Positions 1 to 64,000 of a DNA stretch of 64,000 bases are shown in pieces (positions within the stretch are counted from its first letter, which is position 1; each line of letters starts with the position of its first letter). A model generated the notes under the pieces. The model was not told the DNA's origin and made no database searches. It saw nothing but the letters and a program-made list of their open reading frames with translations. A program made the translations under genes and the position numbers. The DNA comes from Rhodoblastus acidophilus (GTDB lineage Bacteria; Pseudomonadota; Alphaproteobacteria; Rhizobiales; Beijerinckiaceae), in NCBI RefSeq assembly GCF_025961575.1, contig NZ_JAOQNX010000028.1:1-64000 (forward strand), written 5' to 3'.

Positions 1-91
1 TGGGATTCCTCCCTCGCAATCACGAAGAAAGAATCGCATTGTTCAAGCCAGTTGGGAATCCCCCATTGAATCTGAAGCCGCCGAACGCGCT
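1..91. other. Non-coding edge downstream of the efflux operon
   Basis: No gene is visible here. An 8-bp inverted repeat (gggattcc at 2-9, ggaatccc at 55-62) with a 45-nt loop is present. It has no T-run, so it is not a convincing terminator. It may belong to a repeat that continues outside the window. Confidence 0.4.
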
Positions 92-496
92 CTAAGAAAC
101 CTGCGCCGCGCGGCGGATGGATTCGGCGCACAGGTCGGTGGCGTGGGTGGCGCGCCAAAAAGCGCGCGGTCCCGGTTCGGATTGCGGCGCAGGGGCGTGT
201 CGGGTGCAAAGCCCGGCCCTCCCCCACCATTGCAGCGGCTTGTCGCCGCGGTCGGTCGGGTCCAATCCGCCTTTGGGACTGCGCCAATAGCGGCACTCGG
301 CGCAGACCGCGAGATCGACCGCCGAGCCCTGGACCAGGAACTCCCCGCAGCCCTGGCCGCCATGCGTGGTCGGCCAATGCGCCACGCTGTCGGACACATA
401 AGCTGGCGTCGGCGCGTGGCGCTGGCAGGAGCCCTCGTTCGGCCGGGCCATTTTCCAGTAGACGCACGCCGCGCATTTTTCAGCCTCGCCGCTCAT
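92..496 (-). CDS. Cysteine-rich protein with two copies of a four-Cys module
   Basis: A 134-aa protein of unknown function. The ATG at 496 overlaps the stop of the outer membrane factor gene by 4 nt (ATGA), which suggests translational coupling and fixes the start. Cysteines sit at 8, 11, 24, 50 and again at 65, 68, 97, 123. Each half has CxxC followed by x-Y-W, then G-x-C-x-R-H-A-P-x-P, then W-x2-T-H-x4-C, with exactly 25 residues between the third and fourth Cys in both halves, so the gene is an internal duplication. No signal peptide or membrane segment is seen, so it is probably cytoplasmic. The pattern could bind Zn or an Fe-S cluster (loosely like HiPIP spacing); this is inference. It is the last gene of the leftward efflux operon. 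Confidence 0.8.
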   Translation of the reverse strand: MSGEAEKCAACVYWKMARPNEGSCQRHAPTPAYVSDSVAHWPTTHGGQGCGEFLVQGSAVDLAVCAECRYWRSPKGGLDPTDRGDKPLQWWGRAGLCTRHAPAPQSEPGPRAFWRATHATDLCAESIRRAAQVS

Positions 497-1983
497 TTCC
501 CCGCTTCCTCCCCCGCTTGCGCCGCCTCGCCGGGATCCTGTCCCTGCCAACCGAGAACGGCAATGTTCCGGTCCTCCTTCGGTTCCGGCGACGGCGCCTG
601 CCCGGTCCATCCCCCGCCGAGCGCGAGCGCGAGATTGGCGTATTCGCCGAGAAGCTGGGTCTGCACGGTCAGCTGCGCGCGCTGGGCGTCCAGCGCGGCG
701 GTCTGGGCGGTGATCAGGTCCAGCGACGACACGGCGCCGTCCTTGTAGAGGCTCATGGACATGTCGAGCGCGCGCTGGGCCGCCTGCGCGGCGGTCGCCA
801 GCGCCTTGTTCTGCTCGCCAAGCAGCTTGATCGCGGAACTCGCGTTCTCCACCTCCTGATAGGCGGCGAGCACCGAGGCCTTGTAGGCGGCGGCGGCGGC
901 GTTGAAATCGGCGCGCGCGATATCCAGGTCGGCCTGCCGCCGCCCGCCGTCGAACACCGGCGCAACCACGTTCGGCCCGTAGCTCCACAAGGAATTGTGG
1001 AAGTTCATCAGATCGAGATTGGTCGATTGCGTTCCGCCGGAGAGCGCAAGATAGAAGCGCGGCAGGAAGTCGGCCTTGGCGACGCCGATCCCCTGGTTGG
1101 CGGCGAACAGCAACCGCTCGTTCGCGGCGACATCGGGCCGGCGCAGCAGCAGCACGGCGGGCGCGACGCGCGGCGGACGAGGGAAGGCCGGCTGTTTCGG
1201 CTCCGGCTTGATCCTGAACAGGGACGGGGTTTCGCCGACAATGGCGCCGATGGCGTTCTCGAGCACCGACCGGGTCTGGGCGATCGAGGCGGCCAGCGCC
1301 TGCGCGGTGGCGAGCTGCACCTTGGCGCGCTCGACGTCGATCGGCGGCGCGATGTTCTGCTTCAGCCGCTCCTGCGTCAGCTTGAGCGCTTCGCCATAGA
1401 CGCCGATGGTGCGGGTGAGCAGATCATATTGGGCGTCGGCGCCGCGCAGCGCGATATAGGCGCGGGCGAGGCTCGCATGCAGCGAGATGCGGCTTGCGGC
1501 GAGCAGATCGTCATTGGCCTGGGCGCCGGCCTGGGCGGCCTTGACCTGGTCGCGCACCCGTCCCCAAAGGTCGATTTCCCAGGACAATTGGCCGAGCAAC
1601 TGGTTGGCGCCGTAATAGGTCGGCTGGTTCGCCGAGCGCAACGGCCGGTGCTGCGACTGCTTGTTGAAGCTGAGCGCCTCGTTCGATCCGACCTGCGGAT
1701 AGAAGGCGGAGGCGTTCAGATCGAGGATCGCCCGGGCGCGCTCGTAGCGCGCGAGCGCGATGGCGTAATCCGGATTGTCGGACTCGATGCGCGCTTCCAG
1801 CCGGTTGAGCTCGGCGCTGTGGAAGTCCCGCCACCAGCTTTCGCTCAACTGGCCCGCGCGGGCGGGGGTCGCCGTCTTGTACTTCGAGGGAACCGCGACG
1901 TCCGGCACATGATATTGCGGCGCGAAATCGCATGCGCCCAGCGCGAGGGGGGCGCAGAGCGCGAGAAGGCCGAGCCGCTTCAT
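493..1983 (-). CDS. RND efflux outer membrane lipoprotein, NodT/OprM family
   Basis: A 496-aa outer membrane factor of the TolC/OprM class, forming the exit duct of a tripartite pump. The N-terminus is a lipoprotein signal with lipobox LGAC (Cys17). The sequence then has the two long helical-repeat halves of the outer membrane efflux family, including the Y-H-V-P-D-V start of the mature protein and the conserved LLRRPDVAANERLL segment near residue 280. The length is normal for NodT-type factors. The start overlaps the adaptor gene by 4 nt (ATGA) and the stop overlaps the Cys-rich gene. It works with the adaptor and permease encoded just upstream. The substrate cannot be told from sequence. 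Confidence 0.93.
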   Translation of the reverse strand: MKRLGLLALCAPLALGACDFAPQYHVPDVAVPSKYKTATPARAGQLSESWWRDFHSAELNRLEARIESDNPDYAIALARYERARAILDLNASAFYPQVGSNEALSFNKQSQHRPLRSANQPTYYGANQLLGQLSWEIDLWGRVRDQVKAAQAGAQANDDLLAASRISLHASLARAYIALRGADAQYDLLTRTIGVYGEALKLTQERLKQNIAPPIDVERAKVQLATAQALAASIAQTRSVLENAIGAIVGETPSLFRIKPEPKQPAFPRPPRVAPAVLLLRRPDVAANERLLFAANQGIGVAKADFLPRFYLALSGGTQSTNLDLMNFHNSLWSYGPNVVAPVFDGGRRQADLDIARADFNAAAAAYKASVLAAYQEVENASSAIKLLGEQNKALATAAQAAQRALDMSMSLYKDGAVSSLDLITAQTAALDAQRAQLTVQTQLLGEYANLALALGGGWTGQAPSPEPKEDRNIAVLGWQGQDPGEAAQAGEEAGK

Positions 1984-3155
1984 TTCGCCGCGCTCGCGGC
2001 GGGGGCTGCGGCGGCGCCGATGCGGACCTCATCGCCCTCGGCGAGGGTTTCCGGCGGATTGTTGATGACCTGGTCCTCAAGCTTGAGCCCCGAGGCCACC
2101 AACACTTCCGCGCCAAAATCCTTGGCGATGGCCACCGGCTTGAACCGCACCCGATTGTCGGGACCGACCGTCGCCACCCGCATGCCGTGCTCATCGAAGG
2201 ACAAGGCGCTCGACACGATGCGCAGGGCGCTGGGGTCGGTGGGAATCTCGAAATGCACCGTCGCGAAGGAGCCGGGCAGAAGGGCGCTGTCCGGATTGGG
2301 CGTGTCCATCTCGACCAGCAGGCTGCCGGTCAGCGCGCCGATGGCGTTGGAGGTGGTGGCGATGGTCGTGCTGAACGTGCGGCCCGGCCATTGCGGCGTG
2401 GTGAAGGTCGCGTTCATGCCCGGCTTGAGCTGCGCGGAATAGACCTGCGGCACATTCACGTAGACGCGGACCTCGTGGATGTCGGCGACCTTGAACGTGG
2501 GCTCGCCGGTCTGGCTGGGCGCGACATAGGAGCCGATGTCGATATTGCGCGCCGTCACCACGCCCTCAAAGGGCGCGGTGATCTTGGCGAAGGCTTTTTG
2601 CGCCTTGAGCCGGTCGAGATTGGCCGCGGCCGCGCCGAGATCGGCCTGCCGCACCTGCTCGTCGCTCGCCTTCTCGTCGGCCGACTGTTTCGACACCGCC
2701 GAGGAATTGCGAAGCGCGGACCAGCGCTGCGACGTCACCTTGGCGAGCTCCAGCGCCGCCTTGGCCTTGGACAGCTTCTCGCGCGCTTCGGACAGGCGCT
2801 CGTCCAGTTCGGGCGTGTCGATCACCGCGAGAACGTCGTTCTTCTTCACCTCGGCGCCGATGTCCTTGGACCAGCTGGCGACATAGCCGGACACCTGCGC
2901 GTGGATCGACGCCTCGTACCAGGCCGCGATCCGGCCGGGCAGGCTCAGCGCCTGCGGCTTCAGGTCGATGTGCGGGTGGATGACCGAGACATAGGGAACG
3001 GCGCGGGCGCGCGTCCATGTCGAGAGCTCCGCCTGTTGCGCGCGCCGGTGCAACACGGACAGGCCGACATAGGCGCTCAGCGCCAGCACGACCAGAAGCA
3101 ACAGCCAACGGGCCCTCGAGCGGCGCTTCGGCGGAGCGGCGGTGTCTTCAACCAT
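1980..3155 (-). CDS. RND efflux periplasmic adaptor (HlyD/MFP family)
   Basis: A 391-aa membrane fusion protein that bridges permease and outer membrane factor in the periplasm. The chosen ATG (3155) begins MVEDTAAPPKRRSRARW, a short cytoplasmic tail followed by a single hydrophobic anchor at about 17-35; in-frame codons further upstream lie inside the permease gene. A split lipoyl/barrel-sandwich segment (PGRIAAWYEASIHAQVSGYV) is followed by a long alpha-hairpin (about 110-190), the second barrel half and a beta-barrel domain. The gene overlaps the permease stop by 8 nt and the NodT start by 4 nt. An Ala-rich tail ends the protein. Confidence 0.92.
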   Translation of the reverse strand: MVEDTAAPPKRRSRARWLLLLVVLALSAYVGLSVLHRRAQQAELSTWTRARAVPYVSVIHPHIDLKPQALSLPGRIAAWYEASIHAQVSGYVASWSKDIGAEVKKNDVLAVIDTPELDERLSEAREKLSKAKAALELAKVTSQRWSALRNSSAVSKQSADEKASDEQVRQADLGAAAANLDRLKAQKAFAKITAPFEGVVTARNIDIGSYVAPSQTGEPTFKVADIHEVRVYVNVPQVYSAQLKPGMNATFTTPQWPGRTFSTTIATTSNAIGALTGSLLVEMDTPNPDSALLPGSFATVHFEIPTDPSALRIVSSALSFDEHGMRVATVGPDNRVRFKPVAIAKDFGAEVLVASGLKLEDQVINNPPETLAEGDEVRIGAAAAPAASAAK

Positions 3156-6100
3156 GACGCGGCTCCGTCTCGATTTGCGGCGCCGCGTCGTCCGCACGCG
3201 ACTTGCGGGAATGAACCATGGAAAAGACCACAGGCACGAAGATGAGGGTGGCGATGGTGGCCAAAATAAGGCCACCGATCACGGCGCGCCCGAGCGGCGC
3301 ATTCTGTTCGGCGCTCAGCGCCATGGGCGCCATGCCGATGATCATGGCGAGCGCCGTCATCAGCACCGGACGGAAGCGTCCGACGCCCGCCTCCAAAGCG
3401 GCTTGGACGGCGGTGCTGCCCTCGGCCAGCTGGGCGCGGGCGAAGCTCACCACCAGAATGGAGTTTGCGGTCGCGACGCCCATGCACATGATCGCGCCGG
3501 TCAGGGCCGGCACCGACAGGGTGGTGTGGGTGGCGAACAGCATCCAGGCCACACCCGCCAGCGCGGCGGGCAGAGCGGTGACGATGACGAAGGGATCGAG
3601 CCAGGATTGGAAATTGACCACGATCAGCAGGTAGATCAACACGATCGCCAGCGCCAGGCCGGCATAGAGCTGGCTATAGGCGGAATTCATCGTGTCGGTC
3701 TGGCCGCGCAGAACGATCAGCGTGCCCCTCGGTTTTTCCGCGTTAAGTTCGGCGATGATTTTCCGGATGTCGGCGGAAACGGCGCCGAGGTCGCGGCCGT
3801 TGGTCGTCGCGTAAATGTCGATCACCGGCTGCACCGAATAATGGGAGACGACAGCGCTGCTGTTGGCGCGGCTGATGCTGGCGACGGCGCCGAGGATCTG
3901 CGAGGAATTCCCTTGCGAGGCCGGAATGCGCGCGAGATCGCTCAGGCCCTGCATCCAATATTGCGGCGTCTGCGCCACCACAGGATAGGACACGCCATTC
4001 TTCGGATTGAGCCAGAACACCGGATTGGTCTGGATCGAACCGGCGAGGCTGATCTGCAGCGAGGTCGCGACATCCTTTTCGGTGACCGCGAGCTGGTTGG
4101 CGTGGATGCGGTCGACGTTCACCTTGATGGTCGGCTGGTCCGCGGGCTGCTGGATGCGGGCGTCCGCAACCCCGGTGACCAAGGCGATGCGTTTCAACAA
4201 TTTGTTGGCGAGGATGCGGTTGCCGGCGGCGTTGCTGCCGACCACCTGCACGTCGATGGGCGCGGGCAAGCCGAAATTGAGGATCTGGGTGACGATGTCG
4301 GCGGGCAGGAAGGAGAAGGTCACGCTGGGAAACAGCTCCGGCAGCTTTTCGCGCAATTTCTCGACCAGCGCTTCGCTCTCCGTCTCCTTTTCGGGTTGCA
4401 GCGTGATCAGCACGTCCGCGTCCGCCGTTCCGATCGTGCCGGAATTGCCGTAGGCGACGTTGATGCCGCTGATCGGCATGCCGATATTGTCGACGATGGA
4501 GGCGACGGACTCCGGGCCGGCGACAGTGCGGATCGCCTCCTCGACCTGGCTCAGAAGCCGGCCGGTTTCCTCGATGCGCAGACCCGTCGGCCCGCGCACG
4601 TGCAGCTTGATCTGCGCGGTTTCCACCGTCGGAAAGAAATTCTGTCCGAGCAAGGGGACAAGCAGCAGCGACGCCAGGGAGAAGCCGACGAAGGACAGGA
4701 CGAAACGCCAGCGCAGCGCGATGGCGGCGGTGAGCGTCCGGGCGTACGCGTCGCGCAGCGCGCCGAAGACGCGCTCGAACCCGTGCTGGAACTTGCCGAA
4801 TATGGTGCGCGGCGGCGCGTCGGGGTCGTGGGCGTGGCCGCGAAGCAGATAGTTCGCCATGGTCGGCACCAGCGTGCGCGACAGCAGGTAGGAGCCGATC
4901 AGCGCGAACACCACCGCCTTGGCCATGGGCAGGAACAGATAGCCGGAGACGCCGCCGAGGCCGAACATGGGGACGAACACGATGCAGATGCACAACAGCG
5001 AGACCGTCGCGGGAATGACGATCTGGCGGGCGCCGTCCATGATCGCGACCTCGATCTCCTTCTTCTGCTCCAGCTGGTAATTGATGTTCTCGATGGTGAC
5101 GGTGGCGTCGTCGACGAGAATGCCGACCGCCAGCGCCAGACCGCCGAGCGTCATGACATTGATGTTTTCGCCGGTGGCGGCGAGCAGCGCCACGGAGGTC
5201 AGGATCGCCAGGGGAATCGAAACGATGATGATCAGGGTCGAGCGCCAGCTCCCCAGGAAGATCAGGATCATCATGCCGGTGAGGGCGGCGGCGAGGACGC
5301 CCTCGAAGATCACGGAATGCACCGCCGATTCGACGAAGGCGGACTGGTCGCCGACCAGCGCCAGCTTGACCTCGGGCGGGACGATCTCGCGCAAGCGCGG
5401 CATCAGAGTCTTGACGCCGTCGATCACGTCAATGGTGGAGGCCGAGCCCGCCTTGACGATGGTCATCAACACCGCATTCGAGCCGTCGACGCGCACCAGA
5501 TTGATCTGCGGCGGCGAGGAATCGTGGACATAGGCGACGTCGCCGATCCGCACCGTCGCGCCATTGACCGTCTTGATCGGCAGGTCGTTCAGCGCCTCGA
5601 CGCTCTCGGGCGAGCCATTGAGATTGACGACATATTCCTTGGAGCCGACCTTCTGGGTCCCGACCGGCGTGATGACGTCCTGCTGGCCGATCGCCGCGAC
5701 CACCTCGGCGGCCGTGATGTTGTAGGAGCGCATCTTGTCCTGATCGGCGTCGATCTGGACCTGCCGGACCTTGCCCCCATAAGGCGAGGGCACGGCGGCG
5801 CCGGCCACCGTGGCGAGCTGCGGCCGGATGAAGTTCTGGGCGTAATCGAAGATCTGCGACTGGGACATGGTGTCGCTCGACACCGCGATCTGGATGACCG
5901 GCACGCTCGAGGCGTTGAAACTCAGGACATAGGGCGGCGTGATGCCGGGCGGCAGCAGTTTCAGCACCGTCTGCGAAGCCGCCGAAATCTGCGCCAGCGC
6001 GGCATTGATGTTGACCGACGGCTGGAAGAAGATTTTGACCACGCCATAGCCGGACATCGATTGCGATTCGACATGCTCGATGTCGTTGACCACGGAGCTG

Positions 6101-6315
6101 ATGGCGCGCTCGTAGAAATAGACGACGCGGCCGGACATGTCTTCCGGCGGCAATCCATTGTAAGTCCAGACCACGGCGACCACGGGAATCCGGATCGCGG
6201 GGAAGATGTCCGTCGGGGTGCGCACCCAAGACATCACGCCAGCGATGACGATCAACATCGCCATCACCACGAAAGTATAGGGCCGGTTCAGCGCAATGCG
6301 AACGAGAGCGAGCAT
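3148..6315 (-). CDS. RND-family efflux permease
   Basis: A 1055-aa proton-driven inner membrane pump of the AcrB/HAE1-like superfamily. Twelve membrane segments and two large periplasmic loops fit the full family length. TM4 carries the paired acidic residues of the proton relay (GILVDDATVTIEN, Asp402-Asp403). In TM10 the position of the AcrB lysine (Lys940) is a threonine: the motif reads MGVATANS near residue 949. This is a substitution I associate with a particular RND subfamily, so proton coupling may differ. The gene lies 68 nt after the sensor kinase stop and overlaps the adaptor gene by 8 nt. Substrate unknown; a role in drug or metabolite export under the linked two-component system is inference. 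Confidence 0.94.
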   Translation of the reverse strand: MLALVRIALNRPYTFVVMAMLIVIAGVMSWVRTPTDIFPAIRIPVVAVVWTYNGLPPEDMSGRVVYFYERAISSVVNDIEHVESQSMSGYGVVKIFFQPSVNINAALAQISAASQTVLKLLPPGITPPYVLSFNASSVPVIQIAVSSDTMSQSQIFDYAQNFIRPQLATVAGAAVPSPYGGKVRQVQIDADQDKMRSYNITAAEVVAAIGQQDVITPVGTQKVGSKEYVVNLNGSPESVEALNDLPIKTVNGATVRIGDVAYVHDSSPPQINLVRVDGSNAVLMTIVKAGSASTIDVIDGVKTLMPRLREIVPPEVKLALVGDQSAFVESAVHSVIFEGVLAAALTGMMILIFLGSWRSTLIIIVSIPLAILTSVALLAATGENINVMTLGGLALAVGILVDDATVTIENINYQLEQKKEIEVAIMDGARQIVIPATVSLLCICIVFVPMFGLGGVSGYLFLPMAKAVVFALIGSYLLSRTLVPTMANYLLRGHAHDPDAPPRTIFGKFQHGFERVFGALRDAYARTLTAAIALRWRFVLSFVGFSLASLLLVPLLGQNFFPTVETAQIKLHVRGPTGLRIEETGRLLSQVEEAIRTVAGPESVASIVDNIGMPISGINVAYGNSGTIGTADADVLITLQPEKETESEALVEKLREKLPELFPSVTFSFLPADIVTQILNFGLPAPIDVQVVGSNAAGNRILANKLLKRIALVTGVADARIQQPADQPTIKVNVDRIHANQLAVTEKDVATSLQISLAGSIQTNPVFWLNPKNGVSYPVVAQTPQYWMQGLSDLARIPASQGNSSQILGAVASISRANSSAVVSHYSVQPVIDIYATTNGRDLGAVSADIRKIIAELNAEKPRGTLIVLRGQTDTMNSAYSQLYAGLALAIVLIYLLIVVNFQSWLDPFVIVTALPAALAGVAWMLFATHTTLSVPALTGAIMCMGVATANSILVVSFARAQLAEGSTAVQAALEAGVGRFRPVLMTALAMIIGMAPMALSAEQNAPLGRAVIGGLILATIATLIFVPVVFSMVHSRKSRADDAAPQIETEPRHG

Positions 6316-6383
6316 TTGACCTTTCGCGCGGCGATTCTGAGCGGGCGGACCTTAGTCGAGGCGGAGCCAGAGCCGCCACTAAA

Positions 6384-7739
6384 TTAAACTTTAAACTCCG
6401 TGGCCTGCGCCAGGATGAAGCGCGCGCCGGGCGCATTGTCCTCGATGTCCAAAACCCAGCCGTGCAAGCGCGCGATCGACTCGACAATGCTCAGGCCCAG
6501 GCCGGAGCCCTCCTCCTCGCCTTGCTTGAGGCGAACGAACCGGCGAAAAATGTCGCGCTTCTTCGCCACGGGCACGCCGCGGCCATTGTCGCTGACGGTG
6601 ATCTCCGCCCTGCCCCCCGATTCGCGCGCCGCGACGGTCACCTTCCCGCCGCGCGGGGTGAATTTCAAGGCGTTGTCGATCAGATTGGCCAAGGCCTCGC
6701 GCAAGAGGTCGGGGTCGGCGCGACGCACCAGCGGCGCGGGCGCTTCGACCAGCAAAGCCACGCCCTTGGCTGCGGCCAGCGGCGCGTAAAAATCGTGCAG
6801 CTCAAGGCAAAGCGCGGCGATGTCGGCGTCGCGGAACCCGGACAGGCGATGCTCCGCCTCGATGGCCGAGATTCGCTGCAGCGCCGCGATCGACTTCATG
6901 GCGCGATCGAGCTGCCGCAGCGCGGCCTGCACCGGCGGGCGCAGACGATCGTCCCTGGGCGCGTCCTTGAGCGCGTCCTCGAGCGTCGCTCTGACGTTGG
7001 CGACGGGTGCGCGCAGGTCGTGGGCGATGTTGTCGCCCACCGTCGCCATTTGCGCGAGCAGGCGCTCGATCTCGTCGAGCATGGCGTTGACCGAGACCAC
7101 CAGGTCGTCAAGTTCGCGGAACCCCGTGGCGACGGGCAAGCGGGCGCGCAGGTCGCCATTGACGATCACGCTGATGCTGCGGTCGACCGCGCGCAGCCGG
7201 GCGGCGGCGCGCCGGGCGGCGAAGAGCCCGAGCAGCAGCGCGCCCACGGCGAGGGGGACGATGCCGAAGGCCAGCGCCTTGAATAGAAACCCGCGCAGCG
7301 CGACGGCTTCGTCGAGGCTGCGCCCGAGCACGATCACCGATCCGTCGGAGCGCCGGCGCGCCACCAGAATGGTCGGGGTCGCTGGCGCCGCGGCGCTGGC
7401 CCGGAACTCGGCGAAATAGCGGACTTTTCCGTCCGCGGGAATGTCGGGTCGGGTGTCGAGATTGCCGAACGCCAGCGCCCCCGCGGGATCGTAGAGGGCG
7501 ACATATTGCAGCCGGCGAAAATCCCGGGTGAGGCGCAAGTCGAGCGACCGCCGCAAGCGCGCGTCGTCCGCGGCGGCCGCCTTCTCCGCCTCGTCGGCGA
7601 AGACATGGGTGAGTTCGGCGACCCAGGCGCGGGTCGCCGTTTCGTAGATCACCACGAAGACCAGGCTGCTGAGCAGGAAAATGGCGAAGGCGAAGGCGCC
7701 GGCGAAGCGCAGCGGGGTCGATTGCGCGAGGCTACGCAT
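6384..7739 (-). CDS. Two-component sensor histidine kinase
   Basis: A 451-aa membrane sensor. TM1 (about 13-32) and TM2 (about 155-174) flank a roughly 120-residue periplasmic domain of no recognised type, then a HAMP linker, a HisKA dimerisation domain with phospho-acceptor His240 (NIAHDLRAPVANVR), and an HATPase domain with N-box (NLIDNALKFTP), G1 (DNGRGVP) and G2 (GSGLGLSIVES) motifs. It overlaps the response regulator gene by 8 nt, so the two are a cognate pair. The RND permease gene starts 68 nt downstream, which makes the pump genes the obvious target or co-regulated partner. The signal is unknown. Confidence 0.94.
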   Translation of the reverse strand: MRSLAQSTPLRFAGAFAFAIFLLSSLVFVVIYETATRAWVAELTHVFADEAEKAAAADDARLRRSLDLRLTRDFRRLQYVALYDPAGALAFGNLDTRPDIPADGKVRYFAEFRASAAAPATPTILVARRRSDGSVIVLGRSLDEAVALRGFLFKALAFGIVPLAVGALLLGLFAARRAAARLRAVDRSISVIVNGDLRARLPVATGFRELDDLVVSVNAMLDEIERLLAQMATVGDNIAHDLRAPVANVRATLEDALKDAPRDDRLRPPVQAALRQLDRAMKSIAALQRISAIEAEHRLSGFRDADIAALCLELHDFYAPLAAAKGVALLVEAPAPLVRRADPDLLREALANLIDNALKFTPRGGKVTVAARESGGRAEITVSDNGRGVPVAKKRDIFRRFVRLKQGEEEGSGLGLSIVESIARLHGWVLDIEDNAPGARFILAQATEFKV

Positions 7740-8418
7740 GGTGATCGAGCCTGAACCCCTCGCCGCGCAGATTGACGATCAGACGCGATTCGCCGGGACC
7801 TTCGAGTTTCTGGCGCAGATTGCGGATATGGACGTCGACCACATTGGTGTTGGCCGGGAACTTGTAATTCCAGACCGTCTCCAGCAGCATCTGGCGCGTG
7901 ACCAGCTGGCCCGGGCGCAGCATGAAAAATTCGAGCAGTTGGAATTCGCGCGGCACAAGGGCGATCTCGCGCTGGTTGCGCCAAACTTTTCGCGCGATCC
8001 GATCCATGGCGAGAGCGCCCACGGCAAGCCGCGAAGCCCCGGAATCGGCGAAGCGCCGCACCAGCGCGTCGACCCGCGCGGAAAATTCCGACATGGCGAA
8101 AGGCTTGACCAGATAATCGTCGCCGCCCGCCCGCAGACCGGCGACGCGGTCGTCGACCGCGCTCATGCCGCTCATCATCAGGACCGGCGTCCGGTCGCCG
8201 CCGGCGCGAAGCCGCTGCACCAACTCAAGTCCGTCGGCGCCCTTGAGCTTGCGGTCCATCACCAGCAGCAGCGCCCGGCCTTCCCGCGCGGCGACCAGGG
8301 CTTCCGCGCCATCTTCCGAATGCACGACGCGATAGCGCTCGGCCAATTCGCGTTCAATCGCCAGAAACAGGTCGCTTTCGTCCTCGCAGACGTAAATCGC
8401 CCTTTCAGTCCCATTCAT
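7732..8418 (-). CDS. OmpR/PhoB-family response regulator
   Basis: A 228-aa DNA-binding response regulator. The receiver domain has the acidic pocket (CEDES, 11-15), phospho-acceptor Asp55 in LLVMDRKLKG, the switch Ser/Thr in LMMSGMS and Lys105 in YLVKPF. The C-terminal half is a winged helix ending with the typical VDVHIRNLRQKL and GEGFRL motifs. Its ATG overlaps the sulP stop by 4 nt (ATGA) and its stop overlaps the sensor kinase start by 8 nt, so all three genes are translationally coupled. It probably controls its own cluster; no operator could be assigned from sequence. Confidence 0.95.
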   Translation of the reverse strand: MNGTERAIYVCEDESDLFLAIERELAERYRVVHSEDGAEALVAAREGRALLLVMDRKLKGADGLELVQRLRAGGDRTPVLMMSGMSAVDDRVAGLRAGGDDYLVKPFAMSEFSARVDALVRRFADSGASRLAVGALAMDRIARKVWRNQREIALVPREFQLLEFFMLRPGQLVTRQMLLETVWNYKFPANTNVVDVHIRNLRQKLEGPGESRLIVNLRGEGFRLDHHA

Positions 8419-10175
8419 CGCGCCGCTTCTCCCGGAGCATTGCGTTCTTCGTGCAGGTTTACGCCATTTTCATGCACGCCCACCAGTTGGCGCAAGGCTT
8501 CATCGACACTGTGGAAAATACGCGCCTCGCCGCTCACGCCAGGGTCGTCGCCGGAGCCTGGCGGGCGGGCGAGCGCCGCCACCACGCCGGAGGCGCGCAG
8601 GGCCGCCTGCGCCCGCAGCGACTCAAGGCGCGCAATGGCGAAATCGCAGCCGAGAGCGTGGCAATGCGCGATCGCCGCCGCCAAAGCCCGCGCCGCCGTG
8701 TAATCGATGGCGGCGATGGCGGAGGCCTCTAGAACGATGAGCCGCATCGGCTGGTCCTGGGCCACCGCTTGCAATTGCATCCGGAACCGGTCGGCGTTGA
8801 GATAGGACAGCGGCGCCTGAAACCCGACCACCGCGACCCCGTCCAGCGTCTCGCCGGGGCAAGTGGGATTGCGCGGCCACCACACGGTTTCGCCGGGCAG
8901 GCGCTCGAAGGTTTGCAGATCGGTCTCGGTGGTGGACCAGACGCCGTGGATCAGCGACAGGATGATCGCCAGCGCCACGCCCATCTGCACCGGCAGCAGC
9001 ACCACCGCCGCCGCCGTGACCGCCATCAGCAGGAATTCCGGCCGCGAGCGCCGGAAAATGTCGCGCATGTCGCGCAGCCTGAAAATGCGGCCGGCGATGA
9101 ACAGCAGGATGGCGGCGAGCGACGCTTCGGGCGTGTGGCTGAGGAAGCTTTCGCCATAGGCCGCCAGTAGCGCCAGCGCCGCCGCGGCGACCAGTCCCGC
9201 AAGCTGCGTCCGCCCGCCCGTCGCCTCGACCATGGCGGTTCTGGGCGGACTGGAATTGACCGGAAAGGCGCCAAAAAGGCCCGCGAGCAGGCCGCCCGCG
9301 CCCAGGCCGAGAAAATCCCGGTTGATGTCGGAAGCCCCGTCCGGCGCCCCATAGGCGCGCGACACCGCCGCGCTCTGCACCATGATGACAAGCGTCAGCA
9401 GGACAGCGAGGCCGACCAGCCTGAAGATTTGCTCGACGCCGCCGTCGGGCGGGGCGAATTTCGGCCAGGCCACGGGAAAAGCGCCGATCACCGGCAGCGC
9501 GGCGGGATCGAGGTCGAACCACAGGACGGCGAAGGTGGCCGCGCCCGCGGCCAGCAAGGCGGCAGGCAGCCGGGGCGCCAGGGACTCGCAGGCGATGATG
9601 AAGGCGAGGCTGACGAGGCCCAGGGCCAACGCCAGCGGCTTGACCTCGTGGATCCGCGCCGCGATCTCCCCGACCCGCTGCACCGCATCGCCCGAACCCG
9701 CGGGCAGGCCCAGCAGCGCCGGCGCTTGCGACAGCACGATATGGACGGCTATGCCCGCCAGAAACCCGGTCAGCACGGGAATCGACAGCAGATTGGCGAC
9801 CCAGCCGGCGCGAAACAGCCCCGCCCCGCACATCATGGCCCCGACGAGATAAGCGAGCAGCGCCGCGAGCATGGCGTAATCGGCGCCGCCCGCCGGGACG
9901 ATCAGGGCGAGCGCGGCGGCGAAAATGGGCGTGATCGTCGAATCCGCGCCCACCGACATCAGGCGGTTGGCGCCGAACAGGGCGAAGCCGAGCGTTCCCG
10001 CGATGAAGGCGAAAAAGCCGATCGAGGGGGCGAAGCCGCCGAGCCGCGCCGTCGCCATTTGTTCGGGCGCGGCGATGGCGGCAAGCGTCAGGCCCGCGAG
10101 CAGATCGGCGCGCCAAAAGACGCCGACGCCGCTCAGGCCTCGAAACAACCAGCGGTTCTTGTCCGTTTCACTCAT
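8415..10175 (-). CDS. SulP-family anion permease with STAS domain
   Basis: A 586-aa inner membrane transporter of the SulP/SLC26 family, whose members carry sulfate, bicarbonate or other anions. The start is taken as MSETDKNRW (ATG 10175), because upstream codons would run into the region facing glk. The N-terminal 400 or so residues hold 10-14 hydrophobic segments, including the LLAGLTLAAIAAPEQMATARLGG signature region. A C-terminal STAS domain is at about 450-560, with DYTAARAL replacing the usual D-S/T-G motif. The stop overlaps the response regulator start (ATGA). Placing a SulP gene at the head of a two-component/RND operon is unusual. The transported anion cannot be inferred. Confidence 0.9.
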   Translation of the reverse strand: MSETDKNRWLFRGLSGVGVFWRADLLAGLTLAAIAAPEQMATARLGGFAPSIGFFAFIAGTLGFALFGANRLMSVGADSTITPIFAAALALIVPAGGADYAMLAALLAYLVGAMMCGAGLFRAGWVANLLSIPVLTGFLAGIAVHIVLSQAPALLGLPAGSGDAVQRVGEIAARIHEVKPLALALGLVSLAFIIACESLAPRLPAALLAAGAATFAVLWFDLDPAALPVIGAFPVAWPKFAPPDGGVEQIFRLVGLAVLLTLVIMVQSAAVSRAYGAPDGASDINRDFLGLGAGGLLAGLFGAFPVNSSPPRTAMVEATGGRTQLAGLVAAAALALLAAYGESFLSHTPEASLAAILLFIAGRIFRLRDMRDIFRRSRPEFLLMAVTAAAVVLLPVQMGVALAIILSLIHGVWSTTETDLQTFERLPGETVWWPRNPTCPGETLDGVAVVGFQAPLSYLNADRFRMQLQAVAQDQPMRLIVLEASAIAAIDYTAARALAAAIAHCHALGCDFAIARLESLRAQAALRASGVVAALARPPGSGDDPGVSGEARIFHSVDEALRQLVGVHENGVNLHEERNAPGEAAR

Positions 10176-10275
10176 GCGCGCCCCCGCGCCAATCTGGCCC
10201 AGGCCGGCGGCGAAGGAAAGTGTGCGCGCGACGCGCTTTGGCGCTAGACTTAGGCTGACGCGCAGGAGGCTTTTC

Positions 10276-11232
10276 GTGGCGGCCAACGGCTCTGAAATCA
10301 TCGCTGTCGCCGATATCGGCGGCACCCACGCCCGTTTCGCGCTGGCCGGGATCGACCGCGACGCCGGGCCGGAACTCGGCGAGGCCGTGGTGTTGCGCAC
10401 CGCCGACTATCCCGATCTCGCCTCCGCTTACGAAGCCTTCGCGGACCAGATCGAGGGCGCGCGGCCCCGGCGCGCCAGCTTCGCCCTCGCCTGCCCAATC
10501 CGAGGCGAAACGCTGAAATTCACCAACAATCCCTGGACCTTGCGCCCGAAAACGCTCGCGGCGGAGCTGGGGCTCGACGAGGTGCGGCTGCTCAACGATT
10601 TCGGCGCCGTCGCCCATGCGGCGGCCAAGGCCGATCTGTCCTGTTTTTCGCACATTTGCGGACCGGATCGGCCGCCGCGCTCCGGGGTGATCTCGATTCT
10701 CGGACCGGGCACGGGCCTGGGCGTCGCGCAATTGATCCTCGACGCCGATGACCATCGGGTGGTCGAAACCGAGGGCGGCCACATCGACTTCGCGCCGCAC
10801 GACGCCTTCGAGGACGGGCTGCTGGTGCGCCTGCGGGAAAAATTCGGCCGCGTCTCGATCGAACGCGTCGTGTCGGGGCCGGGGCTCGAGGAAATTTTCG
10901 CCGCGCTCTCGGACGCGGAGCCTCCCGACGCCCCCGCTCTCTGGGCCGCGGCCATCGCCGGAACCGACGATGTCGCCCGCGCCGCCCTGGAAAGATTCTG
11001 CGCGTGCCTGGGCGCGGTCGCGGGCGATCTCGCCCTGGTCCATGGCGCCGAAGCCGTCATTCTCGCCGGGGGGCTCGCGCCGCGCATCGCCCCGCTGCTC
11101 GCGGAGTCGCGTTTCGCCGAACGTTTCGTCGCCAAGGGGCGCTATCGCGAGATGATGGCGAACATTCCCATCTGGATGATCGTCCACCCGCAGCCCGGCC
11201 TGTTCGGCGCGGCGGCGGCGTTCCGCCCATGA
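10276..11232 (+). CDS. glk: Glucokinase
   Basis: A 318-aa ATP-dependent glucose kinase of the bacterial Glk family (PF02685 type), acting in the cytoplasm at the entry to glycolysis or the Entner-Doudoroff path. I chose GTG 10276 because a caggagg ribosome site lies just upstream and the protein then begins close to the phosphate-1 loop VADIGGTHARFAL. Other family motifs: LLNDFGAVAHA (catalytic Asp), ILGPGTGLGVAQL (ATP binding) and TEGGHIDFAP. E. coli Glk is 321 aa. It is divergent from sulP with a 100-bp gap and convergent with ppa. Confidence 0.95.
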   Translation: MAANGSEIIAVADIGGTHARFALAGIDRDAGPELGEAVVLRTADYPDLASAYEAFADQIEGARPRRASFALACPIRGETLKFTNNPWTLRPKTLAAELGLDEVRLLNDFGAVAHAAAKADLSCFSHICGPDRPPRSGVISILGPGTGLGVAQLILDADDHRVVETEGGHIDFAPHDAFEDGLLVRLREKFGRVSIERVVSGPGLEEIFAALSDAEPPDAPALWAAAIAGTDDVARAALERFCACLGAVAGDLALVHGAEAVILAGGLAPRIAPLLAESRFAERFVAKGRYREMMANIPIWMIVHPQPGLFGAAAAFRP

Positions 11233-11260
11233 AAAAAGCGCGGCCGTTTGCCGGCCGCGC
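11232..11260 (-). terminator. Intrinsic terminator for ppa
   Basis: A 9-bp perfect GC stem (gcgcggccg 11238-11246, cggccgcgc 11252-11260) with a 5-nt loop. Read leftward it is followed by six T residues, so it is a Rho-independent terminator for ppa. Its edge touches the glk stop codon. Confidence 0.85.
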
Positions 11261-11283
11261 CTTCGGTTCAGTTCAAACCGAAC

Positions 11284-11820
11284 TTACTTCTTCTCGATCT
11301 TGGCGCGTTCAATGGATTCGAGAATGACGCGCTTGGCTTCGTCCGCATCGCCCCAGCCGGCGAACTTCACCCACTTGCCCGGCTCCAGGTCCTTGTAGTG
11401 GACGAAGAAATGCTCGATCTGCTTCCAGGTGATCTCGGGCAGGTCGGTGTAGTTCTTCACCTTCTCATAGCGCTTGGTGAGCTTGGGGCTGGGGACCGCC
11501 AGAATCTTTTCGTCGCCGCCGCCCTCGTCGGTCATCTTCAACACGCCGATCGGACGGACATTGATGATCGCGCCGGGAATGATCGGGCGGGTGTTGGCCA
11601 CCAGCACGTCGCAGGGATCGCCGTCCTCGGACAGGGTGTGCGGGATGAAGCCGTAATTGCCGGGATAGCGCATCGGCGTATAGAGGAAGCGATCCACCAT
11701 CAACGCGCCCGACGGCTTGTCCATCTCATATTTGATCGGCTCGCCGCCGATCGGAACTTCGATGACGACATTGACGTCTTCGGGATAATTCTTGCCGATG
11801 GTGATGGCGTCGAGACGCAT
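11284..11820 (-). CDS. ppa: Inorganic pyrophosphatase, family I
   Basis: A 178-aa soluble enzyme hydrolysing pyrophosphate to phosphate, pulling biosynthetic reactions forward. ATG 11820 is preferred over an in-frame TTG four codons upstream because a GGAG ribosome site lies 6-7 nt before it, and the length then matches family I (E. coli 176 aa). Metal/substrate residues are visible: E and K in [17 protein letters not shown] in PGNYGFIP, and the DGDPCDVLV metal-binding cluster. It is a single gene with its own terminator, convergent with glk. Confidence 0.97.
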
Positions 11821-11891
11821 TGGGCTCTCCAATGATTGATCTGAGCCCTTGTTTAGTCATTCACTGGACAATCGCAACCGGAATCGTTAGG

Positions 11892-12404
11892 TCACGCGCC
11901 TTCAAATCCGAAAGCCACGCGTCCCAGCCGGACGCCGCCGAAGATTTCGCGGGCGCGCCTGATCTCGCGACCGCCGAGCCGACGGTAGAAATCCAGCGCC
12001 CGCGTGTTGTCGGCGAGCGACCAGACCAGCACCCGGTCGATGCCATTGGCGGCGAGATCGTCACGCCCGCCCAGGAACAGGCGCCGGCCAAAGCCGAGCC
12101 CCTGATATTCCGGCGCCAGATAAAGCTCAAAAATCTCGCCGTCATAGTCGAGCGAGGGCGCCCGGTTGCGTCCGTAGGAGACATAGCCGCCGAGCCGCCC
12201 ATGGGTGGACAGGACCAGAAGCCGGCTGCCCTGGAGGACGGCGCTGCGCCACCAGTCCGGGCCCCGCCGGGCGATCAGCCGCTCAAGCTCGCGTCCGGGA
12301 ATCACGCCGCGGTAGGCCTCGCGCCAAGCAGCGTCGTGGACTGCGGCGATCTGGTCGGCATCGCCGGGCATTGCGCGTCTGATGGTGATGAGCGCCTGCG
12401 ACAT
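11892..12404 (-). CDS. GNAT-family N-acetyltransferase
   Basis: A 170-aa acetyltransferase. It has the GNAT fold order: AMPGDADQIAAVHDAAWREAY at the N-terminus, the beta4 strand IFELYLAPEYQGLGFGRRLF with the acetyl-CoA loop Q-G-L-G-F-G-R-R, and the C-terminal N-x-x-A-L-D-F-Y-R-R-L-G-G motif. The start is ATG 12404; no strong ribosome site is visible, but no better ATG exists. The substrate is unknown (this subgroup often acts on small molecules or protein N-termini). It lies between ppa and the porin gene on the same strand without overlap. Confidence 0.9.
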   Translation of the reverse strand: MSQALITIRRAMPGDADQIAAVHDAAWREAYRGVIPGRELERLIARRGPDWWRSAVLQGSRLLVLSTHGRLGGYVSYGRNRAPSLDYDGEIFELYLAPEYQGLGFGRRLFLGGRDDLAANGIDRVLVWSLADNTRALDFYRRLGGREIRRAREIFGGVRLGRVAFGFEGA

Positions 12405-12490
12405 GGATCGGATGTTACGACCAAGCGTGTTTTCCGGCAAGCGAGTTCCATGCGAAACCACGCTTGCGGCGCCGCCAGTTTCCAGCCTTT

Positions 12491-13831
12491 TCAGAAATTC
12501 ACGGTGCTGCGGACGCCCAGCACCAGGGCGTTGGGGTGATAGCCGCCGTCCAGCTGCGCGCCGGGATGAATCACATATTGGACGACCGGCTGCACGCTGA
12601 GGCCCGGAACGACCTGCGCCTGATAAGTCGCCTCGACCAGCGCCTCGAAATCGGGACGATAGGGAAAGCCCGCCTCGACGACGGAATTCGCCGTGGCGTT
12701 GGAAATGCGCATGAAGGCGAAGCACAGGCCGGCGATGTCGTTCGGCCGCCTGTCGAAGAAGCCGGACAGGTTGAACCCGGTGTCGAAATAAAAATCCGAG
12801 ACGTTGCGGTCGCCCGGCGCGGTGAAGGCGCGGAAAAAGGCGCCCAGCCCCTTGGTCGCATCGCCCGGCGCCCTGATCAGCTGCTGGTCGATCATGCCGT
12901 AAAAACCGTAATCGCCGGAGTGAACCGGCACGGGCAGGCCGGCGATGACGAAGGGGCGGCCGTCGACGTCGTTGAACATGCCGAAATTGCGCCAGGCGCC
13001 CAGCTTGATCGTTCCCGCAAGGCCCGAGGCGTCCTTGTCCTGGTTGTATTTGATCTGCAGCTCCTGCATCACCAGCGGCGGATCGGTCAGGCGGAAATTG
13101 AGGCCATAGGGATCGCGGACCTGCGGGTCGCCGGTCCCCGGTCCCGCGGGATTGCCGTCATAGACGGCGACGACATAGGTGAAGGTGTCGTTGATGTCAT
13201 ATTTGACCCGCGCGCCCAAAGCCGAAAACGGATAGGCGGGGCCGCCGCTCGGCATGTCCCAGGCGAGCAGGCCGGGCCATCCCGTCGTCGAATTGATGAA
13301 CAGCTGCGCATATTTCGACGAGACGAAATCCGTGTCGGCGCCGAGCTGGCCGATGCGCACCGCGACCTTGTCGTCGAACAGCTTCTGCTCGTACCACAGC
13401 TCATAGAGCCGGATGGTGGGCATGGCCTCGATATAGCTGACCGGCAGCAGGTTGTTCAGATAGTACCGCGACAGTCCGACGCCCTGGATCCAAAATCCCT
13501 CGGCGTGGACAGTTCCGCCGTTCAGATGGGCGAACTTACCCATGTCGAATTCGAACACGGTGTCGAGCCGGCCTTCGCCGATCACGCCCTGGCGGGCGCC
13601 GCCGGTCGGATTGCCCAGGACTTCGCCAATATAGGTGTTTTGCAGCGTCACGCCGTCGTCGGCGAGCATTTTCTTGAAGTCGCCATAGGGGGCGAGCGCC
13701 GGGACCGACGTGACGATCGAGGGCGGCCCGTCATCGGCGCGCGCCGAGCTGGCGCAGATTGGGGCGGCGCAGATGAGAGCGGCCAAGGCGAGGCCAACGG
13801 CAAGCGCCGATTTCTTGCACGTGTCCAGCAT
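12491..13831 (-). CDS. OprB-type carbohydrate porin
   Basis: A 446-aa outer membrane beta-barrel protein of the OprB carbohydrate-selective porin family. ATG 13831 has an AGAGG ribosome site about 5 nt upstream. A signal peptide covers about 1-33 with a likely SARA-DD cleavage site. The mature protein starts with TLQNTYIGEVLGN-like text, contains the GRLDTVFEFDMGKFAHLNGG and YELWYEQKLFDDKVAVRIGQ segments typical of OprB, and ends in Phe, as outer membrane barrels do. The likely role is diffusion of sugars. A perfect 12-bp palindrome lies 72 bp upstream and may be its operator. Confidence 0.92.
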   Translation of the reverse strand: MLDTCKKSALAVGLALAALICAAPICASSARADDGPPSIVTSVPALAPYGDFKKMLADDGVTLQNTYIGEVLGNPTGGARQGVIGEGRLDTVFEFDMGKFAHLNGGTVHAEGFWIQGVGLSRYYLNNLLPVSYIEAMPTIRLYELWYEQKLFDDKVAVRIGQLGADTDFVSSKYAQLFINSTTGWPGLLAWDMPSGGPAYPFSALGARVKYDINDTFTYVVAVYDGNPAGPGTGDPQVRDPYGLNFRLTDPPLVMQELQIKYNQDKDASGLAGTIKLGAWRNFGMFNDVDGRPFVIAGLPVPVHSGDYGFYGMIDQQLIRAPGDATKGLGAFFRAFTAPGDRNVSDFYFDTGFNLSGFFDRRPNDIAGLCFAFMRISNATANSVVEAGFPYRPDFEALVEATYQAQVVPGLSVQPVVQYVIHPGAQLDGGYHPNALVLGVRSTVNF

Positions 13832-13902
13832 CGGCCTCTCGCCTCTGTCTCTTACGCCCATCAAGCATCGGCGGCGTCGCCACGATTGACAAGAGCTAGC
13901 AT

Positions 13903-13914
13903 TGTTTCGAAACA
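13903..13914. promoter_or_regulatory. 12-bp perfect palindrome TGTTTCGAAACA upstream of the porin gene
   Basis: The palindrome is centred on CpG, which is common in operators of LacI-type regulators of sugar genes. It lies 72 bp upstream of the OprB start in the 246-bp gap shared with the divergent gene at 14078. A TTGACA hexamer is nearby at 13886-13891. No binding protein is encoded nearby, so the operator role is inference. Confidence 0.35.
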
Positions 13915-14077
13915 CTTCAAATCTAAGCTCACGCGCAACGGCTTGCCCCGGGCTTGTCAAGCGGGAGCGGCGCCCCTGTCGCCGCGCGGATTTTCCGATA
14001 ACATGACCGCCAAGGCACAGAACGGCGTCAAGACAGAACCAAGTTTCGAGTCACAGAACCAGAGTTTGTTGTTCACC

Positions 14078-14557
14078 ATGGCAAAGAAGAGCAAGGCGCG
14101 CGCAACCGGCGCCCGGGCGACGCCGGCGAAATCCGCTCCCCTCAAGCAAAAGAAACGCGTGGCCGGCAAGCTGACGCTCACCCTGCCGCTGGCGCGCGCG
14201 CGCAAGCTGGCCGGCGATCTCTACGAGGCCGCCGGCTTGCGCCTGTGGGCGGAGGCGATCGAGGCGGCCACGCCCGAGGCCCGCGACGGGCTGATCCAGC
14301 TGCAGGACGCCATTTGCGACGCCGGCGACCTGCTCAAACAGGCCAAGGCGAGCAATCCGAAACATTTGTCGATGTTCATGGTGGCCTGTTGCGAGCGCGA
14401 CGGCCTGCCCGCGACCCCGCCGCGCTTCATCACCGCGAGCGACGAGGACGAGGCCATCGCGATCTGGAAAGCCGCCTTCAAGGGCGAATTCGGCCGGCGC
14501 AAGCCGCGCGCGCAAAAAATCCCCGAGCGCGGCGACCAGCCGGGCCTGCACGGCTGA
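14078..14557 (+). CDS. Uncharacterised basic protein
   Basis: I do not recognise the family. The 159-aa product (ATG 14078; an alternative ATG at 14003 adds 25 residues) begins with a Lys/Ala/Arg-rich tail of about 30 residues, then a mostly helical, Ala/Leu/Asp-rich domain (KLTLTLPLARARKLAGDLYE onward), ending in a basic KGEFGRRKPRAQ segment. There is no signal peptide or membrane helix. The basic tail might bind nucleic acid. Codon use matches neighbours, so it is probably real. It is divergent from the porin gene and 54 bp ahead of the ABC exporter. Confidence 0.7.
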   Translation: MAKKSKARATGARATPAKSAPLKQKKRVAGKLTLTLPLARARKLAGDLYEAAGLRLWAEAIEAATPEARDGLIQLQDAICDAGDLLKQAKASNPKHLSMFMVACCERDGLPATPPRFITASDEDEAIAIWKAAFKGEFGRRKPRAQKIPERGDQPGLHG

Positions 14558-14611
14558 CGGCCAGCGAATACGCTTGTCGGGGCGCCCGTCGCTCCTATAT
14601 GCACGCTGACG

Positions 14612-16486
14612 ATGAACGAAAACGCCCCCCGCCTGTGGACGGTCCTGCGTGAGTTGTGGCCCTATGTCTGGCCCAGCCGCCGCGCAGACCTGAAAATTCG
14701 CATTCTCATCTCCTTCATCCTGCTGATCCTCGCCAAACTGGCGACGATCGGCATGCCCTACGCGTTCAAATGGGCGACCGACGCGCTCACCGAGCTCTCC
14801 AAGGGCGTGGAGGTGTCGCCCGGCCTGATCGCCGGGCCCATCGCCATGACCGTGCTCTATGGCGCGCTGCGGGTCGCCATGGTCGGCTTCACCCAGGCGC
14901 GCGACGGCATGTTCGCCAAAGTGGCGATGAATGCGGTGCGCCGCCTGGCGCTCGACGTTTTCGTTCATCTGCACGCCCTGCCGCTGCGCTTTCATCTGGA
15001 GCGCAAGACCGGCGCCCTGACGCGCGTGCTCGAGCGCGGCCGCAACGCCATCGAGACGCTGACCCGCCTGGTCATGCTGACCGGCTTTCCAACCATTTTG
15101 GAGCTGGCCCTGGTCGCGGGCGTGCTCTACTTCCAGTTCGACGCGCGTTATGTGGGGATCGTGGCGGCGACGGTGGTCGCCTATCTCGCCTACACGTTCG
15201 TCGCCACCAATTGGCGGATCGGCATTCGCGCCTCGATGAACGAAAGCGACACCGACGCCAACGCCAAGGCGATCGACTCGCTGCTGAACTATGAGACGGT
15301 CAAATATTTCGGCGCGGAAAAGCGCGAGGCCGAGCGTTACGACCGCACCATGGCGCGCTATGAGCGCAACAGCGTGCTGAGCTATGTATCGCTCAACGTG
15401 CTGAATTTCGGTCAGGCGCTGATCTTCACCATTGGCATGATCGCGATGATGGCGCTCTGCGTCGTCGGCATCAAGGAAGGACGCCACACCGTCGGCGATT
15501 TCGTCCTGCTCAACACCATGATGATCCAGCTCTACCAGCCACTGAATTTCATGGGCATGCTCTATCGCGAGACCAAGCAGGCGCTGCTCGATATCGCCGC
15601 CATGTTCGACATTTTGCGGCAGCCGAACGAAATCTCCGACGCTCCCGACGCCCCCGCCCTGGCGGTCAGCGCCGGCGCCGTGCGTTTCGACGACGTGCAT
15701 TTCGCCTATGACCCCGCCCGGCCCATTTTGCGGGGCTTGAGTTTCGAGGCCCCCGCCGGCAAAACCGTAGCGATCGTCGGCCCCTCCGGCGCCGGCAAGA
15801 GCACGATTTCGCGGCTGATCTTCCGCTTTTATCAGCCGCAGCAGGGCCGCATCCTCATCGACGGCCAGGATATTTCCAAGGTTTCGCTGGAATCGCTGCG
15901 CGCCAGCATTGGCATGGCGGCCCAGGACAATGTGCTGTTCAACGACACCATCCGCTACAATATTTTGTACGGACGCCCCGAGGCGAGCGAGGAGGAGATG
16001 CGGGCGGCGGCGGCCCTGGCGCGGATCGATAAATTCGTCGAACTGGCGCCGGGCGGCTATGATGCGCAGGTCGGCGAACGTGGCCTCAAATTGTCCGGCG
16101 GCGAAAAGCAGCGCGTCGCCATCGCCCGCACGCTTTTGAAAGATCCCGACATTCTGGTGCTTGACGAGGCGACCAGCGCTTTGGACACGCTGACCGAACG
16201 TGAAATCCAGGCGACGCTCGAGGAGCTTCCGCGCCGGGGCGCAACGATCGTGATCGCCCACCGTCTGTCAACCATCGTCAACGCCGACGAAATCCTGGTC
16301 ATGGACAAGGGCGCGCTGGTCGAGCGCGGCGATCACGAGACCCTGCTCGCCCAGGGCGGGGTCTACGCGGCCTTGTGGAACCGCCAACTCGCAGAACAGG
16401 AGGGGCAGGCGCAGGAAGACATGCCGGTGGTCCCGCCCGAGGAAAAACGCGACGACGAAGAATTGTTTGGCGCATCGCAGATTTAG
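14612..16486 (+). CDS. Atm1-type ABC exporter (permease-ATPase fusion)
   Basis: A 624-aa half-transporter that would act as a homodimer in the inner membrane. Residues 1-330 carry the six-helix permease; about 350-590 hold the ATPase with Walker A GPSGAGKST, Q-loop AAQDNVLFND, signature LSGGEKQR, Walker B ILVLDEATSALD and H-loop IVIAHRLST. The MNESDTDANAKAIDSLLNYE and YFGAEKREAERY segments are typical of the Atm1/HMT1 group (including bacterial NaAtm1), known to export glutathione conjugates and linked to heavy-metal tolerance. The gene for glutathione reductase lies downstream, which fits this assignment. An acidic C-terminal tail follows the ATPase. Confidence 0.93.
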   Translation: MNENAPRLWTVLRELWPYVWPSRRADLKIRILISFILLILAKLATIGMPYAFKWATDALTELSKGVEVSPGLIAGPIAMTVLYGALRVAMVGFTQARDGMFAKVAMNAVRRLALDVFVHLHALPLRFHLERKTGALTRVLERGRNAIETLTRLVMLTGFPTILELALVAGVLYFQFDARYVGIVAATVVAYLAYTFVATNWRIGIRASMNESDTDANAKAIDSLLNYETVKYFGAEKREAERYDRTMARYERNSVLSYVSLNVLNFGQALIFTIGMIAMMALCVVGIKEGRHTVGDFVLLNTMMIQLYQPLNFMGMLYRETKQALLDIAAMFDILRQPNEISDAPDAPALAVSAGAVRFDDVHFAYDPARPILRGLSFEAPAGKTVAIVGPSGAGKSTISRLIFRFYQPQQGRILIDGQDISKVSLESLRASIGMAAQDNVLFNDTIRYNILYGRPEASEEEMRAAAALARIDKFVELAPGGYDAQVGERGLKLSGGEKQRVAIARTLLKDPDILVLDEATSALDTLTEREIQATLEELPRRGATIVIAHRLSTIVNADEILVMDKGALVERGDHETLLAQGGVYAALWNRQLAEQEGQAQEDMPVVPPEEKRDDEELFGASQI

Positions 16487-16546
16487 GCCGATTGCCTTTC
16501 GACGGCTGAGCCATTAGCCCTAGTGCCGATATCAGGAGATTGCGCC

Positions 16547-17257
16547 TTGTCTCTTTCCCCCGTCGAACAATTGAAACGGCACGCCGCGGAGCGCGCCGCC
16601 GCGCTGGTGCGCTCCGGAATGAAGCTGGGCCTGGGCACCGGCTCGACGGCCGCCCATTTTGTCGATTGCATCGGCGAAAAGGTCCGCGACGGTCTCGATG
16701 TCATTTGTGTCCCCACCTCCGAGCGCACGCGCGCCCAGGCCGAAGGTTTGAACATCAAGCTTTCGACCCTGGATGAAACGCCGGAGCTCGATCTCACCGT
16801 CGACGGCGCCGACGAGTTCGATCCGAAACTGCGCTTGATCAAGGGCGGCGGCGGCGCTCTGCTGCGGGAAAAGATCGTCGCCGCGGCGTCGAAGCGCATG
16901 GTGGTGATCACCGACGCCTCCAAGGAAGTGGCGACGCTGGGCAAGTTCAAGCTGCCGGTCGAAGCGGACCTTTTTGGGCTCACGGCGACAGCGCGGCAGA
17001 TCGAAAAAGCGGCCACGGCAAATGGCTGTCAGGGCGCTGTCAGCCTGCGAAAAAACTCAGGCGCGCTGTTCGTCACCGACGGCGGCAACGCCATCTTCGA
17101 CTGCGATTTCGGCGTGATCCCCGATGCCGACGGACTCGCGAGCGCCCTTAACGCCATTCCCGGCGTGGTCGAGCATGGGCTGTTCATCGGCCTCGCCACC
17201 GCTATTATCATCGCCGACCCCGCCGGCATTCGCGTGCTCGGCGATCTCTCGGCCTGA
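16547..17257 (+). CDS. rpiA: Ribose-5-phosphate isomerase A
   Basis: A 236-aa enzyme interconverting ribose-5-phosphate and ribulose-5-phosphate in the pentose phosphate pathway. I chose TTG 16547 because AGGAG lies 8 nt upstream (16534-16538); an in-frame GTG at 16523 has no such site. Family motifs: [11 protein letters not shown] (phosphate loop), [11 protein letters not shown] with catalytic Asp residues, [15 protein letters not shown], and the C-terminal PGVVEHGLF. It is followed 11 nt later by the DUF2059 gene and then gor, an arrangement common in Hyphomicrobiales. Confidence 0.95.
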
Positions 17258-17268
17258 GGACGAAAAAA

Positions 17269-17742
17269 GTGCGCCGCCTGTTCGCCCCGCTGCTGGTCGC
17301 CGCGCTCGCCTTCCCCGTCCAGGCGCAGGAGGAGGACTCGCTGCGGCTGGCGCGGCTGGTGGTCGAAAGCTCGGGGCTGTCGCGCTCGTTCCACGGACTG
17401 ACCGAGGCCATGCGCGCGGATTTTTCGCGCGCCGCCGTGACGCGGCCGGACCTCGCCGGCGACCTCCAGGCGGCTCTGGCCGACATGCAGCCCGCCTTCG
17501 ACGCCGAGGCCGACGAGATGACGGGGAAAGCCGCCGCCATTTACGCGCAAAAACTGTCGCGGCGCGAACTCGCGGATTGCGCAGTGTTTTTCGCGGGCCC
17601 ATCGGGAAAAGCCTATGTCGCGGCGCAGCCGGCGATCCTCGCCGAGCTCGGTCCCATCCTCGAAGACTGGCGCCGCACGGCCTCCGTGACCCTCACCACG
17701 AGGCTGCGCGAAAAATTGCGCGCCAAAGGCAAGGATTTTTAG
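17269..17742 (+). CDS. DUF2059 family secreted protein
   Basis: A 157-aa protein starting at GTG 17269 with a signal peptide (MRRLFAPLLVAALAFPVQAQ, probable cleavage after AQA). The rest is helical and fits the DUF2059 family, with an ELADCAVFFAGPSGKAY segment equivalent to the family's conserved F-x-S-x-x-G-K motif. The function of the family is unknown; it is expected in the periplasm. It lies between rpiA and gor, separated from gor by a single nucleotide, so the three are almost certainly cotranscribed. Confidence 0.85.
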   Translation: MRRLFAPLLVAALAFPVQAQEEDSLRLARLVVESSGLSRSFHGLTEAMRADFSRAAVTRPDLAGDLQAALADMQPAFDAEADEMTGKAAAIYAQKLSRRELADCAVFFAGPSGKAYVAAQPAILAELGPILEDWRRTASVTLTTRLREKLRAKGKDF

Positions 17743-17743
17743 G

Positions 17744-19123
17744 ATGAGCTTCGACCTCGACCTTTTCGTCATCGGCGCCGGTTCGGGCGGCGTGCGCGCC
17801 GCGCGCATCGCGGCGGGCCATGGCGCCAAGGTGATGGTCGCCGAGGAATTCCGCATTGGCGGAACCTGCGTCATCCGCGGCTGCGTGCCGAAAAAGCTCT
17901 ATGTCTATGCCTCGCGTTTCGCCGGCGATTTCGAGGCGGCGGGGAGTTTTGGCTGGCGTCTGGCGCAAAAGCCGACCTTCGACTGGACAAAACTGGTGGC
18001 GGCCAAGGAGGCCGAGATCAGTCGTCTGTCAGGGCTCTATGCCGCCAATCTCGGCAAGGCCAATGTCGAGATCGTGCAGGAGCGCGCCGAGATCGAGGGG
18101 CCCAACGAGGTGCGGCTGAAAAGCTCGGGCCGGCGCCTCACAGCAAGACACATTCTGGTGGCGACCGGCGGCGCGCCGCAGATGCATCCCGAAATTCCCG
18201 GGATCGAACACGCCATTTCCTCCAACGAAATTTTTGACCTGCCGAAATTTCCGCAAAGATTGGTTGTGGTCGGCAGCGGCTATATCGCCGTCGAATTCGC
18301 CAGCATTTTTGCCCGGCTTGGCGCGGAGGTCACGCTGCTGTTCCGCGCCGACCGCATTTTACGCGGTTTCGATGATTTTATGCGCGACGGCTTGGCGGAG
18401 GCCTTGGCTGCGGCGGGGGTGAGGCAATTAGCCGGCGTGCTGCCAACCTCCATCGAAAAAACTGTTGAGGGCCTGCGCGTCGGCCTTTCCAACGGCGGAA
18501 CGCTCGCCGCCGACCAGATTCTGGTCGCCACCGGCCGCGCCCCGCACACGGCGGGGCTCGGGTTGGAGAAAGCGGGCGTCGAACTGGACTGGAACGGCGC
18601 GGTCCGGGTCGATGCGGAAAGCCGGACCAATGTGCCGTCGATCCATGCGGTCGGCGACGTCACCCACCGCATCAACCTGACGCCGGTGGCGATCCGCGAG
18701 GGCCATCTTCTGGCGGACCGCCTGTTTGGCGGCGGCATCCAAATGGTCGATTACGATTTCATCCCCACCGCCGTCTTCACCACGCCGGAAATCGGCACGG
18801 TCGGCCTCCCCGAGGATTTGGCGCGCGAGAAATTTCAGACTGTCGATGTTTACCAGACCAGCTTCCGCCCGATGAAGGCGACGCTCTCGGGTGGGTCTGA
18901 GCGCACGCGCATGAAAATCGTCGTCGATGGCGACAGCGACCGCGTGCTCGGAGTCCATATTCTGGGCGAGGACGCCGGCGAAATCGTGCAGGCGCTCGCC
19001 ATTTCGCTGAGGCTGGGCGCGAAAAAGGCCGATTTCGACGCCACCATGGCGTTGCATCCGTCCGCGGCCGAGGAATTGGTCACCCTGCGGACGCGGACGG
19101 CGCGCTACACGCGCGACCAGTAG
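17744..19123 (+). CDS. gor: Glutathione-disulfide reductase
   Basis: A 459-aa FAD enzyme reducing GSSG with NADPH. Domains in order: FAD-binding (VIGAGSGGVRAARIAA), redox disulfide Cys42/Cys47 in GGTCVIRGCVPKK, NADPH-binding (VVGSGYIAVEFASIFARLG), a second FAD motif (SIHAVGDVTHR) and the dimer interface with catalytic His-Glu (HPSAAEELVT). The CVIRGCVPKK loop is typical of glutathione reductases rather than lipoamide dehydrogenases. It starts one nucleotide after the DUF2059 stop. Together with the upstream Atm1-type exporter it points to a glutathione-centred group. It converges on the alcohol dehydrogenase gene. Confidence 0.95.
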   Translation: MSFDLDLFVIGAGSGGVRAARIAAGHGAKVMVAEEFRIGGTCVIRGCVPKKLYVYASRFAGDFEAAGSFGWRLAQKPTFDWTKLVAAKEAEISRLSGLYAANLGKANVEIVQERAEIEGPNEVRLKSSGRRLTARHILVATGGAPQMHPEIPGIEHAISSNEIFDLPKFPQRLVVVGSGYIAVEFASIFARLGAEVTLLFRADRILRGFDDFMRDGLAEALAAAGVRQLAGVLPTSIEKTVEGLRVGLSNGGTLAADQILVATGRAPHTAGLGLEKAGVELDWNGAVRVDAESRTNVPSIHAVGDVTHRINLTPVAIREGHLLADRLFGGGIQMVDYDFIPTAVFTTPEIGTVGLPEDLAREKFQTVDVYQTSFRPMKATLSGGSERTRMKIVVDGDSDRVLGVHILGEDAGEIVQALAISLRLGAKKADFDATMALHPSAAEELVTLRTRTARYTRDQ

Positions 19124-19166
19124 CCCTGCGAGGCGGAGGCGGAGCCTCCGTCTCGAGGGCGCGCCG

Positions 19167-20216
19167 CTATGCGCGCAGCGAGGCGATGTCGATGACGTAG
19201 CGATGTCTCAGGTCGCTGTTCGCCATGCGCTTGTAGGCCTCGTTGATCTCCTGGATCTTGATCGTCTCGATCTCGGCGTGAATGCCGTGCTTGCCGCAAA
19301 AGTCCAGCATTTCCTGGGTCTCGCGGATGCCGCCGATGATCGAGCCCGCCACGGAGCGCCGGCCGAAGATCAGCGGCACGGTGTCCACGGGGTCCTTGCC
19401 CTTGCCGATGAACCCGACCAGAACCAGCGTCCCGTCGAGCGCCAGCGTAGGAATATAGGGGTTCACATCGTGGTCGTTGGGGGCGGTGTCGATGATCAGA
19501 TCGAAGCCGCCCGCCACCGCTTTCATCTGCGCCCTGTCCGTGGACAGCACCACATGATCGGCGCCCAGGCGCCGCGCGTCGGCCTCCTTGCTCGGCGAGC
19601 GGGTGAACAGGGTGACATGGGCGCCCAGCGCCTTGGCGAGTTTCAGCGCCATATGGCCGAGGCCGCCCAGGCCGATCACCCCGACGCGGCTGCCCGCGTG
19701 AACCTTCCAATGCCGCAGCGGCGACCAGGTCGTAATGCCCGCGCATAGCAGCGGCGCGGCGCCGGCGAGGTCGAGCGCGTCGGGGATGCGGACGACGAAT
19801 TTTTCCGAGACGACGATTTGTTCCGAATAGCCGCCATAGGTCGGCGTCCCGTCGCGGCGGTCGAGACTATTATAAGTGTAGGTGGGGACCGCCTCGCAAT
19901 ATTGCTCCAGCCCCTGCCCGCAGGGCTCGCAGCTCTGGCAGGAATCCACCATGCAGCCGACGCCGACGCGGTCGCCGACCTTGAAGCGCACCGCTTTCGG
20001 CCCGACCGCCGAAACGATGCCGATGACCTCATGGCCGGGCACCATCGGATAGATCGAACCGCCCCAGTCATTGTCGACCTGATGCAGGTCGGAATGGCAG
20101 ACCCCGCAGAATTTCACGTCGATCTGCACATCGTCCGCGCGCAGGGCGCGCCGGCTGAAACGCCAGGGCGCCAGCGCCTGCTTCTCGCCGGGGGCGGCGA
20201 AACCGAGAACTTCCAT
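19167..20216 (-). CDS. Zinc-dependent NADP alcohol/aldehyde dehydrogenase (YahK/CAD type)
   Basis: A 349-aa medium-chain dehydrogenase/reductase. ATG 20216 has GGGAG about 6 nt upstream and gives the same length as E. coli YahK (349 aa). Catalytic zinc ligands are in CGVCHSD and GHE; the structural zinc Cys cluster is in SCQSCEPCGQGLEQYC; the Rossmann motif is GVIGLGGLGHMALKLAKALG. Enzymes of this group usually reduce aldehydes with NADPH. The gene stands alone, convergent with gor. Confidence 0.92.
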   Translation of the reverse strand: MEVLGFAAPGEKQALAPWRFSRRALRADDVQIDVKFCGVCHSDLHQVDNDWGGSIYPMVPGHEVIGIVSAVGPKAVRFKVGDRVGVGCMVDSCQSCEPCGQGLEQYCEAVPTYTYNSLDRRDGTPTYGGYSEQIVVSEKFVVRIPDALDLAGAAPLLCAGITTWSPLRHWKVHAGSRVGVIGLGGLGHMALKLAKALGAHVTLFTRSPSKEADARRLGADHVVLSTDRAQMKAVAGGFDLIIDTAPNDHDVNPYIPTLALDGTLVLVGFIGKGKDPVDTVPLIFGRRSVAGSIIGGIRETQEMLDFCGKHGIHAEIETIKIQEINEAYKRMANSDLRHRYVIDIASLRA

Positions 20217-20317
20217 CAACGACTCCCGTCAGTGGCCGGCTTGCGCCGGCGGCCTGGACGGAAAATAGGATGAAATTCTCATGACGCCCACGCGAATTTT
20301 GCAATTCCCGCTTTGCG

Positions 20318-21817
20318 TCAGATCGTCTGGTTGTAGGCGCCCACTTCCGGATTTTCGCGCAGCACGGCGTCGACCGCCTTGAACATGGCGTGCAGATTCG
20401 CGCCGGAAGCCGGGCTTTCCACAACCACGACCAGCTCCGGCTTGTTCGAGGAGGCGCGCACCAGACCCCAGGTGCCGTCGGCGACGGTGACGCGCACGCC
20501 GTTGACTGTGACGAGGCTGACAATGTCCTGGCCGATGATCTTTTCGCCGGCGGCCTGCATGGCCTCGAAGCGCGCAATCACGCGGTCGACAACCTCATAT
20601 TTCACCTCGTCGGCGCAATGCGGCGACATGGTCGGCGAGCCCCAGGTTTTCGGCAGGTCGGCATAGAGATCGGCCATGCTCTTGCCGGGGTTGCGGTCGA
20701 GCATGTCGAGCACATGCACCGCGGTGAGCAGGCCGTCGTCATAGCCGCGGCCAATCGGCGCATTGAAGAAGAAATGGCCGGATTTTTCGAAGCCGGCGAG
20801 CGCCTGAAGCTCGGTGACGCGGCGCTTGATGTAGCTGTGCCCGGTCTTCCAGTAATCGGTCTTGACGCCATGGGCGAGCAGCATGGGATCGCTGGCGAAC
20901 AGGCCTGTGCTTTTGACGTCGACCACGAACGTGGCGCCCCGGTGCAGTTTGGAGAGATCTCGCGCCAGCATGACGCCGATCTTGTCGGCAAAAATCTCCT
21001 CGCCGTTATTGTCGACCACGCCGCAGCGGTCGCCGTCGCCATCAAAGCCCAAGCCCACGTCGGCGCCGGTTTCGCGCACCTTCGCCGCCATGGCGTGCAG
21101 CATCTCCAAATCTTCGGGATTGGGATTGTAGCGCGGAAACGTGTAGTCGGGGGTGACGTCGAGCGGGACGACTTCGCAGCCCAGGCGCTCCAGAAGCTGC
21201 GGCGCGAAGGCGCCGGCCGTGCCATTGCCGCAGGCGGCGACCACCTTGAGCTTGCGCTTCAGTTTTTTCCCGGAGGCGAGATCGTCGAGATAGATGCGGC
21301 CAAAGTTCTCGACATATTCGTAGGAGCCGCCGGACCGGCTTTCAAAGCGCCCGGCGAGCACGATGTCGCGCAGCCGCCCCATTTCGTCCGGGCCAAAGGT
21401 CACCGGACGCTGCGCGCCCATTTTGACCCCGGTCCAGCCATTGTCATTGTGCGAGGCCGTGACCATGGCCACCGCAGGGCAATCCAGCGCGAACTGGGCG
21501 AAATAGGCCATGGGCGACAGGGCCAAGCCGATGTCCACCACTTCGACGCCGCCGGACATCAGGCCGCAGATCAGCGCCTGCTTGATCGACAGCGAATAGG
21601 AGCGGAAATCATGGCCGGTGGCGAGGCGGGGTTTGACGCCCATTTCGTGCAGCAGCGTGGCGAGGCCGAGGCCGAGCGCCTGCACGCCCAACAGGTTCAG
21701 CTCCTTGCCGAACAGCCAGCGCGCGTCGTATTCGCGAAAGCCGGTGGGTTTGACCAGCGGCAGGCGCTCATATTCGAAGGTGTTCGGCTCGAGGACGGCG
21801 ACGGGTTTGGGCAGCAT
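20318..21817 (-). CDS. Phosphomannomutase/phosphoglucomutase
   Basis: A 499-aa alpha-D-phosphohexomutase interconverting the 6- and 1-phosphates of mannose (and often glucose). ATG 21817 is used; an earlier in-frame codon lies in non-coding sequence. The N-terminal FREYDARW motif is followed by the phosphoserine loop VTASHN (Ser122), the magnesium loop GFDGDGDR (Asp259, 261, 263), the sugar-binding FEKSGHFFFN and the phosphate-binding loop with R-A-S-S-N-K-P. It is downstream of, and likely works with, the GDP-mannose enzyme gene: mannose-6-P to mannose-1-P to GDP-mannose for surface polysaccharides. A palindromic repeat separates the two. Confidence 0.92.
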   Translation of the reverse strand: MLPKPVAVLEPNTFEYERLPLVKPTGFREYDARWLFGKELNLLGVQALGLGLATLLHEMGVKPRLATGHDFRSYSLSIKQALICGLMSGGVEVVDIGLALSPMAYFAQFALDCPAVAMVTASHNDNGWTGVKMGAQRPVTFGPDEMGRLRDIVLAGRFESRSGGSYEYVENFGRIYLDDLASGKKLKRKLKVVAACGNGTAGAFAPQLLERLGCEVVPLDVTPDYTFPRYNPNPEDLEMLHAMAAKVRETGADVGLGFDGDGDRCGVVDNNGEEIFADKIGVMLARDLSKLHRGATFVVDVKSTGLFASDPMLLAHGVKTDYWKTGHSYIKRRVTELQALAGFEKSGHFFFNAPIGRGYDDGLLTAVHVLDMLDRNPGKSMADLYADLPKTWGSPTMSPHCADEVKYEVVDRVIARFEAMQAAGEKIIGQDIVSLVTVNGVRVTVADGTWGLVRASSNKPELVVVVESPASGANLHAMFKAVDAVLRENPEVGAYNQTI

Positions 21818-21882
21818 GTGGGACTCGCAAAGCGAAAGGCGGGCGTGGAATAGCACGTTTGTCCGCGCGTCGCAGGGACGAA

Positions 21883-21973
21883 CCCCTCATCCGGCGCGCT
21901 TTGCGCGCCACCTTCTCCCGCCATAGGGCTTCCGAAAGGACGCCCGTCGGCCGACGGGCTATGGGGAGAAGGA
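21883..21973. repeat. Dispersed palindromic repeat, family 2
   Basis: It reads cccctcatccgg, a short GC inverted repeat, ccaccttctcccgccatag, a hairpin-forming cgcccgtcgg/ccgacggg segment, then ctatggggagaagga. A close relative is at 36816-36903 and a partial inverted relative at 36715-36775. It sits between manC and the mutase gene and fills most of their 178-bp gap. Confidence 0.8.
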
Positions 21974-21995
21974 AGCGCGCGCCGAAAACTCGTGC

Positions 21996-23408
21996 TTATG
22001 CGCGGTGATAAACGTCCTCGATGCGGACGATGTCGTCCTCGCCGAGATAGGAGCCGGTCTGCACTTCGATCAGCTCCAGGTCGATCTTTCCCGGATTGAC
22101 CAGCCGATGGACGCTGCCTATCGGCAGATAAATCGACTCGTTTTCGTGCACCATCAATGTGTCGGCGTCGCGCGTGACTTCGGCCACGCCACGCACCACG
22201 ATCCAGTGCTCGGCCCGGTGAAAATGCTTTTGCAGCGACAGCTTATGGCCGGGCTTGACGACGATGCGCTTGACCTGATGCCGGTCGCCGCCGTCGATCG
22301 ACTGGTAATAGCCCCAGGGCCTGTAGACGCGGCGATGCTCCTGCGCCTCCTTGCGCTTGCGCCGCTTCAGCTCGTCGACGAGTTCCTTGACCTTGTCGCC
22401 ATATTGCGCGCCGAGGACCAGCACGGCGTCATCGGTGGTGACGACAATGACATCCTTGACGCCCAGCACCGCCGTCAGCGTGTCGTCGGCGCGAACGTAG
22501 CAATTCTCGCCGCCCACCACGACGCCATGGCCGCGCACGGCGTTGCCGCGATCGTCCTTGTCCGAGAGCTCCCAGACCGCCTGCCAGTTGCCGACGTCCG
22601 ACCAGCCGATGTCGGCGGGAATGACGGCGGCGTGCGAGGTGCGCTCCATCACCGCATAGTCGATCGAGGTTTTCGGCGCCTTGCCGAAAGCGGCCTTGTC
22701 GAGCGCGAGAAAACCCAGATCCGTCCTGGCCTTGGTGAAAGCTTCTGCGGCGGCGGCGGCGATTTCCGGCTCGAAGGCGTCGAGTTCGCCGCGCATCACA
22801 TCGGCGCGGAAGAAGAAATTGCCGGAATTCCAGAGATAGCCCTGCGCGATGTATTTTTCCGCCGTTTTGGCGTCGGGCTTTTCGACGAAAGCCTCGACCT
22901 TGGCGACGCCCGATTCGGCGACGGCGACGGCGCCGGGCCTGATGTAGCCATAGCCTGTGGCGGGACCGGTGGGCGTAATGCCGAGCGTCACGATATGGCC
23001 CTGGGCCGCCGCCTCAGCCGCCTTCACGCACAGGGCCTGAAAGGCCTCGATCTTCTGCACCACATGGTCCGCGGCGAACACCGCGACCACGGAGTCCGGC
23101 GCGCGGGCGGCGGCGATTTCGCAGGCGATGGCCACGGCAGCGGCAGAATCGCGGCGCTCCGGCTCAAGCACGATCTGCCCCTGAACCCCGATCTGCGCCA
23201 TCTGCTCCTGCACGAGAAAGCGGTAGTCGTGGTTGGTGACGATCACCGGCGCGGCGAAAGCCTCCGCATTCAGGCGCAACAAAGTGTTTTGAAAGGTGGA
23301 GCGCTCGCCGAGCAGAGCAATGAATTGTTTGGGCATGCTTTCGCGCGAGGCGGGCCACACCCGCGTGCCCGCGCCGCCGCACATGATCACTGGAATGATT
23401 TTGTTCAT
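21996..23408 (-). CDS. manC: Mannose-1-phosphate guanylyltransferase / mannose-6-phosphate isomerase
   Basis: A 470-aa bifunctional enzyme of the AlgA/ManC (type II) class. The start MNKIIPVIMCGGAG (ATG 23408) places the nucleotidyltransferase loop GGAGTRVWPASR at residue 11 as usual. The guanylyltransferase domain covers about 1-330, with the conserved FVEKPD motif. The C-terminal cupin, from RPWGYYQSIDGG to the end, carries the isomerase metal residues in LQKHFHRAEHWIVV. It would make GDP-mannose from mannose-1-P and mannose-6-P from fructose-6-P. It sits where prmC is often found after prfA. Confidence 0.93.
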   Translation of the reverse strand: MNKIIPVIMCGGAGTRVWPASRESMPKQFIALLGERSTFQNTLLRLNAEAFAAPVIVTNHDYRFLVQEQMAQIGVQGQIVLEPERRDSAAAVAIACEIAAARAPDSVVAVFAADHVVQKIEAFQALCVKAAEAAAQGHIVTLGITPTGPATGYGYIRPGAVAVAESGVAKVEAFVEKPDAKTAEKYIAQGYLWNSGNFFFRADVMRGELDAFEPEIAAAAAEAFTKARTDLGFLALDKAAFGKAPKTSIDYAVMERTSHAAVIPADIGWSDVGNWQAVWELSDKDDRGNAVRGHGVVVGGENCYVRADDTLTAVLGVKDVIVVTTDDAVLVLGAQYGDKVKELVDELKRRKRKEAQEHRRVYRPWGYYQSIDGGDRHQVKRIVVKPGHKLSLQKHFHRAEHWIVVRGVAEVTRDADTLMVHENESIYLPIGSVHRLVNPGKIDLELIEVQTGSYLGEDDIVRIEDVYHRA

Positions 23409-23494
23409 GCATCCCCCGCATCGCGTATCGCCAAGGATTAGCCCTGCAATACGGCTCCCACAAGACATTCTCGTCGCCACAACCGGCGGCGCGC

Positions 23495-24562
23495 CTACGC
23501 GGCTTCGCTTTCGGCCAGCAGCCGCGCCTGATGGTCGGCGATCAGCGGATCCAAAATCTCGTCCAGCGCCTCGCCTTCCATGACCTTGTCGATCTTGTAG
23601 AGGGTGAGATTGATGCGGTGCTCGCTGACGCGTCCCTGGGGGAAATTATAGGTGCGGATGCGCTCGGAGCGATCGCCGGAGCCGACCTGCGCCTTGCGAT
23701 CGGCGGCGCGCTCGGAGTCCAACCGGTTCCGTTCAAGGTCGAACAGGCGCGAGCGCAACACTTCCATGGCCTTGGCCTTGTTGCGGTGCTGCGAGCGCTC
23801 CTCCTGCATCATCACCACAATGCCGCTGGGGATATGGGTGATGCGGATCGCCGATTCCGTCTTGTTGACGTGCTGGCCGCCGGCGCCGCCGGCGCGCATC
23901 GTGTCGATGCGCAAATCGCCTTCGTCGATGGCGAGATCGACCTCCTGCGCCTCGGGCAGCACGGCGACGGTCGCGGCGGAGGTGTGGATGCGCCCCTGCG
24001 TTTCGGTCGCGGGCACGCGCTGCACGCGATGGGTGCCGCTTTCGAATTTCAGCCGGGCGAACACGCCCCTGCCCTGGACCTGGGCGATGATTTCCTTGAA
24101 CCCGCCCGCCGTGCCCTCGCTCGCGGACAATAGCTCCATCTTCCAGCCGTGGAGCGCCGCATATTTCTGGTACATGCGAAACAGGTCGCCGGCGAACAAA
24201 GCGGCCTCGTCGCCGCCGGTTCCGGCGCGGATTTCCAGGATGGCGCCTTTTTCATCCGCCGCGTCGCGCGGCAGCAGCGACAGGCGCAGGGCGCGCTCGG
24301 CTTCGGCGAGTTTTTCGCGCGCCCCCGGCAATTCTTCCGAGGCCATGGCGCGCATGTCAGCATCGGCGGACGACGTCAGGCCTTCGAGATCGTCGACCTC
24401 CGTCAGCAGCGCGCGATAGGCGCGGATCGAGGCGGCGACCGGCTCGAGATCGGCGAGTTCGCGCGACAGGGCCGAGAACGCGCTCGCATCGCCCTGGGCG
24501 AGGCGATGTTCGATCTCCTCATGGCGGCGCAGAATGATGTCGAGTTTTTCGGCAGGAAGCAT
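23495..24562 (-). CDS. prfA: Peptide chain release factor 1
   Basis: A 355-aa class I release factor reading UAA and UAG. It has the RF1 codon-recognition tripeptide P-A-T at 184-186 and the peptidyl-hydrolase loop GGQ at 228-230 ([13 protein letters not shown]). The N-terminal helical domain and the C-terminal basic tail are complete. It starts 19 nt after the ptsP stop and is probably cotranscribed with ptsP. The methyltransferase gene prmC, which commonly follows prfA and whose product methylates the GGQ glutamine, is not downstream here. Confidence 0.97.
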
Positions 24563-24581
24563 CTGGACTTGCTAATGCGCG

Positions 24582-26846
24582 CTAGAGCGGAACGCAATGC
24601 GCTTCGGCAAAAGCCTGCAATTCCCGCCGAATGGAAAAACTGTGATCGAGCCGTTCGATCATCGGCATCAGCAGCGCGTTGAGCGCGCCGAGATCGACGG
24701 CGCGGATCGCGGCCTTGACCGGGCCGATCGACGAGGGCGTCATCGACAGGCCGCGAAAACCGATCGCCGCCAAAGCCAGCGCCTCGAGCGGCTTGCCACC
24801 CATTTCGCCGCACAGGGTCACGGGTTTCTCGTATCGGGAGGCGACGTCGACGATGGATTTCAGCGCCCGCAGATTGGGGGCGGAGAGATCGTCGAAGCGC
24901 GCGGAGACCCTTTTGTTGTCGCGGTCCGCCGCGAACAAATATTGGGTGAGGTCGTTGGAGCCGACCGAGAGGAAATCGGCGAGTTCGCAGATTTCGTCGA
25001 GCTGCCACAGCAGCGAGGGCACCTCGACCATGACGCCCAGTTGCAGGTTGCTCGGCGTCTTGTAGTCGTGCCGGCGCAAGAACTCCATCTCGCGCACGCA
25101 AATGTCGCGGGCGGCGACGAATTCGCTGGTTTTGGCCACCATGGGGAACATGATGCGCAGCATCCGGCCTTCGGCGGCGCGCAGCATGGCGCGGATCTGC
25201 ATGCGCAGCAGTCCAGGACGGTCGAGGCCGATGCGGATCGCGCGCCAGCCGAGCGCCGGATTCTCCTCCTCGACCTTGGCCATATAGGGCAGGACCTTGT
25301 CCGAGCCGATGTCCAGCGTGCGGAAGGTCACGGGAATATTGCCCACGGAATCCAACACTTTGCGATAGAGCGCATATTGCTGGGACTGGCGCGGGAAGCT
25401 CGGCGCGACCATGAACTGCAATTCGGTGCGGAACAGGCCGATGGATTGCGCGCCCACCTCTTCGGCGTGCTGGCAGTCGATCAGCAGGCCGGCATTCATG
25501 TGCAGGCCGATCTCCACCCCGTCCTTGGTGACGGCGGGGACATCGCGCAGCTTGTGATATTGCTCGCGCCGCCGCGCCCGCAGCCGCGCTTTTTCGCCGT
25601 AAGCGGTTTCGACATCCGGCGGCGGCCGCAGCTGCACCTCGCCGGAGCCGCCGTCGACGATGATGGCGTCGCCGGTTTCGACGAGGTCGGTGACATTCGG
25701 CACTTCGCCGACGGCGGGAATGCCGAGCGCGCGGGCGATGATGGCGACATGGCTGGTCGGCCCGCCATCCTCCAGCACCAGGCCGCGCAGATTGGCGCGC
25801 TCATAGTCGAGCAGCGAGGCCGGCCCCATGTTGCGGGCGACGAGAATGGCGTTGTCGGGCAGCGCGCCGCCATGGGGCGGGGTGACGCCGGTGAGCTGCT
25901 GCAGCAGGCGATTGGCGAGATCGTCGAGATCGTGCAGACGCTCGCGCAAATAGGGATCGGTCTGGCGCTGCAATTTGGCGCGGGCGTCGTTCTGGACGCG
26001 CTCGACCGCCGCTTCCGCCGTCAGGCCGGAATCCAAGGCTTCGCGCAGCCGCCGCATCCAGCCGCGATCATTGGCGAACATGCGCACGGTTTCGAGCACG
26101 TCGCGGTGCTCGCCGGCGCCATAGCGGTCGCCGCGCGCGATCAGCACGTCGATCTGCTCGCGCATGGCCTGGATCGCCGCGTCGAGCCGGGCGTTCTCGG
26201 TTTCAAAACTCTCGGCGACCAGTTGCTTGACGATGATGCGCGGCTCATGCAGCACGACATGGCCGAGGCCGACGCCTTCGGAGAGCGGCGAGCCCACCAG
26301 CGCCATCGGCTTTTGCAGGCTCAGACTCTGGCCGGGCGCGGCCAGCGACTGCAGCTCGCCCGAGGCGATCATTTCGGCCAGCAGCATGGCCGTGGTCTGC
26401 AGCGCCTCGACTTCCTCTTCCGAATAGGTGCGCCGCGCCCGGTTCTGCACGACGAGGACGCCGAGCGTATTGCCGCCGCGCAGGATCGGCACGCCGAGGA
26501 AACTTTGATAGACCTCTTCGCCCGTCTCCGGGCGGTAGCTGAAGGCGGGATGGGCCTGGGCGTCGGCGAGCGCGAGCGGCTCGGCTTTTTCCGCGATCAG
26601 GCCGACCAGGCCTTCGCCTGTTGTCATGGTGGTGAGGTGGACCGCCTCGCGGTTCAGACCCTCGGTGGCGTAGAGCTCGAGCTTGCCGTCGGAGCGCAGC
26701 ACATAGACCGAGCAGACTTCGGCCACCATATTGGCGGCGATATGGATGACGATGCGATCGAGGCGCGCCTGCGCGCTCACCGGCTCCGCCATAACCTCGC
26801 GAAGCCGGCGCAGAAGCAGACGAGGTCCGCCCAAACCGCCGCGCAT
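24582..26846 (-). CDS. ptsP: PEP-protein phosphotransferase EI-Ntr (PtsP)
   Basis: A 754-aa first enzyme of the nitrogen PTS, which transfers phosphate from PEP to NPr. ATG 26846 gives the usual start M-R-G-G-x-x-G-P-R-L-L-L-R-R-L-R. Domain order: GAF (about 20-160), the HPr-binding PEP-utiliser N-terminal helices, the phospho-His domain with His366 in GGPTSHVAIIARALGIPAV, and the PEP-binding barrel with TLDIGSDK, MVEVPS and catalytic Cys in VTLCGEMGG. The GAF domain marks it as PtsP rather than sugar EI. The neighbours lysC and prfA match the usual alphaproteobacterial order. Confidence 0.96.
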   Translation of the reverse strand: MRGGLGGPRLLLRRLREVMAEPVSAQARLDRIVIHIAANMVAEVCSVYVLRSDGKLELYATEGLNREAVHLTTMTTGEGLVGLIAEKAEPLALADAQAHPAFSYRPETGEEVYQSFLGVPILRGGNTLGVLVVQNRARRTYSEEEVEALQTTAMLLAEMIASGELQSLAAPGQSLSLQKPMALVGSPLSEGVGLGHVVLHEPRIIVKQLVAESFETENARLDAAIQAMREQIDVLIARGDRYGAGEHRDVLETVRMFANDRGWMRRLREALDSGLTAEAAVERVQNDARAKLQRQTDPYLRERLHDLDDLANRLLQQLTGVTPPHGGALPDNAILVARNMGPASLLDYERANLRGLVLEDGGPTSHVAIIARALGIPAVGEVPNVTDLVETGDAIIVDGGSGEVQLRPPPDVETAYGEKARLRARRREQYHKLRDVPAVTKDGVEIGLHMNAGLLIDCQHAEEVGAQSIGLFRTELQFMVAPSFPRQSQQYALYRKVLDSVGNIPVTFRTLDIGSDKVLPYMAKVEEENPALGWRAIRIGLDRPGLLRMQIRAMLRAAEGRMLRIMFPMVAKTSEFVAARDICVREMEFLRRHDYKTPSNLQLGVMVEVPSLLWQLDEICELADFLSVGSNDLTQYLFAADRDNKRVSARFDDLSAPNLRALKSIVDVASRYEKPVTLCGEMGGKPLEALALAAIGFRGLSMTPSSIGPVKAAIRAVDLGALNALLMPMIERLDHSFSIRRELQAFAEAHCVPL

Positions 26847-27012
26847 TGTGCCGTCCTGTCTGGAACGCGCGGAAAACGCGCTCCTCATAACGTTCCTATC
26901 ACCTATCCAAGACGCGAACGCCTTGGCAAATATCAAGGCGATTCTTGCGTCGCCTTCCCGCCACCAATAAGGATGCAAAGTCCGGACCGCAAGGGTCCGA
27001 AAGTCTGTAACT

Positions 27013-28248
27013 TCAGGCCTTGTCCAGGCCGTAAAGCGAATGAAGCGTGCGCACCGCCAATTCGGTGTAAGCGGCGTCGATCAACACGGAAAATTTGATC
27101 TCCGAGGTGGTGATCGCGCGAATATTGATGCTTTTTTCCGCGAGCGCGCGGAAAGCGGCGGCGGCGACGCCGGCATGGCTGCGCATGCCGACGCCAATCG
27201 CCGAAATTTTCACCACATCGCCCGAGGATTGCAGGCTGGTGTAGCCGATGTCGTCCTTGGCCTTTTCCAGAATGGCGCGGGTGCGCTCGAATTCGGCGGC
27301 CGGGACGGTAAAGGTGATGTCGGTGTGGGCGGCGTCGTCGGACACGACCTGGATGATCATGTCGACATTGATGTTGGCTTCGGCCAGCGGCTTGAACACC
27401 GCCGCGGCGACGCCAGGCTTGTCGGCGACCTTGCGCAAGGTGAGCTGCGCCTCGTCCTTCGAGAAGGCGATTCCGGTCACGACCTGCTGCTCCACAATAT
27501 CCTCCTCGTCGCAAATCAGCGTGCCCAGCTGGGGGTTTTCGGGATCGTCGAAGGACGACCGCACATAGGTTTTGACGCCATGGACCATGGCCATTTCGAC
27601 CGAGCGCACCTGCAAGACTTTTGCGCCCAGCGAGGCCATTTCGAGCATTTCCTCGAAGGCCACCTTGTCGAGCCGGCGCGCCTTCGGCACGACGCGGGGG
27701 TCGGTCGTGTAAACGCCGTCGACGTCGGTATAGATGTCGCAGCGATCCGCCTTAATTGCGGCGGCGATGGCGACCGCGCTGGTGTCGGAGCCGCCGCGTC
27801 CCAGCGTGGCGATGCGGCCGGTGGCGGGATCGACGCCCTGAAAACCGGCGATCACGGCGACTTCCTTGCGGCCAAAGCCCTCGATCAGTTTCGAACCGTC
27901 GATCCCCGCGATTCGCGCGGAGCCATGGGCGTTGTCGGTTTCGATCGGAATCTGCCAGCCCTGCCAGGAGCGGGCCGGAATGCCCATTTCCTGCAGGACG
28001 ATGGCGAGCAGACCGGACGTCACCTGTTCGCCCGAGGCGACCACGGCGTCATATTCGCGGGGATCGTAGTGCTTGTTGGATTCGTTGACCCAGCCGACGA
28101 GTTCGTTGGTCTTGCCGGACATGGCGGAGACGACCACGGCGACATCGAAGCCGGCCTCGATCTCTCGTTTGACGTGACGCGCCACATTGCGGATACGTTC
28201 GATATTGGCGACGGACGTGCCGCCGAACTTCATCACCAGACGCGCCAT
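27013..28248 (-). CDS. lysC: Aspartate kinase
   Basis: A 411-aa monofunctional aspartokinase, the first step towards lysine, threonine, methionine and diaminopimelate. Catalytic motifs: VMKFGGTSVANIERI at the N-terminus, TLGRGGSDTSAVAIAAA and the VDGVYTTDPR loop. Two ACT regulatory domains follow from about residue 265 (VTGIAFSKDEAQLTL and ISAIGVGMRSHAGVAAAAF), so feedback control by lysine/threonine is likely. It is divergent from ubiG across about 100 bp and 166 bp upstream of ptsP. Confidence 0.97.
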   Translation of the reverse strand: MARLVMKFGGTSVANIERIRNVARHVKREIEAGFDVAVVVSAMSGKTNELVGWVNESNKHYDPREYDAVVASGEQVTSGLLAIVLQEMGIPARSWQGWQIPIETDNAHGSARIAGIDGSKLIEGFGRKEVAVIAGFQGVDPATGRIATLGRGGSDTSAVAIAAAIKADRCDIYTDVDGVYTTDPRVVPKARRLDKVAFEEMLEMASLGAKVLQVRSVEMAMVHGVKTYVRSSFDDPENPQLGTLICDEEDIVEQQVVTGIAFSKDEAQLTLRKVADKPGVAAAVFKPLAEANINVDMIIQVVSDDAAHTDITFTVPAAEFERTRAILEKAKDDIGYTSLQSSGDVVKISAIGVGMRSHAGVAAAAFRALAEKSINIRAITTSEIKFSVLIDAAYTELAVRTLHSLYGLDKA

Positions 28249-28350
28249 AATGCCCTGATTAAATCGCTGTAGACCTCGCCCTTGGGGCGGCTATACATGA
28301 CGGCGCGCCCGGCGCCTGTCAATCTGCGCTTCCGCCTAATCGAGATCAAA

Positions 28351-29112
28351 ATGTCCGAGAATCGCTCCGCCAGCACCGACCCCGAGGAACTCGCCCGCTT
28401 CGCCCGCCTCGGCGACCAATGGTGGGATTTGAAGGGGCCGCAAGCGGCTCTGCACAAGCTCAACCCGGTGCGCATCGGCTATTTGCGCAACCTTTTGTGC
28501 GCGCATTTTCCGGACGGAGACAAGCCGAGGCGGCGCAATTCCGAGAAACCGCTCGCCGGCCTGAAAATCGTCGATTGCGGCTGCGGCGGCGGGCTGCTCG
28601 CCGAACCGCTGGCCAAGCTTGGCGCGACCGTGACCGCCATCGATCCCGCCGACGAAAATATCAATGTGGCGCGCCGCCATGCGGAACTGGGCGGTCTCGA
28701 CATCGACTATCGGCCGGTGACCGTCGAATCGCTGGCGGCCGCTGGCGAAATTTATGACGTGGTGCTCGGGATGGAGGTGCTCGAGCATGTCGCCGACGTC
28801 GGCAGCTTTTTAGCCGCCGCCGCCTCGCTGGTGCGCCCCGGCGGCCTGTTCGTCGGCGCCACCCTCAACCGCACTTTGAAAAGCTATGCGCTGGCGATCG
28901 TCGGCGCCGAATATCTTTTGCGCTGGGTGGAGCCCGGCACCCACGACTGGAACAAGTTTTTGACGCCGAGCGAGATCGTGCGTCCCCTGGTGAAGGCCGG
29001 GCTGCAGGAAATCGACCGCTCGGGAATGGTGTACAATCCGCTGCTCGACGACTGGCGCCTGTCCGGCGACACGGATGTGAATTATCTGATCGCGCTGGAG
29101 CGGCCGGTCTGA
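28351..29112 (+). CDS. ubiG: Ubiquinone biosynthesis O-methyltransferase
   Basis: A 253-aa SAM-dependent enzyme doing both O-methylations of ubiquinone synthesis. ATG 28351 (MSENRSASTDPEELARFARL) is chosen because the family begins close to E-E-x-x-x-F-x-x-L-G-x-x-W-W-D; an earlier in-frame start lies in the spacer facing lysC. Motifs: VDCGCGGGLLAEPLA (SAM motif I), VTAIDP, LGMEVLEHV, and the C-terminal GTHDWNKFLTP and VNYLIALE typical of UbiG. It is followed by a dispersed repeat and converges on the ATP synthase operon. Confidence 0.96.
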   Translation: MSENRSASTDPEELARFARLGDQWWDLKGPQAALHKLNPVRIGYLRNLLCAHFPDGDKPRRRNSEKPLAGLKIVDCGCGGGLLAEPLAKLGATVTAIDPADENINVARRHAELGGLDIDYRPVTVESLAAAGEIYDVVLGMEVLEHVADVGSFLAAAASLVRPGGLFVGATLNRTLKSYALAIVGAEYLLRWVEPGTHDWNKFLTPSEIVRPLVKAGLQEIDRSGMVYNPLLDDWRLSGDTDVNYLIALERPV

Positions 29113-29128
29113 GGCGCAAGCGAGATGC

Positions 29129-29230
29129 GTGGACCGCCCTCGTCCTTCGAGACAGCCGCTGCGCGGCTTCCTCAGGATGAGGGCTACTGAATAGAGGCGC
29201 TGAAAGCGCCGTCTCAAACCATGGCGGTCC
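29129..29230. repeat. Dispersed palindromic repeat, family 1 (copy a)
   Basis: It begins gtggaccgccctcg, continues ccttcgagac, a GC inverted repeat (ccgctgcgcgg), then cctcaggatgagggct, and ends with an opposed ggcggtcc-like half. Relatives at 44738-44869 and 60398-60455 share the ttcgagac and ctcagg/tgaggg core. It lies between convergent ubiG and atpC. Confidence 0.8.
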
Positions 29231-29242
29231 CGACACGCTTCA

Positions 29243-29272
29243 ACAAAAATAAAGCGGCCCTCGCGGGCCGCT
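29243..29272 (-). terminator. Intrinsic terminator of the atp operon
   Basis: An 8-bp stem (agcggccc 29253-29260, gggccgct 29265-29272) with loop tcgc. Read leftward it is followed by a T-rich tail (ttatttttg). It lies 28 bp beyond the atpC stop. Confidence 0.8.
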
Positions 29273-29299
29273 CAATTCTTTCAACCAACCATCCGACCT

Positions 29300-29701
29300 T
29301 CACGCCGCGAGCGCGGCCTGGAGCTCCTTGAGTTGATCGATCTTTTCCGACGCCTGCTTCTTCGCGGTTTCGCTGGTGGCGTCCGCGAAATCTTCCTCGG
29401 CGTTCTGGATTTCCTGCGCCAGCTGGGCGGCGTTCAGCTCTTCCAGCGGCTTGGCCGATTCGGCCAGGATGGTCAGGCCGCCCGCGGCCACGTCGGCGAA
29501 ACCGCCGCGCACAAACAGCTTGGTCTTCTTGTTCGCCGCTTCGTCGATCTCGACGACGCCGGCCTTGAGGACGGTCATGACGGGCGCGTGGTCCTTCATC
29601 ACCGTGAACAGGCCTTCAATGCCGGGCACGACCACGGCTTCGACTTCGCCCGAATAAAGCAGCTTTTCCGGCGAAACCAGCTCGAAGTGAAATGTCGCCA
29701 T
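29300..29701 (-). CDS. atpC: ATP synthase F1 epsilon subunit
   Basis: A 133-aa epsilon subunit of the F1 central stalk. It has the N-terminal beta-sandwich (FHFELVSPEKLLYSGEVEAVVVPG), the GxFTVMKDHAPVMTVL segment, and the C-terminal helical pair that can inhibit ATP hydrolysis. The last gene of atpHAGDC, 63 nt after atpD, followed by a strong terminator. The F0 genes are not in this window, as is usual in alphaproteobacteria, where F1 and F0 operons are separate. Confidence 0.97.
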   Translation of the reverse strand: MATFHFELVSPEKLLYSGEVEAVVVPGIEGLFTVMKDHAPVMTVLKAGVVEIDEAANKKTKLFVRGGFADVAAGGLTILAESAKPLEELNAAQLAQEIQNAEEDFADATSETAKKQASEKIDQLKELQAALAA

Positions 29702-29764
29702 AAAACTCTCCGTCTCGGCGCAGATTCAAGCGGCCCGGCGGGAAGCCGGGCCGTCGGCGAAAAA

Positions 29765-31213
<1,449 letters not shown>

Positions 31214-31231
31214 TCACATTCTTTATGACGG

Positions 31232-32095
31232 TCAGAGCGCTTCGGCGCCCGAGATGATTTCGATCAGTTCCTTGGTGATCATCGCCTGACGCGACCTGTT
31301 GTAGATCGTCGTCTGCTTCTTGATCATTTCGCCGGCGTTGCGCGTGGCGCTATCCATGGCGCTCATGCGAGCGCCCTGCTCCGAAGCGGCGTTTTCCAGC
31401 AAACCGCGGAAAATCTGCACGGAAATGTTGCGCGGCAGCAGCGCCTCGAGGATTTCGTCCTCGCCGGGCTCGCAGTCGTAAGCGCCCGACAGCGGCGCGC
31501 CGCCCTGGATATCGGCCGGAATGAGCTGCTGGGCGGTCGGAATCTGCGCGATCACCGAACGGAATTTCGAATAGAACAGGGTCGCCACATCGAACTGGCC
31601 ATCTTCGAACCAGCCGATGATCTTCTTGCCGATGGGATCGGCGTTTTCGAAGCCGAGCTGGCGCACCGAACGCAGGTCGATGACCTCAACGATCAGCTTT
31701 TCATACTGGCGCTTGAGCTGCTCATAACCCTTCTTGCCGATGCAGAGGATTTTGACCGTCTTGCCCTCGGCCTGCAACGCCGTGATGCGTTCGCGCGCAA
31801 GGCGGACGATCGAGGAGTTGAAGCCGCCGCACAGGCCGCGCTCGGCGGTGGCGACGATGAGAAGATGCGTCTCGCTCTTGCCATTGCCCGAAAGCAGGGC
31901 CGGCCCGCCGCCGGAAATGCCGGAAGCGAGATTGGCCAGCACCGTCTCCATGCGTTCGGCATAGGGGCGAGCAGCTTCCGCGGCCGTCTGCGCGCGGCGC
32001 AGCTTCGCCGCGGCGACCATTTGCATGGCCTTGGTGATTTTCTGCGTCGCCTTCACGGAAGCGATGCGGTTACGAAGATCCTTCAACGAGGGCAT
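31232..32095 (-). CDS. atpG: ATP synthase F1 gamma subunit
   Basis: A 287-aa rotor subunit. The N-terminal helix [20 protein letters not shown] and the C-terminal helix [29 protein letters not shown] form the coiled coil of the central shaft; the middle is the Rossmann-like domain with GLCGGFNSS. Length and motifs are typical. It sits between atpA and atpD in the conserved order. Confidence 0.97.
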
Positions 32096-32184
32096 GGTTC
32101 ATCCGCTCGAAAGCCGCTCGCGATTTTTAGGCCGGAGCTTTAATGGGAGCGGACCCGTCGCCGAAACGACGGGTCCGGTTCGGA

Positions 32185-33713
<1,529 letters not shown>

Positions 33714-33714
<1 letters not shown>

Positions 33715-34286
33715 CAGCCGACCTCTTTCATACGTGTGCGGAGCGAATTGAGCTTGGTTTTGAGCGAGGCATCGACCATGCGCGAACCGAGCTTGACGAC
33801 GATGCCGCCAATGATCGAGGGATCGACCTTGACGTTGACCTTAACGGTCTGACCGCCCGACACCTGACGCAGCGCGGAATCGAGCGCGGCGGAATGATCG
33901 GACGAAAGCGGAGCCGCGACCACGACCTCGGCGCGGGCGACGCCCTTGGCCTTGTCGTTCAGCGCAGTATAGGCGCGAATCATGTCGGGCAGGACGAACA
34001 GGCGGCGCTTGGAGGCCACGAGCTTGATGAAATTGGCGGTGATGTCGCCAAAGCCGCACTGGCCAAGCAGAGCGGTGATCGCCTTGAGCTGCTCTTCGGC
34101 GGAGAACACCGGGCTGGCGACGAAACGCTTCAGATCAGGCGACTGCTCGATCATCGCGCCGAAATTGCCGAGCGCTTCGGCGACGGCTTCGGTGACGTTC
34201 TTTTCCTGAGCCAGCGAGAACAGGGCCTGGGCATAGCGTTCCGCAACGCCAGATGTCGGATTAACGGAGTCTTCGACTTCAGCCAC
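33714..34286 (-). CDS. atpH: ATP synthase F1 delta subunit
   Basis: A 190-aa peripheral-stalk subunit linking F1 to the b/b-prime stalk. It starts at GTG 34286. The N-terminal helical domain begins [15 protein letters not shown], and the C-terminal part has the family pattern [32 protein letters not shown]. The first gene of the F1 operon; the 214-bp gap up to priA should hold the operon promoter. Confidence 0.96.
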
Positions 34287-34500
34287 GCGGAAAGGCCCCC
34301 TATATTAAGTCTGACGCATGCCCGTGGAATGTCTGGCGCTCAAGCCAAGCTTTGATCCGGGCAGGACTGTCTGGAGACGGTTGGATCAGCCGAGGCGCTC
34401 CAACCGAAAGGCGGCGTTCACGTAACATAGGGCGCCGGGCGGCGCAACCCATGGAGAGCCTGCGAAATCACGCCCTGCTACCAAATGAGGACACGCAAAG

Positions 34501-36714
<2,214 letters not shown>

Positions 36715-36903
36715 CCCTTCTCCCCTTGCGGGAGAAGGTGGCTCGCGGTCGTCAGACCGCGAGACGGATGAGGGGGCGTTCGTCACCGCGCAACATCCTA
36801 TCGTTTCGGGAAGAACCCCTCATCCGACCCCTTCGGGGCCACCTTCTCCCGCCATAGGGCGTCCAAAGGGACGCCCGTCTTTCGACGGGCTATGGGAGAA
36901 GGG
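36715..36903. repeat. Two family 2 repeats in opposite orientation
   Basis: An inverted relative at 36715-36775 (ccttctccc/gggagaagg hairpin, a ctcgcggtc/gaccgcgag hairpin, then ggatgagggg) and a full copy at 36816-36903 (cccctcatccg ... ccaccttctcccgccatag ... ctatgggagaagg) flank about 40 bp. They fill the gap between secA and priA and abut the priA start codon directly. Confidence 0.8.
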
Positions 36904-36938
36904 CGCGCCGCAGACGTGATCCTAACCGCCGACTCAGA

Positions 36939-39743
<2,805 letters not shown>

Positions 39744-39910
39744 TCCAACGACCCTTCAATCGACGACTGTCGCGCCGCCCAGATGTGGGAGGCGTTGTTG
39801 CATAGCACAAGGAGCGTCAGGCGTTCTGTGACAAGCCGACGCAATCCAAACACCATTTTGCGCTTTCCGCGCGCGAAGCGGCGAAGACTTAAGAGGGGGG
39901 CGGCGCCTTG

Positions 39911-40360
39911 TCAACGCGGCGGCGGTTTATGCGCTTTCTTCTTGGTCTTGGGCTTCGGCTGAGGCTCGGGCGCGGGTTCCGGTTCGTCCGGCTCGCGCCG
40001 CCAGGTCTCGCCGCCGCAAATACCGGCGGGCAGACAGCCCTTGACCTTGAGAAGGTCGCCCTCGACCGCGATCTCGCCGGTATAGATCTGGCCGTCGTCG
40101 AGATTGAAAATGGCGCCGCGCCAGATGGGACCGTCCTGGCGCATGTCGATGAGGATTTTTTGGCCGATGGCGGAGGCGGCGCCCGGCTCAGGCGCCGGAG
40201 CCGAGGCGACGAAACCGCACAAAGCCTCATCGCAACGCTTGATGCGGATGGTCGCGGAGCCGTCGGCGACGCGCCACAGGCCGATCGCGGCCGGCTGCGT
40301 CTCGGCCGCGGCGGCGGGCAGAACAAGCATGGCGAGGACCGAAGCCGCCAGGAGTCTCAT
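39911..40360 (-). CDS. DUF2147 family secreted protein
   Basis: A 149-aa protein with a signal peptide (about 1-19, cleavage near AAA-ET). The core fits the DUF2147 family: IGLWRVADGSATIRIKRCDEALCGF, then WRGAIFNLDDGQIYTGEI and LKVKGCLPAGICGGETWRR. The tail is a Pro/Lys-rich, low-complexity stretch of about 25 residues. The family is periplasmic with no assigned biochemical role. It lies 22 nt after hemD and may be read through from hemC-hemD. Confidence 0.82.
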   Translation of the reverse strand: MRLLAASVLAMLVLPAAAAETQPAAIGLWRVADGSATIRIKRCDEALCGFVASAPAPEPGAASAIGQKILIDMRQDGPIWRGAIFNLDDGQIYTGEIAVEGDLLKVKGCLPAGICGGETWRREPDEPEPAPEPQPKPKTKKKAHKPPPR

Positions 40361-40382
40361 TTGTTATTGGTTCCTTCGAGGC

Positions 40383-41051
40383 CTAGAGCCCCTTGAGCAG
40401 GCTCAATAAAGAGTCTTCCGTCGGTTGAGAAGCGACGAAGACTTTTTCGGCCGGAATTTCCGCGCAGGCCAGCGCCACCGCCGGCGACAGGCAGAAGTGT
40501 TTCAGGCGCCCGCGCGCCTCGCCCATCAGCGGCAGCGCCAGGCCGGCGCTGCGCGGCGAATAATGCAGCACGCCGTCGACCTCGCCGGCCGCGAGCGCAT
40601 CGACGATTTTTTTGGGCCAGGCGGCGACGGGGCGGGCCGCATAGACCTCGACGAGCTCGACGCGCCAACCGGCCTCGCCCAGGCGGGATTCGAGGTCCGC
40701 CCGACGTTCGCGCCCGGCGAGATAGAGGATTTTTTTTGTCCCCGGCTCCTTGAGCAGCAGATCGGCGAGCCGTTCCGCATCGGGCGCGACCGCGGCGACC
40801 GCAAAGCCGGCCTTGCGGCCGGCCGCGGCGGTCTTTTCGCCGACGCAGGCCAGAGGCGCAGCGAGGGGCGCGCCATTTTGCAGCGCGCGGGCGCTGGTCG
40901 CGATCACAAGATCGAAGGGACCGTTAGGGAGCGCCGCGCCGGTCGGCGCGACCTCCATCACCGGCGCGACCAGCGCCTCATGGCCGAGAGCCGACAGCCG
41001 GCCGGCGGTGCGCTCCGCCTCGTCAACGGGGCGCGTCACCAGCAGGCGCAT
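40383..41051 (-). CDS. hemD: Uroporphyrinogen-III synthase
   Basis: A 222-aa enzyme cyclising hydroxymethylbilane to uroporphyrinogen III. HemD is a poorly conserved family; assignment rests on the N-terminal L-L-V-T-R-P motif, the two-domain length, the VDGVLHYSPRSA segment and the start just 3 nt after hemC. In many alphaproteobacteria a mitofilin-like gene and hemY follow; here a DUF2147 gene and secA follow instead. Confidence 0.9.
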   Translation of the reverse strand: MRLLVTRPVDEAERTAGRLSALGHEALVAPVMEVAPTGAALPNGPFDLVIATSARALQNGAPLAAPLACVGEKTAAAGRKAGFAVAAVAPDAERLADLLLKEPGTKKILYLAGRERRADLESRLGEAGWRVELVEVYAARPVAAWPKKIVDALAAGEVDGVLHYSPRSAGLALPLMGEARGRLKHFCLSPAVALACAEIPAEKVFVASQPTEDSLLSLLKGL

Positions 41052-41054
41052 GGC

Positions 41055-41975
41055 TCAGAACGCCAGAATGTCGCTCGGCGCGGCGGCCAGGATTTTCCGG
41101 GCCGCTTCCTCGCCGAGGGCGGCGGCGTTGGCGACCGGGCCTTCGACGCGGGCGTCGTAGGATTCGGAGCCGTCCTTGCGCAGCACCAGGCCGTAGAATT
41201 TGAGCTGGTCGCCGGAGACGGTGGCGTGGCCGGCGATGGGCGTGCGGCAGGAGCCGTCGAGCACATGCAGGAAGGCGCGCTCGGCGTTCAGCGCATAGCC
41301 GGTCGCGGGATCGCAGATCGCCGCAATGTCTTCCAGGAGCTGCTTGTCCTGGGGACGCGCCGTGATGGCGATGGCGCCCTGGCCGCAAGCCGGCGGGAAT
41401 TCGTCGAGCGTCAGAACCGAGGTCACCTTGTCGGCGAGGCCGAGGCGGCGCAGGCCGGCGAGCGCCAGCAGGGTGGCGGCGAATTCGCCGCTGGCGACCT
41501 TGTTCAGACGGGTCTGGACATTTCCGCGCAACAGCTCGATCTGCAAATCAGGGCGTAAGCGCCGAATCATCGCCTGACGGCGCAGCGAGGCCGAGCCGAC
41601 GCGGGCGCCTTGCGGCAGTTCCATCAGCGTGGGAGCGGCGCCGCCGATGAAGGCGTCGCGGACGTCTTCGCGCGGCAGATAGCCGGCGACGATCAGGCCC
41701 TCGGGCAGCAGGGTCGGCAGATCCTTGGCGGAATGCACGCAAATGTCGACCTGGCCGTCAAGCTGGGCCTGGTCGAGTTCGCGGGTGAACAAACCCTTGC
41801 CGCCGGCCTCGCTCAGGGCGCGATCAAGGATTTCGTCTCCCATCACCTTGATGATGCAGATTTCGAACGCGTCTTCCGAGGTCTTGAAATGCGCGGCGAG
41901 ACGCCGGCGGGTTTCGTAGGCCTGCGCAAGGGCCAGAGGGCTGCCGCGCGTCCCAATTTTAAGCCGGACGGTCAA
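41055..41975 (-). CDS. hemC: Hydroxymethylbilane synthase (porphobilinogen deaminase)
   Basis: A 306-aa tetrapyrrole enzyme joining four porphobilinogens. The start is TTG 41975, supported by GGAG 7 nt upstream and by the family start [15 protein letters not shown]. Motifs: VHSAKDLPT with catalytic Asp, [10 protein letters not shown] (substrate Arg) and the cofactor-attachment Cys243 in DGSCRTP. It is divergent from tsaD, a widely conserved arrangement, with a 139-bp shared promoter region. Confidence 0.96.
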
Positions 41976-42114
41976 GACGAAACTCCAGAAAGGTTGTTTG
42001 CGGTTTTCTTTTCTTCGGGCGCCGGACTATAGGGAAAAGAGTTCGGCGACGGAAGCCGAGCTTTGTCCGAAATTTGGCATTTTTTTGCGGCGATTCGCCG
42101 CGTTGGAGGGGGCT

Positions 42115-43176
42115 ATGCAAGCCTTGCGCGTGCTTGGCATCGAGAGCACCTGCGATGAAACGGCCGCCGCTGTCGTCGAGGCCGACGCCGCCGGGCGTGG
42201 AAAAATTCTCTCCAACGCCGTTTTGAGCCAGATCGCCGAACATGCGGCCTATGGCGGCGTGGTGCCGGAAATCGCCGCGCGCGCCCATATTGACGCGCTC
42301 GACCCTCTGATTCGCCGCGCGCTCGACGAGGCGGGCTGCACTTTGGCCGACATCGACGCCGTCGCCGCCGCCGCCGGCCCCGGCCTGATCGGTGGGGTAA
42401 TGATCGGCCTGACCATGGGCAAGGCGATCGCGCTGGCGACAAAAAAACCGTTCGTCGCCGTCAATCATCTCGAGGGCCATGCGCTCACCCCGCGCCTGAC
42501 CGATGGCGTCGAATTTCCTTATCTGCTGCTGCTCGTCTCCGGCGGCCACAGCCAGCTGATTTCGGTCGAGGGCGTCGGCGAATATCGCCGGCTCGGCTCG
42601 ACGGTGGACGACGCCCTCGGCGAGGCTTTCGACAAGGCGGCGAAACTTTTGGGCCTGCCCTATCCCGGCGGTCCCCAGGTGGAAAAGGCGGCGGCGCTTG
42701 GCGATCCCGAAAGGTTCGAATTTCCCCGGCCGATGGCCGGCCGGCGCAATCCCGATTTTTCCTTTTCCGGGCTGAAGACGGCGGTGCGGCTCGAAGCCGA
42801 GAAGATCGCGCCGTTGACGGACCAGGACGTGTTCGATCTCTGCGCCTCCTTCCAGGCGGCGGCGGTGGATGTGATCGTCGACCGCTGCCGGGCGGCTTTG
42901 CGGCTGCTCGCGGAAAAACCGCCGACCGCGCTGGTGGCGGCGGGCGGCGTCGCCGCCAATGGCGCGATCCGGCGCGGGCTGGCGCGGCTGTGCCTCGAAA
43001 GCGGCTTGCAGTTGGCGCTGCCGCCGATCGGCCTGTGCTCGGACAATGGCGCGATGATCGCCTGGGCCGGCCTGGAGCGGTTCCGGCTGGGGTTTGTCGA
43101 CGGCATGGATTTCGCCGCGCGTCCGCGCTGGCCGCTCGACAGCCGGCAGGATCCGCGCTGGCATGGCAAGGCGTGA
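42115..43176 (+). CDS. tsaD: tRNA N6-adenosine threonylcarbamoyltransferase
   Basis: A 353-aa enzyme that transfers threonylcarbamoyl to A37 of ANN-decoding tRNAs, with TsaB and TsaE. ATG 42115 follows a strong ggagggg ribosome site; an upstream in-frame start would lie in the promoter. Motifs: [15 protein letters not shown], metal-binding His118 and His122 (HLEGHAL), VSGGHSQL and [12 protein letters not shown]. The stop overlaps the next ATG by one base (TGATG). Confidence 0.97.
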
Positions 43177-43733
43177 TGCCCTGGAAACTCTTGTTTTTCG
43201 CCGGGGCGATGCTGGTCGCGCTCGCGGCGCCCAAGGCCTTGTTGCGCCTGGACTCCTCCGTGACCGCGCCGGTTCGCATCGCCTATGGTCCCGGAAACGG
43301 TTTTGACAGCATCGACCTCGATCTGATCGGCCGGGCCAGGGACAGGATCGACATGGCCGCTTACGTCCTCAGCGACCAGCGGATCATCGAGGCGCTGTCG
43401 GCGGCGGCGGAGCGGGGAGTCAAAATCCGGATTTACCTTGACCCCGAACAATTTCGCCGCATCGCCGACGCCAATGTAAATGTGGTAGCGCTGGTCAATC
43501 AGCCCAATGTGAGCGCCAGGATCAAGGCCGAGCAGAACGACATGATGCACTTGAAAACTTTCGCCGTGGACGGGCGCTGGCTGCGCGCCGGCTCCGCCAA
43601 TTTCTCCTGGGCGGGCGAGCGGCGCCAGGACAATGACATTCTGGTGATCGACAGCCCCGAGGCCGCGGGCGCCTTCACCCGCCATTTCGATTCGATCTGG
43701 GCGCGGCGCGACAACAGCGAGGCCAGCCGATGA
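43176..43733 (+). CDS. Phospholipase D-like protein of the single-HKD (Nuc) type
   Basis: A 185-aa protein starting with a hydrophobic signal or anchor (about 4-20) followed by one PLD domain. The catalytic motif H-x-K-x4-D is His125, Lys127, Asp132, followed by GSANFS (139-144). One HKD per chain and the short length match the Nuc endonuclease group, which dimerises to form one active site; a phospholipase activity is also possible. The signal sequence suggests a periplasmic or membrane-bound enzyme. It overlaps tsaD (TGATG) and gpsA (ATGA), so it is coupled to both. It is an extra gene between two that are usually adjacent. Confidence 0.85.
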   Translation: MPWKLLFFAGAMLVALAAPKALLRLDSSVTAPVRIAYGPGNGFDSIDLDLIGRARDRIDMAAYVLSDQRIIEALSAAAERGVKIRIYLDPEQFRRIADANVNVVALVNQPNVSARIKAEQNDMMHLKTFAVDGRWLRAGSANFSWAGERRQDNDILVIDSPEAAGAFTRHFDSIWARRDNSEASR

Positions 43734-44722
43734 GCGCGCGTCCCACACTCGCCGTGCTCGGCGCCGGCGCCTGGGGCACCGCGCTCGCCAATATGGCGGC
43801 GGGGCAGCATTCCAAAGTTTTTGTGTGGGCGCACGAATCCTGGCTCGCGGCGGCGCTGCGCGCGGATCGCGAGAACAAGGCGCTGCTGCCCGGCGTGCCG
43901 CTCGCAGAAAATATCGAGCCGACCGACGAGCTCGATTGCGTGCGCGACGCCGATCATGTGCTGATGGTGACGCCGGCCCAGGTGGTGCGCTCGGTCTGCG
44001 AGCAGCTCAAGGGGCGCCTCCGCCCGGACTCCGCCATCGTGAGCTGCGCCAAGGGCATTGAGCGCGGCACCGGTCTTTATATGCGCGAGGTGCTGAAAGA
44101 AGTGCTGCCGGACCAGCCCGGCGCGGCGCTTTCGGGGCCGAGCTTCGCCCATGACGTCGGGCGCGGCCTGCCCACCGCCGTGACGCTCGCCGCCGACCGC
44201 ATCGAACTCGCCGAAATTTTGTGCGCGCGACTCGCGGCCCCGCATTTCCGGCTCTATCGCTCGGACGATCTCATGGGCGTCGAAATCGGCGGGGCCGTGA
44301 AAAACGTTTTGGCCATCGCCTGCGGCGTGGCGCTGGGCGCCGGCCTCGGGGCCAGCGCTCATGCCGCGCTTCTGGCGCGCGGGTTCGCGGAGATGCGGCG
44401 GTTTGCGCTGGCGCAGGGGGCGAAAACCGAGACGCTCATGGGTCTGTCAGGGCTCGGAGATCTGGCGCTCACCTGCTCCTCGCCGCAATCGCGCAATTAT
44501 TCGCTCGGCTTCGCCATCGGACAGGGCGAAAAGCCTGAGGTCGCCGGCCACGGGGCGCTGACCGAAGGCGCCTGGACCGCGCCGGTCCTCACCGAAAAGG
44601 CGCGCAGCCTCGGCGTCGAAATGCCGATCGCGGAAGCGGTGCAGGCGATTTTAGAAGGGCGCACCGGCGTCGGCGAAGCCATCGGCGCGCTGATGCGCAG
44701 GCCGTTCAAGGCTGAGGGGTAG
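43730..44722 (+). CDS. gpsA: Glycerol-3-phosphate dehydrogenase [NAD(P)+]
   Basis: A 330-aa enzyme making sn-glycerol-3-phosphate for phospholipids. Nucleotide-binding GAGAWGTALANMAA is near the N-terminus. Other motifs: SCAKGIERGTGLYM, ALSGPSFAHDV and GGAVKNVLAIACGVALGAGLG with the catalytic lysine. The start overlaps the PLD-like gene by 4 nt. Linkage to tsaD is common in alphaproteobacteria. It is followed by a dispersed repeat. Confidence 0.96.
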   Translation: MSARPTLAVLGAGAWGTALANMAAGQHSKVFVWAHESWLAAALRADRENKALLPGVPLAENIEPTDELDCVRDADHVLMVTPAQVVRSVCEQLKGRLRPDSAIVSCAKGIERGTGLYMREVLKEVLPDQPGAALSGPSFAHDVGRGLPTAVTLAADRIELAEILCARLAAPHFRLYRSDDLMGVEIGGAVKNVLAIACGVALGAGLGASAHAALLARGFAEMRRFALAQGAKTETLMGLSGLGDLALTCSSPQSRNYSLGFAIGQGEKPEVAGHGALTEGAWTAPVLTEKARSLGVEMPIAEAVQAILEGRTGVGEAIGALMRRPFKAEG

Positions 44723-44737
44723 CGCGACCCTTTCTTC

Positions 44738-44869
44738 CCATGGCCATGGTTCGAGACGCCCGCTCCGCGGGCTCCTCACCATGAGGGATTTCTCTATAGG
44801 AACAATTGAGTAGCCCTCATGCTGAGGAGCGACGGGAGGTCGCGTCTCGAAGCACGAGGGCGGTCCACG
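44738..44869. repeat. Dispersed palindromic repeat, family 1 (copy b, double)
   Basis: Two half-units face each other: ttcgagacgcccgctccgcg ... ctcaccatgaggga, then tagccctcatgctgaggag ... cgcgtctcgaagcacgaggg and cggtccac. The pair fills the space between convergent gpsA and the DUF3597 gene. It could form one large stem or two smaller ones. Confidence 0.8.
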
Positions 44870-44879
44870 ATTTTCCGGG

Positions 44880-45263
44880 TTACTTCTTCAGCAGGTCCGC
44901 CGGAACCTTGCCGCCATTGGCGGCGACGAGTTCGATGACCTTTTTGTGCAGCCAGATGTTCATCGCAGCGGAATCGCTGGTGTCGCCGTCGAATTTCAGT
45001 TCGGCGGCGAGCTGTTTGCGGGCTGTGAGGCTGGAGTCCAGACCCAGCACTTTCAACAGATCGACGATGGACACGCGCCAGTCCAGCGTTTCCGGATTGG
45101 TTTCGTTGAGATCGTCCAACACTTTGGCGATATCGACGGCCGCGGCGGCGGGAGAGGCGGCGGCGGGCGCGGCCGGTGTCTCGGTGGCGGGCGTGTCGGC
45201 CGGCGCCGCTTGCGCGTGAGACGAACCAAAAATCTTGCCGATGATCGAACCGAAGATGCTCAT
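44880..45263 (-). CDS. DUF3597 family protein
   Basis: A 127-aa protein. ATG 45263 gives the family start MSIFGSIIGKIFG. An Ala/Pro/Thr-rich linker (about 20-50) leads to the conserved domain with VLDDLNETNPETLDWRVSIV, DLLKVLGLDSSLTARKQLA and a C-terminal helix ending VPADLLKK. The function is unknown; no cleavable signal is clear, although the N-terminal segment is moderately hydrophobic. It is alone on its strand, convergent with gpsA across a palindromic repeat. Confidence 0.85.
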   Translation of the reverse strand: MSIFGSIIGKIFGSSHAQAAPADTPATETPAAPAAASPAAAAVDIAKVLDDLNETNPETLDWRVSIVDLLKVLGLDSSLTARKQLAAELKFDGDTSDSAAMNIWLHKKVIELVAANGGKVPADLLKK

Positions 45264-45421
45264 GGGGACCTGCCGGGTTCTTGAGAAAAATTCCACATCG
45301 CAACGCCGGTCAGGCTAGGGCCAACGCGCGACGCTTACAAGATATGGGGCAAGATATAGGGATTGAATGCGGGCGAGGCTTGGTGCAAGCATTTGGCCCC
45401 TTCCAAAATCCGGTCGTCTCC

Positions 45422-45709
45422 ATGCACTACGTCGCCCTCTGCCTCGACAAGCCCGAGTCCCTCAGCGTCCGCACCGAAAATCGCGCCGCGCATCTCGCCT
45501 TCCTCGCCGCCCACGCCCCCAAGGTGAAGCTCGGCGGCCCCTTCCTCGACGCGGCCGGCCAGATGTGCGGCTCGATGCTGGTGCTCGACTGCGCCGACGA
45601 GGCGGAAGCCCGGGCCATGCTGGCCCAGGACCCCTATGCGCAGGCCGGCCTGTTCGCTTCGGTCGAATTGCGCGCCTACAAGCCCGTCGTCGGGACCTAT
45701 GTGGCGTGA
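45422..45709 (+). CDS. YciI family protein
   Basis: A 95-aa ferredoxin-fold protein. ATG 45422 begins MHYVALCLDKPESLSVR, as is typical of the family, with R-x-x-H-L-A-F-L (residues 21-28) and a DPYAQAGLFASVELRAYKPVVG tail. The conserved His and Asp form the putative active site; family members are thought to be small enzymes or domains of unknown role. It overlaps the EVE gene by 4 nt (GTGA), implying coupling. Confidence 0.9.
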   Translation: MHYVALCLDKPESLSVRTENRAAHLAFLAAHAPKVKLGGPFLDAAGQMCGSMLVLDCADEAEARAMLAQDPYAQAGLFASVELRAYKPVVGTYVA

Positions 45710-46122
45710 GCGCCTACTGGCTGTTCAAGAGCGAGCCGGACGCGTGGTCGTGGGACCAGATGGTCGCCTGCGGCAAGGACGGAACCGGCTGGACCGGCGT
45801 CCGCAACCATCTCGCCAAAAAACAGATGCAGGCGATGCAGCTCGGCGATCTCGGCTTCTTCTACCATTCCAATGTCGGCAAGGCCGTGGTCGGCGTGGTC
45901 GAGGTGATCAAGACGTTTCACCCTGACCCGACTGATGAGAGCCAGAAATTCGGCATGGTGGACCTGCGCGCGGTCGAACCTTTGCCGCGTCCGGTGACGC
46001 TGGACGAGATCAAGGCCGATCCGCGTTTTGCCGAAATGGCGCTGGTGAAGAACACCCGCCTTTCGGTTCAGCCGGTCTCGGCCGAACATTGGCGGGCGAT
46101 CAGGGCGCTCGGCGGCCTATAG
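45706..46122 (+). CDS. EVE domain protein
   Basis: A 138-aa protein made of a single EVE domain, a PUA-like fold that binds modified bases in DNA or RNA. It starts at GTG 45706, overlapping the YciI stop. Visible family motifs: YWLFKSEPDAWSWDQM at the N-terminus, WTGVRNHLAKKQMQAMQLGD, FYHSNVGKAVVGVVEV, and VKNTRLSVQPVSAEHW near the end. Bacterial members are linked to base-modification-dependent processes; the target here is unknown. Its stop shares a CTATAG hexamer with the converging MarR gene stop. Confidence 0.92.
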   Translation: MSAYWLFKSEPDAWSWDQMVACGKDGTGWTGVRNHLAKKQMQAMQLGDLGFFYHSNVGKAVVGVVEVIKTFHPDPTDESQKFGMVDLRAVEPLPRPVTLDEIKADPRFAEMALVKNTRLSVQPVSAEHWRAIRALGGL

Positions 46123-46635
46123 ATCGTCGCCGTCGAGCGCGCCGGGCTGCGCGATCCCGGCGGCGACGCCGGCGAGCCAGCGGCGCAGGGCGCGCTCGCG
46201 TTTCGGCCGCATGCCCTCGACAAGCCGGGCCGACGCCGCCTCGACCCGCTCGCGTCCGCGCCGCAACACCGTCTCGCCCTGTTCGGTCAGGGCGAGCGGA
46301 CGCGCGCGAAGCGTTCCCTCCTCCTCCCGCACCAGGCCGGCGCGGCGCAGATTGGCGACGATCAGGCTGATGGTCTGCGGCGTCAGTTTGGCGCGCCGCG
46401 CGATATCGGCGGCCAGCAATCCGGGCTGGGCGCCCAGAAGCTGCAGCACGGCCATTTGCGGCGGGGTGATGCCGAGATCGGCGAGCAGCCGTTCCTCCGC
46501 CAGCCGCTGCGCCGCCGCCGCCTGGCGCAGCAGGCCGGCGAGATCGCCGTTCTCGCCGGGAAGCTCCAGCAGCCGCGCCGGCTTGCGTTTCTCGGCTTCG
46601 GGGGGGACGGGCGCCTGGAGGACGGGTTTGATCAT
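46117..46635 (-). CDS. MarR-family transcriptional regulator
   Basis: A 172-aa winged-helix regulator. ATG 46635 has a GGGAA site upstream. After about 35 disordered residues come the dimerisation helix, the helix-turn-helix (LLAADIARRAKLTPQTISLIVANLRRAGLV) and the wing with LRARPLALTEQGETVL. Ligand and targets are unknown; self-regulation is usual for the family. Its 3-prime end overlaps the EVE gene by 6 bp. It faces away from zapE. Confidence 0.9.
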   Translation of the reverse strand: MIKPVLQAPVPPEAEKRKPARLLELPGENGDLAGLLRQAAAAQRLAEERLLADLGITPPQMAVLQLLGAQPGLLAADIARRAKLTPQTISLIVANLRRAGLVREEEGTLRARPLALTEQGETVLRRGRERVEAASARLVEGMRPKRERALRRWLAGVAAGIAQPGALDGDDL

Positions 46636-46783
46636 GGTCGGTTCCCGCAAGCGAATCGAATCGTCGGTTTGTTGAAGAAAACCAGAGCCGCGCGGGCGTC
46701 GCCAGCCCTTTGTCCACGATTTCCCGCTCTATGGGCGAAAGAAAGGGTTGCCAGCGGTTTTGCGGCGCCGTTAGTTCGAGCCA

Positions 46784-47962
46784 ATGGAAAGCGCCTTCCC
46801 CCCCATCGTCGAGCATTACCAATCCCTGGTGGCGCGGGGACGCATCGAGCACGACCCGCATCAGGCCGCCGTCGCCGCCAAGCTCGACAAGCTGCGCGAG
46901 GCGCTCGACGTGCAGCGCCTCGCCAAAAAATCCAGCGCGCTCGGCTGGATGTTCGGCGCGAAACGTCCCGCCGAAGCGCCAAAGGGCCTGTACATCTGGG
47001 GGTCGGTCGGGCGCGGCAAGACCATGCTGATGGACATGTTTTTCGACTCCGTCGTGCTGGAGACCAAGCGCCGCGTCCATTTCCACGCCTTCATGGCCGA
47101 CGCGCATCGGCGGATTTTCGACTGGCGGCAGAAGAAGAAGGCGAATTCCGTCAAGGGCGACGACCCCATCGCTCCCGTGGCGGAGGCGCTGGCGAAAGAC
47201 GCGACGCTGCTGTGTTTCGACGAATTCGCCGTCACCGACATCACCGACGCCATGATCCTGGGGCGGCTGTTCCAGGCGCTCTGGGCGCGCAATGTCACCG
47301 TGGTCGCCACCTCCAATGTCGATCCCGTCGATCTCTACAAGGACGGCCTCAACCGCGCGCTGTTCCTGCCGTTTATCGAGCTGATCCGCGCGCATATGGA
47401 GGTGGTCAAGCTCGACGCGCCCCGGGATTTCCGGCTGGAGCGGCTGGAAAACGCCCCGGTCTGGCTGACGCCGCCGGACGAAACGGCGCGAAAAATTCTC
47501 GACAAGGCCTTCGCCGAACTCAGCGGCGTGATCAAAGGCGCGGAAAGCCGGTTGCCGATCCTCGGGCGCGAGATCGTTGTGCCGCAGGCCGCCGGCCATG
47601 TCGCCCGTTTCGACTATGCCGATCTGTGCAAAAAACCTTTGGGCGCGGCGGATTTCGTCATGATCGCCGAATGTTTCCACGCTCTGGTCGTCGACAACAT
47701 CCCGGTGATCGCCCCCGACGAGCGCAACGAGGCCAAGAGGTTCATCAATCTGATCGACGCGCTCTATGACAAGCGGGTCAAGCTGCTGGCTTCCGCCGCG
47801 GTCGAGCCGCATGAGATCTATCGGGCGCCGGAGGGGCGCGAAGCCTTCGAATTCGATCGGACGGTATCGCGGCTGATCGAAATGCGGTCGAAAGACTATC
47901 TGGCGCTGCCCCACGGCAGCATCGGCGCCAGCGGCGACATGGCGGGACTGATCGACACATGA
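46784..47962 (+). CDS. zapE: Cell division protein ZapE (AFG1-like ATPase)
   Basis: A 392-aa AFG1/ZapE P-loop ATPase. Walker A GSVGRGKT (73-80), Walker B LLCFDEFAVTDI and sensor region VATSNVDP are clear, with the family's VHFHAFMADAHRRI and PFIELI motifs. In E. coli it destabilises FtsZ rings; the mitochondrial relative helps assemble respiratory complexes. It is the first gene of a rightward block and overlaps the TetR gene (ATGA). Its location just ahead of mdh and suc genes is the normal rhizobial one. Confidence 0.94.
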   Translation: MESAFPPIVEHYQSLVARGRIEHDPHQAAVAAKLDKLREALDVQRLAKKSSALGWMFGAKRPAEAPKGLYIWGSVGRGKTMLMDMFFDSVVLETKRRVHFHAFMADAHRRIFDWRQKKKANSVKGDDPIAPVAEALAKDATLLCFDEFAVTDITDAMILGRLFQALWARNVTVVATSNVDPVDLYKDGLNRALFLPFIELIRAHMEVVKLDAPRDFRLERLENAPVWLTPPDETARKILDKAFAELSGVIKGAESRLPILGREIVVPQAAGHVARFDYADLCKKPLGAADFVMIAECFHALVVDNIPVIAPDERNEAKRFINLIDALYDKRVKLLASAAVEPHEIYRAPEGREAFEFDRTVSRLIEMRSKDYLALPHGSIGASGDMAGLIDT

Positions 47963-48585
47963 CCGCCCCGGCGCGGCAGATCGAGGCGACGGCGGACCAG
48001 AAAATCCTGGAGCACGCCTGCGATCATCTGCGCCGGTTCGGTCCGAAGCGGACGACCATTCTCGACATCGCCGAAGCCGCCGGCATGTCGCACGCCAATG
48101 TCTATCGTTACTTCCCCTCCAAACTCGCGCTGTTCGACGCGGTCACGGCGAACTGGCTGGCGGCGCTCGAAGGTCAGTTGCGGGTGATCAAGGAGGGGCC
48201 CGATCCCGCCTATGACAAGCTGGAGCGGGCGCTTTCGGCCATTCAAAAAACCTATCGCGCCAAGCTCGAGGCCGATCCGGCCCTGTTCCAACTGCTCTGC
48301 GACGCCATCGAGACCAATCGCGTGGTGGCGCGCAAGCATCGCAACAAGATCCAGGGCGAGATTCAGGCCATTGTCGAGGAGGGGATCAGTGCGGGCTCGT
48401 TCCGCATGACCGACCGGCGCCGGGCGATGGCGCTGGTGTTCGACCTCGCCCACCGTTTCATCCAGCCGATCTCCATCGCGCTCGACCGCGGCATTCCCGC
48501 GCCGGACCTCGCCTTTCGCGCCGGCCGGGCTTTCGCCGCGATCCAGCGCAGCCTGGTTTACGGCGATCCCGACTTTGATATCTGA
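47959..48585 (+). CDS. TetR-family transcriptional regulator
   Basis: A 208-aa regulator with an N-terminal helix-turn-helix (TTILDIAEAAGMSHANVYRYFPSKLALFDAV, about 35-65) and an all-helical ligand/dimer domain. The ATG overlaps the zapE stop. A 22-bp perfect inverted repeat starts at its own stop codon and lies upstream of mdh, making mdh-suc expression a possible target. The ligand is unknown. Confidence 0.92.
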   Translation: MTAPARQIEATADQKILEHACDHLRRFGPKRTTILDIAEAAGMSHANVYRYFPSKLALFDAVTANWLAALEGQLRVIKEGPDPAYDKLERALSAIQKTYRAKLEADPALFQLLCDAIETNRVVARKHRNKIQGEIQAIVEEGISAGSFRMTDRRRAMALVFDLAHRFIQPISIALDRGIPAPDLAFRAGRAFAAIQRSLVYGDPDFDI

Positions 48586-48604
48586 CAAAAATTGTTTTTT
48601 GTCA
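48583..48604. promoter_or_regulatory. 22-bp inverted repeat between tetR-type gene and mdh
   Basis: The sequence is tgacaaaaa, ttgt, tttttgtca, a perfect 9-bp inverted repeat with a 4-nt spacer and very AT-rich against a GC-rich background. It includes the TetR stop codon. It could be an operator for the adjacent regulator or a weak bidirectional terminator (A-run one side, T-run the other). Confidence 0.45.
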
Positions 48605-48681
48605 CCCGTTCCCCGCGCAAGGGGGCGGGCGCGCCACAATCTGCTGCACTCCTCTGTTCCTGCAGGGCTTTTTCAGCTAAA

Positions 48682-48723
48682 GCTGCGGCCTGTTGTCGCA
48701 GCAGGGGGCGCCGGGGCGCCCCC
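48682..48723 (+). other. Structured mdh leader: two successive hairpins
   Basis: Hairpin 1: gctgcg 48682-48687 with cgcagc 48697-48702. Hairpin 2: an 8-bp GC stem with a 4-nt loop at 48704-48723, followed by a weak T-rich stretch (gttagtctttctcc). This may be an attenuator or RNA-stability element in the 252-bp gap before mdh. No known riboswitch class was recognised. Confidence 0.4.
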
Positions 48724-48757
48724 GTTAGTCTTTCTCCCGACTTGAAAGCCTGACCGC

Positions 48758-49800
<1,043 letters not shown>

Positions 49801-49808
49801 TTTTTAAA

Positions 49809-49830
49809 GTCCCCGGCCCTGGCCGGGGAC
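49809..49830 (+). other. Hairpin in the mdh-sucC junction
   Basis: A 9-bp stem (gtccccggc, gccggggac) with loop cctg, 9 nt after the mdh stop. There is no downstream T-run, so it is more likely an mRNA stability or processing element than a terminator. Confidence 0.5.
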
Positions 49831-49892
49831 CGCGGCGCCGCGCGACGAACACAGGTTGGCGGCGCCGTCCATCTCTCCCCGGGAGGTTTTGA

Positions 49893-51089
49893 ATGAATAT
49901 TCACGAGTACCAGGCGAAAGCCATCCTCAAGGAATTCGGCGCGCCCGTTTCGCGCGGCATTCCTGTTTTGAAAGTCGAGGAGGCCGAGGCCGCCGCGAAG
50001 GAGCTCGGCGGTCCGCTCTGGGTCGTCAAGTCGCAGATTCACGCCGGCGGCCGCGGCAAGGGCAAGTTCAAGGAAGCCGCCGCCGGTGAAAAGGGCGGCG
50101 TGCGCCTCGCCAAATCCGTCGAAGAGGTGAAGGAAAACGTCAAGCAGATGCTTGGCAATACCCTGGTCACCATCCAGACCGGCCCCGCGGGCAAGCAGGT
50201 CAACCGCCTCTATATCGAGGAAGGCTCCGACATCGAGAAGGAGTTTTACCTTTCCGCGCTCGTCGACCGCGTGACCTCCCGCGTCTCCTTCGTCGTATCA
50301 ACCGAAGGCGGCATGGACATCGAAGAAGTCGCCCACCACACCCCTGAAAAGATCAAGACCTTTTCCGTTGATCCGGCCACCGGCGTCATGCCTCACCACG
50401 GCCGCACCGTGGCGCAGGCGCTGAATCTTTCCGGCGAACTCGCCAAGCAGGCGGGCAAGCTGGTGGACATTCTCTACAAGGCCTTCGTCGCCAAAGACAT
50501 GTCCATGCTGGAGATCAACCCGCTGATCGTCACCAAGCAGGGCGACCTCAAGGTGCTCGACGCCAAGGTGTCGTTCGACTCCAACGCGCTCTACCGTCAC
50601 CCCGACATTCTCGCTTTGCGCGACGAGACCGAGGAAGACGCCAAGGAGATCGAAGCCTCCAAATATGACCTGTCCTATGTCGCGCTCGACGGCGACATCG
50701 GCTGCATGGTCAATGGCGCCGGCCTCGCCATGGCGACCATGGACATCATCAAGCTCTATGGCATGGAGCCCGCCAACTTCCTCGACGTCGGCGGCGGCGC
50801 CAGCAAGGAGAAGGTGACGGCGGCGTTCAAGATCATCACCGCCGACCCGAATGTGAAGGGCATTCTGGTCAATATTTTCGGCGGCATCATGAAATGCGAC
50901 GTGATCGCCGAAGGCGTGATCGCGGCGGTGAAGGAAGTGGGCTTGAAAGTTCCGCTGGTGGTGCGCCTGGAAGGCACCAATGTCGATCTCGGCAAGAAGA
51001 TCATCTCCGAATCGGGTCTCAATGTCATCCCTGCGGACGACCTCGACGACGCCGCCCAGAAAATCGTCAAGGCCGTGAAGGAGGCTTGA
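49893..51089 (+). CDS. sucC: Succinyl-CoA synthetase beta subunit
   Basis: A 398-aa ATP-grasp subunit that binds nucleotide and, with SucD, interconverts succinyl-CoA and succinate. It starts [22 protein letters not shown]; the ATP-grasp residues ([16 protein letters not shown]) and the C-terminal ligase domain ([27 protein letters not shown]) are present. A strong ggagg ribosome site precedes it. It is 92 nt after mdh and 3 nt before sucD. Confidence 0.98.
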
Positions 51090-51092
51090 GAA

Positions 51093-51983
51093 ATGTCCAT
51101 CCTGATCGACAACAACACCAAGATCATCACCCAGGGTTTTACCGGCAAGAACGGCACGTTCCACTCTGAGCAGGCCCTTGCTTATTTCGGCACCAAGGTC
51201 GTCGGCGGCACTTCGCCCGGCAAGGGCGGCACCAAGCATCTGGGCCTGCCGGTGTTCGACACCGTCGCCGAAGCCAAGCACGCCACGGGCGCCGACGCCT
51301 CCGTGATCTACGTCCCGCCGCCCGGCGCCGCGGACGCGATCTGCGAGGCCATCGACGCGGAAATCCCGCTGATCGTCTGCATCACCGAGGGCATCCCGGT
51401 CGAGGACATGATCAAGGTGAAGCGCTCGCTGATGGGCTCGAAGTCGCGCCTGATCGGCCCGAACTGCCCGGGCGTCATGACCGCGAACGAGTGCAAGATC
51501 GGCATCATGCCCGGCAATATCTTCAAGAAGGGCAATGTCGGCATTCTCTCGCGTTCGGGCACGCTGACCTATGAAGCGGTGTTCCAGACCTCGCAGGTCG
51601 GCCTCGGCCAGACCACCGCGGTCGGCATCGGCGGCGACCCCGTCAAGGGCACCGAATTCATCGAAATGCTCGAACTGTTCCTGGCCGACCCCAAGACCGA
51701 GTCGATCATCATGATCGGCGAGATCGGCGGTTCGGCGGAAGAGGATGCGGCGCAGTTCATCGCCGACGAAGCCAAGCGCGGCCGCAAGAAGCCCATGGTC
51801 GGCTTCATTGCGGGCCGCACCGCCCCTCCCGGACGCCGCATGGGCCATGCCGGCGCGATCATCGCCGGCGGCAAGGGCGGCGCGGAAGACAAGATCGCCG
51901 CGATGGAAGCCGCGGGCATCCGCGTCTCTCCCTCGCCGGCGCGACTGGGCTCCACCCTGGTTGAAGTGCTCAAGGGCAAGTGA
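51093..51983 (+). CDS. sucD: Succinyl-CoA synthetase alpha subunit
   Basis: A 296-aa CoA-binding subunit carrying the phosphohistidine. It has the N-terminal CoA-binding fold ([16 protein letters not shown]), [20 protein letters not shown], and the active His in [14 protein letters not shown]. It is tightly coupled to sucC (3-nt gap). A strong terminator follows 6 nt after its stop. Confidence 0.98.
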
Positions 51984-51989
51984 TTTCGG

Positions 51990-52021
51990 CGCGGGCGAAT
52001 TGAACATTCGCCCGCGTTTTT
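51990..52021 (+). terminator. Intrinsic terminator between sucD and sucA
   Basis: An 11-bp perfect stem (cgcgggcgaat 51990-52000, attcgcccgcg 52006-52016) with loop tgaac, followed by ttttt. It should end most mdh-sucCD transcripts, so sucA-sucB-lpd likely has its own promoter in the 122 bp that follow, or depends on read-through. Confidence 0.85.
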
Positions 52022-52143
52022 GTTCCGCCGATCAATAGAGCCGTCGGCGGGGCCGGGAAGACGAGGCTCGAATGCGTTCTTGAACGAATGCTTTGATCCC
52101 GCGGGCAAGTCGCTTCGGCGGCGGCGGGTCGAGAGGAACAACC

Positions 52144-55100
52144 ATGGCGCGTCACGACAGCACAACCAATGGCGGCGGAGGAAACGGCCGATCGCAGACG
52201 AACGAGGCTTTCGCCGATTCGTCCTTCCTGTTTGGCGGCAACGCCGCCTATATCGAGCAGCTCTACGCGCTCTATGAGCAGAATCCCGCCGCCGTCGACG
52301 CCGAGTGGCGCGAATTCTTCGGCGGCCTGAACGACGACGCGGCCTCCGTCGAGGCCAATGCCCGAGGCGCCTCGTGGAAGCGCAAGAACTGGCCGCTGGC
52401 GCCGCAGAGCGAGTTGGTCGCCGCGCTCGACGGCCAATGGCCGGTCAATGAAAAGGCGCTCGCCGACAAGATCAAGGGCAAGGCGGCGGCGGCTGGCAAG
52501 GGTGAGATTTCCACCGCTGAACTGCACCGCGCCACCCAGGATTCCGTGCGCGCCATCATGATGATCCGCGCCTATCGCATGCGCGGCCATTTGCACGCCG
52601 ACCTGGATCCTTTGGGCATCGATCCGCAGAAGGATCACGAGGAGCTGCATCCCTCCTCCTACGGCTTCACCGAAGCCGATTACGACCGCAAGATCTTCAT
52701 CGATCACGTGCTCGGCCTCGACTACGCCACTATCCGCGAGATGCTGGCGATCCTGCGCCGCACCTATTGCTCGACCATCGGCTGGGAGTTCATGCACATT
52801 TCCGATCCGGCTGAAAAAGCCTGGATTCAGGAACGCATCGAAGGTCCGGACAAGGAGGTCAGCTTCACCAAGGAAGGCAAGCGCGCCATCCTGCAGAAGC
52901 TGATCGAGGGCGAGGGCTTCGAGAAATTCCTCGACGTGCGCTACACCGGCACCAAGCGCTTCGGTCTGGACGGCGGCGAAGCCATGCTGCCGGCGCTCGA
53001 ACAGATCATCAAGCGCGGCGGCGCGCTCGGCGCCAAGGAAATCGTGCTGGGCATGGCCCATCGCGGCCGCCTGAACATTTTGTGCCAGGTGATGGGCAAG
53101 CCGCACCGCGCTCTGTTCAACGAGTTCAAGGGCGGCTCGTTCCTGCCCGATGAAATCGAGGGTTCGGGCGACGTCAAATACCATCTCGGCGCCTCGTCGG
53201 ATCGCGAATTCGACCACAACAAGGTGCATCTGTCGCTGACGGCGAATCCCTCGCACCTGGAAATCGTCGATCCCGTGGTTTTGGGCAAAGTGCGCGCAAA
53301 ACTCGACCAGGACACGGACCGCGCCCCCGACGACCGCCGCTCGATCATGCCGCTGCTGATCCACGGCGACGCCGCTTTCGCCGGCCAGGGTGTGGTCGCC
53401 GAATGCTTTGGCCTGTCGGGCCTGAAGGGCCATCGCACCGGCGGGTCGCTGCATTTCATCATCAACAACCAGATCGGCTTCACCACCTATCCGCGCTATT
53501 CCCGCTCCTCGCCCTATCCGTCCGACGTGGCGAAGACCGTGGAGGCGCCGATCTTCCATTGCAACGGCGACGACCCGGAGGCCGTGGTGTTCTGCGCCAA
53601 GGTGGCGACGGAATTCCGCCAGAAATTCCAGAAACCCGTCGTCATCGACATGTGGTGCTATCGGCGCTTCGGCCATAACGAAGGCGACGAGCCGTCCTTC
53701 ACCCAGCCGCTGATGTACAAGAAGATCCGGTCGCATAAGTCGACGCTGGATATTTATGCGGAAAAACTGATCGCCGAAGGCCTGGTCACCCAGGGCGAAG
53801 TCGACAAGATGAAGGCCGACTGGCGCAGCCGCCTGGACGCCGAATATGAGGCGAGCCAAGGGTTCAAGCCGAACAAGGCCGACTGGCTCGACGGCCGCTG
53901 GTCCGGCCTGCGCGCCGTGCCCAGCGCCGATCTCGAAGACGCGCGTCGCGGCAAGACCGCGCTCGATGTCGACAAGGTCAAGGCCTACGGAAAAGTTCTG
54001 ACCACGGTCCCCCAGGGGTTCAACCTTCACAAGACCATCCAGCGCTTCCTCGACAATCGCGCCAAGGCGATCGACACCGGCGAGGGCATCGACTGGGCGA
54101 CCGCCGAAGCCCTGGCCTTCGCCTCGATTCTCGACGACGGCTATCGCGTCCGCCTCTCCGGCCAGGATTGCGAGCGCGGCACGTTCTCGCAGCGCCATTC
54201 AGTGCTGATCGACCAGGAAAACGAAAGCCGCTACGTGCCGCTGAACCACGTCCGCGAGGGTCAGGGCTATTACGAAGTCATCAATTCCATGCTCTCGGAA
54301 GAGGCGGTGCTTGGCTTCGAATACGGCTATTCCTTGGCCGAGCCCAATGCGCTGGTGCTGTGGGAGGCGCAATTCGGCGATTTCGCCAATGGCGCGCAGG
54401 TGCTGTTCGACCAGTTCATCTCCTCGGGCGAACGCAAGTGGCTGCGCATGTCGGGCCTGGTCTGCCTGCTGCCGCACGGCTATGAGGGCCAGGGGCCCGA
54501 GCACAGCTCGGCGCGCCTGGAGCGCTATCTGCAGCTCTGCGCCGAAGACAATATGCAGGTGGCGAACTGCTCCAGCCCGGCGAACTATTTTCATATTCTG
54601 CGCCGGCAGCTGAAGCGCGACATTCGCAAGCCGCTGATCCTGATGACGCCGAAATCGCTGCTGCGCCACAAGCGCGCGGTCTGCACGCTCGACGAACTCA
54701 CCGGCGACGGCCATTTCCGCCGCCTGCTCTCCGACACCGCCGAGACCGACGCCAACGAGAAGATCAAGCTGGTCAAGGACGACAAGATCCGTCGCGTCAT
54801 CCTGTGCACCGGCAAGGTCTATTACGACCTCTATGAGGAACGCGAAAAGCGCGGCATCGACGACGTCTATCTGCTGCGCGTCGAGCAGCTCTATCCCATG
54901 CCGCTCAAGGCGCTGGTCGAGCGCCTGAAGCGCTGGAAGAAGGCCGATGTGGTCTGGTGCCAGGAAGAGCCGAAGAACATGGGCGCCTGGTCCTTCGTCG
55001 AGCCCTATCTGGAATGGGTGTGCACGAACGCCGGGGGCAAGAGCACGCGCGCCCGTTACGTGGGCCGTCCGGCCTCCGCCGCCACGGCGACCGGCACCAT

Positions 55101-55155
55101 GTCGCGCCACCTCGCCCAGCTCCAGGCTTTTCTGGACGACGCTTTCGCCAACTGA
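52144..55155 (+). CDS. sucA: 2-oxoglutarate dehydrogenase E1 component
   Basis: A 1003-aa thiamin-diphosphate decarboxylase, the first enzyme of the oxoglutarate dehydrogenase complex. ATG 52144 follows a gaggaacaacc ribosome site. The N-terminal E2-binding segment ([22 protein letters not shown]) is intact. Catalytic parts: [28 protein letters not shown], the ThDP site around [13 protein letters not shown] and NNQIGFTT, and the C-terminal [10 protein letters not shown]. Full length for the family. 161 nt after sucD, beyond a terminator. Confidence 0.98.
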
Positions 55156-55158
55156 ATC

Positions 55159-55178
55159 GGGACGCCGCACGGCGTCCC
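55159..55178 (+). other. Hairpin in the sucA-sucB junction
   Basis: An 8-bp stem (gggacgcc, ggcgtccc) with loop gcac, 3 nt after the sucA stop. The sequence after it is C/T-rich but not a T-run. Probably an mRNA stability or processing element. Confidence 0.5.
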
Positions 55179-55223
55179 CCTCCTTTCCCATTGAGCCCGC
55201 GGCTTTCGCGGATGAGGTTGCAC

Positions 55224-56429
55224 ATGTCCACCGACGTTATCGTTCCCACCCTTGGCGAATCCGTTTCGGAAGCCACCATCGGCCGCTGGTTCAAGAAGAT
55301 CGGCGATGCGGTGAAGGCCGACGAGCCCCTCCTGGAGCTTGAAACCGACAAGGTCACGCTCGAAGTCAATGCGCCGGCCGCCGGCACTTTGGCCGAAATC
55401 ATCGCTAAGGACGGCGATACGGTTTCGCCGGGCGCGCTGCTCGGCAAGATCGGCGGCGCCGGCGCCGCTGTTGCGGCCGCCCCGGCCGCGGCGCCCGCCG
55501 CCGCGCCGGCTCCGGTTGCCGCGCCCGCCGCCGCTCCGGCCACCGCTGGCGCTGGCGCGCCGCCCTCCCCGGCCGCAGCGAAAAACGCCGCCGATCGCGG
55601 CATCGATGTCTCCGCCGTGCCGGGCTCCGGCAAGCGCGGCCAGGTGTTGAAGGGCGACGTGCTCGCCTATACGCCGCCGGCCGCCGCGCCTGCGCCCGTC
55701 CTGCGCGCCCCCTCGGCGCCGTCGGACGCCTCGCGCGAAGAGCGCGTGAAAATGACCAAGCTGCGCCAGACCATCGCGCGCCGCCTGAAGGAGGCGCAAG
55801 CCACCGCGGCCATGCTGACCACGTTCAACGAAGTGGACATGCAGCCGCTGATGAGCCTGCGCACCCAGTACAAGGACCTGTTCGAGAAGAAGCATGGCGT
55901 GAAGCTCGGCTTCATGGGCTTTTTCGTGAAGGCCTGTACGCATGCGCTCAAGGAAATCCCGGCGGTGAACGCCGAGATCGACGGCACCGACATCATCTAC
56001 AAGAATTTTTGTCACGTCGGCGTCGCCGTCGGCACCGACAAGGGCTTGGTCGTTCCTGTGGTGCGCGACGCGGACAAATTGTCGATCGCGGGGGTCGAAA
56101 AGACCATCGCCGATTTCGGCAAGCGGGCGCGTGACGGCCAGCTCAAGATCGACGAGATGCAGGGCGGCACCTTCACCATCTCCAATGGCGGCGTGTACGG
56201 GTCGCTGATGTCGACGCCGATCCTGAACGCGCCGCAGTCGGGCATTCTGGGCATGCACAAGATCCAGGAGCGCCCGGTGGTGATCGGCGGCAAGATCGAA
56301 ATCCGCCCGATGATGTATCTGGCTTTGTCCTATGACCACCGCATCGTCGACGGCAAGGAAGCCGTGACCTTCCTGGTCCGCGTGAAGGAAGCGCTGGAAG
56401 ACCCGGCGCGTCTGGTCCTCGACCTCTGA
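55224..56429 (+). CDS. sucB: Dihydrolipoyllysine succinyltransferase (E2)
   Basis: A 401-aa core of the oxoglutarate dehydrogenase complex. ATG 55224 is preferred over an ATG four codons earlier because gagg lies 6 nt upstream. The lipoyl domain has Lys43 in [11 protein letters not shown] flexible Ala/Pro linker (about 75-115) leads to the E1/E3-binding domain ([23 protein letters not shown]). The catalytic domain ends with His372 and Asp376 in [12 protein letters not shown] second, shorter Ala/Pro linker precedes the catalytic domain. Confidence 0.97.
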
Positions 56430-56440
56430 TCACGCCCCCA

Positions 56441-56461
56441 ATGCCCGGCCTCGCCGGGCAT
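56441..56461 (+). other. Hairpin in the sucB-lpd junction
   Basis: A 9-bp stem (atgcccggc, gccgggcat) with loop ctc, 11 nt after the sucB stop and 23 nt before lpd. No T-run follows. It could stabilise the upstream message or set the lpd level. Confidence 0.5.
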
Positions 56462-56484
56462 GATGCTTCCCAGCGGAGATTTTT

Positions 56485-57882
56485 ATGTCCTACGACCTCA
56501 TCGTCATCGGCTCCGGCCCCGGCGGCTATGTCTGCGCCATTCGCGCGGCGCAGCTGGGCCTCAAGACCGCCATCGTGGAAAAGCGCAAGACCCATGGCGG
56601 CACCTGCCTGAACATTGGCTGCATCCCGTCCAAGGCGCTGCTGCACGCCTCCGAAGTTTTCGAGGACGTCGCGCATGGCCTGGGCAAGCTCGGGGTGACC
56701 GTCGGCAAGCCGAAACTCGACCTTGCCGCCATGATGAAGCACAAGGAAGACACGGTCGCCGCCAACGTCCAGGGCGTCGGCTTCCTGCTGAAGAAGAACA
56801 AGGTCGACACTTTTTTCGGTACCGGTTCCATTCCGGCCGCCGGCAAAGTGGAAGTGACCGCCGCTGACGGCTCCAAGCAGGTTTTGGAAACCAAGAACAT
56901 CGTCATCGCCACCGGCTCGGATGTCGCCCAGCTTCCTGGCGTCACCATTGACGAAAAGATTGTCGTCTCGTCGACTGGCGCGCTTGAGCTTGGAAAGGTG
57001 CCGGGAAAACTGATCGTGGTCGGCGCCGGCGTGATCGGGCTTGAACTCGGTTCGGTCTGGCGGCGTCTCGGGGCCGAAGTCACGGTCGTCGAATATTTGG
57101 ATCGCATCCTGCCCGGCCTCGATCTCGAGACCTGCAAGCAGTTCCAGCGCCTGCTGGAGAAGCAGGGGATCAAATTCCAGCTGGGCTCCAAGGTTTCGAA
57201 AGTCGAGACCACCAGCAAGGCCGCCAAGGTCACCGTCGAGCCCGCCGCCGGCGGCGACGCCTCCGTGCTCGACGCCGATGTGGTGCTGGTCGCCATCGGC
57301 CGGCGTCCCTATACGGATGGACTCGGTCTCGAGGGCGTCGGCGTCGCGCTGGAGCGCGGCCAGATCGTCATCGACAATCATTTCGCCACCAACGTGCCCG
57401 GCATTTACGCCATCGGCGACGTGGTGCGCGGCCCGATGCTCGCCCACAAGGCCGAGGACGAAGGCGTGGCCGTCGCCGAGATTTTGGCGGGCCAGCATGG
57501 CCATGTGAATTACGAGGTGATCCCCGGCGTGGTCTACACCAGCCCCGAGATCGCCTGCGTCGGCGCCACCGAAGAAGATTTGAAGGCCAAGGGCATCGCC
57601 TACAAATCCGGCAAATTCCCGTTCACCGCCAACGGCCGCGCCCGCGCCGCCAACCACACCGACGGCTTTGTCAAGGTCTTGGCGGATGCAACCACCGACC
57701 GCGTGCTCGGCGTCCATATTCTCGGCTTCGGCGCCGGCGAAATGATCGCCGAAGCCGCCGTGCTCATGGAATTCGGCGGCTCCTCCGAAGATCTGGCGCG
57801 CACCTGCCACGCGCATCCCACCATGTCGGAGGCGGTGAAGGAAGCGGCGATGGCGGTGGAAAAACGCGCCATTCACATGTGA
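56485..57882 (+). CDS. lpdA: Dihydrolipoyl dehydrogenase (E3)
   Basis: A 465-aa FAD enzyme reoxidising the lipoyl group of the oxoglutarate complex. FAD loop [19 protein letters not shown]; redox pair Cys41/Cys46 ([13 protein letters not shown]); NAD loop [41 protein letters not shown]-terminal catalytic His/Glu in [13 protein letters not shown]. The Ile-Gly between the cysteines and the lack of a KK after P-S separate it from the gor product in this window. Ends with a strong terminator. Confidence 0.97.
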
Positions 57883-57900
57883 TCGAGCAAACGACTTCCG

Positions 57901-57930
57901 AAAGGCCCGGCGCGTCCGGGCCTTTTTTTT
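57901..57930 (+). terminator. Intrinsic terminator of the suc-lpd operon
   Basis: A 10-bp perfect stem (aaaggcccgg, ccgggccttt) with loop cgcgt and eight T residues in a row at the end. 19 nt after the lpd stop. Confidence 0.93.
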
Positions 57931-57975
57931 AGCCGTATTTCTGCGACACTGTTTTTTGACACGACGGGGACCGCC

Positions 57976-58530
57976 ATGCGCGAACTGAAGAAATTTTTGT
58001 GGCTGACGCTCGCGGGCGTTTTCCTGTTCGAAGCCTGGCTCTGGGATGTGCTGGGCGCGGCGCTGGCCTCGCTTGTCGCGGTGCTGCCGATCAAGGAGGC
58101 GCGCGCCTCCTTCGAAACTTTCGTCAAGAATCTGTCGCCCTGGGGCAGCCTGCCGGTCTTCGTCCTGCCGATCCTGCCGCTGCTGCCGCTCAAATTCGCC
58201 GCGCTGTTTTTCATCGCGCATCATCGGGTTCTGCTGGGCGTCGGCTGTTTCGTCGCCGCCAAACTCGTCGGCTTCGCCGCGGGCGCCTATCTGTTCAACC
58301 TGTGCCGGCCCAAACTCCTGCAAATCCCCGGGTTTGAAAAACTTTACAACACGCTGATCCGCTGGCGCGCCCTCGCCCATGACATGATCGAGCCCTATCG
58401 CGCCGAACTGCGCAGACGCACCGAATTTTTGCGCGTCCGCATCCGCGCCTTGCGCGGCGGCCGGGGCTCGGCGATGGTGGCGCGGCTGCGCGCGCGCAGC
58501 AAACGCTGGATCTCTGAGCGTAACGGGTAA
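57976..58530 (+). CDS. Small conserved membrane protein, function unknown
   Basis: A 184-aa protein I cannot assign. Hydrophobic segments at about 8-38 and 60-108 indicate two to four membrane passes (LSPWGSLPVFVLPILPLLPLKFAALFFIAHH and VAAKLVGFAAGAYLFNL). The C-terminal 70 residues are strongly basic and helical (RRRTEFLRVRIRALRGG), likely cytoplasmic. It follows lpd after a terminator, so it has its own promoter. It starts at ATG 57976. Confidence 0.8.
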   Translation: MRELKKFLWLTLAGVFLFEAWLWDVLGAALASLVAVLPIKEARASFETFVKNLSPWGSLPVFVLPILPLLPLKFAALFFIAHHRVLLGVGCFVAAKLVGFAAGAYLFNLCRPKLLQIPGFEKLYNTLIRWRALAHDMIEPYRAELRRRTEFLRVRIRALRGGRGSAMVARLRARSKRWISERNG

Positions 58531-58571
58531 AAAAAATTGCTCCCGGGGCGCCGACGGTCCATTTTGGCGAG

Positions 58572-60359
58572 GTGTCGTCGCCAGAATCCTCCGAAACCGC
58601 TGACCTCTCGAAAAATCCGCTGCTCGCGCGCATGCTCGGGCGGGTGCGCTCGTCGCTGCGCGCCAATGAATTCGCGCTGGTCGCCGTCGCCGCGCTGATC
58701 GGCTGTCTCGCCGCGGTCTGCGTCGTCGCCATGACCCAGACCGCGATCTTCTTTCATGAAAAAATCTACGATCTGCCGTTCGACGTGCGCCTGAGCGCCG
58801 CCGCCAGCGTGTCGCCCTGGGCGGCGTTTCCGACGCTGATCACCGCCGGCCTGATCCTCGGCGCCATGGAGACGCGCCGCCGCAAGAAGAAAATCCGCGC
58901 CGCCATCGATCCCGTCGAAGCCAACGCCCTGCGCGGCGGGCGCATGTCGTTTCGCGACAGCGTCGTCGTCTCGCTGCAGACCCTGATTTCCAATTCCGCC
59001 GGGGCTTCGGTCGGGCTGGAGGCGGGCTATGCGCAGATCGGCGCCGCCTTCGGCTCGGCGCTCGGGCAGAAATTGCGGCTGCGGCGCAACGATTTGCGCC
59101 TGCTGGTCGGCGCCGGCGCCGGCGCAGCCATCGCCGGCGCCTTCAACGCGCCCCTGACGGGCGCCTTCTACGCTTTCGAGGTCGTGCTCGGCTCCTACGC
59201 CATTTCCGGGGCGGCGCCGATTTTCACCGCCGCCATCGCCGGCATGCTGACGACAAGACTGATTTTCACCGCGCCCTATCAGATCGAGACGCCGCCGTTG
59301 CAGGCGCTGAGCTGGAGTTCCTATGTCGCGCTGATCGGATTGGCGGCGCTGGCCGCGGGGCTGGGCATTCTGGCGATGCGCGCCGCCGGCCTTGCCGAAA
59401 AGGCGCTGGAAGCGACAAAACTGCCGCCGCTGTTTCGGCCGGTGATCGGCGCGCTGATCGTGGCGTCGCTGGCGATCTATACGCCGCAAGTGCTGGGCGC
59501 GGGACATGGCGCGCTGGCATTGGACGTGGCGACCAATTTTCCCGCCGCCATCCTGCTGGCCTTTTTGGGCATGAAGCTCGTCGCCTGCTTGGCCTCGCTG
59601 GCGAGCGGGTTTCGCGGCGGCCTGTTCTTCGCCTCGCTGCTGATGGGCGCGCTGCTGGGGAAAATTTACGCGCTGGGGCTCACGGCGCTGGCGCCCTCGC
59701 TCGCCCCCGATCCCACTTTGTGCATGCTCGCCGGCATGGCGACGCTCGGGGCGGTGATCGTCGGCGGCCCCTTGACCCTCGCCTTTCTCGTGCTCGAAGG
59801 GGTTTCGGATTTTTCCGCCGCCAGCGCCATCATCGCCGCGACCATCGCCGCCAATCTGATCGCGCGCACCACCTTCGGCTATTCCTTCTCGACCTGGCGG
59901 CTGCATTTGCGCGGCGAGAGCATCCGCAGCGCCAATGACATCGGCTGGATCGAGGAGCTGAAAATCGGCAAGCTGATGCGCTCGGCGCCGCCGGTTGCGC
60001 CCGACTGGATCGACCTCGACGCTTTTTGCGAGCTATTTCCGCCGGGCGGCGAGCAATATGTCGCGCTGGTCGATCGAAACGGCCGCTATGCCGGCCTCGT
60101 CACCACGGCGGAGGCCCACGCTTGCGCGCGCGACCGCGAGGGCTGGGCGAAGAATCTGGCGCGCCATGCCCATATCGTGCTCTCGCCGGACATGAACGCC
60201 AAGACGGCGATGACCTTGTTCGACAAGGCGGAGGCCGATCTGCTGGTGGTCGTCGCCCCCGAAACCGGCGAGCCCGTCGGCATCGTCACCGAAACGTTTT
60301 TGGCGCGGCGCTATGCGGAAAAGGCGGACGCAGCGGCGCGGAATGCGATGGGCATTTAG
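58572..60359 (+). CDS. ClC-family chloride channel/antiporter with CBS-like tail, divergent motifs
   Basis: A 595-aa membrane protein with about ten hydrophobic segments to residue 450 and a soluble C-terminal region (about 465-590) that looks like a CBS pair. ClC family placement rests on GAGAGAAIAGAFNAPLTGAFYAFE (helix F/G region) and GFRGGLFFASLLMGALLG. The gating Glu is probably Glu150 in SAGASVGLEAGY, but the usual G-R-E-G-P is G-L-E-A-G, the first-half G-S-G-I-P motif is not recognisable and G-x-F-x-P lacks its Pro. Ion selectivity is therefore uncertain. The start is GTG 58572 with no clear ribosome site. Confidence 0.85.
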   Translation: MSSPESSETADLSKNPLLARMLGRVRSSLRANEFALVAVAALIGCLAAVCVVAMTQTAIFFHEKIYDLPFDVRLSAAASVSPWAAFPTLITAGLILGAMETRRRKKKIRAAIDPVEANALRGGRMSFRDSVVVSLQTLISNSAGASVGLEAGYAQIGAAFGSALGQKLRLRRNDLRLLVGAGAGAAIAGAFNAPLTGAFYAFEVVLGSYAISGAAPIFTAAIAGMLTTRLIFTAPYQIETPPLQALSWSSYVALIGLAALAAGLGILAMRAAGLAEKALEATKLPPLFRPVIGALIVASLAIYTPQVLGAGHGALALDVATNFPAAILLAFLGMKLVACLASLASGFRGGLFFASLLMGALLGKIYALGLTALAPSLAPDPTLCMLAGMATLGAVIVGGPLTLAFLVLEGVSDFSAASAIIAATIAANLIARTTFGYSFSTWRLHLRGESIRSANDIGWIEELKIGKLMRSAPPVAPDWIDLDAFCELFPPGGEQYVALVDRNGRYAGLVTTAEAHACARDREGWAKNLARHAHIVLSPDMNAKTAMTLFDKAEADLLVVVAPETGEPVGIVTETFLARRYAEKADAAARNAMGI

Positions 60360-60397
60360 GCAGTGCTGAGCAACGATTGCGGTCTGCCGACAAAGCC

Positions 60398-60455
60398 GTG
60401 GACCGCCCCCGCCCTTCGAGACGCCCGCTGACGCGGGCTCCTCAGGGTGAGGGCT
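60398..60455. repeat. Dispersed palindromic repeat, family 1 (copy c)
   Basis: It reads gtggaccgcccccg, cccttcgagacgcccgctg, acgcgggctcctcagggtga, gggctgc. It matches the first half of copy a at 29129. It lies between the convergent ClC-type gene and xerC. Confidence 0.8.
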
Positions 60456-60462
60456 GCTTTCG

Positions 60463-61416
60463 CTAGGCGCGGGGGTGGGCGGACTTATAGGCGTCGAGCA
60501 GGCGCGCCTTGTCGATGGCGGTGTAAATCTGCGTGGTGGACAGGCTGGCGTGGCCCAACAGCTCCTGGATCGAGCGCAGGTCGCCGCCGCGTCCGAGCAG
60601 ATGGGTGGCGAAGGAATGGCGCAACGCATGGGGCGTCGCCGAATCCGGCAGACCGAGCGCGCCGCGCAGCCGCTCGACCGTCAGCTGGATGATGCGCGGC
60701 GACAGCGGACCGCCGCGCGCGCCGACGAACAGCGGGCCGTCCGGCGCAAGCGCGTGCGGGCAGAGGTTCAAATAGGTTTCGACGGCCGTGCGGACCGGCT
60801 GGATCACTGGCGTGGCGCGGGTCTTGCCGCCCTTGCCCTTGATGGTGAGGGAGTCCACGGCGCCGATCGGCGCGTCCTCGCGGCGGATCGACAGCGCCTC
60901 GGAAATGCGCAGCCCCGCACCATAGAGCAGCGCCAGCACGGCGGCGTCGCGGGCGACGATCCAGGCGGGCCGCGCCTCATCCGCTTCGCCCGACGCCAGT
61001 TCGCGGGCCTTGTCCACCGGCAGCGCCTTTGGCAGGACACGGGCGAGCTTCGGCGAGCGGGCTTTTGAGAAGACGTCGATTGTCGCAATATCCTCGCGGC
61101 CGAGATGGCGGGCGAAGGAGCGCAGGCCGGCGAGTTGCCGCATGAGGGAGCGCGAGGTTACGCCTTGCTCGCGCCGCTGCGCCATGAAGGCGCGAATGTC
61201 GGCTGGCTTCAGCGCCGACAAAGCGGCGAGCGTGACATCCTCGCCCCGGCGTTGCGCGGCGAAGGCGAGGAATTGCCTGAGGTCCCGGGCGTAGGCGTCG
61301 AGCGTGAGCGGCGACACCCGCCGCTCGCCGGCGAGCCGCCGCAGCCATGCGCCCGCCAGCCCCGCCAGTTCGGCGTCGGCATGGGGAAAGGCGAGGGCGG
61401 CGAACGGCTGCGACAT
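60463..61416 (-). CDS. xerC: Tyrosine recombinase XerC/XerD type
   Basis: A 317-aa site-specific recombinase that, with its partner, resolves chromosome dimers at dif. The N-terminal SAM-like core-binding domain (about 18-105) is followed by the catalytic domain with Arg170, Lys195, His263, Arg266, His289 and nucleophile Tyr298 (GHASLSTTQIYT). Length and sequence are those of the housekeeping Xer group rather than a phage integrase; XerC against XerD cannot be settled from this window. No dif-like site was found nearby. Confidence 0.9.
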   Translation of the reverse strand: MSQPFAALAFPHADAELAGLAGAWLRRLAGERRVSPLTLDAYARDLRQFLAFAAQRRGEDVTLAALSALKPADIRAFMAQRREQGVTSRSLMRQLAGLRSFARHLGREDIATIDVFSKARSPKLARVLPKALPVDKARELASGEADEARPAWIVARDAAVLALLYGAGLRISEALSIRREDAPIGAVDSLTIKGKGGKTRATPVIQPVRTAVETYLNLCPHALAPDGPLFVGARGGPLSPRIIQLTVERLRGALGLPDSATPHALRHSFATHLLGRGGDLRSIQELLGHASLSTTQIYTAIDKARLLDAYKSAHPRA

Positions 61417-61450
61417 GCTCCTGTTTTAGGCGGGAGTGTTCAAGAAACCC

Positions 61451-61771
61451 TTAGCCGTTCTTGATCTCGTTGAGCGCCAGGGCGTGGAATTCCTCGAAAT
61501 GGCGGCTGATCTGGTGCTCCGACTGCGCGACGCCGGCGCCGGTGAAATCCTTGACGATTTGACCGATGATCGCCTTGGAATCGTGCTTGACCACGCCCTC
61601 GGACACCAGGCCCTTGGCGTAATCTTCCGCCGCCGCGCCGCTCTTGCCGAGCTTCTCCGCCGCCCACAGGCCCAGCAGCTTGTAAGCCTTGGCGAAAGCC
61701 TTGAACTGAAGCTCTTCGTCATGCGCGAACTTGTTCTCGTAGGCGTCTTCGCGCTTGTCGAACGTGGACAT
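61451..61771 (-). CDS. ATPase inhibitor zeta subunit (DUF1476)
   Basis: A 106-aa protein of the DUF1476 family, whose Paracoccus member is the zeta inhibitor of F1-ATPase hydrolysis. The N-terminal STFDKREDAYENKFAHDEEL matches the inhibitory segment; LLGLWAAEKLG, and the four-helix C-terminal domain (about 40-106) follow. ATG 61771 has a ggaaggg ribosome site. It would bind the F1 alpha/beta interface of the ATP synthase encoded at 29-34 kb. It is divergent from purC, a placement seen in many rhizobia. Confidence 0.93.
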   Translation of the reverse strand: MSTFDKREDAYENKFAHDEELQFKAFAKAYKLLGLWAAEKLGKSGAAAEDYAKGLVSEGVVKHDSKAIIGQIVKDFTGAGVAQSEHQISRHFEEFHALALNEIKNG

Positions 61772-62117
61772 GAATTTTCCCTTCCATTTTCAAGGCTGGA
61801 TTTCGCCTCTATATATCGACTCGGCGTCCGCTAGGCCAGTAGCGCTTCCGTCCAACATGGCGCGGCGCGCTCAAGTTTGAGGTGGGGTGTTGCCAAGTTT
61901 GAGGTGGGGTGTCGCGATGAATCCGGTTGTGCTGCGCCCCGGAACCGGCTAGGAACCGGGAAACGCGTCGCGGGCTCCGTGAGCGCGCGCTTGAGCCATG
62001 CCGCATCCGCGCCATGACGCCGGGCGCCCTCCGGAGAGCCAGACGCGTCGCCGCAGGAGGTCAGGCGCGCGAACGCCCAAAACTTCCCAGGATTTCTCGA
62101 ATTGATCGGTTGAACAC
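61772..62117. promoter_or_regulatory. Divergent control region zeta/purC with a direct repeat
   Basis: This 346-bp gap has no gene I trust. It holds a TATATA at 61811-61816, likely the -10 of the zeta gene, and two copies of caagtttgaggtggggtgt (61872-61890 and 61894-61912), 22 bp apart. The repeats may be an operator or a remnant of an insertion-sequence end. The rest (61920-62100) is GC-rich with no clear signal. Confidence 0.5.
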
Positions 62118-62882
62118 ATGAACCGCCGCCGTCGCATTTACGAAGGCAAGGCCAAGGTGCTTTACGAAGGCCCGGAGCCCGGCACCCTCGTTCAGCATTT
62201 CAAGGACGACGCCACCGCCTTCAACGCCAAGAAACATGAAGTCATCGACGGCAAGGGCGTGCTCAACAACCGGATTTCGGAATATATTTTCCAGAATCTG
62301 AACGACATCGGCGTGCCCACCCATTTCATCCGCCGGCTCAACATGCGCGAGCAGCTGATCCGCGAAGTCGAGATCGTGCCGCTCGAAGTCGTGGTGCGCA
62401 ATGTCGCAGCCGGCTCGCTGTCGGCCCGGCTCGGCATCGAAGAAGGCTCGCAGCTGCCGCGCTCGATCATCGAATTCTATTACAAGAACGACGCGCTCAA
62501 CGACCCCATGGTGTCGGAAGAGCACATCACCGCCTTCGGCTGGGCCACGCCCCAGGAAATCGACGACATCATGGCGCTCGCCATCCGCGTCAACGATTTC
62601 CTCACCGGCCTGTTCCTCGGCGTCGGCATCCGCCTCGTCGACTTCAAGATGGAATGCGGCCGCCTGTGGGAAGGCGACATGATGCGCATCGTCGTCGCCG
62701 ACGAAATTTCCCCGGATTCCTGCCGGTTGTGGGACATCAAGTCGAACGACAAGCTCGACAAGGACCGGTTCCGCCGCGACATGGGCGGTCTGGTCGAGGC
62801 TTACGCCGAAGTGGCGCGCCGTCTCGGCATCATGCAGGAAAACGAGAAGCCGCAGGCCTCCGGCCCCAAGCTCGTCCAGTGA
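62118..62882 (+). CDS. purC: Phosphoribosylaminoimidazole-succinocarboxamide synthase
   Basis: A 254-aa SAICAR synthetase joining CAIR and aspartate in purine synthesis. Motifs: [52 protein letters not shown] and the ATP/metal segment [14 protein letters not shown]. Full family length. It is the first gene of the rightward purine operon; purS starts 10 nt later. The ribosome site is weak. Confidence 0.97.
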
Positions 62883-62892
62883 GGTTTTGTTG

Positions 62893-63132
62893 ATGAAAGC
62901 CCGTGTGACCGTCACCCTCAAGACCGGCGTGCTCGACCCGCAGGGCAAGGCGATTGAAGGCGCGCTGCATTCGCTCGGCATCGAGGGCGTCGCCTCGGTG
63001 CGCCAGGGCAAGGTGTTCGACATCGAGGTTGTGGGCGACGACGCCGAGGCCGCCAAGGCCGCGCTCGCCGCCGCCAGCGAAAAGCTTTTGGCCAATACCG
63101 TGGTCGAAAACTACCGCGTCGAAATCCTTTAG
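62893..63132 (+). CDS. purS: Phosphoribosylformylglycinamidine synthase subunit PurS
   Basis: A 79-aa small subunit of the three-part FGAM synthase (PurS, PurQ, PurL). ATG 62893 is chosen with gagg 8 nt upstream, over two TTG codons just before. The sequence M-K-A-R-V-T-V-T-L-K-x-G-V-L-D-P-Q-G-K-A is characteristic. PurS helps pass ammonia from PurQ to PurL. Confidence 0.97.
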   Translation: MKARVTVTLKTGVLDPQGKAIEGALHSLGIEGVASVRQGKVFDIEVVGDDAEAAKAALAAASEKLLANTVVENYRVEIL

Positions 63133-63141
63133 GGTCGCGTG

Positions 63142-63825
63142 ATGAAAGCCGCCATTGTTCTCTTCCCCGGCTCCAACCGCGAGGGCGACGCGTTTCGCGC
63201 GCTGAAACAGGCGGGGGCCGATGCGAGCATCGTCTGGCACGACGATCACGACCTGCCGGCGAAAACCGATCTGGTCGTGCTGCCCGGCGGCTTTTCCTAT
63301 GGCGATTATCTGCGCTGCGGCGCCATCGCCGGCCGCGCCAAAATCATGGACGCCGTGCGCGCCCATGCCGCGCGCGGCGGTTTTGTGCTCGGCATTTGCA
63401 ACGGCTTCCAGATCCTCTGCGAAAGCGGCCTGCTGCCGGGCGTGCTGATGCGCAACCGCGATCTGCGCTTCGTCTGCAAGCGCCAGTTCCTGCGCGTCGA
63501 GCGCAACGACACGGTGTTCACCAGCGCGTACAAAAAACATCAGGCGATCGATGTCGCCATCGCCCATGGCGAGGGCAATTACGAGGCGCATGAGGAAACC
63601 ATTCGCGAGCTGGAAGACCAGGGCCGCGTCGCGTTCCGCTATTGCAACGCCGATGCGGTCGTTGGCGGCGCCGCCAATCCCAATGGCTCCACCAACGACA
63701 TCGCCGGCATCTATTCCGAAAAACTCAACGTGCTCGGCATGATGCCCCATCCCGAAAACCTGATCGATCCGCTGGTTGGCGGCATTGATGGGCGCGGGCT
63801 GTTCGCGAGCCTTGTCGCGGCTTAA
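63142..63825 (+). CDS. purQ: Phosphoribosylformylglycinamidine synthase glutaminase subunit PurQ
   Basis: A 227-aa class I glutamine amidotransferase supplying ammonia for FGAM synthesis. ATG 63142 has aggg 7 nt upstream, preferred over GTG 63139. Nucleophile Cys86 in LGICNGFQIL and the His203/Glu205 dyad in MMPHPENL complete the triad. It follows purS by 9 nt. The partner purL, often next in rhizobia, is not the next gene here. Confidence 0.97.
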   Translation: MKAAIVLFPGSNREGDAFRALKQAGADASIVWHDDHDLPAKTDLVVLPGGFSYGDYLRCGAIAGRAKIMDAVRAHAARGGFVLGICNGFQILCESGLLPGVLMRNRDLRFVCKRQFLRVERNDTVFTSAYKKHQAIDVAIAHGEGNYEAHEETIRELEDQGRVAFRYCNADAVVGGAANPNGSTNDIAGIYSEKLNVLGMMPHPENLIDPLVGGIDGRGLFASLVAA

Positions 63826-63956
63826 GGGCTCGACAAACAAGCGAGAACCCTGTATGGGACCGCCTCCGGCGCAAATGCCGGGGCCCGCTCGCGGGCGCAA
63901 ACCAAACTCACAACAGCGTTCCGAAACGCTCGCCGCAAGGCGAAACGGAGACTGAC

Positions 63957-64000
63957 ATGGACCTTATCAAGCAGCTCGAAGCCGAGCAGATCGCCAAGCT
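63957..64000 (+). CDS. rplS: Ribosomal protein L19 (start only, cut by window edge)
   Basis: The first 14 codons and 2 further bases (MDLIKQLEAEQIAK) are present. The sequence matches the usual N-terminus of alphaproteobacterial L19 (M-x-x-I-x-x-L-E-x-E-Q), and acggag lies 7 nt upstream. The 131-bp spacer after purQ has small GC hairpins but no clear terminator. A short match, so the call is moderately secure. Confidence 0.7.
   Translation, partial: MDLIKQLEAEQIAK

Follow-up and report, generated by a model that had tools for sequence, protein, structure and literature searches.

The last gene of an efflux-pump operon in Rhodoblastus acidophilus encodes a small protein built from two four-cysteine modules, and we are close to certain of this duplicated cysteine module and its linkage to the pump taken together. 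The protein is probably HiPIP-like in kind and is met here in a new context, that of an efflux operon. The features that we describe lie at one end of the window, by which we mean the whole stretch of 64,000 nucleotides that was analysed:

92..496, minus strand: gene of the two-module protein, ATG at 496, stop at 94-92, 134 amino acids (from the translation, 26 homologues and pN<pS)
347..475, minus strand: N-terminal four-Cys module, C8-x2-C11-x12-C24-x25-C50 (invariant Cys, homology to a single-module family)
128..304, minus strand: C-terminal four-Cys module, C65-x2-C68-x28-C97-x25-C123 (invariant Cys, homology to the N half and to the single-module family)
493..496, minus strand: four-base ATGA overlap between the start of the module gene and the stop of the outer-membrane channel gene (from the sequence and the ORF ends)
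493..1983, minus strand: outer-membrane channel (OMP) gene, NodT family (TIGR01845 over its cut-off, 313.5 bits)
1980..3155, minus strand: periplasmic adaptor (MFP) gene (TIGR01730 over its cut-off)
3148..6315, minus strand: RND permease gene, TM4 motif GILVDDATVTIEN with an HAE1-like DD (RND models matched, all below cut-off)
6384..7739, minus strand: sensor histidine kinase gene (best model cztS_silS_copS, below cut-off)
7732..8418, minus strand: response regulator gene (OmpR/PhoB-type models, below cut-off)

The frame at 92-496 is a real gene, as seen from its invariant cysteines, from pN values that lie below pS, and from the four-nucleotide overlap of its ATG with the stop of the OMP gene. 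Its product, translated from the minus strand, begins MSGEAEKCAACVYWKMARPNEGSCQRHAPTPAYVSDSVAHWPTTHGGQGCGEF and carries cysteines at positions 8, 11, 24 and 50 and again at 65, 68, 97 and 123. A preliminary description had listed the motifs CxxCxYW, GxCxRHAPxP and WxxTHx4C for both halves and equal distances between the third and fourth cysteine; the motifs are present twice, and the gaps C24-C50 and C97-C123 are each exactly 25 residues, with unequal spacing between the second and third cysteine (12 residues in the N half versus 28 in the C half). That description had also seen no export signal, and rightly, because the first cysteine already stands at residue 8 and leaves no space for one. 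The sequence shows no hydrophobic membrane segment, and searches with Pfam and NCBIfam models found no DNA-binding domain. A genome search finds one copy of the gene in this genome; the best named relative of the protein is in Rhodoblastus sp. 17X3 (locus L002).

Homologues were sought in 298 genomes of one bacterial family. At a threshold of E <= 0.001, 28 of these have a match to the protein, which is full-length in 24, and it is from these 24 genomes that the 26 homologues of the conservation alignment were drawn. All eight cysteines are invariant in this alignment, so that the free variation of cysteines named earlier as an argument against a metal site did not occur; the further conserved positions listed are W14, W71, W91, G77, P80, A94, R99, G109 and D121. 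The 25-residue spacing is kept in 24 of 26 N halves and in every C half. The preliminary description had read the repeated Cys, Trp, His and Pro positions as two metal or Fe-S centres. The two four-Cys centres stand, whereas the histidines do not belong to them: H27 is retained in 14, H45 in 13, H100 in 8 and H118 in 17 of the 26 homologues. The variable histidines are therefore out as general ligands, and the centres, going by the conservation of cysteines only, are probably Cys-ligated. Synonymous change outweighs replacement change in all five homologue pairs that were compared (pN/pS 0.13/0.54, 0.11/0.35, 0.006/0.034, 0.21/0.67 and 0.22/0.68).

The two halves align with each other with a Smith-Waterman score of 76, where 2000 shuffles reach at most 57, and shuffles of the same protein with the cysteines held fixed at most 51; the profiles of the two halves over the 26 homologues match with an hhalign E of 1.9e-16. 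Judged by these comparisons, the halves are true, homologous duplicates. Both also match a family of single-module proteins (E 1.8e-18 for the N half, 7.8e-11 for the C half). These relatives, about 60-100 amino acids long and sharing the pattern C-x2-C-x-[FWY]..G-x-C..P..P...WCG, were found by profile searches in further families of the order, in other parts of the class and in a few members of the phylum beyond it (loci L062, L064-L068, L070-L095 and L100-L108); no model in Pfam or NCBIfam covers them.

Several observations relate these modules to HiPIPs. The order C-x2-C-xn-C-xn-C, a HiPIP trait, occurs in both halves and is invariant in the 26 homologues. When the single-module profile was aligned with 15 genuine HiPIPs fetched as a reference set, all four cysteines fell in register at 82% probability, and the score of 31.4 exceeds that of column shuffles with fixed cysteines (13.7 +/- 2.2, maximum 25.0, n=150). 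The N half scored above its own shuffles, though over 15 columns only, and the C half alone did not. The PDB profile matches were HiPIPs and MasC. We also tallied weak, sub-threshold Pfam matches over 54 members of the two-module and single-module families. None of these matches reached a Pfam cut-off, and the most frequent was HIPIP, in 15 of 54 members, with the further HiPIP-fold families HPIP_like, 4HPAD_g_N and BssC_TutF weakly matched in two members each. HIPIP (PF01355, gathering score 22 bits) gave no match for the window's own protein; its best E-values, below the gathering score, were 0.0035 among the other two-module proteins and 0.0021 among the single-module ones. The HpdC models PF18671 and PF18524 gave weak matches, below cut-off, in two members each, and NF033716 reached at best 0.086 among the members, also below its cut-off.

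Two other assignments were considered and rejected. The ZF-HD dimerisation domain matched weakly in two or three members, with E-values of 0.16 (PF04770) and 0.04 (TIGR01566) for the window's protein, or 12.8 and 14.4 bits against cut-offs of 27 and 51. The matches to a daptide-type RiPP model (NF041807, best 9e-4, in 4 of 26) we take to be a coincidence of cysteine-rich sequence, inconsistent with a duplicated protein of 134 amino acids.

AlphaFold, given an alignment of 54 rows that included 26 single-module relatives, returned a confident model (pLDDT 91.5, pTM 0.80); the model from the 26 close homologues only (pLDDT 50.7) was not used. A Foldseek search of the confident model against 350,542 PDB chains gave one sensible match, 2y8n_B, which is listed as a glycyl radical enzyme. 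The match spans 127 columns over both halves and is weak (E 0.11, probability 0.41, global TM 0.26-0.37); true HiPIPs were not among the fold matches. We take this chain to be HpdC, the small subunit of 4-hydroxyphenylacetate decarboxylase, which had been a noted candidate before the fold search. Each of these lines is weak, but their sum speaks for a double module of HiPIP-like kind, a fold that we consider quite probable for this protein. The resemblance to HiPIPs that was first suspected from cysteine spacing is thus better supported than could then be known, through the profile alignment, the Pfam tally and a predicted fold whose sole sensible PDB match is a HiPIP-type double-cluster protein. 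For the cofactor, the fold and the conservation of cysteines only point to [4Fe-4S], which we put slightly above an even chance.

Zn may take the place of Fe-S; the two are not distinguishable from sequence alone. Each module would then be a structural Zn(Cys)4 site, and the protein a zinc-stabilised cytoplasmic scaffold or adaptor for the pump or for some other protein, without redox chemistry. Four-Cys sites often bind zinc, and zinc families do appear among the weak Pfam matches, though scattered (zf-CW in 5, mono-CXXC in 3 and ZF-HD_dimer in 2 of the 54 members). However, HiPIP-fold families are the commonest of these matches, real HiPIPs align with the four cysteines in register, and the one sensible fold match is to a protein that carries two [4Fe-4S] clusters. 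Typical zinc ribbons, moreover, carry a second CxxC, whereas the last cysteine of the modules is single (WCG). We regard the zinc scaffold as rather unlikely, and it is the strongest of the alternatives.

HiPIP-like accessory subunits with CX2CXnCXnC and a [4Fe-4S] cluster are established, and HiPIP-like folds have been described for HPAD-gamma, MASS-beta, MASS-gamma and BSS-beta (PMC12358834). HPAD-gamma consists of two HiPIP-like halves and binds two [4Fe-4S] clusters (PMC12358834). The likeness of HpdC, or HPAD-gamma (PDB 2Y8N, 2YAJ; PF18671, PF18524), to the two-module protein lies in this architecture of a small cytoplasmic protein with two halves, which in the two-module protein are probably HiPIP-like, in the fold match over both halves, and in the presence of both its Pfam families among the weak matches. 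However, there is no sequence similarity over a cut-off; the two-module protein is larger, has the fixed x25 spacing and is encoded in an efflux operon, and no glycyl-radical enzyme adjoins its gene, whose neighbours are the OMP, MFP, RND, kinase and regulator genes. The MASS-beta, MASS-gamma, BSS-beta and BSS-gamma subunits (BssC_TutF, PF08201) are likewise cytoplasmic HiPIP-like accessory subunits with CX2CXnCXnC, and MASS-beta, whose ligands are Cys 32, 35, 51 and 86 (PMC12358834), shares the long last cysteine gap. These subunits differ in holding one cluster per chain and in having a glycyl-radical enzyme as partner, and PF08201 is matched, below cut-off, by two of the 54 members only. 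HiPIPs themselves (PF01355) share the order CxxCx[FYW] ... GxC ... P ... C and align by their four cysteines with the single-module profile. In contrast to the two-module protein, the HiPIPs fetched have an N-terminal export signal (RR...FLK or SRR...) and a single module; the two-module protein also has a longer spacing between its third and fourth cysteine, and no match over the Pfam cut-off. To our knowledge, cytoplasmic HiPIP-like proteins are otherwise known only as subunits of glycyl-radical enzymes.

The genes upstream of the module gene encode an RND efflux system, a sensor kinase and a response regulator. The four-base ATGA overlap makes translational coupling of the module gene to the OMP gene likely, and the same -4 overlap is found in L037, L039, L044, L045, L046 and L051. 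The MFP gene probably starts at the ATG at 3155 rather than at the GTG at 3275, from its overlap with the end of the RND gene. We take the TM4 motif of the permease to be of the HAE1 type, found in drug pumps, and not a metal-pump motif; NCBIfam permease models, including those for metal pumps, all remained below cut-off. A SulP-type transporter gene (8415-10400, minus strand) overlaps the response regulator gene by four nucleotides and is kept upstream in L034, L036, L037 and L039; the operon may therefore begin at the SulP gene.

The coupling to an efflux operon, noted earlier for this one locus, holds across the family. In 25 of 26 loci the two-module gene directly follows pump genes, and in 23 of the 26 it directly follows the OMP gene on the same strand, at a spacing of -14 to +109 nucleotides; of the remaining three, one follows the MFP gene, one an RND gene, and one lies 240 nucleotides past a kinase gene. 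The last (L043:2163-2585, plus strand, on a 4.5-kb contig of G193) has no pump genes between kinase and module, an arrangement that may be an assembly effect or reflect deletion of the pump. Genes further downstream of the module differ between lineages, whereas the pump genes are constant. At several module loci neither a kinase nor a regulator gene lies close by.

In a midpoint-rooted tree of 63 RND proteins, sampled from one family, the 24 pumps that bear a module all fall into two supported groups of 16 and 20 rows, together with six module-less and six undetermined pumps. Among 22 other pumps none bears a module; five distant module-less rows attach beside the two groups. The module label changes nine times on this tree, compared to 19.5 times in shuffles, none of which (0/500) gave as few changes. 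One row labelled as lacking the module, L052_15214, is actually the first RND of a two-RND operon that ends in a module. Because some pumps of this clade have all three of the RND, MFP and OMP genes but no module (L165, L167), the module gene is an optional, though frequent, companion of one pump clade. One gain followed by several losses would fit this distribution, as read from a midpoint root and a one-family sample. In one genome (G033), a pump close to that of the window sits elsewhere, beside a second module gene (L048).

In the genus of the window, two genomes carry a permease remnant. At L037:11667-11909 (minus strand) and L039:5864-6091 (plus strand) the permease gene has been reduced in frame to an ORF of 80 or 75 amino acids that joins the first and last membrane segments, and the MFP, OMP and module genes are intact. 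Since the module is kept in both, partners other than the permease, such as the adaptor, the channel or the kinase, have to be considered.

In glycyl-radical enzymes, the HiPIP-like domains of accessory subunits sit at the partner's surface, over 30 A away from the active site of that partner (PMC12358834). By analogy with these domains, we propose that the two-module protein is an Fe-S accessory subunit. Each module would most likely bind a single [4Fe-4S] cluster through its four invariant cysteines, with conserved aromatic residues forming the pocket. The protein would be made as the last product of the operon, in the window by the likely translational coupling, and would bind a partner on the cytoplasmic side of the efflux system. 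Its clusters would report redox or Fe-S status and so tune or stabilise the assembly or activity of the pump, and would not serve in a chain of electron transport. We consider the explanation as a whole, a cytoplasmic accessory protein of one RND clade with two tandem HiPIP-like modules whose clusters tune the pump by redox or Fe-S status, to be evenly balanced between right and wrong; the regulatory role, which draws on the analogy, is a hypothesis that we rate well below an even chance. Against the explanation stand the pumps of the same clade that do without the module and the two genomes that keep the module beside a permease remnant. In the fullest version, an RND pump would have its own cytoplasmic HiPIP-like subunit with two [4Fe-4S] clusters, which gates assembly or activity by redox or Fe-S status and stems from a large unannotated family of cytoplasmic HiPIP-like modules in Proteobacteria and their phages; this is more doubtful still. 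A literature search found no paper linking HiPIP-like proteins with RND pumps, and no RND pump known to us has an Fe-S accessory protein. The linkage across a bacterial family suggests an undescribed iron-sulfur partner of the pump; should the cofactor be confirmed, a dedicated gene would tie efflux to the redox or iron-sulfur state of the cell.

An alternative explanation is that the protein is a small electron carrier for a cytoplasmic enzyme, and that it sits in the efflux operon because it and the pump answer to the same stress, not because the two are physical partners. HiPIPs are electron carriers, relatives occur as free single modules, an Acetobacter plasmid carries a two-module gene with no pump nearby, and the module persists in the two genomes with a remnant permease. 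However, no oxidoreductase recurs as a neighbour, and it is the pump genes that stay constant as the genes downstream vary; we therefore consider this explanation unlikely. The preliminary description had suggested metal or redox sensing or buffering. A metal buffer or metallochaperone that passes metal to the pump, in keeping with the eight cysteines and with a linked kinase most like heavy-metal sensor kinases (below cut-off), is very improbable given the HAE1-type DD motif of the permease and metal-pump models below cut-off, the exactly four fixed cysteines per site, as in a permanent and not an exchangeable site, and the several module loci without a nearby kinase or regulator.

The phage family phrog_15838 is matched by 19 of 29 bacterial single-module relatives (best 4.6e-7), and predicted phage proteins match the AlphaFold model by structure with a probability near 1.0. 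A tblastn search of phage records with the window's protein gave no match, and scans of viral contigs with alignment A1 and the plasmid two-module protein gave no relative. The phage proteins and their bacterial single-module relatives have one module each and no known efflux context, in contrast to the two-module protein of the efflux operon. They form a widespread family of small proteins with no known function, for which a confirmed cofactor would provide the first clue to a role.

Within the samples searched, two-module proteins occur in the window's own family only and on one plasmid of Acetobacter pasteurianus, pAC258-29 (NC_019337.1). There the homologue (L096:8812-9426, plus strand) is flanked by mobF and by type IV secretion genes and has no pump beside it; the annotated CDS (9143-9340) covers part of its open frame only.
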